A DNA stretch of 64,000 nucleotides from Clostridia bacterium (GCA_017411435.1 JAFQQD010000031.1:1-64000), one strand, 5' to 3'. Positions 1 to 64,000 are shown, counted from the stretch's first letter. The notes: generated from the sequence alone by a model not told the origin. Translations and numbers: made by a program.

Positions 1-85
1 AAATCAAATAGTTCGTAAAACAACGAGCTTTATTTTGTGTACCAAGAATTAATGAAATTTCTAAAACTTATCCACATTTTGGGCA

Positions 86-145
86 GAAAAAGAGGGCGTT
101 GCCTCAATTGAGTGAAAAATCACTTATTGAGACACGCCCTTCTTA
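86..145 (-). terminator. Terminator after galE
   Basis: A long inverted repeat (GGGCGT... arms around a CTCAAT/ATTGAG stem) lies just past the galE stop. On the minus strand it is followed by a CTCTTTTTCT run. It probably ends the sugar operon. Nothing else is visible in positions 1-85. Confidence 0.75.
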
Positions 146-164
146 TTATTTTACATTTATGATT

Positions 165-1175
165 TTATCTGTATCCATCAGGGTTTTTACTCTGCCAGTT
201 CCAAGCATCAGCGCACATTTTTTCTATGCCACGCTCGGCTCTCCATCCAAGCTCTTCCTTTGCCTTCGTAGCATCGGCATAGCATATTGCAGCATCGCCT
301 GGACGATTCGGGGCAATTTCGTACGGAATTTCTTTTCCCGCTGCTTTTCCGAATGCCTTTATAATTTCAAGCACGCTATAACCCTGGCCTGTACCGAGAT
401 TGTAGATATGAACTCCGCTTACACCCGTCTTTTTCTCTACGGCTTTGAGATGTCCGAGAGCAAGGTCTGTTATGTGGATATAGTCACGCACTCCCGTTCC
501 GTCAGGAGTCGGGTAATTATTGCCGAAAACATTTACCTTGGGAAGTCTTCCTACTGCAACCTGTGCTACATATGGGAGAAGATTATTTGGAATACCGTTG
601 GGGTCCTCCCCTATCATTCCGCTTTCGTGTGCACCGATGGGGTTGAAGTAGCGAAGAAGTACTACGCTCATTTCCTTGTCGGCAGACTGAACATCGCTCA
701 AAGCCCGCTCCAACATAAGCTTTGTTGAACCGTATGGGTTTATTGCGAAAAGAGGAGCGTCCTCTTTTATCGGAACTGATTCGGGAATACCGTAAACTGT
801 TGCTGATGATGAGAATACAATGTTCTTGACACCGTGTTCTTTCATAACTCTCAAAAGGATAAATGTCCCTGTCATATTATTATGATAATACTCAATAGGT
901 TTCTCGCAGGATTCTCCTACCGCCTTAAACCCCGCAAAATGAATTACAGAGTCAAATTTATTCTCATCAAAAACTTTTGTAAGTCCATCATAATCGAGTA
1001 TGTCACACTTATAGAATTCAAAGTCTTTTCTCGTGATTTCCTTAACTCTGTCTATTGATTTTTCGCTTGAGTTGGAAAGATTATCAACCATTACGATATC
1101 ATGCCCTGCATTAAGAAGTTCAACGCAGGTATGACTGCCTATATATCCGGCACCGCCTGTAACTAAAATTTTCAT
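165..1175 (-). CDS. galE: UDP-glucose 4-epimerase GalE
   Basis: 336-residue extended short-chain dehydrogenase that interconverts UDP-glucose and UDP-galactose (possibly also UDP-GlcNAc/GalNAc) in the cytoplasm. It starts with the NAD-binding motif [10 protein letters not shown] (residues 7-16), keeps the SSSATVYG serine region and the YGSTK catalytic Tyr/Lys pair near residues 148-152, and has the normal family length. GGAGG precedes the ATG. It is the last gene of the nucleotidyltransferase / oxidoreductase / NahK / GalE operon, as expected for a pathway feeding hexose- or hexosamine-1-phosphates into UDP-sugars. Confidence 0.95.
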
Positions 1176-1207
1176 TATTATTCCTCCGCTAAATTAAAGC
1201 AATCATT

Positions 1208-2278
1208 TTATGATAAAAATATTTCGTCTACGATTTTTTTCATTTCGTCCATTTTCTGCTCCATCTCATAAGCAAGTGCAAACTGAGTGCGGCATCTTAC
1301 AAGATTGTGCTCGGGATATTTTGTCGCAAAATATGTGTCACCGTCAATATAATCTGCAAGAAATCTCATACCGCATTCCATAGTCATAAGATATGCACTG
1401 TACGGAAGAAGCTCTCTTTCCTTAGATGTTATGCTGTCTTTCACAGCACTGCAAAAGCCGTCTGCATAAGCCTTAAAAAGTTCGATATCAAAATGCACTT
1501 TTGAAAGGTCTTTTTCATCCTCCGCTGCTGTACTTGCACCAAAGCGTATTGAATCACCGAAATCATAGAGCATTGAGCCGGGCATTACCGTATCAAGGTC
1601 AATTACTGCTTTACCTTTTCTTGTAACAGGGTCCATAAGAATATTGTTAAGTTTTGTATCATTATGTGTTACTCGAAGGGGAATTGTTTTCTCGTTTAAC
1701 CCATTTACAATCTCGCCGTATGTATCAGCACGGTCTGTAACAAACTTTACTTCTTCACGGCAGGTATCAAGACGACCCGATTTATTGTTTTTCACTGCTG
1801 TAAGAAAATTTTCATATCGGTTGGGTGTATCGTGAAAGCGTTCTATTGTTTCAAAAAGAACGCTCGCATCAAAGTCAGAGAGTGCGTTCTGAAACTCTCC
1901 GAAAGAGTATCCTGAGTTATGGAAATCCTCTCTGGTTTCTGCTCTTTGCAATGTCAGAGAATCATCAATAAAATCATATACACGGTAACATCCGTCCTCT
2001 GTTCTCAACATTGATTCTCCGTCATTTGTTTTTATGACAGTGAGTGTCAAAGTACCCTTGTTTCTTACAAATTCAGTAACGAGAATAATATTACTCATTA
2101 CATTTTCAGGCTTCTTAAAAACAATTGTGTTTATTCTCTGCAATATATATTTCTTTTTTGTAGTTTCCACAAGGAAAGTGGAATTAATATGACCTTCTCC
2201 GTAAGGAGCGAGATTTAAAACTTCCCCTTCTATATTAAAGTTTTTGAAGGCGTTATGTTCTTTTGTATAAATACTCAT
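1208..2278 (-). CDS. nahK: N-acetylhexosamine 1-kinase (NahK-like)
   Basis: 356-residue aminoglycoside-phosphotransferase-fold kinase. It shares long stretches with bifidobacterial N-acetylhexosamine 1-kinase as I remember it: YGEGHIN near the N-terminus, FHDTPNRYE, the Brenner motif THNDTKLNNILMD, the metal-binding IDLDTVMPG, GDSIRFGAST and TMECGMRFLADY. The family phosphorylates GlcNAc or GalNAc at C1 with ATP in the lacto-N-biose/galacto-N-biose pathway. GalE is downstream and a nucleotidyltransferase upstream, which fits; the pathway's phosphorylase (lnpA) is not in the window. GGAG lies upstream of the ATG. Confidence 0.85.
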   Translation of the reverse strand: MSIYTKEHNAFKNFNIEGEVLNLAPYGEGHINSTFLVETTKKKYILQRINTIVFKKPENVMSNIILVTEFVRNKGTLTLTVIKTNDGESMLRTEDGCYRVYDFIDDSLTLQRAETREDFHNSGYSFGEFQNALSDFDASVLFETIERFHDTPNRYENFLTAVKNNKSGRLDTCREEVKFVTDRADTYGEIVNGLNEKTIPLRVTHNDTKLNNILMDPVTRKGKAVIDLDTVMPGSMLYDFGDSIRFGASTAAEDEKDLSKVHFDIELFKAYADGFCSAVKDSITSKERELLPYSAYLMTMECGMRFLADYIDGDTYFATKYPEHNLVRCRTQFALAYEMEQKMDEMKKIVDEIFLS

Positions 2279-2300
2279 TTATATATACTCCTCTTTCTGT

Positions 2301-3587
2301 TTATTTAAGCCCAAGTTCGTTTTGGAATTCTTCTAAGTTCACAATTTTATTCTCCACTCTGGATTTCTCCGCTGCGAAAGCAATAAGATGATTCTTTGTT
2401 GAAATTTCAATTTCACTAAGATTGTCTTTTGGACATTCGTTTGCTATGTAGTCATAAAGGGAATTGATAATACCGCTATCCCCACCGCCATGTCCGCCTG
2501 CGGCTGAACCGTCTACGGGTTGATTGGTGGCGTTAATCATTTCCTTAGTCCTTGTGGCAAAAGAATAGTACTCTATCGTGCCTGCTTCCATATTACCATA
2601 CAGTTCACCATCTGTACCCATGATGCGGATATATCTTCCTCCCTGATTAAACGCACACATATTGAAAGAGGCAACACCTCCGTTTTCAAATTCAAGGTTT
2701 ACAACCTGATGGTCAACCACATTATTGTCACATTTGTAAACACATTTTCCATATTGGGTGTTTTTCAAAGCTTCTTTAACTTCTTCGTTTGTTGGAACAG
2801 TCTTCTTAGTAGCAACTTCACGAAACCACAAATTTTTATCATCTTCAAGATAGAGTTTTACCGCATTATAATAGCAGTTATCAAAAACGGGACAGGTTTT
2901 ATTGCAATAGTCGGGAGCTCCCTTTGGTGCATTTTCCCTCGTAAAATAGGTAAGCGCTCCGAAAGAATGTACATTTTTGCAACTACTTCCCATAAGCCAC
3001 TGTATAATATCCATATCGTGACAACTTTTTTGAAGTATCATTGGTGAACTTCTATCGCTATTGCCCCAGTTACCTCTTACAAAACTGTGACTTTGATGTA
3101 TATTGCCCACACATTCGGAGTGATGAATTGATAAAACCTTGCCAAGTTTTTTATTGTCAATCATTTCCTTTATTTTCATAAAGAACGGTGTATAGCGAAG
3201 AACATGGCAAACAAGAATCTTTGTTCCATTTTTCTTTGCTGCGTTGGAAATAGATACACACTCCCTAAAATCCGGAGAGATTGGCTTTTCAAGAAGTATG
3301 TCATAGCCTTTTTCAATCGCCTTAATACAAGGTTCATAATGAAACCTGTCCATAGTGGATATGATTACGATATCTGCACATTTTTCCTTTTCGAGAAGCG
3401 GCTCCCATGTGCCGAAACACATACTGTCAGAAATACCATGCTTTTCTTTTATATAATTCCTGAATTTTTCAGAGGGTTCTGATACACCTACAACCTTAAA
3501 CCTATCATCTGTCATCAGGTTTGTGTAACTTTGACCACGGTTACCTGCTCCAACTAAAAGTACTTTCAATGTTTTCAAATTAGACAC
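2301..3587 (-). CDS. Gfo/Idh/MocA-family oxidoreductase
   Basis: About 425-residue NAD(P)-dependent sugar oxidoreductase. The N-terminal Rossmann motif VGAGNRG is followed by EKPIS (the family's EKP lysine) near residue 98 and a histidine-containing HDMDIIQWLMG helix. An insert near residues 235-245 carries CNKTCPVFDNCYY, a cysteine cluster typical of one Gfo/Idh subgroup. The listed start is a GTG abutting AAAGGGA with no spacer; an in-frame TTG at 3578, nine bases past the Shine-Dalgarno, may be the real start. It sits inside the hexosamine operon, so its substrate is probably a (nucleotide-)sugar or glycoside, but the exact reaction cannot be read. Confidence 0.8.
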   Translation of the reverse strand: MSNLKTLKVLLVGAGNRGQSYTNLMTDDRFKVVGVSEPSEKFRNYIKEKHGISDSMCFGTWEPLLEKEKCADIVIISTMDRFHYEPCIKAIEKGYDILLEKPISPDFRECVSISNAAKKNGTKILVCHVLRYTPFFMKIKEMIDNKKLGKVLSIHHSECVGNIHQSHSFVRGNWGNSDRSSPMILQKSCHDMDIIQWLMGSSCKNVHSFGALTYFTRENAPKGAPDYCNKTCPVFDNCYYNAVKLYLEDDKNLWFREVATKKTVPTNEEVKEALKNTQYGKCVYKCDNNVVDHQVVNLEFENGGVASFNMCAFNQGGRYIRIMGTDGELYGNMEAGTIEYYSFATRTKEMINATNQPVDGSAAGGHGGGDSGIINSLYDYIANECPKDNLSEIEISTKNHLIAFAAEKSRVENKIVNLEEFQNELGLK

Positions 3588-3636
3588 TCCCTTTGTTCAT
3601 AATGATTTTATGTGCGGCAAAATGATATTTTCGGCA

Positions 3637-4494
3637 TTATATCCCTTCATACAAGCCTTCATTGATATATCGCTTAATTACTTTTTTAAGTTCGGGCAAA
3701 TCCTCTCTATAAGTAATGCCGTACCATTTATCCTTGTTTCTATAAACCTTGACTGTTACAAGACCGTCTGTTACCATTCTTCCGATTGAAACAGGAATCT
3801 GGAATTCATCCTTTTGAATATTTGCATTTGTTAGAAATTCCTTATACTGCTTTTCAAGAGTTTCAAAAACGAAAGGAGTTACTCCCCAGAGGTTCATTGA
3901 TACAAGAGTATCAGGAGAAAATGTACCCTTTCCGACTTCTTTATCATATGTCATATCGCTGTAAATTTTAAGTACTTCTTTAACCGTCTCTAACTTATCG
4001 TTCTTAACCTCACAAACACCTCTTGAAACGGTACCATTAGGGCTTACCGTGTTTCCAAGTTCATAAGCAACCATCGCAAAGTCGCCATTCTCTGCATTTC
4101 TTAGATGCTGTGCAATTTCATAAAAGGCATTTGCCCCATAGTAATCGTCTGCATTAACAATTGCAAAGGGTTCATTGACGGTTCCCTTGCAACAAAGAAT
4201 TGCCTGACTGGTTCCAAAAGGTTTCTTTCGTCCCTGTGGAATGTCCTTCATATCCTGATATACATATTCAACCTTAATTGTTTTTTCAATACGATTACCA
4301 ACAAGTTCCTTAAAGTCTTCAGCCATATCATCACGAATAATGAAAACAACTTTTGTAAATCCTGCTTTTTTTGCATCAAACACGGTAAAGTCAATAATTG
4401 CTTTCCCATCACTCGTTATGGATTCGGCCTGCTTGAGACCGCCGAATCTGCTGCCCATACCTGCCGCCATTACAACCAATGTTATGTCTTTCAT
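3637..4494 (-). CDS. Sugar-1-phosphate nucleotidyltransferase
   Basis: 285-residue NTP_transferase-fold protein. It begins with the nucleotide-binding loop MAAGMGSRFGGLKQ (residues 9-22) and has the metal-binding NADDYYG motif near residue 115. It probably makes an NDP-sugar (for example UDP-Gal, UDP-GlcNAc or UDP-GalNAc) from the sugar-1-phosphate made by NahK. As first gene of the operon it could stand in for the absent GalT-type uridylyltransferase; that is inference. AGGAG precedes the ATG and a good promoter lies upstream. Confidence 0.75.
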   Translation of the reverse strand: MKDITLVVMAAGMGSRFGGLKQAESITSDGKAIIDFTVFDAKKAGFTKVVFIIRDDMAEDFKELVGNRIEKTIKVEYVYQDMKDIPQGRKKPFGTSQAILCCKGTVNEPFAIVNADDYYGANAFYEIAQHLRNAENGDFAMVAYELGNTVSPNGTVSRGVCEVKNDKLETVKEVLKIYSDMTYDKEVGKGTFSPDTLVSMNLWGVTPFVFETLEKQYKEFLTNANIQKDEFQIPVSIGRMVTDGLVTVKVYRNKDKWYGITYREDLPELKKVIKRYINEGLYEGI

Positions 4495-4553
4495 TTAGAA
4501 TCACTCCTATCAAAAAAAGTGTTTACATTTTCAAAATTATGTATTACACTTTA

Positions 4554-4581
4554 ATTATAGCTATACAAAACAACAATTCAA
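4554..4581 (-). promoter_or_regulatory. Promoter of the nahK-galE operon
   Basis: On the minus strand TTGAAT and TATAAT are separated by 16 bases, about 60 bases upstream of the nucleotidyltransferase start. It lies in the intergenic region shared with the divergent AraC regulator, so that regulator is the obvious candidate to act here. Confidence 0.65.
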
Positions 4582-4632
4582 TACAGTTTTGAACATTAAA
4601 TTTGTAATTTTGATTACTTTTCGGGAGGTATT

Positions 4633-5460
4633 ATGGAATTATATAATCCTTTGAGAGATTTCAGAATAAATTCAATCAACAGTGCTTTTATCAGAAATGC
4701 TCATGAGAATTTCTGTTTTGACGGGGAAATGCACGATTTCTGGGAGATGATTTACGCAAAGTCGGGCAGTACAACCATATCTGAAGACGACAAAATATAT
4801 GAATTAAGTGCAGGTCATGCTGTTTTTCATAAACCGATGGAATTCCACAGGTTGAAATGTAAAAAAGGACAAAAAGCCGAACTTGTCATAATATCCTTTT
4901 CTGCAGGTGGGGACTTGATCAACCCACTAGGAAATGGTGTCTTCGAGTTAAATCTGTATCTTGAGCAAATGCTTTTTGATGTGTTTAATCAGATTACATC
5001 TTCCTTTGATTGCCGAAATATTCCTGTCAAAGCTTCAACGAAAAACACAATTGACGAAAATCTGTCTCTTTTAAAACTTGAAATACTACTTCTTTCGATC
5101 CTTGCAGAAATTTCGCCAAGCAAAAAGGAATCTTACAGTATCGGTGCTTATAATTACAAAAAAATAATTGAAGTTATGAGTAGTCACATTGATGAAAACC
5201 TATCTGTTGATGAAATTTCATCTCTTTGTTGTCTTAGTTCAAGTAATCTCAAAAAAACTTTTAAGGCATACGCCGGTTGCGGAGTAGCAGAACACTACAA
5301 CAGGCTCCGTATTATCCGAGCAATAGAATATCTTAAATCGGGAATGAGTGTTACAGAAATAAGCAAAAAGATGTCATATTCAAGCACCGGTTATTTTTCC
5401 AATGTATTCAAGCGCGAAACAGGACTCTCCCCGCTTCAGTATAAAACTGAAAAAATGTAA
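4633..5460 (+). CDS. AraC-family transcriptional regulator
   Basis: 275-residue regulator with an N-terminal cupin-like sensor (HDFWEMIYAKSG near residue 36) and a C-terminal AraC domain with two helix-turn-helix units. The second ends in the family signature GYFSNVFKRETGLSPLQYK. GGGAGG lies upstream of the ATG. It is divergent from the nucleotidyltransferase / NahK / GalE operon across about 140 bases and probably activates it in response to a hexosamine or its oligosaccharide. Confidence 0.85.
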   Translation: MELYNPLRDFRINSINSAFIRNAHENFCFDGEMHDFWEMIYAKSGSTTISEDDKIYELSAGHAVFHKPMEFHRLKCKKGQKAELVIISFSAGGDLINPLGNGVFELNLYLEQMLFDVFNQITSSFDCRNIPVKASTKNTIDENLSLLKLEILLLSILAEISPSKKESYSIGAYNYKKIIEVMSSHIDENLSVDEISSLCCLSSSNLKKTFKAYAGCGVAEHYNRLRIIRAIEYLKSGMSVTEISKKMSYSSTGYFSNVFKRETGLSPLQYKTEKM

Positions 5461-5469
5461 TCTAAAGGA

Positions 5470-5580
5470 AACGATTGATAATCTTTTTTAGCAAAGTTGG
5501 TGCGCAGACGGGCACCGTGAGCAATGCGAACGGTCATCGAGCAGGTATGGTGCGAAGCAGCATCTCTCCTCGCCTCCACC
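5470..5580. other. GC-rich intergenic segment of unknown role
   Basis: Between the AraC stop and the next terminator is a stretch richer in G+C than its surroundings, with small hairpins (GGTGC...GCACC and GGTG...CACC). No convincing reading frame or ribosome binding site was found. It resembles an extragenic repeat but has no second copy here. Confidence 0.3.
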
Positions 5581-5583
5581 ATA

Positions 5584-5627
5584 ATAAAAAGGTAAAGCAT
5601 ACCACTTGGTATGCTTTACCTTTTTTG
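5584..5627. terminator. Bidirectional terminator between AraC and D-LDH genes
   Basis: A near-perfect hairpin of AAAGGTAAAGCATACC and its complement, with an A-run on the left and a T-run on the right, sits between the convergent AraC gene and hydroxyacid dehydrogenase gene. Confidence 0.85.
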
Positions 5628-5634
5628 TCACCAG

Positions 5635-5672
5635 CAATTGCACAAAAATTGCCCCGTCCCCAAACTGTGCGG
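5635..5672. repeat. Short extragenic repeat (TTGCACAAAAA...CCCCAAACTGTG)
   Basis: This short sequence matches a longer one at 35776-35826: both start TTGCACAAAAA, contain TGCCCC and end CCCCAAACTGTG, and both abut the stop codon of a minus-strand gene. It is probably a dispersed extragenic repeat. Confidence 0.45.
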
Positions 5673-6707
5673 TTAAAAGCATTTTCCTTTTTTACAGTCG
5701 CAGGTAGTTCCAGCGCGGTAGCAAAGCTCGTTTGGGCATTTACCGTTTTTCGTAAGGTCAATAATGTTTTTAACAGTTGTTTCGGCAATGTTTGAAAGTG
5801 CTTCCTCAGTTAAAAATGCCTGATGCGAGGTCACGATAACATTGGGCATTGAAATAAGCCTTGCAAGTGTATCGTCCTCAACGATATGACCTGAAAAGTC
5901 TTCAAAGAAGAAGTCTGACTCTTCCTCATACACATCAAGGCAAGCGGCGCCTACTCTGCGCGATTTTATAGCATTCAAAAGAGCCTCCGCATCAACAAGC
6001 GCACCACGGGATGTATTTATTATAACTACTCCCTTTTTACATTTTTCAATGCTCTTTTCATCAATTATATGGTCGGTTTCCTCAGTAAGCGGACAGTGAA
6101 GCGAAATGATGTCACTTTCAGCAAAGAGTGTATCAAGTTCAACATAACGGATTGTATCACCGTTATCAAGCCCCTCGGCAGGATATTTGTCATAGGCGAG
6201 TACTTTCATGCCGAAGCCTCGGCAGATGTCGATAAACACGCGTCCGATTCTGCCCGTACCGATTACACCGACTGTTTTTCCGTGAAGGTCAAATCCCGTC
6301 ATACCATTGAGGCTGAAATTGAAATCCTTTGTCCTGATATACGCCTTGTGAATACGCCTGATTGAAGTAAGAAGCATTGCCATAGCATGTTCTGCAACGG
6401 CATAAGGTGAATATGCAGGTACGCGAAGAACATGGATTTTTCCAAAAGCGTATTTCATATCAACATTGTTAAAACCTGCGCAGCGAAGGGCAAGGATTTC
6501 TATCCCCATTTCGCACAGGCGGTCAATCACAACGGAATTTACTGTGTCATTTACAAATGCGCAAACTCCGTCAAACCCGTGTGCAAGTTCTACTGTATCT
6601 TCGTTTAATTTTGTTTCAAAATATTTGAATTTTATTCCGTACTCTTCGCCGTATTTATCAAAAGACGGCCTGTCGTAAGGCTTTGCATCAAAAAAAGCAA
6701 TCTTCAT
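5673..6707 (-). CDS. ldhA: D-lactate dehydrogenase / D-2-hydroxyacid dehydrogenase
   Basis: 344-residue D-isomer-specific 2-hydroxyacid dehydrogenase that probably reduces pyruvate to D-lactate with NADH. It shows the Rossmann loop GVIGTGRIGRVF near residue 148, the catalytic Arg in INTSRGALVD and the catalytic His in TSHQAFLTEEAL near residue 295. The start ATG has GGAG upstream. The C-terminus ends in an odd cysteine/lysine tail, CDCKKGKCF, that could bind a metal. It is a single-gene unit with its own terminator. Confidence 0.85.
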   Translation of the reverse strand: MKIAFFDAKPYDRPSFDKYGEEYGIKFKYFETKLNEDTVELAHGFDGVCAFVNDTVNSVVIDRLCEMGIEILALRCAGFNNVDMKYAFGKIHVLRVPAYSPYAVAEHAMAMLLTSIRRIHKAYIRTKDFNFSLNGMTGFDLHGKTVGVIGTGRIGRVFIDICRGFGMKVLAYDKYPAEGLDNGDTIRYVELDTLFAESDIISLHCPLTEETDHIIDEKSIEKCKKGVVIINTSRGALVDAEALLNAIKSRRVGAACLDVYEEESDFFFEDFSGHIVEDDTLARLISMPNVIVTSHQAFLTEEALSNIAETTVKNIIDLTKNGKCPNELCYRAGTTCDCKKGKCF

Positions 6708-6856
6708 ATATTTTCTCTCCTTTGCTTTATTATTGGCTTTATATGAGAAAAGTATAATCTATTTTTTCATAAAAATCAACTTTATTCTTCTTTCAAATTG
6801 GCGAAAATGGAATATAATTAGAAGGATGATTAAAAACTGAAAAGAGGTAATTCGTT

Positions 6857-7417
6857 ATGTCATTATTCGGCGGAGTTATACCTATTGAAAAAATAACATT
6901 TTTAGTGTTTTGTGTTTTTTCAATACTGGCAATAGGCTATGCATTAGGAAGAATAATAATTAAAGGTGTTTCACTGGGCAGCGCAGGCGTTTTTATAGTT
7001 GCATTGGTGTTTGGATGCTTGTTCTATGGTGATTTGGAGGCTCAACTTCCAGACTACACAACAAATGCACTCAAGATTGTTGAAAACCTCGGGCTTATTC
7101 TTTTTGTTTCATCAGTTGGCTTTATTGCAGGCGGAGCAAGATTCGTTCAGGAATTTAAGATTGACTATTTTGTTTACGGCGTTGTAATGACAATCCTCCC
7201 AATGATAATTGGATTTATCTTTGCAAAATACATACTCAAAATAAATGTTCTAAGCACGCTCGGCTCAATTACCGGCGGTATGACAAGCACTCCTGCACTC
7301 GGTACGCTCATCCATGTTGCAGGCACAGAGGATGTAGCTGCTGCGTATGCGGCTACATACCCCATCGCCCTCGTTGCGGTAGTTTTCGTGGCGCAGTTCA
7401 TTATAATATTATTCTAA
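6857..7417 (+). CDS. YidE/YbjL-type half transporter (AspT family domain)
   Basis: 186-residue membrane protein of about six predicted helices. It matches one copy of the AspT/YidE/YbjL duplication domain, including the GSITGGMTSTPALG motif near residue 135. Full family members have two such domains with TrkA-C domains between them, so this is a one-domain form that may work as a dimer. The reading frame is clean and ends before a terminator, so it is not an obvious truncation. AGAGG precedes the ATG. The substrate is unknown. Confidence 0.7.
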   Translation: MSLFGGVIPIEKITFLVFCVFSILAIGYALGRIIIKGVSLGSAGVFIVALVFGCLFYGDLEAQLPDYTTNALKIVENLGLILFVSSVGFIAGGARFVQEFKIDYFVYGVVMTILPMIIGFIFAKYILKINVLSTLGSITGGMTSTPALGTLIHVAGTEDVAAAYAATYPIALVAVVFVAQFIIILF

Positions 7418-7426
7418 ACTACAAAT

Positions 7427-7466
7427 AAAAAATGGCTCTTGGGGAATTCCCCAAGAGCCATTTTTT
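7427..7466. terminator. Terminator after the YidE-type gene
   Basis: A perfect AATGGCTCTTGGGG / CCCCAAGAGCCATT hairpin followed by TTTTTT. It is followed within a few bases by copy 1 of the conserved composite element. Confidence 0.9.
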
Positions 7467-7470
7467 ATAT

Positions 7471-7565
7471 TATAGGAATTTGCGTATTTTTCGCGAGCAA
7501 CATTTGTCAATTTGGAATTTAGTTGGAACGCGAAATGGGTGGAAGCATCACGCTTCTTTTTTTAT
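7471..7565 (+). repeat. Composite terminator-linked element, copy 1
   Basis: About 95 bases starting TATAGGAATTTGCG, with TCGCGAG and AACATTTG in the middle, and ending in the short hairpin GAAGC-ATCAC-GCTTC plus a T-run. Copies 2 and 3 at 33432 and 48371 have the same order in the opposite orientation. Each copy lies just downstream of a different intrinsic terminator and in that terminator's orientation. Confidence 0.75.
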
Positions 7566-8329
7566 TCTTCTGTTGTTAAAAGTGTTACATTTGCTTCTTC
7601 GAGTTTTCTTTTCATTTCTTCATCTTCGATATTTTCTGTTACGAAGTAGTCGAGCTCTTCAAATGAAGCAAGTTTGGCAAAACCTATTCTGCCGAGTTTT
7701 GTTCGCTCACAGACATAAATCTTTTTGCAGGACGATGCCATCATACACTTTTTCATGGCACATTCCTGTTCGTTACTGTCAAGAACTCCAAGTTCAGTTG
7801 TTACGCCTCGACTGCTGAAAAAGATTTTGTCGGCAACATACTTTTCGCGAACACTGTCTTCGGCGATACTGCCTACAAATGATGCGTTTTCACCGACCAT
7901 ACCGCCTGTACCGATAAGTCTTATATCGGGGTTTTGTGAAAGTTCCCTGATTGAATCAAGAGAATTTGTCACCACGGTAATATTTTTCATTTTCTTAAGT
8001 TCGCGCGCTATGTAATATGTAGTTGTAGATGCGTCAAGGAAGATTGTGTCACCGGGCGAAACAAGGTCTGCCGCAAGTGCTGCTACCTTCTCCTTGCCTT
8101 CTACATTTATTTTTCTGCGCTTTTCAAGTGAAGGCTCGTGTTTGTTATCGTCAATAGGAACTGCGCCTCCGTGAGTGCGCAGGAGTTTTTCCTGCTTTTC
8201 AAGTTTTTCAAGGTCGCGCCTTATTGTTTCTTCTGCAACGCCAAACTCCAAACTGAGTTTGCTGACGGAAACGGCGCCCTCTTCTTTCAATTTTTCAAGG
8301 ATCTGCTGCTGTCTTTCGATTGCAAACAT
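7562..8329 (-). CDS. DeoR-family transcriptional regulator of the BMC locus
   Basis: 255-residue repressor with an N-terminal DeoR helix-turn-helix (ERQQQILEKL, then EETIRRDLEKLE) and a C-terminal sugar-phosphate sensor domain with the conserved DASTTTYYIAREL segment. It is the last gene of the aldolase-to-PduL operon, 19 bases after pduL, so it is co-expressed with the BMC. Three BMC promoters share triplicated 10-bp direct repeats, the type of operator DeoR proteins use, so it is the best candidate for their regulator (inference). The inducer is probably a sugar phosphate. AAGGGGA precedes the ATG. Confidence 0.85.
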   Translation of the reverse strand: MFAIERQQQILEKLKEEGAVSVSKLSLEFGVAEETIRRDLEKLEKQEKLLRTHGGAVPIDDNKHEPSLEKRRKINVEGKEKVAALAADLVSPGDTIFLDASTTTYYIARELKKMKNITVVTNSLDSIRELSQNPDIRLIGTGGMVGENASFVGSIAEDSVREKYVADKIFFSSRGVTTELGVLDSNEQECAMKKCMMASSCKKIYVCERTKLGRIGFAKLASFEELDYFVTENIEDEEMKRKLEEANVTLLTTEE

Positions 8330-8348
8330 TTCAATTCCCCTTACAAAT

Positions 8349-8981
8349 TTATTTCTTGATGATAGTTACCATATCACCATTACGAAGACCTGCGCTGTTG
8401 GCGTCGTCAGTATCAATATGCATTTCAACATTAAAGTCATCGCGTACTCTTATCTGTACATCATAGAATTTAGTTGTCTTTTCCTTACCGTGACATACTA
8501 CATCTACCCAGTCGCCGTCTTTGATATCGTGCTGCTCAGCATACTGCGGTGTAAGATGTATGTGGCGGTTTGCAATAATAACGCCCTCGTTAAGATATAC
8601 ACTTCCCTTGGGACCTACGATTACCATACGCTCACTGCCCTTGATATCACCTGAAGGACGCACGGGAGGACTTACCTTAAGGATGAAAGTATCAGTTCTT
8701 GATATTTCAACCTGAGTATCCTTACGCACGGGTCCGAGAACGCGAACTTTCTCAATCGCTTTGAGTGAGGGTCCAACGAGTGTTACACACTCTTCTGCCG
8801 CATATTCGCGTCCCATAAGGGTTTTCTTTTTGGTAAGTTCATATCCCTTACCGAAAAGAATGTCAAGATGCTCGCGGGAAAGGTGAATATGACGCTGTGA
8901 AACGCCAATCTTTACTTCACCTGTATTTGCATATTCATTTGCAGCTTTTTTTACAATGTTTTCAATTTCAGTTATGTTCAT
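8349..8981 (-). CDS. pduL: Phosphate propanoyltransferase PduL
   Basis: 210-residue phosphotransacylase of the BMC type. It converts propionyl-CoA plus phosphate to propionyl-phosphate and CoA, recycling CoA inside the compartment. Residues 1-20 form an amphipathic encapsulation-type helix (ITEIENIVKKAANEY). The two PduL domains carry the zinc histidines in VSQRHIHLS (near residue 28) and ANRHIHLTPQYAE (near residue 137). GGAG lies upstream of the ATG. It follows the aldehyde dehydrogenase and shell genes in the operon, as in Pdu and GRM loci. Confidence 0.95.
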   Translation of the reverse strand: MNITEIENIVKKAANEYANTGEVKIGVSQRHIHLSREHLDILFGKGYELTKKKTLMGREYAAEECVTLVGPSLKAIEKVRVLGPVRKDTQVEISRTDTFILKVSPPVRPSGDIKGSERMVIVGPKGSVYLNEGVIIANRHIHLTPQYAEQHDIKDGDWVDVVCHGKEKTTKFYDVQIRVRDDFNVEMHIDTDDANSAGLRNGDMVTIIKK

Positions 8982-8996
8982 AATTGATTACTCCAA

Positions 8997-9632
8997 TCAA
9001 TCTTCTACATCAAAAAATTTCATGATTTCGGCATGCGGTCTGGGAATTACTTCACAACCGAATACTTCGCCGAGCTTTCTTGCGTTTGTGCAGCCTGCTT
9101 CCACACCTGCTTTTACTGCGGCAACATTACCTGTCACGATAAATGTAACAAGTCGTCCGCCGAGGCGCTTTTCAGTGTGAATTACGCGTACATTGGCAGC
9201 CTTGAGCATTTCATCAAGTCCGCTGATTGCGGCAACAAGGCCCTGAACCTCAACAATACCGATTGCACTGTAGCTTTTGCTCTGGTCAACAACGGGAGCC
9301 TTTTTACCGAGTTTTTTATTGAATTTATCGCGGTTGATATCAAGAAGATATGCCATCGGCTCTGTCTTATCGTCAGGATGAGCAATAACATGTGAAACGA
9401 TGTACTTACCCTGTCCTTCGGCATATTTTTTTGCAGCGGCAATCGCTGACTGAACCGCACTTGTTTCGCCTTCAATCTTGACTTCCATTACAAGCGGTGC
9501 AGGAACATCAGTTCTGATGGGACGGTTTCTGTCAAAAGCAATTACTCTTACATCGGCTGTTTTTGCGCAGAGGTCTGCAACGCAAACTGCCGTTGTAAAA
9601 CTATATACTTCTATCATTCCTAATGCTTTCAT
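8997..9632 (-). CDS. BMC-T tandem shell protein
   Basis: 211 residues with two fused BMC domains (about 1-95 and 118-205), so it forms trimeric pseudo-hexamers in the shell. The first domain is divergent (KALGMIEVYSFTTAVCVAD). The second is close to the BMC-H proteins here (AIGIVEVQGLVAAI near residue 120, then VIPRPH near 197). It is not the PduT type, since it lacks the CPGKY cysteine. Such trimers often form larger, gated pores for cofactors or bulky metabolites; which one here cannot be read. AGAGGT precedes the ATG. Confidence 0.9.
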   Translation of the reverse strand: MKALGMIEVYSFTTAVCVADLCAKTADVRVIAFDRNRPIRTDVPAPLVMEVKIEGETSAVQSAIAAAKKYAEGQGKYIVSHVIAHPDDKTEPMAYLLDINRDKFNKKLGKKAPVVDQSKSYSAIGIVEVQGLVAAISGLDEMLKAANVRVIHTEKRLGGRLVTFIVTGNVAAVKAGVEAGCTNARKLGEVFGCEVIPRPHAEIMKFFDVED

Positions 9633-9647
9633 TTAGCAAAACCTCTC

Positions 9648-11039
9648 TTATACTATATGGAATCCATCCACCATTACACAGCGTCTTGCACGAGTGAATG
9701 AGTGCGCAGCGGTCAAGCCTTCGCCTGTAGGACCTGCAATTGTGAATGTTGTATACCCTTCTCCGCCTGCACCGATACCTGCATATGAGGGTGCATTCTT
9801 AACAAAGATTGTTGTTTCAACCTCACGCGCGAAACGGGTAAGGTTATCAACATTCTTGGAATGAATGTGCGCACTGTGGCGTCTGCCGTTTTCCGCCTTA
9901 ACACCGTACTCGATAGCCTGGTTGATGTCGTTTACGCGTACGATAGGAAGAATGGGCATCATAAGTTCGGTCTGTACGAAAGGATGGTTAAAGTCTGTCT
10001 CGCAGATGATAAGTCTGGGATCAGCCTCAATGCCGATAGCCTTGAGGAATACCTTTGCATCCTTACCAACAAATTTCTTATTTATAACAAGCTTTCCGTC
10101 CTTTTCAACAAGTGCTACCTTGATGAGTTTATCAATATCAGCACCTTTTACAAGATATGCTCCGTTTTCAAGCATGCTTGAAATAAGCGCGTCTGCTACA
10201 GAAGAAACTACTAAACATTCCTTCTCTGCAATACAGGGAAGATTGTTGTCAAAGCTTGCACCTGCAACAATATCTGCACCTGCTTTTTTGATGTCTGCTG
10301 TTTCGTCAACGATAACGGGAGGATTACCCTCACCTGCGCCGATAGCCTTCTTACCTGATGAAAGAAGCATCTTAACAACGCCGGGACCACCTGTTGCAAC
10401 AAGCATCTTGACGCACTTAGCCTTTACCATCTCGTCAGATGTTTTCATAGTGGGGTTAGCCACTGATACTACAAGGTTTTCGGGGCCGCCTGCCTCAAGT
10501 ATTGCGCGGTTAACAAGGTCAACTGCAGTATTTGAAGTAAGCTTTGCACCGGGATGGGGGTTAAATACTACTGCATTACCGGCTGCAATCATACCCATTG
10601 AATTACAGATTACAGTTTCGCTGGGGTTTGTTGAAGGTGTGATACTGCCGATAATTCCGTAAGGAGCCATTTCAACAAGTGTAAGGCCGGCATCTCCTGT
10701 CCAAACCTTGGGGTCAAGGTCTTCTGTACCGGGAGTTTTGCTTGCTACAAGCTGATGCTTGATAACCTTATCACTTACTCTGCCCATACCTGTTTCTTTA
10801 ACGCCGAGCTCAGCAAGCATCTGCGCGTTATTGAGAGTATATTCACGGATTTTCTCAATCATTTTTTCACGCTGAGCAACTGTATAAGAACGGAATTTCT
10901 TATATGCAACTTCTGCTGCTGCAAGAGCATCGCTCATTTCGTCAAATACGCCAAGGAGCTTTTTCTCCTTCTTATTCTGCATTCCCATTTCTGAAAGAAC
11001 GCTTTCAACAATCTGACTTATGTACTTTTCATCTACCAT
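9648..11039 (-). CDS. pduP: CoA-acylating aldehyde dehydrogenase PduP
   Basis: 463-residue acylating aldehyde dehydrogenase that oxidises propanal (or acetaldehyde) with NAD+ and CoA to the acyl-CoA. Residues 4-18 (KYISQIVESVLSEMG) are a classic N-terminal encapsulation peptide, followed by a linker and the ALDH core from about residue 28. The catalytic cysteine lies in NLPCIAEKECLVV near residue 269. It shares its targeting helix pattern (QIVxxVLSEM) with the alcohol dehydrogenase of the operon. An AGGGGGC element precedes the ATG. Confidence 0.93.
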   Translation of the reverse strand: MVDEKYISQIVESVLSEMGMQNKKEKKLLGVFDEMSDALAAAEVAYKKFRSYTVAQREKMIEKIREYTLNNAQMLAELGVKETGMGRVSDKVIKHQLVASKTPGTEDLDPKVWTGDAGLTLVEMAPYGIIGSITPSTNPSETVICNSMGMIAAGNAVVFNPHPGAKLTSNTAVDLVNRAILEAGGPENLVVSVANPTMKTSDEMVKAKCVKMLVATGGPGVVKMLLSSGKKAIGAGEGNPPVIVDETADIKKAGADIVAGASFDNNLPCIAEKECLVVSSVADALISSMLENGAYLVKGADIDKLIKVALVEKDGKLVINKKFVGKDAKVFLKAIGIEADPRLIICETDFNHPFVQTELMMPILPIVRVNDINQAIEYGVKAENGRRHSAHIHSKNVDNLTRFAREVETTIFVKNAPSYAGIGAGGEGYTTFTIAGPTGEGLTAAHSFTRARRCVMVDGFHIV

Positions 11040-11057
11040 TTTTTACGCCCCCTGTGA

Positions 11058-11606
11058 TTAAAGTATATTCTTCCACAAATCCTGTGAAGGTCTGGGAATT
11101 ACTACGCTGTCAAGATACATTCCGCCATCCTGACATTCTTTCTTTGCTTTTTCAATTGCTGCGGTAACTGCGCTGATGCTGCCTGTAACAAGCACATAGC
11201 TCTTACCGCACATACCGCGTGCAAGTCGTACTTCAATAAGCTCGACCATAGAAGTTTTAACTGTGTTATCTGCTGCAACAACGGCTGCTGCTGCACTGTA
11301 TGTTTCAAATACACCAAGTGCCTCAACCTCATTAACCTGAGTTGCACCGCAAATTGCAGGAAGAAGATCCTTGTGCGGATTTCCAAGCACAAAGCTGTCA
11401 ATAAGTTTTGCGCTGAATCTTGTTGTGCAGGTATCAACTGCCGCCTTTACTGCACTGATTTCACCTGCAAAAACTACCATATATTTACCGGGACAAACTG
11501 TGCTTGCCTCAATAATTTCAACATCGGCTGTTTTTACGATAGTATCTGCAGCCTGCATACCTGTCGAAACAGTTGAGTATTCTACCATTCCAATTGCTTT
11601 ATTCAT
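11058..11606 (-). CDS. pduT: PduT-like BMC-T shell protein with Fe-S pore cysteine
   Basis: 182 residues with two BMC domains (about 1-90 and 93-182). Cys38 lies in STVCPGKYM, the place and context of the cysteine that in Salmonella PduT holds a [4Fe-4S] cluster at the trimer axis. Together with the adjacent PduS-like flavin/Fe-S protein this suggests a path for electrons across the shell. AGAAAGGA precedes the ATG. The gene is eight bases from pduS. Confidence 0.9.
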   Translation of the reverse strand: MNKAIGMVEYSTVSTGMQAADTIVKTADVEIIEASTVCPGKYMVVFAGEISAVKAAVDTCTTRFSAKLIDSFVLGNPHKDLLPAICGATQVNEVEALGVFETYSAAAAVVAADNTVKTSMVELIEVRLARGMCGKSYVLVTGSISAVTAAIEKAKKECQDGGMYLDSVVIPRPSQDLWKNIL

Positions 11607-11613
11607 TTAGGTA

Positions 11614-12948
11614 TCATTTCCTTTCTGCAGATTTTATAACTATCATATCATCGCTTACTTTAAGCACCTTTCCATTCACGGGTGAGTGAATCGGAAGACC
11701 AAGTGCTTTTTCGGGAGCATTTGCAACAATATCTCCCATTTTAACACTGTCGCCTTCACAAACAGCAGGCACGCTCGGTGCACCGATATTCTGACGCAGT
11801 GAAATGTAAAGAGTTTTTACCTTAACCTCTTCATCAGTAAGAAGAGACGGGTTATTGTACTTTTCAAGGTCAAGCTTCTGCCTGAGTCTTGATGTTGTGA
11901 GGCGGCGCATCTTCCTTTCGGGAAGTGGATGCGCCTCTATTTTATCGGTATTTTTAATACCGTTTTTCGCAAGAGTCTGTTTTGCCACACCGATAAGCGT
12001 TCTGGGATTAAGCCCCTGCTTGCAGGCAACCATTTCACAAAGTCCGCACTGTGAACAGTACTGTGTGTTTAAGTATGCCTGTGTATCGGTAGCATCGTCA
12101 CTTTTCACACCGCGCATAAATCTATGCGGTTCAATAGGATAACCGAGAAGGTGTCTTGGGCACATATCTGTACACATCTGACACTGACAGCAGGCTGACA
12201 TTGCACGGCGCTTGAGCACACGGGCATTCTGTCTGCGAGTCATAATTACAGGGTTATCTTCGGGGAGTACCAAAATACCGTTAGTAGTTTTGGTTACTGT
12301 TTCAGTTTCCTTTGCAAGCCTTCCTGTCATCGGACCGCCACTTAAAATTGCGGTGTTTTCCTCTGTCACTCCCCCTGAAAGCTCAACAAGGTAAGTAAGG
12401 GGTGTTCCGAGCGGAACACGGTAAGTCTGCGGATTTTTCACTGCTCCGCCTACGGTTACATACTTATGTGTAACCTTTTCGCCGTTAAGTGCGTGATAAA
12501 TATTTAATACGGTTTCTACATTGTAGACTATAACGCCTACATCAATGGGAAGTCCCCCTGCAGGAACTGTGCGTCCGGTCACATCGTGAATGAGGACAAT
12601 TTCGTCACCTGCAGGGTAAACTTCGTACAGATAGTCTGTTTTACCATTTTTGAAGGGCTGAATATCTCTTTCAACCGCCTCGGCAGTGGTTTTGTAGCCA
12701 CGCTTCATTGCGATATGAAACTCCTTCGCCCCTATGCACTGACACATTTTGTCAAGTGTGCTTATAATCTCAAAAGAATAACGCTTGAGAAGCTGACGGT
12801 GAAGTCTGAAAAGAGGTTCACACTCAGCACAGTTTAAGATAATTGTATCTGCTTTGTCGCTGAGCTTTGCATATGACGGAAATCCGGCACCGCCACATCC
12901 CGCTATGCCTGCATCTTTTATTAAACTTTTAAGCTCGTCTAACTTCAT
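11614..12948 (-). CDS. pduS: PduS/RnfC-like Fe-S flavoprotein
   Basis: 444-residue electron transfer protein. It opens with a glycine-rich NADH/FMN region (AGCGGAGFPSYAKL, residues 16-29) and LNCAECEPL. Two [4Fe-4S] motifs follow, CCQCQMCTDMCP (near residue 254) and CSQCGLCEMVACKQ (near 298). A C-terminal barrel-like domain ends IHSPVNGKVLKVSDD. In Pdu compartments it recycles cofactors and interacts with PduT. In a B12-independent GRM locus it cannot serve cobalamin reduction, so NAD(H) recycling or electron transfer through PduT is the likely job. Confidence 0.88.
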   Translation of the reverse strand: MKLDELKSLIKDAGIAGCGGAGFPSYAKLSDKADTIILNCAECEPLFRLHRQLLKRYSFEIISTLDKMCQCIGAKEFHIAMKRGYKTTAEAVERDIQPFKNGKTDYLYEVYPAGDEIVLIHDVTGRTVPAGGLPIDVGVIVYNVETVLNIYHALNGEKVTHKYVTVGGAVKNPQTYRVPLGTPLTYLVELSGGVTEENTAILSGGPMTGRLAKETETVTKTTNGILVLPEDNPVIMTRRQNARVLKRRAMSACCQCQMCTDMCPRHLLGYPIEPHRFMRGVKSDDATDTQAYLNTQYCSQCGLCEMVACKQGLNPRTLIGVAKQTLAKNGIKNTDKIEAHPLPERKMRRLTTSRLRQKLDLEKYNNPSLLTDEEVKVKTLYISLRQNIGAPSVPAVCEGDSVKMGDIVANAPEKALGLPIHSPVNGKVLKVSDDMIVIKSAERK

Positions 12949-12969
12949 AGCTATCCCTTCCTGAAATTA

Positions 12970-13236
12970 TCATTTTATTGATGAAAGGTCATCAATAATT
13001 CCGACAATAGCTGCATCGATGGGAGCAGTATTCTGCTCAATACCGATTCTTGCCGCGCTGCCTGTTGCAACAAGAACTGCTTCGCCGAGGCCTGCACCGA
13101 CATTGTCAACTGCGACAATGCGCTGCTTTTTATCGCCGTAGCCTTCGATAGTTTCAACTATCATAAACTTGTTGCCTACAAGATTTTCGTTCTTCCGTGT
13201 TGAAACAACACTTCCGACAACTTTACCAATTAACAT
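12970..13236 (-). CDS. eutN: BMC-P pentameric vertex protein (EutN/CcmL family)
   Basis: 88-residue EutN/CcmL/PduN family protein, forming the pentamers that close the shell's vertices. It has the family's opening MLIGKVVGSVVSTRK, the central VDNVGAGLGEAVLVATGSAAR and the ending VGIIDDL. It is the only vertex protein in the window and so presumably serves both BMC loci. A GGGGGAA ribosome binding site precedes the ATG. Confidence 0.95.
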   Translation of the reverse strand: MLIGKVVGSVVSTRKNENLVGNKFMIVETIEGYGDKKQRIVAVDNVGAGLGEAVLVATGSAARIGIEQNTAPIDAAIVGIIDDLSSIK

Positions 13237-13250
13237 TTTTATTCCCCCAA

Positions 13251-13652
13251 TTATTTAAGAGTGGGAAGAATCTTTTCAACATCGCCGTGAGGACGGGGAA
13301 TAACATGAACTGCTACGAGCTCGCCAAGTTTTCCAGCGTTTGCGCCACCTGCTTCAACAGCTGCCTTAACGGCGCCTACATCGCCACGAACCATAACGCT
13401 TACAAGACCGCTACCGATCTTTTCTGTACCGATAAGTGTTACATTTGCTGCCTTGAGCATTGAATCTGCTGCTTCAATTGCTGCTACAAGACCTCTTGTT
13501 TCAATCATACCTAATGCTTCCTGAGTCATAACCTTTTTTACCTCCTTTTTAATTTCAACAGTAGCCGCTGCCTTTTCGCCAGCTACCTTGGGTTCAGCTG
13601 CCTTCTTGGGAGCTGCTTTTTTTGTAGTAGTCTGAGTTTTCTTTTCAGCCAT
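13251..13652 (-). CDS. BMC-H shell protein with basic N-terminal extension and internal start
   Basis: 133 residues: a 41-residue Lys/Ala/Thr-rich extension ([20 protein letters not shown] at its start), then a complete BMC-H domain beginning [13 protein letters not shown] at Met42, with the pore loop KIGSGL. The codons for KKEVKK just before Met42 contain GGAGGT, ten bases from the ATG at 13529, an excellent internal ribosome binding site. The upstream start has its own weaker AGGGTGAG. So a long and a short form are probably made, as known for PduB/PduB'. The core is almost identical to the BMC-H proteins at 13671 and 44551. Confidence 0.92.
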
Positions 13653-13670
13653 TTTGACTCACCCTTTTAA

Positions 13671-13946
13671 TTATAATGTGGGAAGAATCTTTTCAACATC
13701 GCCATGAGGACGGGGAATAACATGAACTGCTACGAGCTCACCAAGTCTGCCTGCGCATGTGCTGCCAGCTTCAACAGCTGCCTTAACTGCGCCTACATCG
13801 CCACGAACCATAACGCTTACAAGACCGCTACCGATCTTTTCTGTACCGATGAGTGATACCTCTGCAGCCTTTACCATTGCGTCTGCTGCTTCAATTGCTG
13901 CTACAAGACCTCTTGTTTCGATCATACCTAATGCTTCCTGTGCCAT
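13671..13946 (-). CDS. BMC-H shell protein
   Basis: 91-residue single-domain hexameric shell protein (PduA/EutM family). It starts [20 protein letters not shown], has the pore motif KIGSGL near residue 37 and ends [16 protein letters not shown]. It differs by only a handful of residues from the neighbouring extended BMC-H and the satellite BMC-H, so these are recent paralogues that can probably mix in one shell. AGGAGGT precedes the ATG. A Cys in place of Asn (STCAGRL) distinguishes it from its neighbour's GANAGKL. Confidence 0.95.
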
Positions 13947-13983
13947 TTTAGTACCTCCTAAAATATTTATAAATTAAAATTAA

Positions 13984-15186
13984 TTACTCATTGATGATGG
14001 CAATCTTGAGACCTTCCATCTTGAGGTTTGTCTCGTGTGCCTCGTTGATTTGTGAAAGCGGATAACGATGAGTTATGAGCTTGCTCATAGGAAGTCCGAT
14101 ACCCTTCGCACGCTTTAAGAAATCAAATGTTGTTGCGTAATCACGGAGTGTGTATACCCATGAACCGACTGTTGTGATTTCCTTTGAACAGATGTCAAAA
14201 TGCGGATTGATTGTCGCATCGCCACCGTTGATGAAGAAACCAAGTTCACAAAGGCCGCCGCCGTTTCTGATGAACTTATAGATATTGCTGTGTGCAATAG
14301 GTGAACCTGTGCACTGGAATGCAAAGTCTGCAAGGTAGCCGCCAAATGATTTTTCAACTGCACCTGCAAGTGCTTCGATTCCCTTATGTTCCTTGAAGTT
14401 AACGGTTTTATTTGCGCCCATTTCCTTAGCAAAGTCAAGACGCTTCTGCTCACCGTCAACTGCAGTGATGTTTTCAACACCCATTGTACGAAGAATTGCA
14501 ATACAGATAAGACCGATAGGTCCGCATCCCTGAACAACAACACGGCTGTTGAATCTGAGAATTCCTGTAGTCTTCGCACGCTCTACTGCGTGAATAAGTA
14601 CTGCGCAAGGCTCAATAAGGATTCTTGAATCAAGGTCAAGATCGCTTACATTGAATACTGTTGAGCCACCGCGGATAACCATATAGTCTGCAAACCAACC
14701 GTTAAGATGAATATCATCATCAGGAAGGAGACCATATACATCGGCACCGCCGACATTCTGCTTATTAAGGTCAAACATTGTGATATCGGGGTTATCCTTG
14801 AAAATCATACAAGTAACAACCTTATCACCAACTGAGAGAGGCTTTCCTGCGCTGTCCTTCTTAACATTCTTACCCATCTTTACGATTTCGCCTGTACCCT
14901 CGTGACCGAGAACTACGGGGATAAGACCGAAGGGGTCGCGCTTAAATTCGTGTGCATCTGTTCCGCAAACGCCGCAGCCTTCAACCTTTACCAAAATATC
15001 GTCATCACCAAGCTCAGGAATAGGAAATTCCTTGATGTCGTAATGCTCAAGCTTTGTGAGCATTGCCGCGCGGCTTGTAGATGGGATAGGACCGGAAGAA
15101 GCTGACTTCGCTGCTGCGGGAGCACCGTTCATCTCACTCAGAACCTGCGCAACTATCTGTTGAATTTTTTCTGAATTGATGTCCAT
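13984..15186 (-). CDS. Zn-dependent alcohol dehydrogenase with encapsulation peptide
   Basis: 400-residue medium-chain (MDR) dehydrogenase. Residues 4-19 (SEKIQQIVAQVLSEMN) form an encapsulation helix, followed by an Ala/Ser/Pro linker and the enzyme from about residue 38. Catalytic zinc ligands are visible in GCGVCGTDAHEF and LGHEG, and the NAD-binding loop in GCGPIGLICIA. No structural-zinc cysteine quartet is seen. It probably reduces lactaldehyde to 1,2-propanediol, or propanal to propanol, to balance NADH inside the compartment. It replaces the iron-type PduQ of classical Pdu loci. AAAGGA precedes the ATG. Confidence 0.85.
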   Translation of the reverse strand: MDINSEKIQQIVAQVLSEMNGAPAAAKSASSGPIPSTSRAAMLTKLEHYDIKEFPIPELGDDDILVKVEGCGVCGTDAHEFKRDPFGLIPVVLGHEGTGEIVKMGKNVKKDSAGKPLSVGDKVVTCMIFKDNPDITMFDLNKQNVGGADVYGLLPDDDIHLNGWFADYMVIRGGSTVFNVSDLDLDSRILIEPCAVLIHAVERAKTTGILRFNSRVVVQGCGPIGLICIAILRTMGVENITAVDGEQKRLDFAKEMGANKTVNFKEHKGIEALAGAVEKSFGGYLADFAFQCTGSPIAHSNIYKFIRNGGGLCELGFFINGGDATINPHFDICSKEITTVGSWVYTLRDYATTFDFLKRAKGIGLPMSKLITHRYPLSQINEAHETNLKMEGLKIAIINE

Positions 15187-15217
15187 GTGTCTTAGTCCTT
15201 TCTATATGAACTTAAAA

Positions 15218-16030
15218 TTACTTGCCGAGAGATTCGATAACCTTCTTTGTAATTGCAGCTACGAGGTCACCGTCTGCAGCACCGCCGCCTACACCGTGTG
15301 CTACTGAGCAACCGCCGCAAGCGTGACAGCTGTTCTTGCCGCCTACGCAGATGTCTGCAGGATGCTTACCCTTAAGACCGAACTGACGGCGGATTTCGTA
15401 AAGACCCTTAACCTGCTCGTCACTAAGCTCCTTAGGACCGCCAAGCGCTCTTGCATTGAAGAGAAGCTGTGCGTAGAATTCAAGAGATTCCATCTTGTGA
15501 TATGCAGCAAGAAGTGAATCGCTAAATGAAAGAGCACCGTGGTTTGCAAGAAGAACTGCATCAAAGTAAGGAAGATACTTTTCAACTGCATCGGGGATTT
15601 CATTTGTAGAAGGTGTGCCATACTCAGCAATCGGAACACAGCCAAGAGCAATTACTGCCTCAGGCATGATGGGCTGAGTAAGCGGAATACCTGCAATAGC
15701 GAAAGATGTTGCATAGATGGGATGAGCATGAACAACACTCTTAACATCGGGGCGATGCTTATAAACTCTCATATGCATCTTGATTTCGCTTGAGGGCTTG
15801 AATGAGCCGTTTGCTTCAAGAACATTACCCTCTTTGTCAACACGGCAGATGTAGTCAGGAGTCATAAAGCCCTTACTTACGCCTGTGGGTGTGCAGAGGA
15901 ATTCGTTGTCGTTAATCTTTACAGAGATGTTACCATCGTTTGCAGCAACCATACCTCTGTCGTAGATACGCTTACCGATTTCGCAAATTTGTTTTTTGAT
16001 TTCGTACTCGTTTACCATATTTTCATTCAT
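15218..16030 (-). CDS. Class II aldolase (fuculose/rhamnulose-phosphate type) with C-terminal encapsulation peptide
   Basis: 270-residue zinc aldolase of the FucA/AraD fold. It has the nucleophilic region GNISVK, the substrate loop TPTGVSKG, zinc histidines in VHAHPIYA (near residue 100) and ANHGALSF (near 163). After the domain comes a cysteine-rich linker (CVGGKNSCHACGGCSVAHG) and a terminal encapsulation helix (DLVAAITKKVIESLGK). It probably splits L-fuculose-1-phosphate or a similar deoxy-ketose phosphate into DHAP and lactaldehyde. ATG 16030 abuts the AAAGG; Met5 at 16018 may be the true start. First gene of the main BMC operon. Confidence 0.88.
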   Translation of the reverse strand: MNENMVNEYEIKKQICEIGKRIYDRGMVAANDGNISVKINDNEFLCTPTGVSKGFMTPDYICRVDKEGNVLEANGSFKPSSEIKMHMRVYKHRPDVKSVVHAHPIYATSFAIAGIPLTQPIMPEAVIALGCVPIAEYGTPSTNEIPDAVEKYLPYFDAVLLANHGALSFSDSLLAAYHKMESLEFYAQLLFNARALGGPKELSDEQVKGLYEIRRQFGLKGKHPADICVGGKNSCHACGGCSVAHGVGGGAADGDLVAAITKKVIESLGK

Positions 16031-16063
16031 CCTTTCAAAAAAGAATTAAATTTATTTGCTTAT

Positions 16064-16092
16064 ATTTTATAATATTTTCGACCTTTTGTCAA
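16064..16092 (-). promoter_or_regulatory. Promoter of the main BMC operon
   Basis: Minus-strand TTGACA and TAAAAT with a 17-base spacer, about 35 bases upstream of the aldolase start. The triplicated operator lies ten bases upstream of the -35 box. Confidence 0.8.
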
Positions 16093-16101
16093 CAGTTTTT
16101 G

Positions 16102-16131
16102 TGTGTTTTTCTGTGGTTTTGTGTGTTTTTT
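16102..16131. promoter_or_regulatory. BMC operator A: three 10-bp direct repeats
   Basis: Plus-strand repeats TGTGTTTTTC, TGTGGTTTTG and TGTGTTTTTT follow each other without spacing, giving an exact 10-bp period. The same TGTG-N-TTTT triplet stands before the two other BMC promoters. It is a candidate operator for the DeoR protein at 7562-8329. Confidence 0.65.
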
Positions 16132-16234
16132 TACGCTTTTTCGATAAATTTTCAACATTTTTTGCTGTTTTGCCCTTGCCCGATGTGGTTTTTACAAAGA
16201 TTTTCCCACATCAGTGCATCAATTTTTTGTTTTT

Positions 16235-16603
16235 TTAAGTCCTTGTAATCGGGCAAACTGTGAATCCCAGAGTTTTTTCAGCATAGTGGCAAAGTGCTTC
16301 TACCGCTGATTGCACCTCGCTGACAGTTCCTGTTACTATAAGCGTACCGCTGAAGCGGTCAACAAACCCAAGCTCTACGCCTGACGCCTTGGTTGCTATA
16401 TCTCCTGCTATGATTGCAGTTTCGGCAGGAGACATCGTCACAATACCGATTGCAGATTTACTGTAATCCACCGCAGGGTCAAGACCAAGCTTTTTATAGA
16501 GGATTTTATCAGGGTTTGCAATCACATGCGCGAGGGTAATCTGCTTACCGGGTACAAGCTCCTGAATTATTCGCATTTTGCCACTTGTATCAAATTCGTT
16601 CAT
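16235..16603 (-). CDS. EutS/PduU-type permuted BMC-H shell protein
   Basis: 122-residue circularly permuted BMC shell protein. The order of motifs is IIQELVPGKQITLAHVIANP at the start, then GIVTMSPAETAIIAGDIA, GFVDRFSGTLIVTG and the C-terminal FTVCPITRT, the arrangement of EutS and PduU. These hexamers carry a beta-barrel cap over the pore. The gene follows the activase by three bases in the glycyl radical enzyme operon. A nearly identical paralogue is in the satellite locus. GGAGGG precedes the ATG. Confidence 0.93.
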   Translation of the reverse strand: MNEFDTSGKMRIIQELVPGKQITLAHVIANPDKILYKKLGLDPAVDYSKSAIGIVTMSPAETAIIAGDIATKASGVELGFVDRFSGTLIVTGTVSEVQSAVEALCHYAEKTLGFTVCPITRT

Positions 16604-16606
16604 GGG

Positions 16607-17392
16607 TTACCCTCCAATCTTGGCACGAAGGCCCTCTTCCTCACACACGCGCTTAAGTTTTTCCATATGCTCGTCTGACGGGGGAAGCACATCGCCCATA
16701 AGATAATCGCGGTCAAGCCCCGTATACTTATCCTTACCCAGTCTGTGATACGGAAGAAGGTTAATTTCATCAACACGCATTTGTGTCCTCGCAAAACGCG
16801 CAATTTCCCTTATTTCCTCTTCAGTATCGTTAAAGGTCGGGATAGTAGGAACTCTGACTATACATTTTTTTGCAAGCTGTGCAATTTTAACTGCATTTTC
16901 AAGAATCAGTTCGTTTGGCTGAGAAGTGAATTCTTTATGCTTTTCGCTATTTATATGTTTTATGTCGAGAAGATAAGTATCGATATACGGGAGCAAGCGC
17001 TCAATCGTTTCAAACTGCGCAAATCCCGTTGATTCTACGGCGGTATTCATACCTTGTCTTTTTGCAAGGCTCAAAAGAGCAAGCGCAAAATCAGGCTGAA
17101 GAAGCATCTCTCCGCCGGAAAGGGTAAGCCCCCCACCGCTTCTGCGGAAATATGCTGCGTCCTTCTTAACCTCTTCAATAACTTCTCCTGCAGTAACATC
17201 TCTGCCGATAAGTTTTGAGGCACCGTCAGTATTCATATGCTGAATTTCGAATTTCTGGGATTCGGGATTACAGCACCAACGACAGCGGAGCGCGCAGCCC
17301 TTCAAAAAGACAATCGTCCTTATGCCCGGGCCATCGTGCACACTATATTTCTGTATGTCGAAAATTCTTCCCGTAACTTTGGAAACATCCAT
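16607..17392 (-). CDS. Glycyl radical enzyme activase (radical SAM)
   Basis: 261-residue radical SAM enzyme that installs the glycyl radical. It has FDIQKYSVHDGPGIRT near the N-terminus, the cluster motif CALRCRWC (CxxxCxxC, near residue 33), and SGGEMLLQ near residue 97. The spacing after the cluster leaves no room for the ferredoxin-like insert with extra Fe-S clusters found in many GRE activases, so this is a short, single-cluster type. It is the only activase in the window, although two glycyl radical enzymes are present. It overlaps neither neighbour and follows the dehydratase by 14 bases. Confidence 0.9.
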   Translation of the reverse strand: MDVSKVTGRIFDIQKYSVHDGPGIRTIVFLKGCALRCRWCCNPESQKFEIQHMNTDGASKLIGRDVTAGEVIEEVKKDAAYFRRSGGGLTLSGGEMLLQPDFALALLSLAKRQGMNTAVESTGFAQFETIERLLPYIDTYLLDIKHINSEKHKEFTSQPNELILENAVKIAQLAKKCIVRVPTIPTFNDTEEEIREIARFARTQMRVDEINLLPYHRLGKDKYTGLDRDYLMGDVLPPSDEHMEKLKRVCEEEGLRAKIGG

Positions 17393-17406
17393 AATTATTC
17401 ATTCCT

Positions 17407-19929
17407 TTAGAAGCTCATCTGTTCTGTTCTGTTTATGATATCGTCCTGAAGCGAGCGTGAAAGCGTTGTGAAAAGTGCGCTGTAACCTGCAACACGAACT
17501 ACAAGGTTTTTGTAGTTTTCAGGATTCTTCTGTGCATCAATAAGTGTTTCACGGCTTACTACATTAAACTGAACATGCATACCCTTTCTGTCAAAGTATG
17601 CTCTTATAAGTGAAACAAAGTTATAAAGACCTTCATCCCCACGGAGTGCTGACGGATGGAACTTCATATTAAAGAGAGTTCCGTTTGAGGCAATGCCGTG
17701 GTCAAGCTTTGACACGGAGTTTGCCGCCGCAGTGGGGCCGTTCACATCGCGTCCTGCCGCAGGCGATACACCATCGGCAATGGGTGTAAATGCAAGTCGT
17801 CCGTCAGGGGTTGCTCCAGTCTGTGCACCAAGCGGCACATTCGCAGACACAGGATAAAGACCTGCCTGGAACATTCCGCCACGGGGATTTTTGTACTGTT
17901 CCATCGGACGGGTGTAAGTATATGCCGCCTCACGCGCGAATTCGTCAACGATGTCATCATCGTTACCGAATTTGGGGAGTGCGTTTATATCTTCAAGAAG
18001 CTGTGCCCATCTGGGATTGGATGCGCTGCCCTGAGCCTCTTTAACATTCTTGTAGATTTCCTTTATAATTTCTTCGTTAAGCTCTGCGCCGCTGTCACTG
18101 AGCTCACTTGCTATTTTTATTGTAACATCTTCCGCATTCATTACGGGAGCATCCCCGTTAAAGTTAGCGTCAAGCGCAGCCTTAACCTCTGTCAGTGTAT
18201 ATTTCTTTTCGTCATATACGAGTTTTTTCATTGCATAAAGAGCATCCGCCATATTCGCAATACCAAAGCCCTGAGGACCTGTGAAGTTATAAACTGCACC
18301 ACCCTCCTGCACGCTCTTCCCTCTGCCGATACAATCTTCTACCATAGAAGAAAGGAACGGAAGCGGGCATCTTACTGCGTGCGCCTTATCAATGGCGTTA
18401 TCAGAGTTTACAAGGAGTTTTATCATATAATCCATCTGCGCCTTGTAAGCCGCAAAGAACTTTTCATATGTGTCAAGCTCTGTAAGATTGCCTGTCTTTA
18501 TACTGATTTGCTCTCCACCACTCTTACCGTTTGAGAAAACAAGTTCAAGAGGACGAAGCATATTGAAGAATGCTGCATCATGCCAACCGTCTGTCTTTCC
18601 GGGAGCCTGAGGCTCAACACAACCGATTATACAGTAGTTTCGCGCATCCTCAAGCGCGACTCCGCGGCTGAGCATTGAGGGGATAATAACCTCATCATTG
18701 TAATACGCAGGAAGACCTACGCCTGTGCGTGTTACATGTGCCGCCATAATAAGAAGCTCTGTCGGAGAACCGTTCCACACGCGGATGGAGATTGACGGCT
18801 GAGGAAGGAGTATATGAAGTGTCGCATTAAGACAAATGTATGAAAGCTCGTTTGAGCTGTCGCATCCGTCTTTCGTCTGTCCGCCTACGATAAGGTTCTG
18901 GAAAAGGCTGTAGCCTGCAAAACCTTCCGCACTTACTGCATCACGGACTTTGTTGAGGTCGTTGAGCTTTACCCACAGACAGTCAACAAGCTCCTGCGCA
19001 AACTCAAGAGTAATTTTGCCTTCTTCGTAATCCTTTTTGAAATAAGGATACATATACTGGTCAAATCTGCCGGGTGAAATTGAGTGACCGCTGCCTTCTG
19101 TCTGTATAAGCATCTGAACAAACCAGAACGACTGACAAGCCTCATAAAAACTTGTTGCGCCGTTTGCGGGAACATTGCGGCAGTTTTGAGCAATTTTAAG
19201 AAGTTCCTCGCGTCTTTGTCCGCTTTCCTGCTTTGCCATTTCTTCAGCAAGGAGCGCATAGCGGTTTGCATATGTAACAGCTGCGTCACAGCATTCAATA
19301 ACTGCTTCAAGGAAACTTCTTCCCTGGGCGTAACGGCTACAGGAAATATCGCCTTTTCTAAGAGCTTCCTGGGCCTCTTTCTTTATGCCGTTATAACCGA
19401 TTTTAAGAACTTTATCATACTGAACACAAAGATGACCTACACCGTTATAGAAGTAGTTACCCGTTGTGAAAATGTTATGCTCGATAGCCTTAAGTGCCTC
19501 TGGCGCCATATAGCTTGTAGCAAGGTCACTTGTGGTCTTGCCCTTCCAGTACTTATGCACCTCTTTAAGAGCGCTCTTAGTTTCTTCCGATATATAAAAG
19601 GGGTCAGCGTTTCTTGTTACAACTGTGTCAAGTTCAGCTTCAAGCCATTCAAAAGAATATTCCGGGAAGGTCTGGCAGCTTCTGGGCATTTTGGTATTGC
19701 TGCCGACAATAAGCTCCCCTTCGCGGATAGTAATCGGGAGCTTTTCCATAATGCTGCGGAATGCATGGCTTCTGCGCTTTATTATAGGAAGGTTTTCCGT
19801 CTGTTTATAGCTTTCCGTAACAATAACCGCGCGGTCAGCTTCAATCTGGGGCATTTTTTCAAAGAGCATGTCACGAAGCTTCTGCACACGGGAAGTCATT
19901 TTTATTTTTTCCATTGATTCATAGTTCAT
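17407..19929 (-). CDS. Glycyl radical diol dehydratase (B12-independent), copy 1
   Basis: 840-residue glycyl radical enzyme. The glycine loop is RVAGYSALF (Gly815) and the thiyl cysteine/glutamate pair is GCVEP (Cys437, Glu439). His166 (YNGVGH), Ser283 (GSGHSIS) and Asp451 (GWHDAAFF) occupy the places of the substrate residues of glycerol and 1,2-propanediol dehydratases, so I call it a diol dehydratase making propanal, not a pyruvate formate-lyase or choline lyase. An in-frame upstream ATG at 19983 lies inside the promoter; Met at 19929 follows GGAGGTG and is the start. No clear encapsulation peptide is visible. Confidence 0.88.
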   Translation of the reverse strand: MNYESMEKIKMTSRVQKLRDMLFEKMPQIEADRAVIVTESYKQTENLPIIKRRSHAFRSIMEKLPITIREGELIVGSNTKMPRSCQTFPEYSFEWLEAELDTVVTRNADPFYISEETKSALKEVHKYWKGKTTSDLATSYMAPEALKAIEHNIFTTGNYFYNGVGHLCVQYDKVLKIGYNGIKKEAQEALRKGDISCSRYAQGRSFLEAVIECCDAAVTYANRYALLAEEMAKQESGQRREELLKIAQNCRNVPANGATSFYEACQSFWFVQMLIQTEGSGHSISPGRFDQYMYPYFKKDYEEGKITLEFAQELVDCLWVKLNDLNKVRDAVSAEGFAGYSLFQNLIVGGQTKDGCDSSNELSYICLNATLHILLPQPSISIRVWNGSPTELLIMAAHVTRTGVGLPAYYNDEVIIPSMLSRGVALEDARNYCIIGCVEPQAPGKTDGWHDAAFFNMLRPLELVFSNGKSGGEQISIKTGNLTELDTYEKFFAAYKAQMDYMIKLLVNSDNAIDKAHAVRCPLPFLSSMVEDCIGRGKSVQEGGAVYNFTGPQGFGIANMADALYAMKKLVYDEKKYTLTEVKAALDANFNGDAPVMNAEDVTIKIASELSDSGAELNEEIIKEIYKNVKEAQGSASNPRWAQLLEDINALPKFGNDDDIVDEFAREAAYTYTRPMEQYKNPRGGMFQAGLYPVSANVPLGAQTGATPDGRLAFTPIADGVSPAAGRDVNGPTAAANSVSKLDHGIASNGTLFNMKFHPSALRGDEGLYNFVSLIRAYFDRKGMHVQFNVVSRETLIDAQKNPENYKNLVVRVAGYSALFTTLSRSLQDDIINRTEQMSF

Positions 19930-19961
19930 AGTAACACCTCCTATGACATTTCTACATATAT

Positions 19962-19991
19962 AGAATACAACAAAACCACACATTCTGTCAA
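19962..19991 (-). promoter_or_regulatory. Promoter of the glycyl radical enzyme operon
   Basis: Minus-strand TTGACA and TATTCT with an 18-base spacer, upstream of the dehydratase/activase/EutS operon. Another GTGTGGTTTTG-like segment lies between the two boxes. The operator repeats begin two bases upstream of the -35 box. Confidence 0.75.
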
Positions 19992-19993
19992 TA

Positions 19994-20023
19994 GAAAATC
20001 ACATAAATTCACAAAAAATCACA
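19994..20023. promoter_or_regulatory. BMC operator B: three 10-bp direct repeats
   Basis: Read on the minus strand: TGTGATTTTT, TGTGAATTTA, TGTGATTTTC, directly adjacent. They match operator A in motif, number and 10-bp period, but in the other orientation relative to transcription. The region is shared with the divergent PTS gene. Confidence 0.65.
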
Positions 20024-20091
20024 CATTTTAATTATTTTCCGTCATTTTTACTACATCTGTCAGAAATACGAATAATTTCCCTCTGAATTAA

Positions 20092-22247
<2,156 letters not shown>

Positions 22248-22248
<1 letters not shown>

Positions 22249-22338
22249 AAAAATCGCAAGCTGTGAACCGACCTCCCAATCGTTAGATTTTAGGTCTAAC
22301 TTTTGGGGGTCGGTTCAATCAGCCTGCGATTTTTTTAT
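22248..22338. terminator. Bidirectional nested terminator between PTS and symporter genes
   Basis: Nested inverted repeats AATCGCA...TGCGATT and TGAACCGACC...GGTCGGTTCA, flanked by A- and T-runs, lie between the convergent genes and can terminate both. Confidence 0.85.
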
Positions 22339-22339
22339 T

Positions 22340-23872
22340 TTAGCCGAGTGATTTTTTCTTTGAAACTATAACTTCTTCGTTGTAGCAGGAGAACATTTTT
22401 TCAACGCTGTCCTTATTCAGCTTGGGTGTTATCCAGCTTATAACGGGAACAATTACAAGGCCGCCGAGCATTGCTATTACACCACAGTTAATGGGTGACT
22501 GCAAAATTACTGGGAAAAAGCTTCTTGCTAGCATATTGAGAATCATAATGCCACTGCCGAAAATGAAGCTTACCCATACGGAGAGCTTCGTTGCCTTTTT
22601 CCAGTATAAGCCATAGAGAAACGGAGCAAGGAATGCGCCTGCAAGTGCGCCCCATGAAATACCCATCATATCGGCTATGTAGCCGAGTTTATCCTTATTA
22701 AGCGCAATAACTGCAGAGATTATAATAAATACTGCTATCAGGACGCGCATTATAAATACCTGTTTCTTTTCAGACATATCCTTCACGATGTGTCCTTTTA
22801 TCATATCGAGTGTAAGGGTTGAACTTGATGCAAGCACAAGTGAAGAAAGTGTTGACATGGATGCTGAAAGCACAAGCACTATTACAACTGCGATTATGAT
22901 GTTGGGCAGATTCTGAAGCATTGTCGGGATGATTGCATCAAAACCGCCTGCAGGCATATCATTTACTACATCAAGTTTATCGGAGAAAAGTCTGCCGAAA
23001 CCGCCAAGGAAGTAGCATCCGCCTGCAACTACTGCTGCAAAAAGCGTGGAAATGATTGTTCCTTTTTCAATATCTTTTTCGCTCTTTATAGCGTAAAACT
23101 TCTGAACCATCTGCGGAAGTCCCCATGTGCCGAGCGATGTAAGGATTACTACAAACATAAGTCCAAGCGGGTCAGGTCCGAAGAAGGAGTTGTATGTTCC
23201 CGGGACAGCACCCTCTACTTTTGCAAGACCGTTAAGTGCTTCGATAAATCCGCCGTTTTGTGAAAGCACTGCACCAATAACTGCTACAATACCGACAAGC
23301 ATTATGATTCCCTGAATAAAATCGTTTATTGCAGTTGCCATATATCCGCCGGCAATAACATATATACCGGTAAGAATCGCCATAATAATTACACACACAG
23401 AATAATCAATACCCGGGAATGCCATTGAGAAAAGTCTTGAAAGTCCGTTATAGAGAGATGCAGTGTACGGAATAAGGAAAATAAATACTATGATTGACGC
23501 AACGATTTTAAGCGCAGGGCTCATATATCTTTTTCCGAAAAATTCAGGCATAGTTGCACTTTCAAGGTGCTGTGACATAAGGCGGGTTCTTCTGCCGAGA
23601 ACCACCCACGCAAGAAGAGAGCCGAGTACTGCGTTTCCAATACCAATCCATGTAGACGCTACACCGAATTTCCAACCGAACTGACCTGCATAGCCTACGA
23701 AAATTACGGCTGAAAAGTATGATGTTCCGTAAGCAAACGCCGTAAGCCACGGGCCTACACTTCTTCCGCCGAGCACAAAGCCATTTACATCAGTTGAGTT
23801 TCTTCTGCAGTACAGTCCCACCGCAATCATAACAGCGAAAAATACTACAAGCATACCGATTTTTAATACCAT
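22340..23872 (-). CDS. Sodium:solute symporter (SSS family), probably an amino acid transporter
   Basis: 510-residue transporter with about 13 predicted helices. It has the family's start (GGRSVGPWLTAFAYGTSYFS near residue 36) and the sodium-site region SASMSTLSSLVLASSS near residue 335. It probably couples Na+ entry to uptake of a small organic solute. The T-box leader in front, with a likely UAC specifier, suggests tyrosine or another aromatic amino acid (inference). AAAGGAAG precedes the ATG. Confidence 0.85.
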   Translation of the reverse strand: MVLKIGMLVVFFAVMIAVGLYCRRNSTDVNGFVLGGRSVGPWLTAFAYGTSYFSAVIFVGYAGQFGWKFGVASTWIGIGNAVLGSLLAWVVLGRRTRLMSQHLESATMPEFFGKRYMSPALKIVASIIVFIFLIPYTASLYNGLSRLFSMAFPGIDYSVCVIIMAILTGIYVIAGGYMATAINDFIQGIIMLVGIVAVIGAVLSQNGGFIEALNGLAKVEGAVPGTYNSFFGPDPLGLMFVVILTSLGTWGLPQMVQKFYAIKSEKDIEKGTIISTLFAAVVAGGCYFLGGFGRLFSDKLDVVNDMPAGGFDAIIPTMLQNLPNIIIAVVIVLVLSASMSTLSSLVLASSSTLTLDMIKGHIVKDMSEKKQVFIMRVLIAVFIIISAVIALNKDKLGYIADMMGISWGALAGAFLAPFLYGLYWKKATKLSVWVSFIFGSGIMILNMLARSFFPVILQSPINCGVIAMLGGLVIVPVISWITPKLNKDSVEKMFSCYNEEVIVSKKKSLG

Positions 23873-23903
23873 AAAAATCTTCCTTTCGTTTTGAGGACAA
23901 ATA

Positions 23904-24190
23904 AAAAATCCGTCCCCGAATTTAATAATTCAGAGGACGGATATATTCCGTGGTACCACCTCAGTTCACTGCTACCTCACGACAGCAGCCTTTCAAAGTG
24001 TCAGTCAACACTTTTGTTCTGTGACGGGAACACCCGTTGCAGCCTACTTAAAAGCCGTGCTTTCTTTCGGTGCACTGCTCGCAGGAGGTATTCGGAAATA
24101 GCTTCCCCATTGCCTCGCACCAACCGGCAACTCTCTTTAGGCTCCACTATTCTTACTTGTTCCTGCTCAAACGCATTTATTAATTAAGTT
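23904..24190 (-). ncRNA. T-box riboswitch, likely tRNA-Tyr specific
   Basis: Minus-strand leader with the T-box sequence GAGGTGGTACCACGG (at 23947-23962) followed by a strong terminator (arms CCGTCC/GGGACGG, then TTTTTT, 23904-23942). Stem I shows AAGTA in the specifier loop, closing stem GCAGGA/TCCTGC, and GAATACC, placing UAC (Tyr) at 24088-24090. The T-box UGGU fits a tRNA ending ACCA. Uncharged tRNA would favour the antiterminator and expression of the symporter. Shifting by one base would give Thr, so Tyr is likely but not certain. Confidence 0.92.
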
Positions 24191-24197
24191 CGTATTT

Positions 24198-24226
24198 ATT
24201 TTAACGCTTTACAGTAGTAAAGTCAA
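24198..24226 (-). promoter_or_regulatory. Promoter of the T-box/symporter transcript
   Basis: Minus-strand TTGACT and TAAAAT with a 17-base spacer just upstream of the T-box stem I, next to the stop codon of the AbrB gene. Confidence 0.75.
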
Positions 24227-24236
24227 GTGTTTTTTG

Positions 24237-24407
24237 TCAATTTTTCGCTTTTACCATCTTGTAGTTGGGGTTTCTGATTAAAACACCTTCGGGAGTAGCT
24301 ATGATTTCAACTTCCTTATCATCTTCGAAATGATAAAACTCTCTGTATTCTATTGGAATTACAAGTCTGCCGTTTTTCTCAAGTTTTCTCTTTATGCCGA
24401 TTTTCAT
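24237..24407 (-). CDS. Small AbrB/SpoVT-type DNA-binding protein
   Basis: 56-residue protein reading MKIGIKRKLEKNGRLVIP at the start. The basic N-terminus and the GRLVIPIEYRE motif are those of the AbrB/SpoVT/MazE swapped-hairpin fold. The short tail (RNPNYKMVKAKN) adds no other domain. It is either a transition-state-type regulator or an antitoxin, but no toxin gene is adjacent. A GGGGGAT ribosome binding site precedes the ATG, and a terminator-like hairpin lies in the leader, suggesting attenuation. Confidence 0.75.
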   Translation of the reverse strand: MKIGIKRKLEKNGRLVIPIEYREFYHFEDDKEVEIIATPEGVLIRNPNYKMVKAKN

Positions 24408-24423
24408 TTCTTATCCCCCGTTT

Positions 24424-24475
24424 TGTTGCAATTAAAAAATGCGCAGCCCATATTTCAGAGCTACGCACGAAAAAC
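24424..24475 (-). terminator. Terminator-like hairpin in the AbrB leader
   Basis: On the minus strand TGCGTAGC and GCTGCGCA form an imperfect stem followed by TTTTTT, ending about 20 bases before the AbrB start codon. It could stop transcription before the gene (attenuator). Confidence 0.55.
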
Positions 24476-24487
24476 ACATAAGCCCCT

Positions 24488-24610
24488 GTCGCCAAACAAA
24501 ATTCAAGATCTCCAAAAGAACGATACATGAATAAGAACCTATATGTTTTTACCGAAAGATAAAAACATATCGTTCTTTTTGGAATCAAAAATTAAATTTT
24601 GTTTGGCAAC
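24488..24610. repeat. Long imperfect inverted repeat upstream of AbrB gene
   Basis: Arms of about 40 bases (GCCAAACAAAATT... and CCAAAAGAACGATA) face each other around an inner hairpin with a perfect 10-bp stem (ATATGTTTTT / AAAAACATAT). It may be a structured leader RNA together with the following attenuator, or a small insertion with terminal inverted repeats. A reading frame across it (24379-24588) has no ribosome binding site. Confidence 0.6.
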
Positions 24611-24672
24611 TTTATTATAGCATTTGGAAAAACAAATTGCAACACATTCGACAAAAAAAGATAAAATCGGAT

Positions 24673-24706
24673 AAAAAAAGAACCCGTACGGTGTACGGGT
24701 TCTTTT
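24673..24706. terminator. Terminator after oadA
   Basis: The AGAACCCGTAC/GTACGGGTTCT hairpin with A-run on one side and TTTT on the other lies just past the oadA stop and can act in both directions. Confidence 0.85.
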
Positions 24707-24709
24707 CAA

Positions 24710-26116
24710 TTACATAGGATGAACTTTATTTTCTTTATCTGCAAGTGTCGGGTCAATCTTATACTTCTGTCCCTGACGGTATTCGAAGAACTTTGTAGCA
24801 ACAGGGCCGAAGAGAGCGTAGCTTAAAACATCTTCATCCTGCTCGATATATTCGCTGATTTCACTTCTGAATTTATCAAGTTCAGCTGGAATATCGTCTG
24901 CAGGTCTTCCTGTAATACGCTTTTCATCACCGAGGATTTTCTTTGCAAACTCTTCGCTTACTTCCACAGGTGTTCTGCCGTATTCGCCCTTTATCATTCC
25001 GCGGAATTCCTTGGTAACATTTTTATATCTTTCGCCAAGAACCACATTGAACACCGCCTGAGAACCAACAATCTGGCTGGTAGGTGTTACAAGCGGAGGG
25101 AAGCCGGCATCCTCACGAACACGAGGCACTTCCTTGAGAACTTCCTGGAATTTATCCTCTGCACCGAGCTGCTTGAGCTGAGAAAGAAGATTTGAAAGCA
25201 TACCCCCGGGAACCTGATACTTAAGAGTATTTACATCAACAGCGAGTGCCTTGGGATTAAGAGTGCCGTCTGCAAGATATTTCTCGCGGATAGGTCTGAA
25301 ATAATCTGCGATATCACTTAAAAGGTTAAGGTCATAGCCTGTGTCATAGGGTGTTCCCTGAAGTGCTGCAACGAGAGGCTCGGTTGCAGGCTGGCTTGTA
25401 CCCATAGCAAGAGGCGACATAGCACAGTCAACGATATCTACGCCTGCTTCAATAGCCTTGAGATAAGTCATAGAAGCAATACCGCTTGTGTAATGGGTGT
25501 GAAGCTCAATCGGGATTTTGACTACTTCTTTCATTCCTTTTACAAGGTCATATGCGTTATAAGGAGTAAGAAGGCCTGCCATATCCTTGATACAGATACT
25601 GCTTGCGCCCATATCTTCGAGTTCCTTTGCCATATTGATAAAGGTTTCGTTTGTGTGAACGGGGCTGATTGTGTATGAGATAGCCGCCTGAACATGGCCT
25701 TTTTCCTTGATTGTAGCATTGATTGCGGTCTTAAGGTTACGGATATCATTAAGAGCATCAAAAATTCTGATGATATCGATACCGTTTGCGATTGATTTCT
25801 GTACAAAGTATTCTACAACATCATCTCCGTAGTGACGGTAACCGAGGATGTTCTGTCCGCGGAAAAGCATCTGAAGGGGTGTGTTTTTTGCCTTGTCCTT
25901 GATTTTTCTGAGTCTTTCCCAGGGGTCTTCCTTGAGGAAACGAAGACAGCTGTCAAATGTTGCGCCGCCCCATGCTTCAAGTGCGTTGTAGCCAACTTTA
26001 TCAAGAAGTTCTACTGCATCGAGCATTTCTTCAGTTGTCATACGGGTAGCGATGAGGGACTGATGCGCGTCACGAAGAATTGTTTCGGTAATTTTTACCG
26101 GTCTTTTATTTTCCAT
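24710..26116 (-). CDS. oadA: Oxaloacetate decarboxylase alpha / pyruvate carboxyltransferase subunit
   Basis: 468-residue carboxyltransferase of the OadA/PycB type. Metal and catalytic residues are visible in ETILRDAHQSL (residues 11-21), the carboxylated lysine region CIKDMAGLL (near 176) and the HTH pair in IELHTHYTSG (near 207). It moves carboxyl groups between oxaloacetate/pyruvate and biotin. It lacks the C-terminal biotin domain of full OadA proteins, so it must use the separate biotin carrier of the operon. Last of five genes; AAAGGA precedes the ATG. Confidence 0.9.
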   Translation of the reverse strand: MENKRPVKITETILRDAHQSLIATRMTTEEMLDAVELLDKVGYNALEAWGGATFDSCLRFLKEDPWERLRKIKDKAKNTPLQMLFRGQNILGYRHYGDDVVEYFVQKSIANGIDIIRIFDALNDIRNLKTAINATIKEKGHVQAAISYTISPVHTNETFINMAKELEDMGASSICIKDMAGLLTPYNAYDLVKGMKEVVKIPIELHTHYTSGIASMTYLKAIEAGVDIVDCAMSPLAMGTSQPATEPLVAALQGTPYDTGYDLNLLSDIADYFRPIREKYLADGTLNPKALAVDVNTLKYQVPGGMLSNLLSQLKQLGAEDKFQEVLKEVPRVREDAGFPPLVTPTSQIVGSQAVFNVVLGERYKNVTKEFRGMIKGEYGRTPVEVSEEFAKKILGDEKRITGRPADDIPAELDKFRSEISEYIEQDEDVLSYALFGPVATKFFEYRQGQKYKIDPTLADKENKVHPM

Positions 26117-26150
26117 GATAATTATTTCCTTTCAATAGATTTGATGTGTG

Positions 26151-27386
26151 TTACTTGAATAATGCAAGGAATACGCCAGCGGCTACCGCACTGCCGATAA
26201 CTCCGGCAACATTAGGGCCCATAGCATGCATAAGAAGGAAGTTTGACGGATTTTCCTCCTGACCAACCTTCTGAGACACACGAGCTGCCATGGGAACTGC
26301 GCTTACGCCTGCGCTACCGATAAGAGGATTAATCTTACCGCCTGAAAGTTTGCACATAATTTTACCAAAGAGTACGCCGCCCGCTGTACTTACACTAAAT
26401 GCCACAAGTCCGAGGCAGATGATAAGAATAGTCTTGGGAGTAAGGAATGTGTCTGCAGTAGCAGTAGCGCCAACTGTTACGCCAAGGAATATTGTGATAA
26501 TATTCATAAGTTCATTCTGCGCTGCTTTTGAAATTCTGTCTACAACGCCACTTTCCTTGAAAAGGTTACCCAGCATAAGCATACCTACAAGGGGAGCTGC
26601 ATCGGGGACAAGAAGAACAACTACAAGTGTAACAACGATGGGGAAAATAATCTTTTCCTTCTGTGTTACAGGACGAAGCTGCTCCATTGTAATCATTCGT
26701 TCCTCTTTAGTTGTAAGAGCTCTCATAATCGGGGGCTGAATTACGGGAACAAGCGCCATATAAGAGTATGCCGCAACTGCGATTGCACTTAAAAGTCCCG
26801 GTGCAAGTGTCTTTGTGACATAGATTGCAGTAGGACCATCTGCACCGCCGATGATACCGATTGATGCCGCTTCCTTAAAGATAGTTTCCATTGTACCATC
26901 AGCACCGAACCCGCCTATCTTGAATGCGCCCAGAAGAATTGCACCAAGGAATGTTATAAAAACACCTATCTGTGCCGCTGCGCCGAGAAGAATACTCTTG
27001 GGATTTGAAATAAGCGGTGCAAAGTCTGTCATACAACCGATTCCAAGGAATATAAGCGGAGGATATATACCGAGTTTAACACCCAGGTACAGCAAATCCA
27101 GAAGTCCGCCTTTTTGTAATATCATACCATAATCTATTGTTTTTCCTGTAAAAAATTCAGGATGCATTACATTTCCGAGAGGAAGGTTTGCAAGAAGCAT
27201 ACCGAATGCGATGGGAAGTAGCAAAAGCGGCTCAAACTTTTTAACGATTGCAAGGTACAAAAGAAAGCACGCGATTACAATCATTAAAACTGTCTTCCAC
27301 CAGATAACTCCGTCACCGCTGAACATTTCAGCTATACCGGTATTTCCGAAAAACTGTATAAATCCGGTAGTTAATTTTTCTAACAA
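26151..27386 (-). CDS. Na+-pumping decarboxylase beta subunit (OadB/GcdB/MmdB)
   Basis: 411-residue integral membrane protein with about nine helices. It decarboxylates carboxybiotin and exports Na+. The conserved [15 protein letters not shown] segment near residue 170 holds the essential aspartate of the family. The start codon is TTG, with GGAGTG ten bases upstream. It stands between the biotin carrier and OadA genes. A second, standalone paralogue lies at 39145-40290. Confidence 0.92.
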
Positions 27387-27424
27387 CTTATATCACTCCA
27401 TTTCTCAATTTTATTTTTTCTCAA

Positions 27425-27799
27425 TTAAGAAATGGAAATAAGCACATCGCCTGTGTTAACAGTTGCACCCTTTGATGCAACAACTGTTACTGTACCGCTG
27501 CAGGGAGCAAAGATTTCGTTTTCCATCTTCATAGCTTCAAGAATTACTACTACATCGCCCTCTTTAACTGCCTGTCCGTTTGAAACCTTGATATCAAGCA
27601 CATTACCGGGCATGGGAGCCTTAACGGGTGTACCACCTGCAACGGCCTGGGCCTTGGGTGCAGGAGCAGGAGATGCTGCCTGAGCCTTGGGAGCGGGTGC
27701 TGCTACGGGTGCTGCTACGGGTGCAGAAGCGGTTGCACCTACTTCTTCAACTTCTACCTCATATGAATTACCGTTTACATTTACAATAAATTTTCTCAT
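27425..27799 (-). CDS. Biotin carrier protein of the Na+-pumping decarboxylase
   Basis: 124 residues: a short N-terminal beta segment, an Ala/Pro-rich flexible linker (about residues 24-55), and a biotinyl domain with the biotinylation motif EAMKMEN (Lys near residue 91). It shuttles CO2 between the carboxyltransferases and the membrane beta subunit. AGGAGG precedes the ATG. It is the only biotin carrier in the operon and so must serve both carboxyltransferase subunits. Confidence 0.95.
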   Translation of the reverse strand: MRKFIVNVNGNSYEVEVEEVGATASAPVAAPVAAPAPKAQAASPAPAPKAQAVAGGTPVKAPMPGNVLDIKVSNGQAVKEGDVVVILEAMKMENEIFAPCSGTVTVVASKGATVNTGDVLISIS

Positions 27800-27816
27800 A
27801 TCATTTTCCTCCTAAA

Positions 27817-28176
27817 TTATAATCTGTTTTCAAGAATATCCATTCGGCCTGCCTTATTCCATGCATCGCCAGATACTGTTTTATATGAGCGAACAACAAA
27901 CCCAGATGTGCCCTTGCCCATCGCTGCCGCGATTGCCGCAGTAATTACCGCGATAAGCTCGCTATCGTCTGTTGCCTGCGCCACTGCGGGTGTTTCCTCC
28001 AAAGTAACTTCTTCCTGCTGTTTTACAAGCTGTTTTTGTTCCTTTGGTTTTGATTCTGTACTTAAAAGCGCCATCGCTTTGATAACAAGCATAATAATTA
28101 CAAGAATCATGAACACTACGAGGATACCCATAACAGTATAAGCAAGACCTTCAAGTATAAGCTCGTTTCTGTCCAT
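27817..28176 (-). CDS. Na+-pump decarboxylase gamma/delta subunit (OadG/MmdD-like)
   Basis: 119-residue protein with one N-terminal membrane helix (about residues 10-34), a charged Lys/Gln/Glu-rich middle, and a C-terminal segment. That segment (AVITAAIAAAMG, then GFVVRSYKTV and WNKAGRMDIL) is typical of small decarboxylase subunits, which anchor the biotin and carboxyltransferase parts to the beta subunit. AAGGAGG precedes the ATG. Confidence 0.85.
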   Translation of the reverse strand: MDRNELILEGLAYTVMGILVVFMILVIIMLVIKAMALLSTESKPKEQKQLVKQQEEVTLEETPAVAQATDDSELIAVITAAIAAAMGKGTSGFVVRSYKTVSGDAWNKAGRMDILENRL

Positions 28177-28188
28177 TATAAGTCCTCC

Positions 28189-29667
28189 TTACAGTGACAT
28201 ATTGTCATGCTTTTTGGAAATTGCGCCTGCACGCTTGCTTCTGAGCATTTCAAGGGCTGCAGCTATGCGAGCTCTTGTTTCAGAAGGAATAATTATGTCA
28301 TCAACACATCCAAGTTTTGCTGCATTGTAGATTGATGCTTCTGTTTCGATATATTCTTTTTCAAGCGCTTCACGGCTTTCGCCTGCTTTAAGTCTTTCGC
28401 TATACAAGACTCCAACACCTGCTGCAGGAGGAAGGGGTGCCATTTCAGCCGTAGGATATGCATAAATGAGGTCTGCGCCACCCTGTTTTGAATTAAGAAG
28501 TGTATATGCAGTTCCGTATGCCTTCTTGGTAATGATGTTAATTTTGGGAACAGTTGCTTCAACGAAAGCGTACATAAGCTCTGCACTCTTTCTTGCAAGG
28601 CCCCATGTTTCCTCGTTTGCGCTTGCGCGGAAGCCTTCAACATCAGTGATTGTAACAATAGGTGTGTTGTAGCAGTCACAGAAACGGACAAAACGCTCCA
28701 TCTTCTGTGCAGCAAGGTTTGAAATTTCAGCCTCGTTCGTTGCGATAACGCCAACTGTAGATCCGTTAACGCGGATGAAACCGATTGATGCTTCCTTTGC
28801 GTAATCAGATTGAATTTCAAAGAATGCCTTATCATCAGCAATTTCAGCGATAACAACGCGTGCGTCTGTGATATTTTCAATATCATTTAATATGTCGCAG
28901 GGACGAGAAAGGTCGTCTGCTGTTTCATAGATAAATGCATCAGAAAGATTGTTTGAAGGAATGTATGAAAGAAGAAGCTTTGTGATTTCAATACATCCAA
29001 GGTCATCCTTGCCGATTAAGTGTGCGTTACCGTTTTTGTTAACGCTTCCCTTTGCATCAACTGAGGGTGCCTCACCTTCTGTTGCCTCGATAATGTCAGG
29101 ACCTGTTACGAACATCTTGCCTGTCTTTTCGTTCATAACTACAAAGTCACTCATAGCAGCTGCAATAGCGCTGCCGCCTGCACAGTTACCGAAAACAATG
29201 CTGATATGCGGAACAACACCGCTGATGTTTGCAAATGCGCTGAGAACTCTGCCCATTGCACGCTGAACACGGGGACCGTCAGAAAGGCGAACACCGTTAG
29301 AATCAAGCATACCGATAACGGGCGCACCCATTTTTGCAGCCATATCTACTATTTTATTGATTTTGTTAGCGTACATTTCACCCATAGCACCGCCAAGAAC
29401 TGTTACATCCTGCGAATAGACATAAACAAGTCTTGAGTCAACACTGCCGTAGCCTGTGATAACACCGTCTGCTGCAGTTTCTTCTCCGCGTGCTGAAATG
29501 AATGCACCGATTTCAACAAAACTACCCTCGTCCAAAAGAGCTTCAATTCTCTCTCTTGCAGTCATAGAGCCGTTTTGCTTTTGCTTCTCCAGTTTTTCCT
29601 TTCCGCCGCCAAGAGCAATAGCCTCTTTTCTGGCGATAAGGTCGGATATTTTTTCCATAGAACTCAT
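28189..29667 (-). CDS. mmdA: Methylmalonyl-CoA decarboxylase / acyl-CoA carboxyltransferase subunit
   Basis: 492-residue carboxyltransferase of the MmdA/PccB/12S family. Typical segments are SMTARERIEALLDEGSF near residue 33, VFGNCAGGSAIAAAMSDF (oxyanion region) near 158, and KKAYGTAYTLLNSKQGGAD near 380. It probably moves CO2 from methylmalonyl-CoA to biotin, yielding propionyl-CoA. First gene of the operon; AGGAGG precedes the ATG. Specificity within the acyl-CoA family is inferred from the operon. Confidence 0.88.
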   Translation of the reverse strand: MSSMEKISDLIARKEAIALGGGKEKLEKQKQNGSMTARERIEALLDEGSFVEIGAFISARGEETAADGVITGYGSVDSRLVYVYSQDVTVLGGAMGEMYANKINKIVDMAAKMGAPVIGMLDSNGVRLSDGPRVQRAMGRVLSAFANISGVVPHISIVFGNCAGGSAIAAAMSDFVVMNEKTGKMFVTGPDIIEATEGEAPSVDAKGSVNKNGNAHLIGKDDLGCIEITKLLLSYIPSNNLSDAFIYETADDLSRPCDILNDIENITDARVVIAEIADDKAFFEIQSDYAKEASIGFIRVNGSTVGVIATNEAEISNLAAQKMERFVRFCDCYNTPIVTITDVEGFRASANEETWGLARKSAELMYAFVEATVPKINIITKKAYGTAYTLLNSKQGGADLIYAYPTAEMAPLPPAAGVGVLYSERLKAGESREALEKEYIETEASIYNAAKLGCVDDIIIPSETRARIAAALEMLRSKRAGAISKKHDNMSL

Positions 29668-29779
29668 ATTTCTACCTCCTGCCTTTATATAAAACTCGAA
29701 ATTTCTTCCATTGTACCATATTATATCTTAAAATAGCACATATTTCAATACCCGAAGAACGATTTTTTTATTTTTTACA

Positions 29780-29812
29780 TAAAAATCCCCCAAGGTTTTA
29801 TCCTTGGGGGAT
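29780..29812 (-). terminator. Terminator after the ASRT-family gene
   Basis: AATCCCCCAAGG/CCTTGGGGGATT hairpin followed on the minus strand by TTTTT, four bases past the ASRT-family stop. Confidence 0.85.
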
Positions 29813-29816
29813 TAAC

Positions 29817-30185
29817 TTAGAAACTATATCCCTCTACGCTGTAATATGCCATATTTGTCTGGCGGACATCAAGTCTTCCGAAACAAGCACAAATGGGGGT
29901 ATCACTCTTTACCCATACGGTGTACTGTACTGATTCGCCGAGGGTAAATCCCTTCTCGCCCATAGGCTTATCAAGTCTTATACAGGTAGTTCTCATACCG
30001 TCAAGCTCTACAAAAATATTTTCTTCAGGCTCTCTGTCTTCAAATACAAACACAAGTTCTATCTTTGCCTTTTCTTTGTTAAGGTTAGTAAGCATAAGTG
30101 CCTCGTGTCCTTCAAATTCGGGGTTGTCTCCGTGCGGAGGCAGATATCCGTCACAAAAAACCCAGTTCTTCTTTCCTATTTTCAT
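29817..30185 (-). CDS. ASRT-family protein (sensory rhodopsin transducer-like)
   Basis: 122-residue all-beta protein of the family named after Anabaena sensory rhodopsin transducer (motifs NWVFCDGYLPP near residue 6, GHEALMLTN near 27, VWVKSDTPICACFGRLDVRQ near 90). No rhodopsin is present, and many members in Clostridia lack one. It is the last gene of the AraC / phosphotriesterase-like / creatinase-like operon, 12 bases after the hydrolase. A small-molecule (sugar) binding role is plausible but unproven. Confidence 0.7.
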   Translation of the reverse strand: MKIGKKNWVFCDGYLPPHGDNPEFEGHEALMLTNLNKEKAKIELVFVFEDREPEENIFVELDGMRTTCIRLDKPMGEKGFTLGESVQYTVWVKSDTPICACFGRLDVRQTNMAYYSVEGYSF

Positions 30186-30197
30186 TTTATTTACTCC

Positions 30198-31391
30198 TTA
30201 CTTAAAAATCTTGGGAAGTGCCTTGTCGTTATAAGTGGTCATTCTCTTTGCACCCTTGTCTGTGATAAGGTAGCAGTCTTCAACTCTGAATGAACCCCAC
30301 TCCATACCCTTGAAATATGCGTCAATACAGATTGCCATATTTTCCTGAATAACGCGCTTGTTGTCTACTGAGAATATGGGTGCCTCACATTCAAGCATAC
30401 CTGTACTGTGCAGGCTTCCGTAAGGACAGTAATCTATGTAGCCGTACTTTGTAAGGTATTCTGTATATGCGTTGAGCACAACATCGCAGGGCGTTCCGGG
30501 AATCATTTTTTCTGATGCATAGTTGAGAGCATCATATGCGCACATTACTGCATCCTTTATCTTCTGGGGGATTTCGCCAAGCACAAGAGGGCTACAGATA
30601 ATACCGTTGTAGCCTTCGTAGCAAACACCTGCGGCAAGGTTTATAATTTCGCTTTCCTTAATCTGTCTCAATGTATTTCTGCACATACTGATGTATGAAT
30701 TCTTGGGGCCTGTTGCTACCATCGGTGCAAATGCCTGAACATAGCTTTCAGCACCAAGGCTCATCATTTCCGCTTCAAACATACCTTCGATATGTCTTTC
30801 AGTCATACCAACTTCAATTTTGGGAACAACTGCTTCAAACATTTTTGAAACCATTTCCCAGTTTGTCTTGAGAATTTCAATTTCTGCAGGGCTCTTGATT
30901 ATTCTCTGCTCATAATGAATATCATCAAAGTCAACAATTTCTGCGCCTGCAAACACAGTTTTGAGCTTATTCATAATGATAGACGGGAAAATAAGTCTGC
31001 CGATAAAACCGATTTTCTTTACATTGGGATGTTCATTCTTGATTTGTGTAAAGAGTTCGGCAAAATCAAGCTGTCCTTCAGTATCATACTCAAAACCGCT
31101 TACCTCACCTATTTCGGGAAGAATTGCAATGCGGCTTTCGGGAAGCTGATTCATAATCTGACAATAGTCATATGATGCCTGACCGCTGCACACAACAACT
31201 TCGCCTTCAGCAGGAATTATAATTGCTGAGCTTTCGTTAACGGGCGCAAAGCCACAGTAATAACGAACGATGCCGATTTCGAGAAGGTTTGAAAATCCAA
31301 CGAGAAGATCAACGCCTTCGCGAGCCATAAGTTTTCTCATAGCCTCTACTCTCTGTTTGTATTCTTTTGCTTCAATCTTGGGATAGTTCAT
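30198..31391 (-). CDS. Creatinase/Xaa-Pro peptidase-fold hydrolase lacking metal ligands
   Basis: 397-residue protein with an N-terminal creatinase domain (about 1-130) and a C-terminal pita-bread domain. In M24 metallopeptidases the first aspartate pair lies in a D-x-G...SD motif; here the segment reads NLAAGVCYEGYNGIICSP with no such aspartates. SLHSTGMLECEAP and FRVEDCYLIT are retained. This favours a metal-independent, creatinase-like C-N hydrolase over a dipeptidase. The substrate is unknown but probably shared with the neighbouring phosphotriesterase-like enzyme. AAAGGAG precedes the ATG. Confidence 0.75.
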   Translation of the reverse strand: MNYPKIEAKEYKQRVEAMRKLMAREGVDLLVGFSNLLEIGIVRYYCGFAPVNESSAIIIPAEGEVVVCSGQASYDYCQIMNQLPESRIAILPEIGEVSGFEYDTEGQLDFAELFTQIKNEHPNVKKIGFIGRLIFPSIIMNKLKTVFAGAEIVDFDDIHYEQRIIKSPAEIEILKTNWEMVSKMFEAVVPKIEVGMTERHIEGMFEAEMMSLGAESYVQAFAPMVATGPKNSYISMCRNTLRQIKESEIINLAAGVCYEGYNGIICSPLVLGEIPQKIKDAVMCAYDALNYASEKMIPGTPCDVVLNAYTEYLTKYGYIDYCPYGSLHSTGMLECEAPIFSVDNKRVIQENMAICIDAYFKGMEWGSFRVEDCYLITDKGAKRMTTYNDKALPKIFK

Positions 31392-31404
31392 AATTTTTCT
31401 CCTT

Positions 31405-32412
31405 TCATATTAAAAAGTTTTTAACATTGTCTGTAAGTATTGACATATATGTTCTTTCGTCTATTCCATTCTGCTCTGCCATAAATTTAACTGTGCGAAG
31501 TATATGAGCATAGCCTGTGCCACCGTATTTCTTCCACATTGTTTTAAGGCAAATGTCGTTACACACAAGTATTTTGTCCTTGTAGCCTTCATCGATAAGA
31601 TTCTTTAAGAGTTTTATTCTCTCAAGGTCATATGCAAAGCGTCTTTCTTCGGATACATAAAATTCCTTTCCGAAGTTATCGAACTCCACATATACCCCTC
31701 TGTCCAGAAGTGCTTTTATGTAATCAGGTCTGAGCCATACATCCACATGGTCGATACAGATTTTTTCAGGCTTCATACCCTCGGAGGTAAGAATATCTGT
31801 AACCTCAAATCCGTTCTGTGTGTACAAATCTGTATGTACATGCACTGCCTTTCCGGTCTCGGCACCTACCATACCGGCAGCGTGCAGAACTTTCTTTTCG
31901 TCATCTGTCATTACGGCGCTTGTTCCTATTTCCCCTATGATTCCTGCTTTTATATCGGTATCGCCTATTCCACGGGTTATATCACGGTACATTTCCTCTG
32001 CCAGAGTTTCTACGGAAGCATCTTTTACATATGGGAAGTGTGCCTTGTGATAGTAATGTCCGCAACCAAGAATAATATTGACGCCTGTGCGCTTTGACAC
32101 TTCTTTGAGTTTTTTGGGGTCTCTGCCTATTTCATCGAGTGTGCAGTCAACTATTGTATTACCGCCCCACTGCTTAAAATATTCGATTTCCTTTACTGCG
32201 TCATCCACATTGTCCAAAAGTGCGTTGTCTAAAATTGCATAAGGGTCGGAAAATACCTCTGCACGGTTGTCGCCACTTATACTGTCGTGAAAACATTTCG
32301 GGGAATCTGCCGTTTCGTCCACGCACATCCGCATATCTATAAATATATGCTCGTGAGATGATGTAACGCCGAGCTTATCCTCATGAATTTCGCCTAAAAC
32401 TGTTGTAATCAC
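31405..32412 (-). CDS. Phosphotriesterase-family metal hydrolase
   Basis: 335-residue amidohydrolase-superfamily TIM barrel of the phosphotriesterase-homology type. Metal ligands are visible: HEH in VTSSHEHIFID (residues 16-26), the bridging Glu in IIGEIGTS (as in E. coli PHP, in place of the carboxylated lysine), His in AVHVHTDLY, His in CIDHVD and Asp in VCNDICLKT. Such enzymes are usually lactonases or amidohydrolases rather than phosphotriesterases. The start is GTG, overlapping the AraC stop by four bases (GTGA), so the two are translationally coupled. Confidence 0.82.
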   Translation of the reverse strand: MITTVLGEIHEDKLGVTSSHEHIFIDMRMCVDETADSPKCFHDSISGDNRAEVFSDPYAILDNALLDNVDDAVKEIEYFKQWGGNTIVDCTLDEIGRDPKKLKEVSKRTGVNIILGCGHYYHKAHFPYVKDASVETLAEEMYRDITRGIGDTDIKAGIIGEIGTSAVMTDDEKKVLHAAGMVGAETGKAVHVHTDLYTQNGFEVTDILTSEGMKPEKICIDHVDVWLRPDYIKALLDRGVYVEFDNFGKEFYVSEERRFAYDLERIKLLKNLIDEGYKDKILVCNDICLKTMWKKYGGTGYAHILRTVKFMAEQNGIDERTYMSILTDNVKNFLI

Positions 32413-33287
32413 ATTAATCCCCCCCTCTCATCTGAATTCTTTCTGTACTCTATCGGGGTACAACCCGTCTGCTTCTTGAAAAGCGAGTTAAAATACTTAA
32501 CATCCTGAAATCCAAGATGCCTTGATATACCTGTTGCAGTATGTCCTGTTTCTCTTAAAAGTCTTTGCGCCTCTTCAATTTTCAGCCTGTTAAAACACGA
32601 AATCAATGTTTCGCCAGTCTGATTCTTGAATGTACGGCAAAGGAATGAACGGGAATAATTGAACCGCGCACAAAGGTCGTTAAGTGATAGCTTGTTGCAA
32701 AGATTTTCTTTGAAATAATTTATTACCGTCTGAGCGAGAACTGCATCAAAATCCTCATCGGGAAGAAATATCACTCTGGAATCCTTGTCAACGGAGAGTT
32801 TCCGAAGAAGGCATATAAGAAGATATTCAAGCAAGATAATAATTGCCTGCTGACCTCCGAAGCTCGGGGTTGCGAGTGCCTTCAGGTGTTCATTCTCATC
32901 TATACGGAAGGTTTTTGAGCATTCGTCTATGATTGAAGTCATAATGCCTGTTATAGTTGCATCGGAATCAAATTTCATATCTCCCATAGCCTTTAGTGAC
33001 TGAGAGAAACTCTGAAAGCAGATTACGAATACAGTATTTTTATTATTTTCACTATGGTACGAATGTTTTTTATTGGGGGAAATCAATGCAATTTCATTTT
33101 CACAAAGTCGCAAAGAATTATCCCCTGTTTCAAGAGTTATACTGCCTTTTTGAACATAACAAAGTTCCCAGAAATCGTGGCTTTCCTCATAATTTTTGTA
33201 CTTGCCATCAAAGTCAGGATATTCCAGGGCTATAAGTTCCTTTATATCTATTACATTAAAAATTCTGTGTCGGATGTAGTTTCTCAT
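32409..33287 (-). CDS. AraC-family regulator of the hydrolase operon
   Basis: 292-residue regulator with an N-terminal cupin sensor (SHDFWELCYVQKGSITLETG, near residue 35) and a C-terminal double helix-turn-helix ending in YFNSLFKKQTGCTPIEYRK. It is first in the operon, overlapping the hydrolase gene, so it controls its own transcription unit. The ribosome binding site is weak. The cysteine-rich central region has no assigned function. Confidence 0.85.
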   Translation of the reverse strand: MRNYIRHRIFNVIDIKELIALEYPDFDGKYKNYEESHDFWELCYVQKGSITLETGDNSLRLCENEIALISPNKKHSYHSENNKNTVFVICFQSFSQSLKAMGDMKFDSDATITGIMTSIIDECSKTFRIDENEHLKALATPSFGGQQAIIILLEYLLICLLRKLSVDKDSRVIFLPDEDFDAVLAQTVINYFKENLCNKLSLNDLCARFNYSRSFLCRTFKNQTGETLISCFNRLKIEEAQRLLRETGHTATGISRHLGFQDVKYFNSLFKKQTGCTPIEYRKNSDERGGLM

Positions 33288-33431
33288 ACTGTTGCACTCT
33301 CATTTCCTATACACATTTTCTGATTTTATTATAAAAAAATTTTATAATAATGTAAACCTATAATATTACACTCGGTATACTAAAATATTCCACGAAAATT
33401 AAATTGAAGAATATTTTTATATCTTCTTTTA

Positions 33432-33529
33432 ACAAAAAAGAAGCGTGCTGCTTCACACATTTCGCATCCCTGCTAAACTTAAAACCAACAAATGTTACTC
33501 GCGATAAGAACACTCAATTTCCTATGCGG
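33432..33529 (-). repeat. Composite terminator-linked element, copy 2
   Basis: Second copy of the element at 7471. On the minus strand it begins CATAGGAAATTGAGTG, has ATCGCGAGTAACATTTG, and ends with GAAGC-AGCAC-GCTTC and a T-run. It directly follows the flavodoxin terminator in the same orientation. The rest of the gap between the AraC start and the flavodoxin gene (33288-33572) is AT-rich with no further feature seen. Confidence 0.75.
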
Positions 33530-33535
33530 TAAAAA

Positions 33536-33566
33536 AATGATGCGATAAATTTTATCGCATCATTTC
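33536..33566 (-). terminator. Terminator after the flavodoxin gene
   Basis: Perfect ATGATGCGATAAA/TTTATCGCATCAT hairpin followed by TTTTTTT on the minus strand, seven bases past the stop. Confidence 0.85.
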
Positions 33567-33572
33567 ATCTAT

Positions 33573-34100
33573 TTATTCTTTTATGTAATCAATAAGAGGC
33601 TTAATCTCCTCTATATTTGTAAAATCGCCGTCTGCGTCACAAAGCTCTACCAATAGTTTTTCCATTTCGGTGGGTTCTTTTTTGGAGGACATTATTTTCT
33701 TGAGTGTCTTAAGCGCTGCACGGTGCACTGGGGTAAGCTCCGAAAGGACCATTTTTCCCATAAAGTTGAAGATTTTTATATTTTCGGGTACTCCACCCTT
33801 GAAGTTCTTTTCAACTACATATTTATCGTAATAATCACGGCAATTTATGGGAGTAATACCCGTGGTGTATATGGCGATTTTCTTATCTTTTAACTTATCC
33901 ATATTCCTTGTGATAAGTGTTACTCCGTTTATAACCTCGGCATAAAGACCGCCACCGTAAATAATAGTGTCATACTGCTCTAGTTCTGATGCAGAAACGC
34001 TCTTTGCCTCTTTGATATTGCACGAAAGCTCCTTTGCTATCCACTCGGCATAGGTTTTCGTACTGCCGTATTTTGTTTTGTAAATTACGATTGCATTCAT
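33573..34100 (-). CDS. Flavodoxin-domain protein
   Basis: 175-residue FMN-binding flavodoxin-like protein. The phosphate loop is IYKTKYGSTKTYAEWIA (residues 5-21), with the flavin-contacting YGGGLYAEV segment near residue 49 and TTGITP near 80. It resembles HemG/flavodoxin-like oxidoreductases of Clostridia, with a short helical C-terminal tail. Partner enzyme unknown. AGGAG precedes the ATG. Confidence 0.8.
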   Translation of the reverse strand: MNAIVIYKTKYGSTKTYAEWIAKELSCNIKEAKSVSASELEQYDTIIYGGGLYAEVINGVTLITRNMDKLKDKKIAIYTTGITPINCRDYYDKYVVEKNFKGGVPENIKIFNFMGKMVLSELTPVHRAALKTLKKIMSSKKEPTEMEKLLVELCDADGDFTNIEEIKPLIDYIKE

Positions 34101-34125
34101 TTACTGTCATCTCCTAACGCAAAGC

Positions 34126-34917
34126 TTAATATTGTCCTCTTTTCCTGTTAATCAACACAACAATTATAATCGAGATAAGAACTATGGCAATCAGCAATGC
34201 TACAATTCCCATAATGCGAATAAGCATCAAATCATCAGTTTTTTCGCTCTCACCTTCGGTTGCTTTCTCTTCTTCGGAAATTTTCTTATCCTCTTTTTCA
34301 AGATATTTTACCGCCGGGTTTTCTTCGTTTGCTGTTTCCTGTTTTTCTACTGTTGTTTCTTGTTTTTTGACACTCGGCTGTTTTGTAGTGGTGTATTTAA
34401 GATATACCCATCCTTCGTAATTGCCGTAGTAGGTATAACCCCAATTTCCCGATTTTCTGGTTATGTGTATTTCGGTATCGTTGGGAATCCATCCTGACAT
34501 TACCTTGGCATAGCTTGAAGCGGGACCTGAGCGCAGATTAAGTCCGCCATCATATGAATTTACATACACATAATAGTCCGTATAGGTATATTCATACTCA
34601 GGTTTTGTTTCAGCTTTGGTTTCAGGCAGATTTGTAGTAGTATACTTCAGACTTACCCAGCCTTCGTAACCGCTGTAATAGGTTTTTCCCCAATTTCCCG
34701 ATGTGGCTGTTATGTGTATCTGTGTATTGTTGGGAATCCATCCTGACATTACTTTTGCGTAGCTTGAAGATGGGCCACTGCGCAGATTAAGTCCGCCATC
34801 ATATGAATTTACATATACATAGTAATCCGCATACGCTGTTTCATACGCGTACGATGTCAGGGTCAGTGCAAAAACCGCAACCAGAATCAAGCATATTATA
34901 CCAATAGTTTTTCTCAT
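34126..34917 (-). CDS. Membrane-anchored protein with two SH3b domains
   Basis: 263 residues: signal peptide or N-terminal helix (about 5-24), two bacterial SH3 domains (about 30-95 and 112-178) that are nearly identical (both contain YVNSYDGGLNLRSGP and MSGWIPN), a Lys/Glu-rich spacer, and a C-terminal membrane helix (about 230-257) followed by NRKRGQY. It probably binds peptidoglycan or peptides at the cell surface. The two repeats are also alike at DNA level (34386-34570 and 34630-34815), a recent internal duplication. Confidence 0.82.
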   Translation of the reverse strand: MRKTIGIICLILVAVFALTLTSYAYETAYADYYVYVNSYDGGLNLRSGPSSSYAKVMSGWIPNNTQIHITATSGNWGKTYYSGYEGWVSLKYTTTNLPETKAETKPEYEYTYTDYYVYVNSYDGGLNLRSGPASSYAKVMSGWIPNDTEIHITRKSGNWGYTYYGNYEGWVYLKYTTTKQPSVKKQETTVEKQETANEENPAVKYLEKEDKKISEEEKATEGESEKTDDLMLIRIMGIVALLIAIVLISIIIVVLINRKRGQY

Positions 34918-34939
34918 TAGTTATCTCTCCCATAAAAAT

Positions 34940-35716
34940 TTACTTTCTCTGCTCGTTAAGTATTTCTATTAAATCTTTAACAGCGTACTCATCATTTCTT
35001 TTTACTACAACATCAGAAACCGCTTTAACCTCATCCAGGCCATTGCCGACCGAGACTCCTAAATCAGCACTGATAAGCATTGGAATATCATTTTCATAGT
35101 CGCCTATTCCAACTGCTATATGGATGTCCCTGAGATAATTTTTTATGAATTCAATGGCGGTTCCTTTCGTCCCTTCTGAGGAATTGAATTCCACACCGAC
35201 ACTCCAGGATTTTGATATATAGCAATTCTCAAAAAGCTTTTCATTGAGGGAAAAAGCCTTAAATTCATCGGCATCCTTTACAGTTGAAAAGCGGCACACT
35301 ATTTTTAGCGGAGTACTTCCAAGTATACTGTCAGGAATATCTTCAAGAGTAAATGTTGAAACGAAGCTGTCTTCCCAGCCGTTATAAACGGTTATTGACA
35401 TATCGCTTCCATGATATTTGGCAACTTTTTGGGTAAAATCCTTTACAGAAAAAGGAAGGCGCTTTTCGCAAAGAACTTTCTCCTCTTTGTAATCATATAT
35501 GATGCTTCCGTTAAGAAGACAAGCCGGGGCATTTATAATGCTGTGAAATTCTGAATTCAAAAGATAATCTGCATTTCTGCCGGTTGCGAAAGTGAATTTG
35601 CCGCCTTCTTTAATAAAGTATTCTATTGCTTTCTTATTAACCGGAATTGTGTCACCTTTTCCACTGAAGGTTCCATCTATATCTGAACAAATTAAAAATC
35701 CGTCAAACTTTCCCAT
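34940..35716 (-). CDS. HAD-IIB (Cof-type) phosphatase
   Basis: 258-residue haloacid dehalogenase-type hydrolase. The nucleophile motif is CSDIDGTFSGKG (Asp12, Asp14), motif II is TGRNADYL and motifs III/IV are in KGTAIEFI and VGIGDYENDIPML near residue 208. A C2B cap sits between. It probably dephosphorylates a sugar phosphate or similar small metabolite in the cytoplasm. GGAG precedes the ATG. Confidence 0.85.
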   Translation of the reverse strand: MGKFDGFLICSDIDGTFSGKGDTIPVNKKAIEYFIKEGGKFTFATGRNADYLLNSEFHSIINAPACLLNGSIIYDYKEEKVLCEKRLPFSVKDFTQKVAKYHGSDMSITVYNGWEDSFVSTFTLEDIPDSILGSTPLKIVCRFSTVKDADEFKAFSLNEKLFENCYISKSWSVGVEFNSSEGTKGTAIEFIKNYLRDIHIAVGIGDYENDIPMLISADLGVSVGNGLDEVKAVSDVVVKRNDEYAVKDLIEILNEQRK

Positions 35717-35732
35717 GTCTTTTCTCCTTGTT

Positions 35733-35826
35733 GCACAAAAAGTGCCTCATCTGCCCAAGGCGTATCCCCTTTTTTCGTTGCACAAAAAGTGCCCCCCGCT
35801 ACCGGGGAAATCAACCCCAAACTGTG
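35733..35826. repeat. Extragenic repeat with two TTGCACAAAAAGTGCC units
   Basis: Two copies of GTTGCACAAAAAGTGCC, each a small hairpin (GCAC/GTGC), stand about 45 bases apart; the second continues to CCCCAAACTGTG exactly at the stop codon of the next gene. It matches the repeat at 5635-5672. Confidence 0.5.
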
Positions 35827-37023
35827 TTACAGCAAGATATAACCTGATGTGATATAGATTCCTTTCCCTGATTTGTAGTGATTTTTAAGTGCTCGCTGGA
35901 GCGAAGTATCCTCAGGCAGACTGTCAAAGTCGAGATTTTCTCTAGGCACTCCGAAAATGAATCCTAAAGGATCCATTCCGTCGCCTTTTTGCGCATAGCG
36001 TGTAAATCTTTTTCCAAAATTTGCAATGTTTGATGTTTCAGGCAGAATTTGTGCAAGCTGCGGGTCACAAAGCCAGGAAGTACAGTTAATTGCTTTCGGA
36101 ATTTCATCGGGGAAATATTTATTTGAAAACTCAATTGCTTCCTCAAAAGATTTGCTTATTGCTTCGGGAGTGAAGTCTGTTCTTTGCGGAATGTGAAGTT
36201 TCAGCACGCGGTCTTTCGGCAAAAGCTTCTTTTCCCATTCACTTTTGGGAAGTGTTAGCTTTTCTTTTGAAACATACGAATTTTCAAGGTATGGATAGCC
36301 AATGTAGGAATCATCGGTTTCGGTTACCTCGGCATAAAAAGAGCCTTCCTCGTCTTCAAAATTTTTCGAGCCAAGCGGAAATCCGCTTTTGTGGAAATCG
36401 CGCTCGTGCGCGAGAGCAATACTCTCCCCGTCTTTATTTACAAAAACGATTGTGCCTGCGTTGAGCTGTCCTTTCATTTCGATATTGAAGCTTCCGATGG
36501 GAATAATGTTGCTGTTTACCATATGCCTCTGCCACCAGTAGCCACCGACACCGTCCCTTTTATTAACTCTGCGGAAAGATGTGAGTCCTTCGGTAAAATA
36601 ACGAAGTGCGCCCCTTATCTTTTCCTCAGGGATATCGCGTTTTTTAAGGTCGCCGTAAATGCGCTCTACCTGTGAGCAGACCGCAAGACCGATAATCATA
36701 TCGTACGGAAGCGGATCTTCCCCACAAGGTGCCTGCGGAGGAATGAAACTATCATTTCCTTCTTCTGAATTCATTGAAAAAGATACTACGGCAAGAAGTT
36801 TTTTAAGGTCTTCCTTTTTTGAAACCGCCACGGCTGCACGCTTGTAGGCGTCAAGCTTATCGCCGAACATTCCATACTTTTCCTCAAGCTTGTCGTAGTA
36901 TTCCTCTGTCGCACAGGGAAGTCCTTCCGCCTCATACTTTTTTATAGCCTCACCATATATGTTATGCCAGCTTTGCGGCCACACTGTACAATTTAGCTTT
37001 TTCATAAGTTCTTCAATGTTCAT
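35827..37023 (-). CDS. Acyltransferase-domain protein (GNAT-like), function uncertain
   Basis: 398-residue cytoplasmic protein. It resembles the clostridial family annotated as acyltransferase-domain-containing with a GNAT-like C-terminal part (segments FTEGLTSFRRVNKRDGVGGYWWQ near residue 150 shortened here as RRVNKRDGVGGYWWQ, and LKLHIPQRTDFTPEA near 275). No catalytic residues can be named with confidence. It lies in the group of SH3, HAD and small membrane protein genes. AAAGGAG precedes the ATG. Confidence 0.5.
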   Translation of the reverse strand: MNIEELMKKLNCTVWPQSWHNIYGEAIKKYEAEGLPCATEEYYDKLEEKYGMFGDKLDAYKRAAVAVSKKEDLKKLLAVVSFSMNSEEGNDSFIPPQAPCGEDPLPYDMIIGLAVCSQVERIYGDLKKRDIPEEKIRGALRYFTEGLTSFRRVNKRDGVGGYWWQRHMVNSNIIPIGSFNIEMKGQLNAGTIVFVNKDGESIALAHERDFHKSGFPLGSKNFEDEEGSFYAEVTETDDSYIGYPYLENSYVSKEKLTLPKSEWEKKLLPKDRVLKLHIPQRTDFTPEAISKSFEEAIEFSNKYFPDEIPKAINCTSWLCDPQLAQILPETSNIANFGKRFTRYAQKGDGMDPLGFIFGVPRENLDFDSLPEDTSLQRALKNHYKSGKGIYITSGYILL

Positions 37024-37080
37024 AGCGATTCTCCTTTAGTATTGCACAAAAACAGTTTCTGTACCTGAGGCGCGCAACTT

Positions 37081-37800
37081 TTAATATGCCTCTGTCATAG
37101 CATAATCTGCCAATTCCACAGCCTCTGCAAAATTCGGATAGTCGAAGATTTCTCCGTTTTCGTCAATGTATCTTACAATTTCGTTATTTCTGAAATAAAG
37201 CCTGTGCTCCTGCTTCCCTTTGAAAATGAACGCAAATACCATCTGTCCACTTCCGGCATCATAATAGTACTGTCGTGACATATCGTTTTGATACGCTCCG
37301 CTTGGGAATTCTTTTTTTACACAGTTTATGCCGTCATACCAGGTTATTATTCCCTCGGCGTTTTTTTCAGTAGAATAGGAATCTATATTTGAATTTATAT
37401 GATTATACAGCGGGCGTACATAAGTTTTTATGTATTCCTCGACTCCTGCACCATCCGCTTTTCCTGTTGGATATTCTTTCTTTCCGTACTGCTGTTCTTT
37501 GTCAATAAGATTCACTTCTTCAGTAGGAAAAGTTTCCTTTTTCTCGGGTTTTTTATCAGAAAGAAATTCCGAAAGCACATATCCTGTAACACCGTTACAA
37601 GATACCTTTGAATATCCGTTTTCCGCTTCTCCTTCAAACCGCACTTTATCGCCGCACATTAACTTCCCGATAGCTTCAGACTCAACTGACGGTTCCCGGC
37701 GAAGCTGTGCGCTTTCGCAATTTGCCACATATTTAACACCGGCACATCCGCAAAGACATATTGCTACTGCCAAAGTCAGGCATATTAAAAGGTTTTTCAT
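37081..37800 (-). CDS. Lipoprotein with SH3b domain
   Basis: 239-residue lipoprotein. The signal peptide ends in a lipobox-like LCGC around residue 19. A bacterial SH3 domain follows (about 25-85, with SAQLRREPSVESEAIGKL and GVTGYVLSEFL), then a charged linker and a C-terminal domain of about 130 residues of unknown function (YYDAGSGQMVFAFIFKGKQ, IVRYIDENGE). Predicted to be anchored to the outer face of the membrane. AAAGGAG precedes the ATG. Confidence 0.75.
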   Translation of the reverse strand: MKNLLICLTLAVAICLCGCAGVKYVANCESAQLRREPSVESEAIGKLMCGDKVRFEGEAENGYSKVSCNGVTGYVLSEFLSDKKPEKKETFPTEEVNLIDKEQQYGKKEYPTGKADGAGVEEYIKTYVRPLYNHINSNIDSYSTEKNAEGIITWYDGINCVKKEFPSGAYQNDMSRQYYYDAGSGQMVFAFIFKGKQEHRLYFRNNEIVRYIDENGEIFDYPNFAEAVELADYAMTEAY

Positions 37801-37814
37801 AAGTACTCCTTTAC

Positions 37815-38231
37815 TTAGAACATTCCCATATTCATGTTATTCATATCGTTCATTTGCTGTGCCGCAGTATCAGATGGATTAAAGCCGGGGCCCTGAACAT
37901 AACCACCATGGTCAAACGGCGTCACTGACTTTATTGACTCCTCCATCGCGTGACGGTTCATTTCGTCAATCATCTGCTGATTCATCTGACGGTTAAAATC
38001 ATCGTGCATCTGCTGGTGCATCTGCATATTATTATGGTTGTTGTAACTTCTGTTACCTGTGTTTGTACGGGATTGGTTTCTTTTCTGATTATACATGGAA
38101 TTGTACTGCTGCATAGTTTTTCTGAGAGTTTTCTTGTTATACATATATCCGTTGGCAGCACTTACTGCAGCTATACCTATAAGCAATACTACTGCTGATA
38201 CTAAAACAATTATATCGTTTACGGGGATCAT
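37815..38231 (-). CDS. Small membrane protein with Asn/Gln/Met/His-rich tail
   Basis: 138 residues: one N-terminal membrane helix (about 6-28) and a low-complexity soluble tail rich in Asn, Gln, Met and His (NNMQMHQQMHDDFNRQMNQQ around residues 66-85), ending NDMNNMNMGMF. No known domain is recognised. GGAGG-like AAGGAG precedes the ATG, and close spacing (14 bases) to the lipoprotein gene suggests they act together. The Met/His richness could bind metal; that is speculation. Confidence 0.6.
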   Translation of the reverse strand: MIPVNDIIVLVSAVVLLIGIAAVSAANGYMYNKKTLRKTMQQYNSMYNQKRNQSRTNTGNRSYNNHNNMQMHQQMHDDFNRQMNQQMIDEMNRHAMEESIKSVTPFDHGGYVQGPGFNPSDTAAQQMNDMNNMNMGMF

Positions 38232-38276
38232 AATTTATTCTCCTTCCTATTTACAAAAATTGACAAGTGCCGTTAA

Positions 38277-38759
38277 TCATCCCTTATTCTCTCCGAAGCA
38301 TGCTGCTTCAAGAGCGGGGTTATAGGGCATTTTCTTTGAACTGTTGAGAATTATAATGTTTATAATTAATTCCGCAAGGCAGTAGAATGACAAAAGTCTG
38401 ACGGAAAGGTGTCCTGACTGTATTGCAGTAGCGTATACCAGCGCCAGAATCACTCTTCCTGTGATGCTGCGTCCAAAAACAGGTTTTCCCCTGAATATGT
38501 ACGCCATCTTGTAAACAGTAGGTTTTGTCAGCGCAAACAAAAAGCCCCATATGACAGAAATAATTATACTGATTGAAAGAAACGGCTGAGTATATGCATC
38601 ATATGCGTCCGAAACATCTTTGGCATAAATAAGTGCATATATCCCGCAATATAATCCAATAAGCATTAAGCTGGTCGGGATAAAACGCATTATTGCCGCG
38701 TTTATCCAGCGAATAAGAAACAATGGGGTCTTTACGATACCTAAAATAACTTTTTTCAC
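38277..38759 (-). CDS. Hypothetical four-helix membrane protein
   Basis: 160 residues with about four predicted membrane helices (around residues 20-45, 58-80, 95-118, 122-142). The start is GTG, seven bases after AGGATG. No family recognised. First gene of the group that includes the Asn/Gln-rich protein and SH3 lipoprotein. Confidence 0.55.
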   Translation of the reverse strand: MKKVILGIVKTPLFLIRWINAAIMRFIPTSLMLIGLYCGIYALIYAKDVSDAYDAYTQPFLSISIIISVIWGFLFALTKPTVYKMAYIFRGKPVFGRSITGRVILALVYATAIQSGHLSVRLLSFYCLAELIINIIILNSSKKMPYNPALEAACFGENKG

Positions 38760-38801
38760 ATTGACACATCCTTTTCTTTTTTATGGACTTAATACTATAA
38801 A

Positions 38802-38930
38802 TTAATTTCTTTCTAAAACACTTTTTCCTTCCCATTCGCGCGGAGGAGTTATCCCTATCACATCCAGAATGGTCGGTGCTATATTATCCTCTTTTCCATA
38901 TATCAAAACATATTTCCTTTTTTTATTATA
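38802..38930 (-). pseudogene. C-terminal remnant of an alkaline phosphatase/sulfatase-type enzyme
   Basis: The minus strand reads YGKEDNIAPTILDVIGITPP then REWEGKSVLERN and a stop, the typical end of a phosphodiesterase/sulfatase-superfamily protein. Upstream the frame soon meets a stop codon and there is no ribosome binding site. It is therefore the leftover of a deleted gene, marking a deletion or recombination point. Confidence 0.7.
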
Positions 38931-38954
38931 CTACCCTTCTAATGATTATGCAAT

Positions 38955-38996
38955 TAAAAAATGAAACCGAGAGAAATTCCGGTTTCATTTTTTTGA
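38955..38996. terminator. Terminator downstream of the small OadG-like gene
   Basis: AAAATGAAACCG/CCGGTTTCATTTT hairpin with a T-run on the plus side and an A-run (T-run on minus) on the other, so it can act both ways. Confidence 0.75.
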
Positions 38997-39000
38997 TTTA

Positions 39001-39123
39001 TTATTTTGAAAATTTAGTAAATATGTAAACAATCAGGGCAATAAGCGCCATTACTATAAATATAGCAAGCATACCCTGCCACATAACCTGCACTGCGTTC
39101 ATTAAATCTTTAACATTGTACAT
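39001..39123 (-). CDS. 40-residue membrane protein next to GcdB (mini gamma subunit?)
   Basis: Tiny protein starting MYNVKDLMNAVQVMWQGM, with one membrane helix (about 17-35) and a KFSK end. GAGAGG precedes the ATG. It follows the standalone decarboxylase beta gene by 21 bases and resembles the N-terminal membrane helix of OadG/MmdD subunits (short soluble start, one helix), so it may be a minimal gamma/delta partner (inference). Confidence 0.65.
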   Translation of the reverse strand: MYNVKDLMNAVQVMWQGMLAIFIVMALIALIVYIFTKFSK

Positions 39124-39144
39124 AATTTATATCCTCTCTTTTGG

Positions 39145-40290
39145 TTACTTTATTAATTGCGGAATAAGGTTGAGAATCATTCCGCCGGCTATAACTGATG
39201 CAATCTGTCCGGAAACATTTGCACCAACTGCATGCATAAGAAGGAAGTTCTGGGGGTCTGCTTCCTGACCGAGTTTCTGAATTACGCGTGAAGACATCGG
39301 GAATGCAGAAATACCTGCTGCACCAACCATGGGATTTATCTTTTTCTTAGTAAAGAGATTCATAAACTTTGCAAAGAACACGCCTGCAACAGAGTCAAAT
39401 ACAAATGCTACGAGGCCAAGACCCATAATGATGAGTGTCTGAATATTTACAAACTGTTCTGCTATCATACTGAATGAAATTGTTATGCCCAGAAGAAGGG
39501 TTACAAGATTTGCAAGAACCTTCTGTGCAGTTTCCGAAAGTGAATCAAGCACACCGCATTCTCTTAAAAGGTTACCGAACATAAGAAAACCGACAAGTGC
39601 AACAGATGTGGGTGCTATAAATCCTGCAACAAAAGTTACGATTATGGGGAATGCTATTCTGAGAAACTTAGATACATTTGCAGGGTTGTATGCCATTTTG
39701 ATCTGGCGTTCCTTTTTAGTTGTAACTGCCTTAATTGCAAGGGGCTGAATAATCGGCACTAATGCCATATATGAATATGCCGCAACGGCTATCGGTCCTA
39801 CATACTGCGACTTAAGTACCTGAGAAACCAGAATAGAGGTCGGGCCGTCAGCTGCACCGATAATACCGATTGAAGCGGCATCCTTAAGGTCAAAGCCGAG
39901 AAGTACCGCAACAATAATAACAAAGAAGATACCAAACTGTGCTGCTGCACCGAAAAGGAACATCTTCGGGTTAGAAAGAAGCGGGCCAAAATCGATCATT
40001 GCACCGATACCGATGAAAAGGAGAAGCGGCATTGCCTCTGACGCATGAATACCGATGTCATAAAGCCACTGTATAATACCCTGTACCTCGCCTATACCTT
40101 CAATTGACTGATTCAAAACGCCACTAAAGGGAAGGTTAACGAGTATAGCACCAAATCCCATGGGAAGAAGTAACGAAGGTTCATATTCCTTTTTGATTGC
40201 AAGGTAAATCAAAACTATTCCGACTGCATACATAACAAGTTGTTGCCATGTTACAGCCATAATTCCGTCTAATAAAAATCCTAAATCCAT
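39145..40290 (-). CDS. Standalone Na+-pumping decarboxylase beta subunit
   Basis: 381-residue paralogue of the beta subunit at 26151, with the essential-aspartate segment GIIGAADGPTSILVS near residue 147 and family end segments (GAAGISAFPMSSRVIQKLG, NFLLMHAVGANVSGQI). No carboxyltransferase or biotin carrier is adjacent. It may share those of the other operon or work with distant genes. It follows the Na/Pi cotransporter by 25 bases. GAGGTG precedes the ATG. Confidence 0.85.
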   Translation of the reverse strand: MDLGFLLDGIMAVTWQQLVMYAVGIVLIYLAIKKEYEPSLLLPMGFGAILVNLPFSGVLNQSIEGIGEVQGIIQWLYDIGIHASEAMPLLLFIGIGAMIDFGPLLSNPKMFLFGAAAQFGIFFVIIVAVLLGFDLKDAASIGIIGAADGPTSILVSQVLKSQYVGPIAVAAYSYMALVPIIQPLAIKAVTTKKERQIKMAYNPANVSKFLRIAFPIIVTFVAGFIAPTSVALVGFLMFGNLLRECGVLDSLSETAQKVLANLVTLLLGITISFSMIAEQFVNIQTLIIMGLGLVAFVFDSVAGVFFAKFMNLFTKKKINPMVGAAGISAFPMSSRVIQKLGQEADPQNFLLMHAVGANVSGQIASVIAGGMILNLIPQLIK

Positions 40291-40315
40291 GATGCACCTC
40301 TGTTATTAATAATTT

Positions 40316-42001
40316 TTAATTTTCTCCTTTTTGAGAACCGACAGGGCTTACTATACTGTAACCAACATTTACAAGATGGTCAGCAACTCTTTCAAGTCCT
40401 GTCACAACTGATGAATAGTAAGGGCTCACATCCACACTGCAATTGCCTTCAGCAAGGCGCGCAAAGTGGCTGGCAATGAGTTCTTTTTTCATTGTGTCTA
40501 CGCCCTCTTCAAGTTTAGTCAGTTCAGGTAATTCTTCCCTCTTCAGAGTTTCGAATGTATCTATCGAAATCTTAAACATCTGCATAACACTTTCGCGCAT
40601 AGTTACTATTCCGCCAAGTGCCTTTTCTGAAAATGAAATGTTTTTGTTTATCATTTCAACACCAATCTCGTGGAAGTTTTCAGCGTGGTCACCTATACGC
40701 TCAAGGTCATTTAATACATGGAAATACGAACCGATAATCTTTTCTTCATTTCCCTCTACTACTGCAGATAACTTAATAAGAAAATCAGTAAGTGCGCTGT
40801 TTGTAAAGTCAATTATTGCTTCATTTTTTACAATCTGCTCACCGTGCTGCATTGAGCCTGTATCCATCGCTACAAAACAAAGACGAGTATTTTCTTCCAC
40901 CAACTCCATCATATAGCCGATTTCCTTCTTAACCTGCATAAGAGCAACTGTCGGCATGGTAAGAAGTCTTTCATCAACATATTTAAGCGACATTGCTGTC
41001 TCAGCATCTTTTTTATCCTTGATGACTGAGCAGGAGTAATCAACGAGCTGCTTAACAAAAGGAAGCAACAAACAAGTAGTTGTTACATTAAATATAACAT
41101 GGAAAAGTGAAACTCTCATCTGCAGCGACATCGGATCGCTGCCGGGGAACGCAGATACCAAGAAGTTTACAACAGGCTCTCTGAACAGCCAGATAATAGC
41201 AGTAAATAATACTGATCCTATTACATTGAATGTGAAATGTATAAGCGCGACTCTCTTTGAATTTGCGTTTGCACCAACAGATGCTAAAAGAGCAGTTACG
41301 CAAGTACCGATATTTGCACCAAGAATAATAAATAATGCAAGGTCAAGCGGAAGAACACCGGCTCCTACCATTGTAATAACTACACCTGTAGCAGCAGAAG
41401 AACTCTGTATAAGAGCAGTAAAAAGAACGCCTACCAGGATAAGAAGAAGCGGAAAATCAATCATTTTGAAAATCTCGGTAAAGAGTCTTTCTACCAAAGG
41501 ATTTCCAAATGCCTGTTCGCTGCTCATAATATTAAGGCCAACGAAAATCAGTCCCAGTCCGCTGCAAAGACTGCCGGCAATTTTAATCTTTTCCTTTTTT
41601 GCAAAGCCCATCATTACGCCTGCAAAAGCAAAAAGATACATTACCATATCAAAATAGTCATTTTTAAGAGCAACAAGGACACCTGTAATAGTTGTACCGA
41701 TGTTTGCTCCCATAATAATCGGTGTTGCCTGCATAAGCGTCATAACACCCGCATTTACAAGACCGATAACCATTACTGATGTAGCAGAAGAACTCTGAAT
41801 AATTGCCGTTACACCAGCACCTATTCCTACGCCTGAAAATCTGTTGTTGCTGATTTTCTCAAGCAATCTCTTCATTCCGGTTCCGGCGCTTCGCTCCAAC
41901 GCATCACCCATAAAGTTCATTCCGACAATAAATACACCTACGCCGGCAAGGAGCCAAATAAGACTCTGCAATAATTGCATAATTTCCTGTGATGTTAACA
42001 T
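40316..42001 (-). CDS. Na+/phosphate cotransporter with PhoU domain (NptA/YjbB type)
   Basis: 561-residue protein. The N-terminal half has two inverted Na/Pi repeats, each with a QSSSA motif (AIIQSSSATS near residue 66 and ALIQSSSAATG near 197). The C-terminal part (about 340-550) is a PhoU-like helical domain (NDLERIGDHAENFHEIG and VTGLERVADHLVNVGYS). It moves phosphate with Na+. It probably forms an operon with the downstream beta subunit and 40-residue protein. AAGGAG precedes the ATG. Confidence 0.88.
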   Translation of the reverse strand: MLTSQEIMQLLQSLIWLLAGVGVFIVGMNFMGDALERSAGTGMKRLLEKISNNRFSGVGIGAGVTAIIQSSSATSVMVIGLVNAGVMTLMQATPIIMGANIGTTITGVLVALKNDYFDMVMYLFAFAGVMMGFAKKEKIKIAGSLCSGLGLIFVGLNIMSSEQAFGNPLVERLFTEIFKMIDFPLLLILVGVLFTALIQSSSAATGVVITMVGAGVLPLDLALFIILGANIGTCVTALLASVGANANSKRVALIHFTFNVIGSVLFTAIIWLFREPVVNFLVSAFPGSDPMSLQMRVSLFHVIFNVTTTCLLLPFVKQLVDYSCSVIKDKKDAETAMSLKYVDERLLTMPTVALMQVKKEIGYMMELVEENTRLCFVAMDTGSMQHGEQIVKNEAIIDFTNSALTDFLIKLSAVVEGNEEKIIGSYFHVLNDLERIGDHAENFHEIGVEMINKNISFSEKALGGIVTMRESVMQMFKISIDTFETLKREELPELTKLEEGVDTMKKELIASHFARLAEGNCSVDVSPYYSSVVTGLERVADHLVNVGYSIVSPVGSQKGEN

Positions 42002-42035
42002 AAATAAAACTCCTTTTCTAACAATTTATAAAGCA

Positions 42036-42080
42036 AAACAACCCAGCGAAGACACAAGTGCCTTCGCCAGGTTGTTTTTT
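42036..42080 (-). terminator. Terminator after the ArsB/NhaD-type gene
   Basis: ACAACCTGGCGAAGGCAC / GTGTCTTCGCTGGGTTGT hairpin followed by TTTTG on the minus strand, overlapping the gene's stop. Confidence 0.7.
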
Positions 42081-43350
42081 AGATTCCGTAAACCAACCAG
42101 ATATAGATGTATGCAGGTATTATCGCTGCCAATGTAAATGGAATACCGATTCTGAAGAAATCGCTGTTCTTTACAGTATAGCCATTCTTTTTAAGTATTC
42201 CTATACCTGTGATATTTGCAGATGCACCAACGGGTGTACAGTTACCGCCCAGTGTTGCCCCTGAGAGAAGTCCGAAATAAAGAGGTGTCGCATCAATTCC
42301 CATTGCAGTTGCAATTCCCGCGATAACGGGAATCATTGTTGCTACATAGGGAATGTTATCAATAAATGCAGAAATAATTACAGATGCTACAACAATTACT
42401 GTGTAGAGGAGGAATATATTTCCGCCGCCTACCTTTGCAAGAAGGTCTGCAAGGGCTTTAATAACACCCGCTGCCTCAATACCGCCAATCATAATAAATA
42501 TTCCTACAAGAATACCAAGTGTCTGGAAATCAATTTCACGAAGAGCAGGCACTACTGCCTTGATTGATTTATTTTTTATAACCGCGTGAACAAGACCTAC
42601 TACAAGAAGTACACAACAGATTAGACCATTTGTAATAGCGGGCTTGTTGGGAATAAATGATGCTGCGATAAGGAACACAAGAACAAGAATAAGCAGAATT
42701 GTAGGTACAAAATCTGTTACCTTCGCACGCTCACTACCCTTAGGAATCGGAGCGTTTTCTTTTTTGAATATATAAAGTACAATCAGCGCGGAAAGAACTG
42801 CACCAAGTTCTACTGCGAAGAAAATACTGGGTTTGCCCTGATACCAGAAGAAGTCAAGAAAGCTCATATCAAGTGCTGAGCCGAGCATAATTGCAGTAGT
42901 ATCGCCAACAAGGGTTGCCGCACCCTGAAGGTTAGATGAAACCGCAACAGAGATTATAAAGGGTACGGGGTTTGTGTTAAGTTTATTACATATAGCAAGA
43001 GCGATAGGTGCAACCATAAGAACAGTTGCAACATTATCAACAAATGCTGAAATTACACCTGCAAAAAGTGCAAGAGCAACTGCTGCCCATTTAACATTAG
43101 GTACTTTTTCCATCATCATATCGGCAAGCATAGCGGGCATTTTACTCTCGGTAAAAAGCGAAACAAGACCCATTGTACCGATAATCATAAGAAGAACATT
43201 AAAGTCAATAGAGGGAATCAACTCCGAAATGGGAAGCATACCCGACAGAACAAATATCACGCCTGATGCAAGGGCAATATAAGTTCTGTACTTGCCAAAT
43301 GCAAGTATAAGTATGTAGGTGATAGCAAAGAGTGCAATTGCCGGTATCAT
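42079..43350 (-). CDS. ArsB/NhaD/SLC13-superfamily ion transporter
   Basis: 423-residue membrane protein with about 11 predicted helices, of the ion transporter (IT) superfamily. Two equivalent motifs are seen, AFVDNVATVLMVAPIA near residue 108 and AFIDNIPYVATMIPVI near 331, and a GGNCTPVGASANI loop near 380. It could carry arsenite, Na+/H+ or dicarboxylates; the sequence does not decide. The first ATG of the frame (43479) has no ribosome binding site; ATG 43350 follows AAAGGAG and is the start. Confidence 0.8.
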   Translation of the reverse strand: MIPAIALFAITYILILAFGKYRTYIALASGVIFVLSGMLPISELIPSIDFNVLLMIIGTMGLVSLFTESKMPAMLADMMMEKVPNVKWAAVALALFAGVISAFVDNVATVLMVAPIALAICNKLNTNPVPFIISVAVSSNLQGAATLVGDTTAIMLGSALDMSFLDFFWYQGKPSIFFAVELGAVLSALIVLYIFKKENAPIPKGSERAKVTDFVPTILLILVLVFLIAASFIPNKPAITNGLICCVLLVVGLVHAVIKNKSIKAVVPALREIDFQTLGILVGIFIMIGGIEAAGVIKALADLLAKVGGGNIFLLYTVIVVASVIISAFIDNIPYVATMIPVIAGIATAMGIDATPLYFGLLSGATLGGNCTPVGASANITGIGILKKNGYTVKNSDFFRIGIPFTLAAIIPAYIYIWLVYGI

Positions 43351-43465
43351 TAACCATTCTCCTTTATTTTTTGATTTTTGCCTCTGCGGAAGCCAATCCC
43401 ACCGCAGTATAATTTTATCACGGAAAGAATTATAAGTCAATTTGTTTTTAGTACTTTTTCGTAGC

Positions 43466-43494
43466 AAAAACGGAGGCATTTGCCTCCGTTTTTA
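43466..43494 (-). terminator. Terminator after the aldolase gene
   Basis: AAAACGGAGGCA/TGCCTCCGTTTT hairpin with T-run on the minus strand at the end of the satellite BMC operon. Confidence 0.85.
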
Positions 43495-43495
43495 A

Positions 43496-44440
43496 TTACT
43501 TATTTTTAAGATATTTCTGTACTTCTTCTGCAACGATTCTTGTAATCATAGCAATATCGGGGGTATCGGATGTTGCACCACCGCCTACTGTGCCATCGCT
43601 GCCGAAAAGCTTGATTTTCTTGAGAGTTTCCTGTTTTACTGCCTCAACCGCAGCAGGAATAAGGTCTATAAGTCCCTTGTCCATACTTGTAAACTTCTTG
43701 AATTCTGCTTCTACTGCGGCAATATTGATATCGGTAAAGATATTAACCTTGCTGATACCGTCCTGTATTGCCTGCTTGAAATCTGCATCTGTAAGACCTG
43801 AGCCACCGTGCAAAACAAGCGGAACATCAACAGTTCTTGCGATAGTGCGGATTCTTTCAAAGTCAAGTTTGGGAGGAAGCTTATACGCACCGTGAGCGTT
43901 ACCTACTGCGATTGCAAGTGCATCCACGCCTGTCTTCTGAACAAAATCCTTTGCAAGAGAGGGATCTGTGAAATATTTTGACGGGTCTTCAAGGTGCGAG
44001 CTACCCTCGGCAGAGCCTTCGTTATCGCCGACATGACCAAGTTCACCCTCAATTGTTGCACCATAGGAATGAGCAATATCAGCCATTTCCTTAACCTTGC
44101 GCACATTTTCCTCGTAAGAATCTGTTGAGCAATCGTACATAATAGAAGAAAAGCCAAGCTCAAGTGCCTTTATACAGGTATCGTATGAAAGACCGTGGTC
44201 AAGATGTACAACAACGGGAACTGATGCCTTTTTCGCCATGGGAAGGAGATAGTATGATACCTCTTCAAGCGGTCCGTAAGGAAGAAGAACTTCCGCAGTA
44301 CCCATAATAACGGGAGAACGGCTTGATTCTGCGGCATTTATAATTCCGCGCGCAAGCTCCAGATTAACAGCGTTAAAAAGACCTACTGCATATTTGCCCG
44401 CTTTTGCCGGTCTTAACACCTCATTCATATTAACTAACAT
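43496..44440 (-). CDS. Class II ketose-bisphosphate aldolase with C-terminal encapsulation-like helix
   Basis: 314-residue zinc aldolase of the FbaA/GatY/KbaY family. Zinc ligands lie in VVHLDHGLSYD (near residue 80), EGELGHVGDNEG and GNAHGAYK, with LHGGSGL near 210. The catalytic core normally ends near residue 285 (KIKLFGSDG here). Beyond it comes a glycine-rich linker (GTVGGGATSDTP) and a terminal helix DIAMITRIVAEEVQKYL that matches the encapsulation peptides of PduP and the ADH (I-x-x-IV...V-x-x-L). So it is probably loaded into the compartment. Substrate: a ketose phosphate giving DHAP plus an aldehyde. Confidence 0.85.
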   Translation of the reverse strand: MLVNMNEVLRPAKAGKYAVGLFNAVNLELARGIINAAESSRSPVIMGTAEVLLPYGPLEEVSYYLLPMAKKASVPVVVHLDHGLSYDTCIKALELGFSSIMYDCSTDSYEENVRKVKEMADIAHSYGATIEGELGHVGDNEGSAEGSSHLEDPSKYFTDPSLAKDFVQKTGVDALAIAVGNAHGAYKLPPKLDFERIRTIARTVDVPLVLHGGSGLTDADFKQAIQDGISKVNIFTDINIAAVEAEFKKFTSMDKGLIDLIPAAVEAVKQETLKKIKLFGSDGTVGGGATSDTPDIAMITRIVAEEVQKYLKNK

Positions 44441-44502
44441 TATTTATCCACCTCAATCTTAATTGTCTTTATGTTATATGCCGCTTGGCATTTGTTTTCG
44501 TA

Positions 44503-44545
44503 GTTGGGGGGAAACACCACCTCGGGTGGTGTTTCCCTTGATAAG
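44503..44545. other. Strong hairpin between BMC-H and aldolase genes
   Basis: GGGAAACACCACC/GGTGGTGTTTCCC perfect stem with no T-run on the minus strand. It may stabilise the upstream mRNA or partly reduce transcription into the aldolase gene. Confidence 0.55.
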
Positions 44546-44550
44546 CAAAA

Positions 44551-44829
44551 TTACTTCAATGTGGGAAGAATTTTTTCCACATCGCCGTGGGGTCTGGGGA
44601 TTACATGTGTTGCGATAAGCTCGCCGAGGCGACCTGCACATGTGCTGCCTGCTTCTACTGCAGATTTTACTGCACCTACATCACCGCGTACCATAACACT
44701 TACAAGACCGCTACCGATTTTTTCAGTACCGATAAGTGTTACATTTGCAGCCTTTACCATTGCATCTGCTGCTTCAATTGCTGCTACAAGACCTCTTGTT
44801 TCAATCATGCCCAATGCTTCCTGTGCCAT
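44551..44829 (-). CDS. BMC-H shell protein of the satellite locus
   Basis: 92-residue BMC-H, pore motif KIGSGL near residue 37, ending [17 protein letters not shown]. It is nearly identical to the two BMC-H proteins of the main locus, so it presumably joins the same shell. AAGGAGG precedes the ATG. It follows the EutP-type GTPase by 21 bases. Confidence 0.95.
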
Positions 44830-44850
44830 TTTTGTTTCCTCCTTGATTTT

Positions 44851-45276
44851 TTATTTGTTCAAATATTCAATTAACTTATTAACTCCATAGCCTGTGTGAG
44901 AATCTATCCTGAAAACTTCTTTGCATCCGCTGATACGAAGCCAGTTTTCAGCACGGTCGGGATTTGCCTCTTCCTGCTCACACTTTGTCACGATACCTAT
45001 CACTTCCCGATTTACCATACTTGTGATGCACGGTGGAAAAAGTGAATACGGCTCTGTTGCGCTGATTAAAAGCCCGATTATATCCGCCTCGTAGGAATAG
45101 AGCGCAAGTGCTCTGCCAAGATGATGAGTCTGGGCATATTCCCCCGGGGTGTCTATAAGATTGTTTTCGAATTTTATGTACTGTGTTTTATCGTAGCTTA
45201 TTTTCTCGCCACGAAGAACCTGCGTAAGCGTTGTTTTTCCGCTTTCGCTTCGCCCCATCAGAATTAAATTTTTCAT
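44851..45276 (-). CDS. EutP/PduV-type GTPase
   Basis: 141-residue small P-loop GTPase. Walker A is GRSESGKTTL (near residue 7), the G3 motif is DTPGEY near 42, and TKCEQ (near 92) is the guanine-specificity region in a slightly altered form (T/NKxD equivalent). EutP/PduV proteins associate with BMC shells and may affect positioning or assembly. The upstream frame opens earlier, but ATG 45276 overlaps the EutS-type stop (TAATG), which fits translational coupling. Confidence 0.85.
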   Translation of the reverse strand: MKNLILMGRSESGKTTLTQVLRGEKISYDKTQYIKFENNLIDTPGEYAQTHHLGRALALYSYEADIIGLLISATEPYSLFPPCITSMVNREVIGIVTKCEQEEANPDRAENWLRISGCKEVFRIDSHTGYGVNKLIEYLNK

Positions 45277-45647
45277 TATGTCTTGGTTATAGGGCAAACG
45301 GTAAATTTAAGCGTGTCACGGCAATAATCAACAAGTGCCGTGAGTGATGCCTGAACTTCGGAAACTGTGCCTGTTACTATAAGCGTACCGCTGAAACGGT
45401 CAACAAAACCAAGCTCTACGGCTGATGCCTTTGTTGCAATATCGCCTGCAATTATGGCTGTTTCCGCAGGGGACATCGTCACAATACCGATAGCTGTTTT
45501 TGAATAATCAATACTGGGGTCAAGACCTAGCTTTTTATACAAAATGTCATCCGGGTTTGCAATAATGTGCGCTATTGTAATCTGTTTACCAGGAACAAGC
45601 TCCTGAACTATTCGCATTTTATCCTGTATTGAAAGTTCTTCAAACAT
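45276..45647 (-). CDS. EutS/PduU-type permuted BMC-H shell protein, satellite copy
   Basis: 123-residue circularly permuted BMC shell protein with IVQELVPGKQITIAHIIANP, GIVTMSPAETAIIAGDIA, GFVDRFSGTLIVTG and a FTVCPITKT end. It is a close paralogue of the protein at 16235. AGGAGGT precedes the ATG. It lies between the second dehydratase and the EutP-type GTPase gene. Confidence 0.93.
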   Translation of the reverse strand: MFEELSIQDKMRIVQELVPGKQITIAHIIANPDDILYKKLGLDPSIDYSKTAIGIVTMSPAETAIIAGDIATKASAVELGFVDRFSGTLIVTGTVSEVQASLTALVDYCRDTLKFTVCPITKT

Positions 45648-45684
45648 TGCCCTACCTCCTGTCCTTTATTTTTATGGGCTTTTC

Positions 45685-48213
45685 TTAAAATCCTGACTGC
45701 TCTGTTCTGTTTATGATGTCATTCTGCAGTGAACGGGAAAGCGTAGTAAACAGCGCACTGTAGCCTGCAACACGAACTACAAGGTTTTTGTAGTTTTCAG
45801 GATTTTTCTGTGCATCGAGAAGTGTTTCGCGGCTTACTACATTAAACTGCATATGCATACCCTTCTGGTCGAAGAACGCACGGATAAGTGAAATAAATCC
45901 ACCTATTCCCGATGCCCCTTTAAGTGCAGAGGGATGGAATTTCATATTGAAAAGTGTTCCGTTTGATGCAATACCGTGGTCAAGCTTTGCAACAGAGTTT
46001 GCTGATGCGGTAGGACCGTTCATATCACTTCCTGCAACGGGAGATACACCGTCAGCAATAGGTGTGCCTGCAAGACGCGCATCAGGTGTTGCGCCGGTCT
46101 GAAGACCGAGCGGCACATTTGCCGATACGGGGTAAAGACCTGCATGATACTTACCTCCGCGCGGATTTTCGTACTTTTCAACGGGTTTTGTATATGTATA
46201 GGCAACCTCACGGCCTACAAAGTCAACTTCGTCAATGTCGTTACCGAATTTGGGAAGCTTTTTGATTTCTTCGTAAAGCGCCATATACTCTTTCTTCTTA
46301 TTTTCTTCTATATTATTATCTTTTACCTGAGTATAGATTTCTGCAATCTGTGCTTCCGAAACATCGTAACCCTTACTCTTTAATTCCTTTACAACCTCAA
46401 TCGTAAGATTTGTTGCATAAGCTTCTGTGTGAGGCATACCAAAGTTATTCTTAATTGCATCTGCATACTGTTCAAGAGTTACTGCCTTTGACTTATAGAC
46501 AAGCTCGTTTATTGCATAAAGGCCGTCAGCAACATTTGCAATACCAAAGCCCTGAGGACCGGTAAAGTTATATACTGCACCGCCTTCCTGAGCACTCTTT
46601 CCGTTTGCAATACAGTCGTCAAGCATTGCAGAAAGGAAGGGAAGCGGACAACGCTCCATATGCGCGGCATCAACCGCGTTATCAGCATTGACCATAAGCT
46701 TTATTGCGTAATCCATCTGCTTTTTATAAGCATCAAAGAGCTTTTCGTATGTGTCGAGTTCTGAAAGTGTGCCCGTCTTGGGTCCTACCTGCACTCCCCT
46801 GTCCATACCGTTTGAGAAAACAAGCTCCATAGGACGAAGCATATTGAAGAATGCTGCATCGTGCCAGCCGTCTGTCTTTCCGCCCTTTTGCGGTTCAACA
46901 CAGCCGATTATACAGTAGTCACGGGCATCTTCAAGCGCTACTCCTCTTGAAATAAGAGCAGGAATTATAATTTCATCGTTGTAATATGCCGGAAGACCTA
47001 TACCTGTTTTTGTAAGCTCTGCCGCCTTTACCATAAGCTCGTATGGAGTTCCGTTCCATACACGCATTGAAAGTGAAGGCTGGGGAAGATTAACATGCAT
47101 AGATGCACTGATACACATATATGTAAGGTCGTTTGTTGCATCAAGTCCGCTTGTATCCTGACCGCCTACAACGAGGTTCTGGAACATACTGTAGCCTGCA
47201 AAGCCCTCTGCTGAAAGAGCATCGCGGACTTTGTTAAGACTGTTGAGCTTAACCCATACACAGTCGATAAGCTCCTGTGCAAATTCGCGGGTTATTTTTC
47301 CGCTTTCGATATCCTTTATATAATAAGGATACATATACTGGTCAAAACGGCCTGGAGAAATAGAGTGGCCGCTTGATTCTGTCTGAATAAGAAGCTGAAT
47401 AAACCAGAAAGACTGACAAGCCTCGTGGAAGCTCTTCGCACCGTTTTCGGGAACATTGTTACAGATTTGGGAAATAGTAAGAAGCTCCTCGCGTCTTTTT
47501 GAATCGCTGCAGCTATCTGCCATTTTCTTCGCTTCGGCACTGTAGCGCTTTGCAAAAATTATCGCTGCCTCACAGCTTTCCATAACAGATGTAAGGAAAT
47601 TGTAGCGCTTTGCATAGTCCTGGTCATAGATATTGCACTTTTCTCTTTCAGCCTTGGCATATTCGTAGATACCCTTATAACCTATTTTAAGTACCTTTGC
47701 ATAGTCCACGCTTACATGACCGATACCGTTATAGAAATAATTACCTACTGTAAAGATATTGTGTTCAATAGCGGTAAGCGCTTCGGGTGCCATATAGCTT
47801 GTAGCAAGTTCGCTTGTAGTTCTTCCCTGCCAGTATTTATGTACCTGTGTAAGTTTAGCGGCAGTTTCTTCTGAAATATAGAAAGCATCCGCACTACGGG
47901 TCGCGATTGTGTCAAATTCCTTTTCAAGCCACTGGTTTGAAAATTCGGGGAATGTCTGACAACCGCGGCGTGCTACGCTGTTACAGCCAACTATAAGCTC
48001 GTCATCGCGGATTACAACCGGGAGTTTTTCTGCCATTGCACGAAACGCTCCGGATTTCCTGAGATATATAGACATACCTTCCGTATTCTTAAAGCTTTCA
48101 GTAATGATTTCGGCACGGGTAGATTCAATCGTAGGTGTGCCTGAATAAAGGTCATCTATAAGCTTCTGAATTCGGTCAGTTTTTTTAATTTCTTCAGTGT
48201 ATACCTTTTTCAT
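45685..48213 (-). CDS. Glycyl radical diol dehydratase (B12-independent), copy 2
   Basis: 842-residue glycyl radical enzyme, a close paralogue of the one at 17407. Gly817 lies in RVAGYSALF, Cys438 and Glu440 in GCVEP, His166 in YNGIGH, Ser284 in GHSIS, and Asp452 in GWHDAAFF. This is the residue set of 1,2-propanediol/glycerol dehydratases. The middle part (about 600-680) differs most from copy 1. No activase gene is adjacent, so it must be activated by the enzyme at 16607 or a distant one. GGGAGG precedes the ATG. Confidence 0.88.
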   Translation of the reverse strand: MKKVYTEEIKKTDRIQKLIDDLYSGTPTIESTRAEIITESFKNTEGMSIYLRKSGAFRAMAEKLPVVIRDDELIVGCNSVARRGCQTFPEFSNQWLEKEFDTIATRSADAFYISEETAAKLTQVHKYWQGRTTSELATSYMAPEALTAIEHNIFTVGNYFYNGIGHVSVDYAKVLKIGYKGIYEYAKAEREKCNIYDQDYAKRYNFLTSVMESCEAAIIFAKRYSAEAKKMADSCSDSKRREELLTISQICNNVPENGAKSFHEACQSFWFIQLLIQTESSGHSISPGRFDQYMYPYYIKDIESGKITREFAQELIDCVWVKLNSLNKVRDALSAEGFAGYSMFQNLVVGGQDTSGLDATNDLTYMCISASMHVNLPQPSLSMRVWNGTPYELMVKAAELTKTGIGLPAYYNDEIIIPALISRGVALEDARDYCIIGCVEPQKGGKTDGWHDAAFFNMLRPMELVFSNGMDRGVQVGPKTGTLSELDTYEKLFDAYKKQMDYAIKLMVNADNAVDAAHMERCPLPFLSAMLDDCIANGKSAQEGGAVYNFTGPQGFGIANVADGLYAINELVYKSKAVTLEQYADAIKNNFGMPHTEAYATNLTIEVVKELKSKGYDVSEAQIAEIYTQVKDNNIEENKKKEYMALYEEIKKLPKFGNDIDEVDFVGREVAYTYTKPVEKYENPRGGKYHAGLYPVSANVPLGLQTGATPDARLAGTPIADGVSPVAGSDMNGPTASANSVAKLDHGIASNGTLFNMKFHPSALKGASGIGGFISLIRAFFDQKGMHMQFNVVSRETLLDAQKNPENYKNLVVRVAGYSALFTTLSRSLQNDIINRTEQSGF

Positions 48214-48240
48214 ACCTAAACCTCCCAGTTTGTTAATTAC

Positions 48241-48269
48241 ATCTTACAGTATACTTATGTGAAAGTCAA
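48241..48269 (-). promoter_or_regulatory. Promoter of the satellite BMC operon
   Basis: Minus-strand TTGACT and TAAGAT with a 17-base spacer, ending about 30 bases before the dehydratase start. Confidence 0.75.
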
Positions 48270-48339
48270 GGATTTTCAAAGAAAAAATAACAAAAACACA
48301 GATTTTTTTATGAAATTCCCTCACAAATACAAGCCAAAT

Positions 48340-48369
48340 TGTTGGTTTTTGTGTTTTTGTGTGCTTTTT
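48340..48369. promoter_or_regulatory. BMC operator C: three 10-bp direct repeats
   Basis: Plus-strand TGTTGGTTTT, TGTGTTTTTG, TGTGCTTTTT in direct contact, the same motif and period as operators A and B, here about 70 bases upstream of the -35 box. A further TGTGTTTTTG on the minus strand lies nearer the promoter (48289-48298). Confidence 0.6.
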
Positions 48370-48370
48370 T

Positions 48371-48456
48371 TACAAAAAAGAAGCGTGCCTCTTCACACAT
48401 TTCGTGTCCCTGCTAAACAATGTTACTCGCGATAAAAACACGCAAATTCCTATACA
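48371..48456 (-). repeat. Composite terminator-linked element, copy 3
   Basis: Third copy: on the minus strand TATAGGAATTTGCGTG, then ATCGCGAGTAACATTG, ending in an imperfect GAAG/CTTC hairpin with a TTTTTT run. It lacks about 11 bases in the middle relative to copies 1 and 2. It directly follows the ABC permease terminator in the same orientation. Confidence 0.75.
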
Positions 48457-48458
48457 GC

Positions 48459-48496
48459 AAAAACCACCTCCAACCAATTAGGTTGGAGGTGGTTTG
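48459..48496 (-). terminator. Terminator after the ABC permease gene
   Basis: Perfect ACCACCTCCAACC/GGTTGGAGGTGGT hairpin followed by TTTTTG on the minus strand. Confidence 0.9.
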
Positions 48497-48497
48497 A

Positions 48498-50540
48498 TTA
48501 ATTCAGCTTGTCAAGACTTTTTTCAGGAAAAAGATTTTTTATTTCTTCACGCGAAATTGTTGTAAGGACTGTGTAATCTTTTTCCTGCCCGCTATAAACG
48601 AGATATACGGTGTATCTGTCTTTTTCTTTCACATAGCGGCGCTGTGCGTAGTTGCAAAAATCAACTATTTTTGAAACATCTTCTGAGTTCTCGAGTTTTA
48701 TGAAAGCCTCTTTCTCTTTGATATCATCAACAAGTCTTCCCTCTTCATCAAAAAATGGCAGGTTGCTCCAGTCACGCGCGATATACATTGTTCCTTCGTT
48801 CTTTAATGCTACGCCTTCCCAGTATCCGTTGTCACGAAGCCATTTGATTGTGTTTTTGTAGTTTGCGTTGATATTTATGTATTCGTATTTTGTGCGATAA
48901 CCTTCCGGTGACTGCGGAGATGTAATAACAGCATATACCCCTTCCGTATCATCCTCTGCGGGAATATAGTTAATCTCGATTCCAAAAGTTCTGCTTCCCG
49001 AATTAATTTGGTTGTAGCTGAGTACGCTTACATCTTTTTTGATGCAGTCTATAAGTTCCCGCATTTTTTCTTTATCATCAACAGGATAGTCGTTTTCTAT
49101 CCTTACCATGTAGACCTCTTGCATAGGAGTAAATATTTCTTCCTGCATTTTCTTATATTCCGTGGATTCATAGAGGCTGTTCATAATTTCGTGCAGGGTA
49201 TCCTCGTCTATGGGATAAACACGGTTAATTTCTTTTCCGTTCCTGAGAGAGTATTCGATATGTATTCTCGTTTTGTACTCGCGTTTTGAAAGAATTTCTT
49301 TTTCTTTAAGCATTGAGCTATGCACAGCGATTGCCTTTGCTATAATTTCATCATCTTTACTTATCGGTTTTCTTTCCCGATAGTATTCATATATAGCTAC
49401 AGACTCTACCTTCTCACTTCGCGGAACATTGGTTTCAAATCCAAAGAAGTTTGTAAACGCAAACACACACAGTATGCCCGAAAATGCTACAAGAAAGCCG
49501 ATGTAACCTTTGTAGGATTTCCATACGCGAAGCGTCTTCTTAAGAAGCATTTCAGCACCAAAATAGATAACTGCGCTTACTACAAAAACCGTAATCCATA
49601 GTGAAACAGGATTTTCGTATATGGAATATGCCAATATTGCAAAAGTACTTATTGCACCGACAAAAGTCACAAGATACCTGAAAATAATATTAAGACAGTT
49701 GAAGCCCGCAACATCTTCGGCAGTTTCCATTCTGCGTTTTTTGTAGAGGATTCCCGAAAGAAGATACAAAGCCATTGCGATGACACAGAAAATAACTATG
49801 TCCTTTATATATCCGGTAACAACCTCTGCTTTTGCATATCCCCATCCTGTCATAATAGAGGGAATCCTTGTTATAAAGGAGTTATTAAAGACTTTGTCTA
49901 TCAATGCTCCTTCCCCCGGAAAGCCATAAAGGAAAATTTCGCAAACCATAGCAAATGCCGCAGATATTATAAGCGCTATGGTATGGAAAAGTATATTGAG
50001 TCCTATCATTGCAAAGCTGTTGCCCGTTATTGCCGATACAAAACATACTGCAGAAAACATTGTAAAAAGAGCAAAAAGATTAAGAAGCATCCATACTATG
50101 CAGTCGCCCACTGTAAAATGGAGCGAGAATGTAGTAACAGACATTATCGCAAGAACTACGGCATTAAGTATTACAGGAGCTGCCATAAGGGTGAGTGCGG
50201 CAAGAACCGATGAAATGTAGTTTGCCTCTCTCTTAACCGGCAGGCTATGCACGAAAATGCTTGTCTTCTTGGAATGAATAAATCGAAAAATGAGAAGTCC
50301 CACAATAGTAGGCGCCACCACACTCATAAGCATGGGGAATATCATGTAATCCGTTGAAAGAATCGTTGACTCTCCTCTTGCTGACCAGTAGGTATTGACA
50401 TAATTCGGGTCTTCATTTAAGAGAATCATCATTCCCGTTGTAACGAAGAGCATTACAAAATAGAGAACACTTCCCCAGAGAAATCTTCTGAGAGTTGCTT
50501 TATATATTCCCTTATTAAATAATGATGTTTTTGAAGTCAT
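48498..50540 (-). CDS. ABC transporter permease (YtrC/D-like, with extracytoplasmic domain)
   Basis: 680-residue membrane protein. The N-terminal part (about 1-375) has roughly eleven predicted helices; a large soluble C-terminal part (about 390-680) carries many charged residues. The gene overlaps the ATPase by 26 bases, as in other GntR(YtrA)-ATPase-permease operons that respond to cell-wall stress or antibiotics. AGGAGG precedes the ATG. The exported substrate is unknown. Confidence 0.75.
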   Translation of the reverse strand: MTSKTSLFNKGIYKATLRRFLWGSVLYFVMLFVTTGMMILLNEDPNYVNTYWSARGESTILSTDYMIFPMLMSVVAPTIVGLLIFRFIHSKKTSIFVHSLPVKREANYISSVLAALTLMAAPVILNAVVLAIMSVTTFSLHFTVGDCIVWMLLNLFALFTMFSAVCFVSAITGNSFAMIGLNILFHTIALIISAAFAMVCEIFLYGFPGEGALIDKVFNNSFITRIPSIMTGWGYAKAEVVTGYIKDIVIFCVIAMALYLLSGILYKKRRMETAEDVAGFNCLNIIFRYLVTFVGAISTFAILAYSIYENPVSLWITVFVVSAVIYFGAEMLLKKTLRVWKSYKGYIGFLVAFSGILCVFAFTNFFGFETNVPRSEKVESVAIYEYYRERKPISKDDEIIAKAIAVHSSMLKEKEILSKREYKTRIHIEYSLRNGKEINRVYPIDEDTLHEIMNSLYESTEYKKMQEEIFTPMQEVYMVRIENDYPVDDKEKMRELIDCIKKDVSVLSYNQINSGSRTFGIEINYIPAEDDTEGVYAVITSPQSPEGYRTKYEYININANYKNTIKWLRDNGYWEGVALKNEGTMYIARDWSNLPFFDEEGRLVDDIKEKEAFIKLENSEDVSKIVDFCNYAQRRYVKEKDRYTVYLVYSGQEKDYTVLTTISREEIKNLFPEKSLDKLN

Positions 50541-51414
50541 ATCCCAAACCTCCTAACTCATATATGAAGACTTCCTCAAGAGTAAGGCTTACTCTTTCGC
50601 ATAAAACGGGCGAAATTGTACTGAGCATTTCCTGTGTTTTTTCTGCTTCTCCGCGCATAATCACGCTGTAGACTGAGCCTGTATTTGAAATGTGGAGCAC
50701 ATTTTCGTTTTCAGAAAGCCTATTCGCAGTCACATCGTCAAGCACAAGCTGATATTTGTGCACGCTTCCTTTAAGGTCATCAAGCGGTTTTTGGGTTATC
50801 ATCCTTCCCTGATGGATAATTCCAACCCAATCGCAGATATCTTCAAGCTCACGAAGGTTGTGCGAGGAAACAAGAACTGTCATTTCACGGTCATTCACAT
50901 CTGCTATGACAAGATTTAATATCTGCTTGCGCATAACGGGGTCAAGTCCGTCAAGCGGCTCGTCAAGTATTAAAACATCAGGCATAGCTGAAAGGACAAG
51001 TGCAAATGCAACCTGCTTTTTCATACCCTTGGAAAGTTTTCTTATCTGTCTTTTTTCGTCAATTTTAAGTAAGTCTCTTATTACCTCGTAACGCTCGGTT
51101 GAAAACCGGGGATAAATATCGCGGTAAAAATGCATCATCTGTTTTATTGTATATGTAGAAAAGTAAAACCAGTCGTCTGCAATACTTAATACTTTCTCCT
51201 TTATCTTTTCATTTTCATAAACGCTCTCTCCGGCAATTTCGATTTCGCCACTATATGGGCTTAAAACCCCGTTTATATGATTTATTATAGTAGTCTTTCC
51301 TGCTCCGTTCGGGCCTACAAGTCCATATATGGTGCCTTTTTTCACATTGAGTGAAAAATCGTCAAGCACCTTAAAGTCATCAAAATACTTTGTAACATTC
51401 TTTACCTTTATCAT
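50515..51414 (-). CDS. ABC transporter ATP-binding protein
   Basis: 299-residue ATPase with Walker A GPNGAGKTTI (near residue 35), signature LSKGMKKQ (near 130), Walker B VLILDEPLDGLDP (near 150) and the H-loop SSHNLRELED. A C-terminal extension of about 80 residues follows, as in CcmA/YtrB-type exporters. It energises the adjacent permease. GGAGG precedes the ATG, which overlaps the GntR stop by one base. Confidence 0.93.
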   Translation of the reverse strand: MIKVKNVTKYFDDFKVLDDFSLNVKKGTIYGLVGPNGAGKTTIINHINGVLSPYSGEIEIAGESVYENEKIKEKVLSIADDWFYFSTYTIKQMMHFYRDIYPRFSTERYEVIRDLLKIDEKRQIRKLSKGMKKQVAFALVLSAMPDVLILDEPLDGLDPVMRKQILNLVIADVNDREMTVLVSSHNLRELEDICDWVGIIHQGRMITQKPLDDLKGSVHKYQLVLDDVTANRLSENENVLHISNTGSVYSVIMRGEAEKTQEMLSTISPVLCERVSLTLEEVFIYELGGLGYDFKNIII

Positions 51415-51791
51415 TACTTTTCCTCCTTTTCTGAATAGATTTTATCCAAAAGCTCTTGTATTTTGCTTTTTTCCTCGCCCAGAAACATAAGCTCCTGCAG
51501 AGTTTTTCCGAGCACCTCATAAAGCGACTGTGTCCCCTGCGCGCGCCTTACATCCTTTGCGGCGGCAACGAAGTTGCCTTTACCCTTGACACTGTATATG
51601 TAGCCGTCTGTTTCAAGCTGCTTATATGCCTTTTGCACCGTGTTGGGATTTACCGTAAGACTTATAGAAAGCTCGCGCACAGACGGAAGCTGCGAATCAG
51701 GTGTCATTATTCCTTTTACAATCAGGTCGCGGAAACCGCTTTCTATCTGCTCGTGCACGGTTCTGGAATCTCTGTAGTCTATGTTTATCAT
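51414..51791 (-). CDS. GntR-family regulator, YtrA type
   Basis: 125-residue YtrA-type repressor: an N-terminal winged helix (HEQIESGFRDLIVKGIM, LPSVRELSISLTVNPNTVQ) and a short helical C-terminus for dimerisation, without a large sensor domain. An in-frame ATG at 51866 lies within the promoter; ATG 51791 follows GGAGGTG and is the start. It probably represses its own ABC operon through the palindrome at 51815. Confidence 0.9.
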   Translation of the reverse strand: MINIDYRDSRTVHEQIESGFRDLIVKGIMTPDSQLPSVRELSISLTVNPNTVQKAYKQLETDGYIYSVKGKGNFVAAAKDVRRAQGTQSLYEVLGKTLQELMFLGEEKSKIQELLDKIYSEKEEK

Positions 51792-51814
51792 TTTTTCACC
51801 TCCGCTTTTCAACT

Positions 51815-51833
51815 GTACTATGTGTTCTAGTAC
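51815..51833. promoter_or_regulatory. YtrA operator palindrome
   Basis: GTACTA-TGTGTTC-TAGTAC, the classical spaced palindrome of YtrA-type GntR proteins. It lies immediately downstream of the -10 box of the GntR promoter. Confidence 0.8.
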
Positions 51834-51837
51834 GGTT

Positions 51838-51866
51838 AGTATATCATCTTGTTTTCCCGTTGTCAA
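51838..51866 (-). promoter_or_regulatory. Promoter of the GntR/ABC operon
   Basis: Minus-strand TTGACA and TATACT with a 17-base spacer. The operator covers its transcription start region. Confidence 0.8.
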
Positions 51867-51892
51867 TATATAAAATAAAAATTTTCAAGATG

Positions 51893-51921
51893 TTGACAAA
51901 TCAACAAGTTTTTAGTAGAAT
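51893..51921 (+). promoter_or_regulatory. Promoter of the marR/ADH/ALDH operon
   Basis: TTGACA and TAGAAT with a 17-base spacer. The -35 region lies inside an ATGTTGA...TCAACA dyad. Confidence 0.8.
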
Positions 51922-51947
51922 AGAGATGTTGAATTTTCAACATCTCT
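51922..51947. promoter_or_regulatory. MarR operator palindrome
   Basis: Perfect dyad AGAGATGTTGAA/TTCAACATCTCT (overlapping centre) starting right after the -10 box. A second, weaker ATGTTGA...TCAACA dyad covers the -35 box. This fits autorepression by the MarR protein. Confidence 0.7.
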
Positions 51948-51965
51948 ATTATGGGAGGTTTTTAT

Positions 51966-52430
51966 ATGATGGAAAAGTTTGAAGTAGGCAGATTTGAGGT
52001 TTTTACACTTGCCCTTTCAGAGATAATGTCCAATTGGAATAAAATCGCAACGGAAGAGCTGAAGCCTTACGGGCTCAAGGGCGGTTATGTAGTTTATCTT
52101 ATCGCACTTTTCAAAGCACCTCACGGACTTACTGCCGCCAATCTTTCACAGATGTGTAACCGCGACAAAGCAGAGGTTTCAAGAGCGGTAAAGGCACTCG
52201 AATTAAAAGAATTTGTCATAAGAACAAATACAACCTCTACAGGGTACAGGGCAAGTATCTCTCTTACCCAAAAAGGACGCGAGGTTACACACTCTCTGCG
52301 CGAGAGAGTAAAACTTGTTGTTGAAAAAGGCGGCGAAGGGCTTAGTGATAGCGAAAGAGACATCTTCTATAATTCGCTTGAAATCATTTCGAAAAATCTT
52401 AAAGTAATAAGTGAGGAGGGCCTTGAATGA
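51966..52430 (+). CDS. MarR-family regulator
   Basis: 154-residue winged-helix regulator: helix-turn-helix around GLTAANLSQMCNRDKAEVSR and a wing with TTSTGYRASISLTQKGREV. The first ATG in frame (51951) overlaps the GGGAGG ribosome binding site, so the start is at 51966 or 51969. It overlaps the alcohol dehydrogenase gene by four bases (ATGA) and probably represses this operon until a ligand, perhaps an aldehyde or alcohol, is present. Confidence 0.88.
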   Translation: MMEKFEVGRFEVFTLALSEIMSNWNKIATEELKPYGLKGGYVVYLIALFKAPHGLTAANLSQMCNRDKAEVSRAVKALELKEFVIRTNTTSTGYRASISLTQKGREVTHSLRERVKLVVEKGGEGLSDSERDIFYNSLEIISKNLKVISEEGLE

Positions 52431-53626
52431 ATATAGGAAAGAAAATGTTCTGCAGGGTTTATCAGTGGGTGTTTCATGCGGCACTTCCCGTTCTCCCCTA
52501 CAGAGAACCTAAGATATTAAAAAGCACGGATGAAATTGCGCTTGAAATAAAAAAGCTCGGTCTTAACAGTGCAATGGTTATAACAGACGAATTTCTAAAA
52601 AAATCAGGGGCGACCGAAAGCCTTGAACTGTCACTTTTTTCAAAGGCAATCAAGACAGTTGTCTATGATAAAACAAGACCTAATCCCACAACAGACAATG
52701 TTGATGAGGCGATGAAGATTTATTTTAAGGAAAAACTTGAGTGCCTTATCGCATTTGGCGGAGGCAGTGCAATGGACTGCGCAAAGGCAGTCGGTGCAAG
52801 AGCAAGCTATAAAGGACGAAGTCTTGACCGACTCCGTGGCGATTTAAGAATCTGGAGAAAACTCCCTCCGCTTTTCGCAGTTCCTACAACGGCGGGAACA
52901 GGCAGCGAGGTTACTCTCACCGCAGTTATAACCGATGCAGTTAAAAAGCATAAATACACGATGAATTCGTTTCCGCTTATTCCGCGCTATGCAGTTCTGG
53001 ACGCGAAAAACACTTACACGCTTCCCCCACATCTTACTGCGACAACAGGCATGGATGCATTAACCCACGCAGTTGAAGCCTATATAGGAAGGTCTACAAG
53101 CCGCGAAACAAGGCGCCTTTCGGAAGAAGCGGTAAAACTTGTTTTTGAAAATATTGAAACAGCATATAACGAGCCTGAAAATCACACTGCGCGTACAAAT
53201 ATGCTCCACGCCGCATACAAGGCTGGTATTGCATTTTCAAAGTCATATGTGGGATATATTCACGCAGTAGCTCACTCTCTGGGCGGACAGTACAACATCC
53301 CGCACGGACTTGCAAACTCGGCGCTTCTTCCCATTGTCCTTGAAATATATGGTGAAAAGGTTTATAAAAAGCTTTACCGCCTTGCGCTCTTTTCAAATGT
53401 TGCGACAGAGAATGACAGCGTTGAAGCAGGTGCAAAGAAGTTTATTGCAAAAATAAAAGAGCTCAATAAAAATATGAATATCCCCGAAAAACTTGACGGT
53501 ATTAAAAAGGAAGATATTCCCATTATGGCAAAGCACGCAGATAAAGAGGGAAATCCCCTCTACCCTGTTCCTGTGCTTATGGACAGAAAAGAACTTGAAA
53601 AAATTTATTACGAGGTAGCACAATGA
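52427..53626 (+). CDS. Iron-containing alcohol dehydrogenase
   Basis: 399-residue group III alcohol dehydrogenase. It has the NAD-binding segment AFGGGSAMDCAKAVG (near residue 109), TTAGTGSEVT (near 153), and metal histidines in GMDALTHAVEAY, HAVAHSLGG and YNIPHGLAN. It has no encapsulation helix, so it acts in the cytoplasm. Translationally coupled to marR and the aldehyde dehydrogenase. Probably reduces or oxidises medium to long-chain alcohol/aldehyde, but the substrate is not readable. Confidence 0.88.
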   Translation: MNIGKKMFCRVYQWVFHAALPVLPYREPKILKSTDEIALEIKKLGLNSAMVITDEFLKKSGATESLELSLFSKAIKTVVYDKTRPNPTTDNVDEAMKIYFKEKLECLIAFGGGSAMDCAKAVGARASYKGRSLDRLRGDLRIWRKLPPLFAVPTTAGTGSEVTLTAVITDAVKKHKYTMNSFPLIPRYAVLDAKNTYTLPPHLTATTGMDALTHAVEAYIGRSTSRETRRLSEEAVKLVFENIETAYNEPENHTARTNMLHAAYKAGIAFSKSYVGYIHAVAHSLGGQYNIPHGLANSALLPIVLEIYGEKVYKKLYRLALFSNVATENDSVEAGAKKFIAKIKELNKNMNIPEKLDGIKKEDIPIMAKHADKEGNPLYPVPVLMDRKELEKIYYEVAQ

Positions 53627-54996
53627 AGATTGATGAAATACTTGTAAAACAACGAGGGTTTTTCGCATCGGGCAAAACTCTCGATATAAAATTCCGCAAA
53701 GAAATGCTCAGAAAACTTTATAATGCAGTAAAGAAATATGAAAGCGAAATTAATTCTGCGCTCAAAAGTGACCTTGGAAAAAGCGATTTTGAGGGGTTTA
53801 TGTGCGAGGTCGGTTTATCGCTTACCGAGATAAGCTATATGATAAAGCATGTGGGACGCTTTTCAAAAAGGAAAATCGTTTATACTCCTATTCCGCAGTT
53901 TGTATCAGTAAGTTTCAAAAAACCCTCTCCTTACGGAAATGTGCTTATTATGAGCCCGTGGAACTATCCATTTCTCCTCACAATTGAGCCTCTTGCAGAT
54001 GCGATTGCCGCAGGTAATACGGCGATTGTAAAGCCAAGCGCATATTCACCTGAAACGAGCAAAGTTATACACAAAATCCTGACAGAAATTTTTCCTGCCG
54101 AATTTGTAGCGGTTGTAACCGGAGGGCGAGCCGAAAACGCCGAGCTTCTTGACAAAAAATTCGACCTTGTATTTTTCACAGGAAGCCAGAATGTCGGCAA
54201 AGAAGTTTTAAGACGCTGCAGCGAGCATCTTACTCCGGCAGTGCTCGAGCTTGGCGGAAAAAGTCCTTGTATCGTAGATTCTTCTGCAAAAATTAAACTT
54301 GCAGCAAAAAGAATTGTTTTCGGGAAATACTTAAACTGCGGTCAGACCTGTGTTGCGCCTGACTACATCCTTTGCCAGAAAAATGTTAAGGATACACTTG
54401 TAAAAGAAATTATATCAGAGATTAAAAAGCAGTACGGAGAAAAGCCTCTTTCCAATAAAGATTACGGAAAAATTGTAAACGAAAAGCATTTTGAAAGACT
54501 TCTTTCGCTTATAAATAAAGATAAGGTTGTTATCGGTGGTGGCTGTGACAGGGACACTCTTCAGATAGAGCCTACCGTTATGGACAATGTAACATTTGAC
54601 GATGCCGTCATGGGCGAGGAAATTTTCGGACCCATTCTTCCGATTATTACATATGACAAGTTTGAGGATGTTTTTGAAATCTTAAAAGGCAGAGAAAAGC
54701 CTCTTGCTCTTTATATATTCTCGCAAAATAAAAAGCGCATTGACAGCGTTTTAGAAAGAATTTCATTCGGCGGCGGATGTGTAAACGATGTTGTAATCCA
54801 CCTTGCAACAAGCGAGATGGGATTTGGCGGTGTCGGAGAAAGCGGTATGGGTTCATATCACGGAAAGTGCGGCTTCGATGCGTTTTCACACACTAAGAGC
54901 ATCGTTGATAAGAAAACTTTCATGGACCTGCCGATGAGATATCAGCCATACAACAGAAGTATTTACGGAAAACTTCTTAAAATGTTTTTGAAATAG
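53623..54996 (+). CDS. NAD(P)-dependent aldehyde dehydrogenase
   Basis: 457-residue class 3-type aldehyde dehydrogenase. It shows MSPWNYPFLLTIEPL (near residue 110), the glutamate in LELGGKSPCIVD and the catalytic cysteine in LNCGQTCVAPDYIL (near residue 243). The length and hydrophobic C-terminus (KLLKMFLK) suit a fatty aldehyde dehydrogenase. It overlaps the ADH stop by four bases and probably oxidises the ADH product to the acid. No encapsulation signal. Confidence 0.9.
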   Translation: MKIDEILVKQRGFFASGKTLDIKFRKEMLRKLYNAVKKYESEINSALKSDLGKSDFEGFMCEVGLSLTEISYMIKHVGRFSKRKIVYTPIPQFVSVSFKKPSPYGNVLIMSPWNYPFLLTIEPLADAIAAGNTAIVKPSAYSPETSKVIHKILTEIFPAEFVAVVTGGRAENAELLDKKFDLVFFTGSQNVGKEVLRRCSEHLTPAVLELGGKSPCIVDSSAKIKLAAKRIVFGKYLNCGQTCVAPDYILCQKNVKDTLVKEIISEIKKQYGEKPLSNKDYGKIVNEKHFERLLSLINKDKVVIGGGCDRDTLQIEPTVMDNVTFDDAVMGEEIFGPILPIITYDKFEDVFEILKGREKPLALYIFSQNKKRIDSVLERISFGGGCVNDVVIHLATSEMGFGGVGESGMGSYHGKCGFDAFSHTKSIVDKKTFMDLPMRYQPYNRSIYGKLLKMFLK

Positions 54997-55021
54997 GAAA
55001 AGAGGATGACAAATCATCCTC

Positions 55022-55498
55022 TTATCTGTTCAGAATATAGATTGCAAGATTAAGATATGCCGCAAAAGTTACCCACAAAAGATATGGGATTTGCAAATAT
55101 GCGGCAAGCGGAGAAATTTCGTAGAATCTTTTTATCATTGTGATTATCAGTATCCACAGCAGAATAATCCATATAAACGCAAAAAGATATGCCTGTAGGT
55201 TAAAGAATATTATACTCCAGAAAAAATTTACTGCAAGCTGGATAAGATATATGCCGAGAGCACTGCTTGTATCAATATCCTCTTCTTTCCCTTTCGCATA
55301 CACAAGCGCGCTTGATATTCCCATCAGTGTGTAAAGAACAGTCCACACTATCGGAAAAAGAATCCCGGGTGGTGAAAGCGGTGGAGATATGATTTTATCA
55401 TAGATATTCATATTCCCGCTTGTAAGAAGTGCGGAGAGCCCTCCTACTCCCAGCGCTATCAGGACTGAAATAACATAGGGTTTGAGTTTTTTCCACAT
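55022..55498 (-). CDS. tspO: TspO/MBR-family protein
   Basis: 158-residue membrane protein with five predicted helices. It has the family's PPLSPPGILFPIVWTVLYTL region (near residue 38) and WSIIFFNLQAY with downstream aromatic helices. TspO proteins bind porphyrins and small ligands in stress responses. AAGGAGGT precedes the ATG. Transcribed towards the ALDH gene; a short hairpin (55001-55024) lies between the two stops. Confidence 0.88.
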   Translation of the reverse strand: MWKKLKPYVISVLIALGVGGLSALLTSGNMNIYDKIISPPLSPPGILFPIVWTVLYTLMGISSALVYAKGKEEDIDTSSALGIYLIQLAVNFFWSIIFFNLQAYLFAFIWIILLWILIITMIKRFYEISPLAAYLQIPYLLWVTFAAYLNLAIYILNR

Positions 55499-55577
55499 AT
55501 AAAGACCTCCTTTTGTATATTTTACGAAGAAAATTAAGTCATTAGTACATAATATAGTATATTTTTTATGAAATTCA

Positions 55578-55606
55578 TTGAAAACGGCTTTATATTGTGT
55601 TATAAT
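55578..55606 (+). promoter_or_regulatory. Promoter of the tsaE operon
   Basis: TTGAAA and TATAAT with a 17-base spacer, 38 bases upstream of the likely TTG start of tsaE. Confidence 0.8.
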
Positions 55607-55643
55607 GACTGTATACGACTATATATCGTTAGGAGACTTAGAT

Positions 55644-56054
55644 TTGGAATTTATTTCACACAGTCCTGCGGAAACTGAAGAGTTTGCGTTTAATCTGGCA
55701 AAAAAAATAAGTTCGCCCCGTGTGATTTGCTTAACAGGCGACCTCGGTGCGGGAAAAACTGCGTTTACTCGCGGATTTGCACGCTATTTTGGTATCGACA
55801 AGGGAGTAAGCTCCCCTACCTTTATCATAATGCACCGATATGTCGGAAGCGAGGTTATAAATCATTACGACCTTTATCGTATCAGCGATTTTGATGAGCT
55901 CTGTGATATCGGGTTTGAAGAACAAATCGAAAGCGGAATTTCACTTATCGAATGGCCCGACAGCTTTATGGAGTTTTTACCCGAGAATAAGATTGTTGTA
56001 AAAATCACACGCCTTGGGGAGTGTGAGCGGCTTATTTCTATGGAGGATTTCTGA
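55644..56054 (+). CDS. tsaE: tRNA t6A synthesis ATPase TsaE
   Basis: 136-residue P-loop protein needed, with TsaB and TsaD, for the t6A modification of tRNA. Walker A is GDLGAGKTAFTRG, and YDLYRI and IEWPD motifs follow. The longer frame starts at an ATG at 55578 that overlaps the -35 box; the TTG at 55644 follows AGGAG by eight bases and gives the usual length. The stop is one base from the tsaB start. Confidence 0.92.
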   Translation: MEFISHSPAETEEFAFNLAKKISSPRVICLTGDLGAGKTAFTRGFARYFGIDKGVSSPTFIIMHRYVGSEVINHYDLYRISDFDELCDIGFEEQIESGISLIEWPDSFMEFLPENKIVVKITRLGECERLISMEDF

Positions 56055-56055
56055 T

Positions 56056-56739
56056 ATGAAGATACTTGCAATTGACACTTCAGCACTCACCGCTACTGCA
56101 GCCATCCTTGCAGACGGGAAGCTCATCTCTGAAATCAGCACGACAACAGCGCTTAACCATTCGGTTACCGTTATGCCGATGATTGACGAGCTTCTTAAAA
56201 AAGTTAATATGGACATATCCGAAATTGACCTTTTTGCCTGCAGCGAGGGACCCGGTTCTTTTACAGGACTTCGTATAGGCATCGGTACTGTAAAAGGGCT
56301 TGCCTATGGGCTTTCCAAAAAGGTAGTCGGGGTTTCGACTCTTCTGGCACTTGCGCACAATATTTCCTGCACGGACCTTGTTATAGCACCCATTATGGAT
56401 GCAAGGCGCAGTCAGGTGTATAACGCACTTTATAAGTATGTAGAGGGGAATCTTACCGAGATTACTCCCCCCCGGGCACTTTCTGTTGAAGAATTGTGTG
56501 ATGAGATTTCTGAAAAGACAATTTTTGTCGGCGATGGAGTTTTAGCGTACAAGGATAAGATTTCAGAATTTCTGGGCGATAAGGCTGTTTTTGCATCTCC
56601 GCAGAATATGCTTCAGCGAGCAGGCAGTGTTGCCTATGCCGCACTTTATAAAGAGCCCATTGATGCCGAGGCACTTACTGCAGTTTATCTTCGCAAGCCT
56701 CAGGCAGAGCGTGAAAGAGAAGAAAAAGAAGCTTTATAA
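56056..56739 (+). CDS. tsaB: tRNA t6A synthesis protein TsaB
   Basis: 227-residue ASKHA-fold protein, partner of TsaD in t6A synthesis. It begins ILAIDTSALTATAAIL, and has EGPGSFTGLRIGIGTVKGLA near residue 65, the family signature. GGAGG lies inside the end of tsaE. A tsaD gene is not in the window. Confidence 0.93.
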   Translation: MKILAIDTSALTATAAILADGKLISEISTTTALNHSVTVMPMIDELLKKVNMDISEIDLFACSEGPGSFTGLRIGIGTVKGLAYGLSKKVVGVSTLLALAHNISCTDLVIAPIMDARRSQVYNALYKYVEGNLTEITPPRALSVEELCDEISEKTIFVGDGVLAYKDKISEFLGDKAVFASPQNMLQRAGSVAYAALYKEPIDAEALTAVYLRKPQAEREREEKEAL

Positions 56740-56759
56740 ATAGAAAGGATATGATACAT

Positions 56760-57197
56760 ATGAAAATTGCAATGGCGGCAGACCACGGCGGTTATGAACT
56801 GAAGAACATTCTTAGGGATTATCTTGAAGGCAAAGGACACGAAATTATAAACCTTGGCACAGATTCTCCGGAAAGTGTTGATTACCCCGATTATGCAAAG
56901 GCGTGTTGCGATGAAGTAATCGCAAAAAGAGTGGATTTCGGCATACTGGTATGCGGAAGCGGTGTAGGTATTTCCATCGCGGCTAACAAGATTGACGGTA
57001 TCCGCTGCGCGCTCTGTCCTTCAAAGGAGATTGCTCCCCTCACAAAGCAGCACAATAACGCCAATGTAATTGCACTTGGCGGCAGATTTACTGCTCCCGA
57101 TGAAGCAAAGGCAATTGTCGATGCATATATGGCAGCCGAATATGAAGGCGGCAGACATCAGGGTAGAATTGATAAAATTACAGCACTTGAAAAGTAA
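56760..57197 (+). CDS. rpiB: Ribose-5-phosphate isomerase B
   Basis: 145-residue RpiB/LacAB-family isomerase interconverting ribose-5-P and ribulose-5-P. It has AMAADHGGYELK at the start, the catalytic cysteine in LVCGSGVGISIAANK (near residue 64) and NNANVIALGGR. An ATG three codons upstream (56751) is too close to the AAAGGA; the start at 56760 fits better. Confidence 0.93.
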   Translation: MKIAMAADHGGYELKNILRDYLEGKGHEIINLGTDSPESVDYPDYAKACCDEVIAKRVDFGILVCGSGVGISIAANKIDGIRCALCPSKEIAPLTKQHNNANVIALGGRFTAPDEAKAIVDAYMAAEYEGGRHQGRIDKITALEK

Positions 57198-57231
57198 TAA
57201 ACTTACATAAATAGTTTTAGGAGGGATTTTT

Positions 57232-57690
57232 ATGCGTTGTCCGTTCTGCGGATACGATGACAGCAAGGTTATAGACTCCCGCCCCACAGATGAAGGTGTG
57301 GCAATCAGAAGAAGGCGCGAATGTATCGAATGTGCTCAAAGATTCACCACTTATGAAAAGGTAGAAAGTCTGCCTATTATTGTTATCAAAAAGGACAAAA
57401 ACCGCGAACTGTTCAGCCGTGAAAAACTTCTTGCAGGTCTTACACGCGCTTGCGAAAAGCGTCCTGTTGAAACAAGTACTCTTGACCGTCTTGTAGATAA
57501 GATTGAGTCAGATTTGCAAAACACACTAAAGCGTGAGGTTTCCAGTAAGGAAATTGGCGAGAAAGTTATGGAAGGACTGCGCGATATTGACGAGGTTGCA
57601 TATGTACGCTTTGCATCTGTTTACCGTCAGTTCAAGGATGTAACAACTTTCATAAATGAAATCAACAAGCTCCTCACGGATAAAGACTAA
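57232..57690 (+). CDS. nrdR: Transcriptional repressor NrdR
   Basis: 152-residue repressor of ribonucleotide reductase genes: an N-terminal zinc ribbon ([29 protein letters not shown]) and an ATP-cone domain (about 45-140). It senses (d)ATP and closes NrdR boxes when dATP is high. AGGAGG precedes the ATG. Normal length. Confidence 0.96.
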
Positions 57691-57716
57691 TTCTAAATTA
57701 CGATAGGAGTAAAAAA

Positions 57717-59375
57717 ATGGCTATTAAGTATTATGATGTGCAACCTTTCTCATCTCTCCGCGAGATGCTTGAACTTGCCAAAAATGAATCAGGCGAAAAG
57801 ATTGCATATATGTTCAAGAACAAGGATAAGGAAGTTTGCGAAAAAACTTACGCAGAATTTTACGAGGATGTCTATTCACTCGGCACTGCACTTGCTGATA
57901 TGGGCGTTTCCAAAAATCATATTGCCTGCATCGGTGAAAACAGTTATAAGTGGATTAATACATACCTTTCTGTACTTCTTTCAGACAGTGTATTTGTTGG
58001 TATTGACAAGGAACTTCCCGAAAGCGATTACCTTCATGTTATGACAGACAGTGACTCTAATGTCATTTTCTATCAGGGCAAATTTGAAGAATCACTTAAG
58101 GCAAATCGAGAAACACTTTCAAATGTTAAGTATTTCATAGGTTTTGACCGTGAAGAAAATGAGGACGAATTCCTTTCCTTTAATCTTCTCCTTGAAAAAG
58201 GCCGCGAGCTCTATAAGGGCGGAAATACAGCTTTTGTTGATATGAAAAACGAACTTGAAGAAATGAAGATGCTCGTTTACACATCAGGCACAACAGGTCT
58301 TTCAAAGGGTGTAATGCTCAGCGAGAAAAACCTTATTTCTCTTGTTTACCACGGACTTCGCACCTCAACAATTTACACAAAGTGTCTTTCAATTCTTCCC
58401 TATCATCATACATACGAAGCGGTTTGCGGTATCCTTGTAGGAATCCATCACAGAGTCACTCTCTGCATCAATGAAAGCCTTCGTGCAATCGCGAAGAATC
58501 TTCAACTTTACAAACCCGACTATATGTATGTGGTACCCGCAGTTGCGCTCGCACTTCACAAAAATGTTCTTAAGAATGCTGAAAAGCAGGGGAAACTTAA
58601 ACTTATGCTTACTATGATGAAGGTCAGCAACGCTCTTCGTAAGGTTGGTATTGACCTTCGCAGAAAGCTTTTCGCATCTGTTCATGAGGGATTGGGCGGA
58701 AACCTTCTTGAGGTTGTCTGCGGCGGTGCGCCTATTCCCGTTGATACTGCATATTTCTTTGATGCAATCGGTGTTATGATTCTTAACGGCTACGGTATTA
58801 CAGAGTGTTCTCCTCTTGTAAGTGTTAACTCCCCCCTTGACAGCGACTACCGTACAGTAGGATATCTCCTTCCCTGCCTTGAAGTGAATATTGATGAGCC
58901 TGACAGTGACGGAATCGGCGAAATCTGTGTTAAGGGCGATACTGTAATGCTCGGCTACTACAAAAAGCCCGAGCAGACTGCAGAGGTTATCGTGGACGGT
59001 TGGTTCCATACAGGCGACTACGGTTACATAAATAAGAAGGGGCAACTTCTTATCACAGGAAGAAAGAAGAACATCATCGTTCTTGACAATGGCAAAAACA
59101 TCTACCCTGAAGAAATTGAAAAGTATATCTATATGCTTCCTTATGTTAAGGATGCGGTTGTGTACGATTCCAAGGATGGCGACAAGCTTATCCTCTGCGC
59201 TGAAATTTATCCTGACCCCGAACTTATGGGAGATGCAGATGTAAATGCAGATGTTTGCAAAGTACTTGCCGACCTTCCCTCTTACAAGCAGATTACAAAG
59301 ATTGTAATGCGTGATACTGAATTCCCCAAGAACGCATCACAGAAAATCGTAAGAGGCAAGATTGAAAAGAAATAA
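57717..59375 (+). CDS. Acyl-CoA synthetase (AMP-forming), long-chain type
   Basis: 552-residue adenylate-forming enzyme. The P-loop is YTSGTTGLSKGVMLSE (near residue 188), with YGITECSPLVSVN (near 360), TGDYGYI and the hinge GRKKNIIVLDNGKNIYPEEIE. It is closest to long-chain fatty acid-CoA ligases but shorter than typical FadD, and activates a carboxylic acid to its acyl-AMP and then CoA ester. It follows nrdR by 26 bases; AGGAG precedes the ATG. Confidence 0.88.
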   Translation: MAIKYYDVQPFSSLREMLELAKNESGEKIAYMFKNKDKEVCEKTYAEFYEDVYSLGTALADMGVSKNHIACIGENSYKWINTYLSVLLSDSVFVGIDKELPESDYLHVMTDSDSNVIFYQGKFEESLKANRETLSNVKYFIGFDREENEDEFLSFNLLLEKGRELYKGGNTAFVDMKNELEEMKMLVYTSGTTGLSKGVMLSEKNLISLVYHGLRTSTIYTKCLSILPYHHTYEAVCGILVGIHHRVTLCINESLRAIAKNLQLYKPDYMYVVPAVALALHKNVLKNAEKQGKLKLMLTMMKVSNALRKVGIDLRRKLFASVHEGLGGNLLEVVCGGAPIPVDTAYFFDAIGVMILNGYGITECSPLVSVNSPLDSDYRTVGYLLPCLEVNIDEPDSDGIGEICVKGDTVMLGYYKKPEQTAEVIVDGWFHTGDYGYINKKGQLLITGRKKNIIVLDNGKNIYPEEIEKYIYMLPYVKDAVVYDSKDGDKLILCAEIYPDPELMGDADVNADVCKVLADLPSYKQITKIVMRDTEFPKNASQKIVRGKIEKK

Positions 59376-59387
59376 CACATTCATAAC

Positions 59388-59425
59388 AAAATCCCATCAG
59401 ATTGAAAATCTGATGGGATTTTTGT
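59388..59425. terminator. Terminator after the acyl-CoA synthetase gene
   Basis: AAAATCCCATCAGATT/AATCTGATGGGATTTT hairpin with T-run, between convergent genes. Confidence 0.9.
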
Positions 59426-59437
59426 TTATGCTCAATT

Positions 59438-59719
59438 TTATTTTTCATCATATTCTGATTGTTCTTCCGAAGGCTTAAAGAACCCACATTCTTTACCGTC
59501 TCTTCCGGCAAGAAAGGGACAAACTTCTGAATGCTCATCAATTTCGTAATTTGCCTTTCCTACTGCGCATTTTTCGCACCTTTGCTTTTCCTTTGAAGGA
59601 GATTCTTCGTCAATTTGTTCGACAACCTTTTCTTCAGTGGAAAATAACAGATTGATTACTTTCTTCACTGCAAGCAAAAAAATAATAAACAATAATACTA
59701 TTAATACTGTATTTGCCAT
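59438..59719 (-). CDS. Small membrane protein with cysteine motif
   Basis: 93 residues: an N-terminal membrane helix (about 4-26) and a soluble tail with CEKCAVG and two further cysteines (VCPFLAG, KECGFFK), possibly a zinc site. GGAGG precedes the ATG. No family recognised. It follows the next membrane protein gene by 15 bases and they probably form an operon. Confidence 0.55.
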   Translation of the reverse strand: MANTVLIVLLFIIFLLAVKKVINLLFSTEEKVVEQIDEESPSKEKQRCEKCAVGKANYEIDEHSEVCPFLAGRDGKECGFFKPSEEQSEYDEK

Positions 59720-59734
59720 TTTTACCCTCCTTTA

Positions 59735-60283
59735 TTACTTGTTGCTGTCCTCACTTTTTTTGAGTACAACCACATCCGAAGCTATCTTCATTTCAGGAGG
59801 TAAATTTTCAAATGAATCATTTATTTCCTCAATCTCTTCCTGCACCCAACCCATATTTATCGGGGAGAGAAATATAGTAACCATAATCACTGCATAGAAC
59901 AGCAGAATTGACATTTCTCCCGATATTCCCAGATTGGTAAATCCGCCCAGATATGTCGCTAAGAAAAGCCATGAATATAATTCTTCCGGAATGAAATTGT
60001 ATGAAATTAAACTTATAAGTATAAACAAAGCTGTTGCACACAGATTTACGGCAAGGTAAATTTTCTTTTCCGCCACTACCACAAAAAAACCTCGAAGCCT
60101 AAATACATTCCATATGAGATATATTATTGGAAGTATCATCAGCGTTATATCTCGCTGGTGGCTTTCAACAGGCATATATTTCGTTGATGTACAAAGGTAG
60201 CACACTAATGCGGACATAAAAACTGAACCTAAAAGCATTTCGCCTAATCGGTAAAATATCGCAATTATATCCTCTTTTGTCAT
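59735..60283 (-). CDS. Hypothetical membrane protein
   Basis: 182 residues with about five predicted helices (around 12-30, 46-64, 72-92, 98-115, 122-140) and an acidic C-terminal tail. AAGGAG precedes the ATG. No family recognised. Confidence 0.55.
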   Translation of the reverse strand: MTKEDIIAIFYRLGEMLLGSVFMSALVCYLCTSTKYMPVESHQRDITLMILPIIYLIWNVFRLRGFFVVVAEKKIYLAVNLCATALFILISLISYNFIPEELYSWLFLATYLGGFTNLGISGEMSILLFYAVIMVTIFLSPINMGWVQEEIEEINDSFENLPPEMKIASDVVVLKKSEDSNK

Positions 60284-60341
60284 TGTCTTTCTCCTTGTGG
60301 ATTAACTGAAAAAAGTATCTTCCTTTTTTAACGGTTAAAGC

Positions 60342-60376
60342 ATTTGTGCAAGGAGTGAAAACTCCTTGCACAAATA
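60342..60376. repeat. Inverted repeat between the membrane protein and peptide genes
   Basis: ATTTGTGCAAGGAGT/ACTCCTTGCACAAAT, a perfect 15-bp stem without a T-run. It may act as a 3' mRNA-stabilising hairpin or factor-dependent terminator. Confidence 0.6.
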
Positions 60377-60389
60377 TGCAATTCAGTTA

Positions 60390-60527
60390 TTATAAAATAG
60401 GAGTTTCGTACTGTCCGCCGTCTTCAATATCACTTCCGCCTTCTCCGGGAAGATCAGTTGCTGATGTCTGGATAACATCCACAAGATCAAACTGCATCGT
60501 TTCAATTTCAGGTTTTGTGTACTTCAT
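60390..60527 (-). CDS. 45-residue acidic peptide after the surface protein
   Basis: Peptide starting MKYTKPEIETMQFDLVDVIQ, followed by TSATDLPGEGG, an acidic glycine-rich middle and ETPIL at the end. A near-consensus AAGGAGG lies seven to eight bases before the ATG, so it is translated. Such short KPEIE...DVI.TS peptides occur in Clostridia, often near surface proteins, with no known role. It has no signal peptide. It follows the GLUG gene by 18 bases and is probably co-transcribed with it. Confidence 0.7.
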   Translation of the reverse strand: MKYTKPEIETMQFDLVDVIQTSATDLPGEGGSDIEDGGQYETPIL

Positions 60528-60545
60528 AATAATTTTCCTCCTTCC

Positions 60546-63500
60546 TTAGTTCAAACTTTCTGCTGCTGATTTCGCAAATTTTGCCAAAGCAGGATATAAT
60601 TCATCGTCATACTGCTCCTGGACTCTGTAAAGATATCCGTTGATGCTTTCTTTCAGCCAAGCCTGTTCAGTACCGTCAGCAGAGAAAAGCCTAGCCGTCA
60701 CGAGAGATTCTGCATCTGCGATTGCAAGTGATGATACTGTTGCTCCGCGATACTCTCCGCGTGTCACGAAATCTTCATAATAGATTGTTTCTGTTTTTGT
60801 TTCACCGTAATAATTTACATACTCGACTTCTATGTACATACCTTCTGTAACATTTTTAAAGTATGCATTGAACTCTACTTTATTTCTCAAGAACAGAGAT
60901 GCTTTTGCTATGTCGGTTTCACTGCACTCGAAAACTTCTGTTAATACCACATCTTCACTTGCATGCACCTGATAATCATCGATGTTTTTGTTTGCAAGGT
61001 CCTCTTCCTTATATCCAAATGTTTTCTGTGCTCCTGCACCGTAGTTGAGCATATCTACAAATGTTGTCATCCATTTCTCATAGCCACTCTGCTTACTGAA
61101 TGAATCAAGACCATACTCTGCATAGTCTCTTATACTTGTTGTATAAGATTTACTAATTTGCTCACCGTTGCTGTTATATACAGTGAAAGTCAAGCTGTCA
61201 GACATTTCACATGCTGCCACACCTGTATAACTAACTACGTAACAATTTATGCCTTCAACAGACCTCTGTTCGCAGTCAGCAATATTAATTTTAGTTTCCT
61301 TCACTTCGTCTTCCATATGCTGCTCAATCACTACATATGAGCCAGTATCTGTGATATCCTCTGCCTTATAATAAATGTTCATTGCAAGAGAATTTCCGAG
61401 CACCATATTTCTGCGGAACATTTCAAACACTGCTTTTTCTGTTACTCCATAAGTGTTATCTTCATTCTCGGTGAATTCGTATCCTTCAGCGGCAAATACA
61501 TCATCAGGTCTATTTGTAAATGTACCGCCTGTTACGAAGCCTTCAAGGTTTCGTCCTTCTGCTGTTTGGAAGTAACCGAGCGTTCCGATGTTACCACCTG
61601 TTACTGAAGCTTCAAACAAAGTACTGGGTTCAAGATACAAGCTTGTTACAGTACCGCCAGTTACAGATACAGAGCCTTTAACATCCTTGGTGTTTTTGTC
61701 TGTTGCGCCATCGCTGGGATTCTGTACCCAGATTGAGCTTACGCTACCATCCTTTACAACAACGCTGTTTTCAAGAGTAGTACTGTTACAGAACTGACGA
61801 ATACCATCATAGTAATTGCTTCCTGAAGCTGTAACTGCTGCGCCATTGATTGTTACTGTTGCTGCTGCTGATGTAGAATTGTTATCAATAGCATAACCAA
61901 TCTGATTTGTTGATGTAGATTTGTTTTCAATTGTACCGCCGTTTACCGTAAGAGTTCCGGCATTAGTAATTGTGTTAACTGCATAAGCTGTAGAACCTGT
62001 AATCTTATGGTCACACAAAATCTTACCTTCGCCTACTGAATCTTCAATGGTAAGATTACCCTTGTTTGTAATTACTGCATAAGCCTTAGCTTCTGAAGGA
62101 ACTCCTGTGATTGTCTTACCTGCAAGGTCAAGTGTGATAGTCTTGCCATTTTCAACTGCAACTGTCTGAGCAAGTTCAATATCACTAAGAAGTGTTACTG
62201 TGTCGCCGGCCTTTGCAGCTGCGATTGCGTCTGCGAAGGTTTCGTAGCCTGTTGTTACATCGCCTGATGTTACTGTTGCTACATAATTAACAGGAATCGG
62301 CCAGATAACCTCATTATCTATGATAAGCGAACCTGATGTTTCCTCTGTTGTATTTGAGGCATTGTACGGCGCACCGATTGCTGTATCTTCGCTAACGCCT
62401 GCCGCATCAACCTTACCTGTGAAGCTGATATTTGTAAAGGTTACCTTCTGACCTGCCTGATTGTGCCATACGCCTGCGATACCACCGGTTTCAGGTGTAT
62501 CTTCTTCATTAGTGTTGGTATTTGTAACATTACCTGTGCAGGTAATATTTTCAAAATTATTACCGTAGTGAGCAATACCAACAATACCGCCTATGTCACA
62601 AACATCGCCGATAACATTGATATTAGATGTTACATTCTTAACTGTGTGGCCGCCTTCTCCCATGAAGCCGATAACACCGCCTACATAAGTTCTGTAAGCT
62701 AAACCATTTTCTGTAGAAGTTGCCTTTACATAACTTGTTTCATCAACATCAATTGTAATATCTGTGATATTGGCATAACCGTTCTTACCGCCCATACCAC
62801 CTACATAAGACATACCATTTACTTCAACATGACCGGTAATCTTGATATTTGTGTATTTTGAGGTATAGGGTGTACCTGCAACAACACCTACATTAAGTCT
62901 GCCTGTAACCTTGGCATTGTTGAAGGCTACATTCTTGATTTCTCCATTTGTTGTTTCAGCGAAGAAGCCCTGGTTGTTATTCCCTTCTCCGTTTACAACA
63001 AGGTTAGAAATTGTGTGACCTGCCCCGTCAAATACACCGCTGAAGGACTGGATTGGAGTCCATGGCTCATTTTTAAGATCGATATCTGTAAGAAGAGTTA
63101 CAGTACCCTTACCGTTTGCTGCTGCAAATGCTTTTACGAGAGTTGAGTAATATGTATCACCAATTCTGGCTTCTGTTGCATTGCTGCTGGCATCATAGTT
63201 AGCACCTACAACAGGTAATTCCACATCTTCGCCTTCTAAATTTTTGGCATTTACATTCTCAACAGCAACAATGTTTGAAATTGTTGCACTGGTGCCACCA
63301 AGGAGACCTGCAATGCTGCCAAGACGAATACGGTCTTCGTTTTCTTTCCATGTGGTTTTGCCGACTAATTCTACATTCTTTACAGAAACAGTAGAAATTG
63401 TGCCGCCAGTAAGCAAGCCAACAATACCGCCGACGCCGCCGACACCATTGATTGCTACATTTTCAACACTCAGGTTTTCAAATGTCTGTGTGCTGCCGTT

Positions 63501-64000
63501 TGGAGCAATTTCAGCGAAAATACCACCGACAATGTTATTACCATTGATAGCGGAGCCGTCATCACCAGAAACGGTAATGTTGGTAGCAGACATATCGTAA
63601 TGACGCGTCATAGCACAAACGCCGGACACATTATTTCCGCCTGTAATCTGAATATCGCCGTTAACGGTAATATTTTCAAGAGTTGCCTTGTGAGCAACGC
63701 CTGCAAGAGCACCGACATTTCTGCCATCTGTATCGATGTCGACATTGGTGATAGTCAAGTCCTTAACAACTGCACCCTCACCTATGATACCGAAGAGACC
63801 GAGGTTTGCGACAGTATCAGGATTGCCATCGAAATATTTTTCTATTTTGAGATTAGAAATCGCCTTATCGTTACCATCGAATACACCACTGAACACCACA
63901 GAGGCATCTACAGGTGCATATTTTTTGTCATAAGTTGTATCACCGATAGGTGTCCAGTTGTCAACAGCGGACATATCAATGTTATCGTTTAATTTAACAT
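60546..64000 (-). CDS. GLUG-repeat surface protein (5' end cut by window)
   Basis: At least 1150 residues, lacking the start: the frame is still open at 64000, upstream of the first Met at 63974. The N-terminal two-thirds is made of GLUG-type beta repeats (GVFDGN...ISNL, VGGIVG, VGALAG, WTPIG), in three groups separated by ordinary stretches. A parallel beta-helix-like part (about 590-800) follows, then a C-terminal domain (about 840-1142) found in clostridial surface proteins, without LPXTG or dockerin. Probably secreted or cell-surface. It is followed by the 45-residue peptide. Confidence 0.8.
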   Translation of the reverse strand, partial: VKLNDNIDMSAVDNWTPIGDTTYDKKYAPVDASVVFSGVFDGNDKAISNLKIEKYFDGNPDTVANLGLFGIIGEGAVVKDLTITNVDIDTDGRNVGALAGVAHKATLENITVNGDIQITGGNNVSGVCAMTRHYDMSATNITVSGDDGSAINGNNIVGGIFAEIAPNGSTQTFENLSVENVAINGVGGVGGIVGLLTGGTISTVSVKNVELVGKTTWKENEDRIRLGSIAGLLGGTSATISNIVAVENVNAKNLEGEDVELPVVGANYDASSNATEARIGDTYYSTLVKAFAAANGKGTVTLLTDIDLKNEPWTPIQSFSGVFDGAGHTISNLVVNGEGNNNQGFFAETTNGEIKNVAFNNAKVTGRLNVGVVAGTPYTSKYTNIKITGHVEVNGMSYVGGMGGKNGYANITDITIDVDETSYVKATSTENGLAYRTYVGGVIGFMGEGGHTVKNVTSNINVIGDVCDIGGIVGIAHYGNNFENITCTGNVTNTNTNEEDTPETGGIAGVWHNQAGQKVTFTNISFTGKVDAAGVSEDTAIGAPYNASNTTEETSGSLIIDNEVIWPIPVNYVATVTSGDVTTGYETFADAIAAAKAGDTVTLLSDIELAQTVAVENGKTITLDLAGKTITGVPSEAKAYAVITNKGNLTIEDSVGEGKILCDHKITGSTAYAVNTITNAGTLTVNGGTIENKSTSTNQIGYAIDNNSTSAAATVTINGAAVTASGSNYYDGIRQFCNSTTLENSVVVKDGSVSSIWVQNPSDGATDKNTKDVKGSVSVTGGTVTSLYLEPSTLFEASVTGGNIGTLGYFQTAEGRNLEGFVTGGTFTNRPDDVFAAEGYEFTENEDNTYGVTEKAVFEMFRRNMVLGNSLAMNIYYKAEDITDTGSYVVIEQHMEDEVKETKINIADCEQRSVEGINCYVVSYTGVAACEMSDSLTFTVYNSNGEQISKSYTTSIRDYAEYGLDSFSKQSGYEKWMTTFVDMLNYGAGAQKTFGYKEEDLANKNIDDYQVHASEDVVLTEVFECSETDIAKASLFLRNKVEFNAYFKNVTEGMYIEVEYVNYYGETKTETIYYEDFVTRGEYRGATVSSLAIADAESLVTARLFSADGTEQAWLKESINGYLYRVQEQYDDELYPALAKFAKSAAESLN

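Follow-up and report, generated by a model that had tools for sequence, protein, structure and literature searches.

Four tightly packed genes lie on the minus strand between positions 29,817 and 33,287 of the window, i.e., the whole analyzed stretch of 64,000 nucleotides from Clostridia bacterium (GCA_017411435.1 JAFQQD010000031.1:1-64000). In the order of transcription, they encode an AraC-family regulator, a metallohydrolase of the phosphotriesterase (PTE) family, a protein with the 'pita-bread' fold of the M24/creatinase families and a solo ASRT domain (Table 1). The PTE gene overlaps araC by 4 bp, and the remaining intergenic gaps measure 13 and 12 bp. The family assignments of the original prediction were all confirmed by Pfam far above the cut-offs: HTH_18 with 73 bits and AraC_binding with 32 bits for the regulator, PTE with 221 bits, Peptidase_M24 with 104.7 bits and Creatinase_N with 33 bits, and PF07100 with 90 bits (cut-off of 25; positions 1–118 of 119) for the ASRT protein.

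Table 1. Features of the operon in the window and of recurring gene families at related loci (L numbers).
Feature	Position	Strand	Basis
AraC-family regulator, 292 aa, N-terminal cupin and two HTH motifs	32409..33287	-	Pfam
PTE-family (PHP/PTER-like) metallohydrolase, 335 aa, GTG start	31405..32412	-	Pfam; alignment with 3rhg, 3k2g, 9efa
M24 'pita-bread' protein, 397 aa, predicted remodelled site	30198..31391	-	Pfam; alignments; fold match
Solo ASRT (ASRAH) domain, 122 aa	29817..30185	-	Pfam; PDB relatives; clade tree
Predicted promoter TTTACA-17-TATAAT (11/12)	33328..33356	-	40 bp upstream of araC start
Predicted proximal AraC-type half-site GTGTAATATTATAG, abutting the -35 box	33358..33371	-	direct repeat; conserved block
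Predicted distal half-site GTGGAATATTTTAG, 22 bp from proximal	33380..33393	-	direct repeat; conserved AATATTTTGGTAT block
Predicted intrinsic terminator, 12-bp stem then T-rich tail, directly after asrt	29784..29813	-	sequence
~260-aa gene	L086:6163-6966, L107:6186-6965, L091:5343-6125, L096:6107-6952, L099:2096-2875, L098:9608-10390, L090:5238-6029
~640–690-aa gene	L095:4178-6115, L097:4555-6480, L088:9744-11807, L105:9350-11347

Since the operon further downstream has a promoter-like site of its own (29748-29720), the transcription unit is predicted to consist of the araC, PTE, M24 and ASRT genes only. The decarboxylase genes of that downstream operon were considered as further members and excluded on account of this site and of the terminator. 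The downstream operon itself (24710-29667) resembles a sodium-pump decarboxylase set with carboxyltransferase, biotin carrier and membrane subunit. Close to the four-gene unit, at 34126-34917 and 37081-37800, lie genes for two predicted exported proteins that contain SH3-like repeats.

The regulator carries the two-HTH domain and the N-terminal cupin of its family. Upstream of its gene, two 14-bp direct repeats were found 22 bp apart, the inner copy directly adjoining the -35 box. The predicted sites are thus arranged as in AraC-type activation, where tandem half-sites about 21 bp apart adjoin the -35 box. A near-identical -35/-10 pair, mostly with 17-bp spacing, was kept in 14 of 15 araC upstream regions (the window plus 14 loci), and beside this promoter a block reading AATATTTTGGTAT...GAAnATTTTAGGTTTACA was conserved upstream of araC in related loci. 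Besides the window's copy, the genome had no exact match to the distal motif, and approximate matches to the half-site were no commoner than in a reversed control. A wider AraC regulon was rejected on these grounds. Given the conserved promoter and half-sites and the single match, we infer with good reason that AraC locally activates its own operon through the predicted half-sites, in line with the self-regulated unit proposed originally.

A constant M24–ASRT pair with exchangeable partners

Scanning about 85,000 species genomes yielded 25 loci with the M24 subfamily of the window (72–90% identity), all in metagenome-assembled genomes of Oscillospiraceae/Clostridia, the RGIG ones coming from ruminant gut sites. 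Gene families at these loci were counted by six-frame profile search. All four families occurred together in 14 of these 25 other loci, and the co-occurrence that neighbourhood analysis was meant to probe was therefore borne out. ASRT directly followed M24 in 19 of 25 loci and was absent from the other 6, while PTE was present in 17 and missing from 8 (e.g., L083–L085, L087 and L104). M24 stood alone at L101, L102 and L106, the last being a short contig. The order AraC-PTE-M24-ASRT on one strand was seen at 10 of the 25 loci; in 4 of these, a TIM-barrel gene of 259 aa separates araC from PTE. Only two of seven genomes of the window's own genus contain the M24 subfamily. Since M24 proteins from other families and orders are still 85–87% identical to that of the window, i.e., identity stays flat across taxa, horizontal spread of the subfamily is suggested.

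Further genes recur around the sister operons. One of about 260 aa, lacking a Pfam match and often situated between araC and PTE, is not part of the window operon; it was predicted to form a TIM barrel (pLDDT of 85), for which a fold search returned only generic TIM-barrel matches. Another family, of about 640–690 aa, lies downstream of several sister operons; the members tested had no Pfam match, and their sequences suggest a glycosidase-like TIM barrel. L105 has a divergent operon without ASRT, in which PTE and M24 are separated by two tandem Amidohydro_2-family genes (4911-6523). At L091 (10699-13687), a second module, M81-M24-ASRT, adjoins an operon of the window type, its M24 gene being split by a frameshift; the M24 gene of L072 is likewise split.

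The M24–ASRT association extends beyond this subfamily. Of 391 genomes from the class, 67 gave matches to the ASRT profile, and a six-frame recount placed 31 M24–ASRT loci in the class sample. At 26 of these 31 loci the pair was accompanied by a metallohydrolase, which belonged to the creatininase family in 15 cases, to M81/MlrC in 7 and to PTE in 4. Among the remaining five, a polysaccharide deacetylase adjoins at L045 and an M19 dipeptidase at L047; overall, peptidase families M81, M19 and M20 were found next to M24–ASRT pairs. Since creatininase, M81 and PTE alternate beside M24–ASRT, the PTE enzyme is one of several exchangeable metallohydrolases and the M24–ASRT pair is the constant core, an arrangement with a swappable hydrolase that had been overlooked in the original prediction. 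The exchangeable families are mostly amide-bond hydrolases. Outside the class, one of eight inspected loci with M24 relatives had ASRT. Shuffling of partners was also observed: L053 has an ASRT resembling that of the window (60% identical) beside an M24 protein of the M81 type, and L066/L092 combine a window-type M24 protein (85%) with a distant ASRT (39%).

Sugar-related genes were encountered near sister loci, namely DUF4432, GH3, ROK kinase, Gfo/Idh/MocA oxidoreductase, GH67N/DUF4838, glucosamine-isomerase-like and fucose-isomerase-like genes. Among the neighbours examined, no urease or sarcosine genes were recognized.

Metal sites of the two enzymes and the ASRT clades

Besides its profile match, the PTE protein retains the intact HxH/E/H/H/D ligand set of its family, i.e., H20, H22, E161, H193, H222 and D286; six divergent homologues showed no change at any of these positions. 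The glutamate proposed as bridging ligand corresponds to E161 and stands within a predicted complete metal site, as in PHP proteins. The sequence is similar over its full length to 3rhg and 9efa (PTE homology/PTER), and the ligand pattern is common to the PTE homology proteins and PTER, the N-acetyltaurine hydrolase (3rhg, 9efa, EcPHP 1bf6). In contrast to these proteins, the window enzyme has diverged in sequence and is embedded in an AraC-M24-ASRT operon. PTER, the PTE relative of known activity, hydrolyzes N-acetyltaurine, i.e., an amide (PMC11374699).

The M24 protein combines the profile with the pita-bread fold, and Foldseek with its model gave prolidases as best matches (E 5e-25), creatinases being matched as well. 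In the AlphaFold model, pLDDT was 74 overall and below 50 in the pocket segments; thus, the pocket structure prediction called for originally recovered the fold, while being poorest exactly where it would have to settle the metal site. Alignment with prolidase (M24B, Xaa-Pro dipeptidase, P. furiosus 1pv9), which has the same fold and two-domain layout and the same His and C-terminal Glu positions, equates prolidase D209/D220/H284/E313/E327 with A253/I264/H328/D357/E371. The five ligands D, D, H, E, E of M24 metallopeptidases are therefore not complete in the window protein: both Asp are replaced and Glu313 has become Asp. The window M24 subfamily also lacks His at the positions equivalent to prolidase His192 and His291. 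The stretch quoted in the original prediction, NLAAGVCYEGYNGIICSP, is present and contains the replaced Asp positions, and the loss held in two alignments, neither of which restored the ligands. It was also found in 30 of 30 ASRT-linked M24 proteins, a set reaching down to 22% identity with the window protein, in which the metal His, Asp at position 313 and Glu at position 327 are universal. H328, E334, E336, D357, R369 and E371 are invariant across these 30 divergent members.

Creatinase (creatine amidinohydrolase, P. putida, 1chm) shares the pita-bread fold and has likewise lost both Asp ligands. Its residues at the five ligand positions are N, A, H, E, H; therefore, judged from the alignments, the ASRT-linked M24 family has only the Asp loss and the His in common with it. 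At the two later positions, the M24 family has Asp and Glu where creatinase has Glu and His, and no His of the window subfamily aligns with the first active-site His of creatinase. Of the creatinase-like enzyme originally suggested, the fold thus stands and the active site does not, H328, D357 and E371 being kept and the replacement residues of creatinase being absent. By its predicted ligands, the site is neither that of prolidase nor that of creatinase.

The ASRT protein, whose PDB relatives are 2ii7 and 1nc7, keeps W8, H27 and N34, and with them the Trp of strand 1 and the Asn following strand 2. The pocket signature SHEshChhN of PMC2739507, said to be almost absolute across the family, is incomplete: His27 is kept and the Cys is replaced by Met31, while the PF07100 match stands. 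A tree of 64 Clostridia ASRT sequences, leaving out those masked by antisense ORFs (which the six-frame recount takes in), separated two clades with support of 100/100. Clade one (n=33) has the pocket Cys and an M24 neighbour in none of 33 cases; clade two (n=31) has lost the Cys and has a same-strand M24 neighbour in 28 of 31 cases, the first 30 ASRT neighbourhoods having been viewed over about 1.5 kb on each side. In the three exceptional cases, ASRT has PTE as its neighbour instead (L052), M24 is weaker and runs on the other strand (L056), or the locus lies at a contig edge (L074_0). Expressed by neighbour, the pocket position is Cys in 33 of 36 ASRTs without M24 and Met, Ile or Val in all 28 with it. 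Loss of the Cys in the window ASRT thus marks a clade variant of the family. Since the window genome contains only three M24 genes, the proximity of M24 to 28 of 31 clade-two ASRTs indicates a linkage beyond chance.

De Souza, Iyer and Aravind (2009; PMC2739507) proposed a ligand (sugar) binding role for solo ASRT/ASRAH proteins of sugar operons. The solo proteins of that analysis share with the window protein the PF07100 domain, the solo intracellular form, the conserved W/H/N residues and a metabolic operon without rhodopsin. The window clade differs by Met, Ile or Val in place of the pocket Cys, and the partnership of ASRT with M24 and a metallohydrolase is absent from the main text of that paper. 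Two annotated proteobacterial ASRT regions found by plasmid searches (Caballeronia and Sinorhizobium) have other enzymes beside ASRT and no M24. The view of ASRT as a ligand binder was thereby supported, and it had already been published. Also consistent with the original prediction, a search of the genome for rhodopsin genes gave no match, which is a weak negative, since the control genomes gave none either.

Proposed function and competing explanations

Overall, the operon looks like an undescribed way of degrading a sugar-derived compound. That it is a self-regulated catabolic operon for such a compound is the explanation we favour, at somewhat less than an even chance. The cupin domain of AraC would sense the substrate or product, and AraC would then activate the operon, its own gene included, by binding the tandem half-sites that adjoin the -35 box. 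The first hydrolytic cut, in an amide or lactone, would be made by the PTE-type enzyme, which is exchanged for other hydrolases in other versions of the module, and the M24 protein would act on the product, either via a single metal at H328/D357/E371 or without metal. ASRT would bind the sugar-like substrate or product and may control or feed the M24 enzyme by direct contact.

Among candidate substrates, an amide or lactone derived from a sugar fits the context best. Amide chemistry is suggested because the partners belong mostly to amide-bond hydrolase families and PTER is an N-acetyltaurine hydrolase. A sugar origin is suggested because of the published ASRT analysis (PMC2739507) and the sugar-related neighbours in sister loci. 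These neighbours differ between loci, however, and many lie outside the operon; the window operon itself is without transporter, kinase or sugar dehydrogenase. Both points count against the favoured explanation, as do the six loci without ASRT, the eight without PTE, the partner shuffling at L053 and L066/L092 and the weakness of the M24 model at the pocket. In the two-step hydrolysis envisaged originally, an amide or lactone would be the likelier target, the guanidino or N-carbamoyl version having found little support. A more specific proposal, which we regard as possible and somewhat doubtful, is that M24 enzymes of this kind form a new class, with either a single metal held by one His and two carboxylates or no metal, that ASRT serves them as a regulatory or substrate-presenting subunit, and that the pair is a plug-in core for different amide or lactone hydrolases acting on different sugar-derived compounds.

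Instead, the M24 protein could be a non-catalytic scaffold or receptor that forms a metabolite sensor with ASRT, leaving all chemistry to the metallohydrolase. Loss of both Asp ligands in 30 of 30 members, the occurrence of pseudo-enzymes in M24 and the constant partner, a predicted ligand binder, would fit this. The six invariant residues and the uniform change from Glu to Asp, in contrast, look like selection on a working site, and a scaffold or receptor is rather unlikely.

A guanidino, ureido or cyclic imide compound as the target is improbable in comparison. Here, PTE or creatininase would open a ring and M24 would cleave the open form, as in the known route from creatinine via creatine to sarcosine and urea. 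The creatininase-family partner in 15 of 31 M24–ASRT loci recalls the creatininase–creatinase pair, and creatinase likewise lacks both Asp. However, the creatininase family is broad, many prolidases outranked creatinase in both profile and fold searches, the residues at the later ligand positions and at the first active-site His differ as described above, and urease and sarcosine genes were not recognized among the neighbours examined. Peptide processing is judged equally improbable: M24 would be a divergent single-metal Xaa-Pro-type peptidase, with PTE, M81 and M19 enzymes cutting other peptide or N-acyl bonds. The prolidases as best sequence and fold matches and the adjoining peptidase families agree with this, but a binuclear M24 peptidase site requires both of the Asp that are absent here, two prolidase His positions are not kept, and the sugar-related neighbours and ASRT would be left unexplained.

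Each of the protein families was known already, as was the ligand-binding role proposed for ASRT in 2009 (PMC2739507). A search of open-licence papers returned nothing that links ASRT to M24, creatininase or PTE. What appears to be new is an ASRT of the sugar-operon type that belongs to a distinct clade and is linked to a family of M24 proteins with a predicted third type of active site.

The role of ASRT outside cyanobacteria has been a standing question since 2009, and the clade-specific link to one uniformly changed enzyme family gives ASRT a concrete, directly testable partner. Within the M24 family, a third kind of remodelled site would be added to creatinase and the metal-dependent peptidases. 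Should a sugar amide from the diet or the host prove to be the substrate, the operon would mark an unrecognized degradative trait of ruminant-gut Clostridia.
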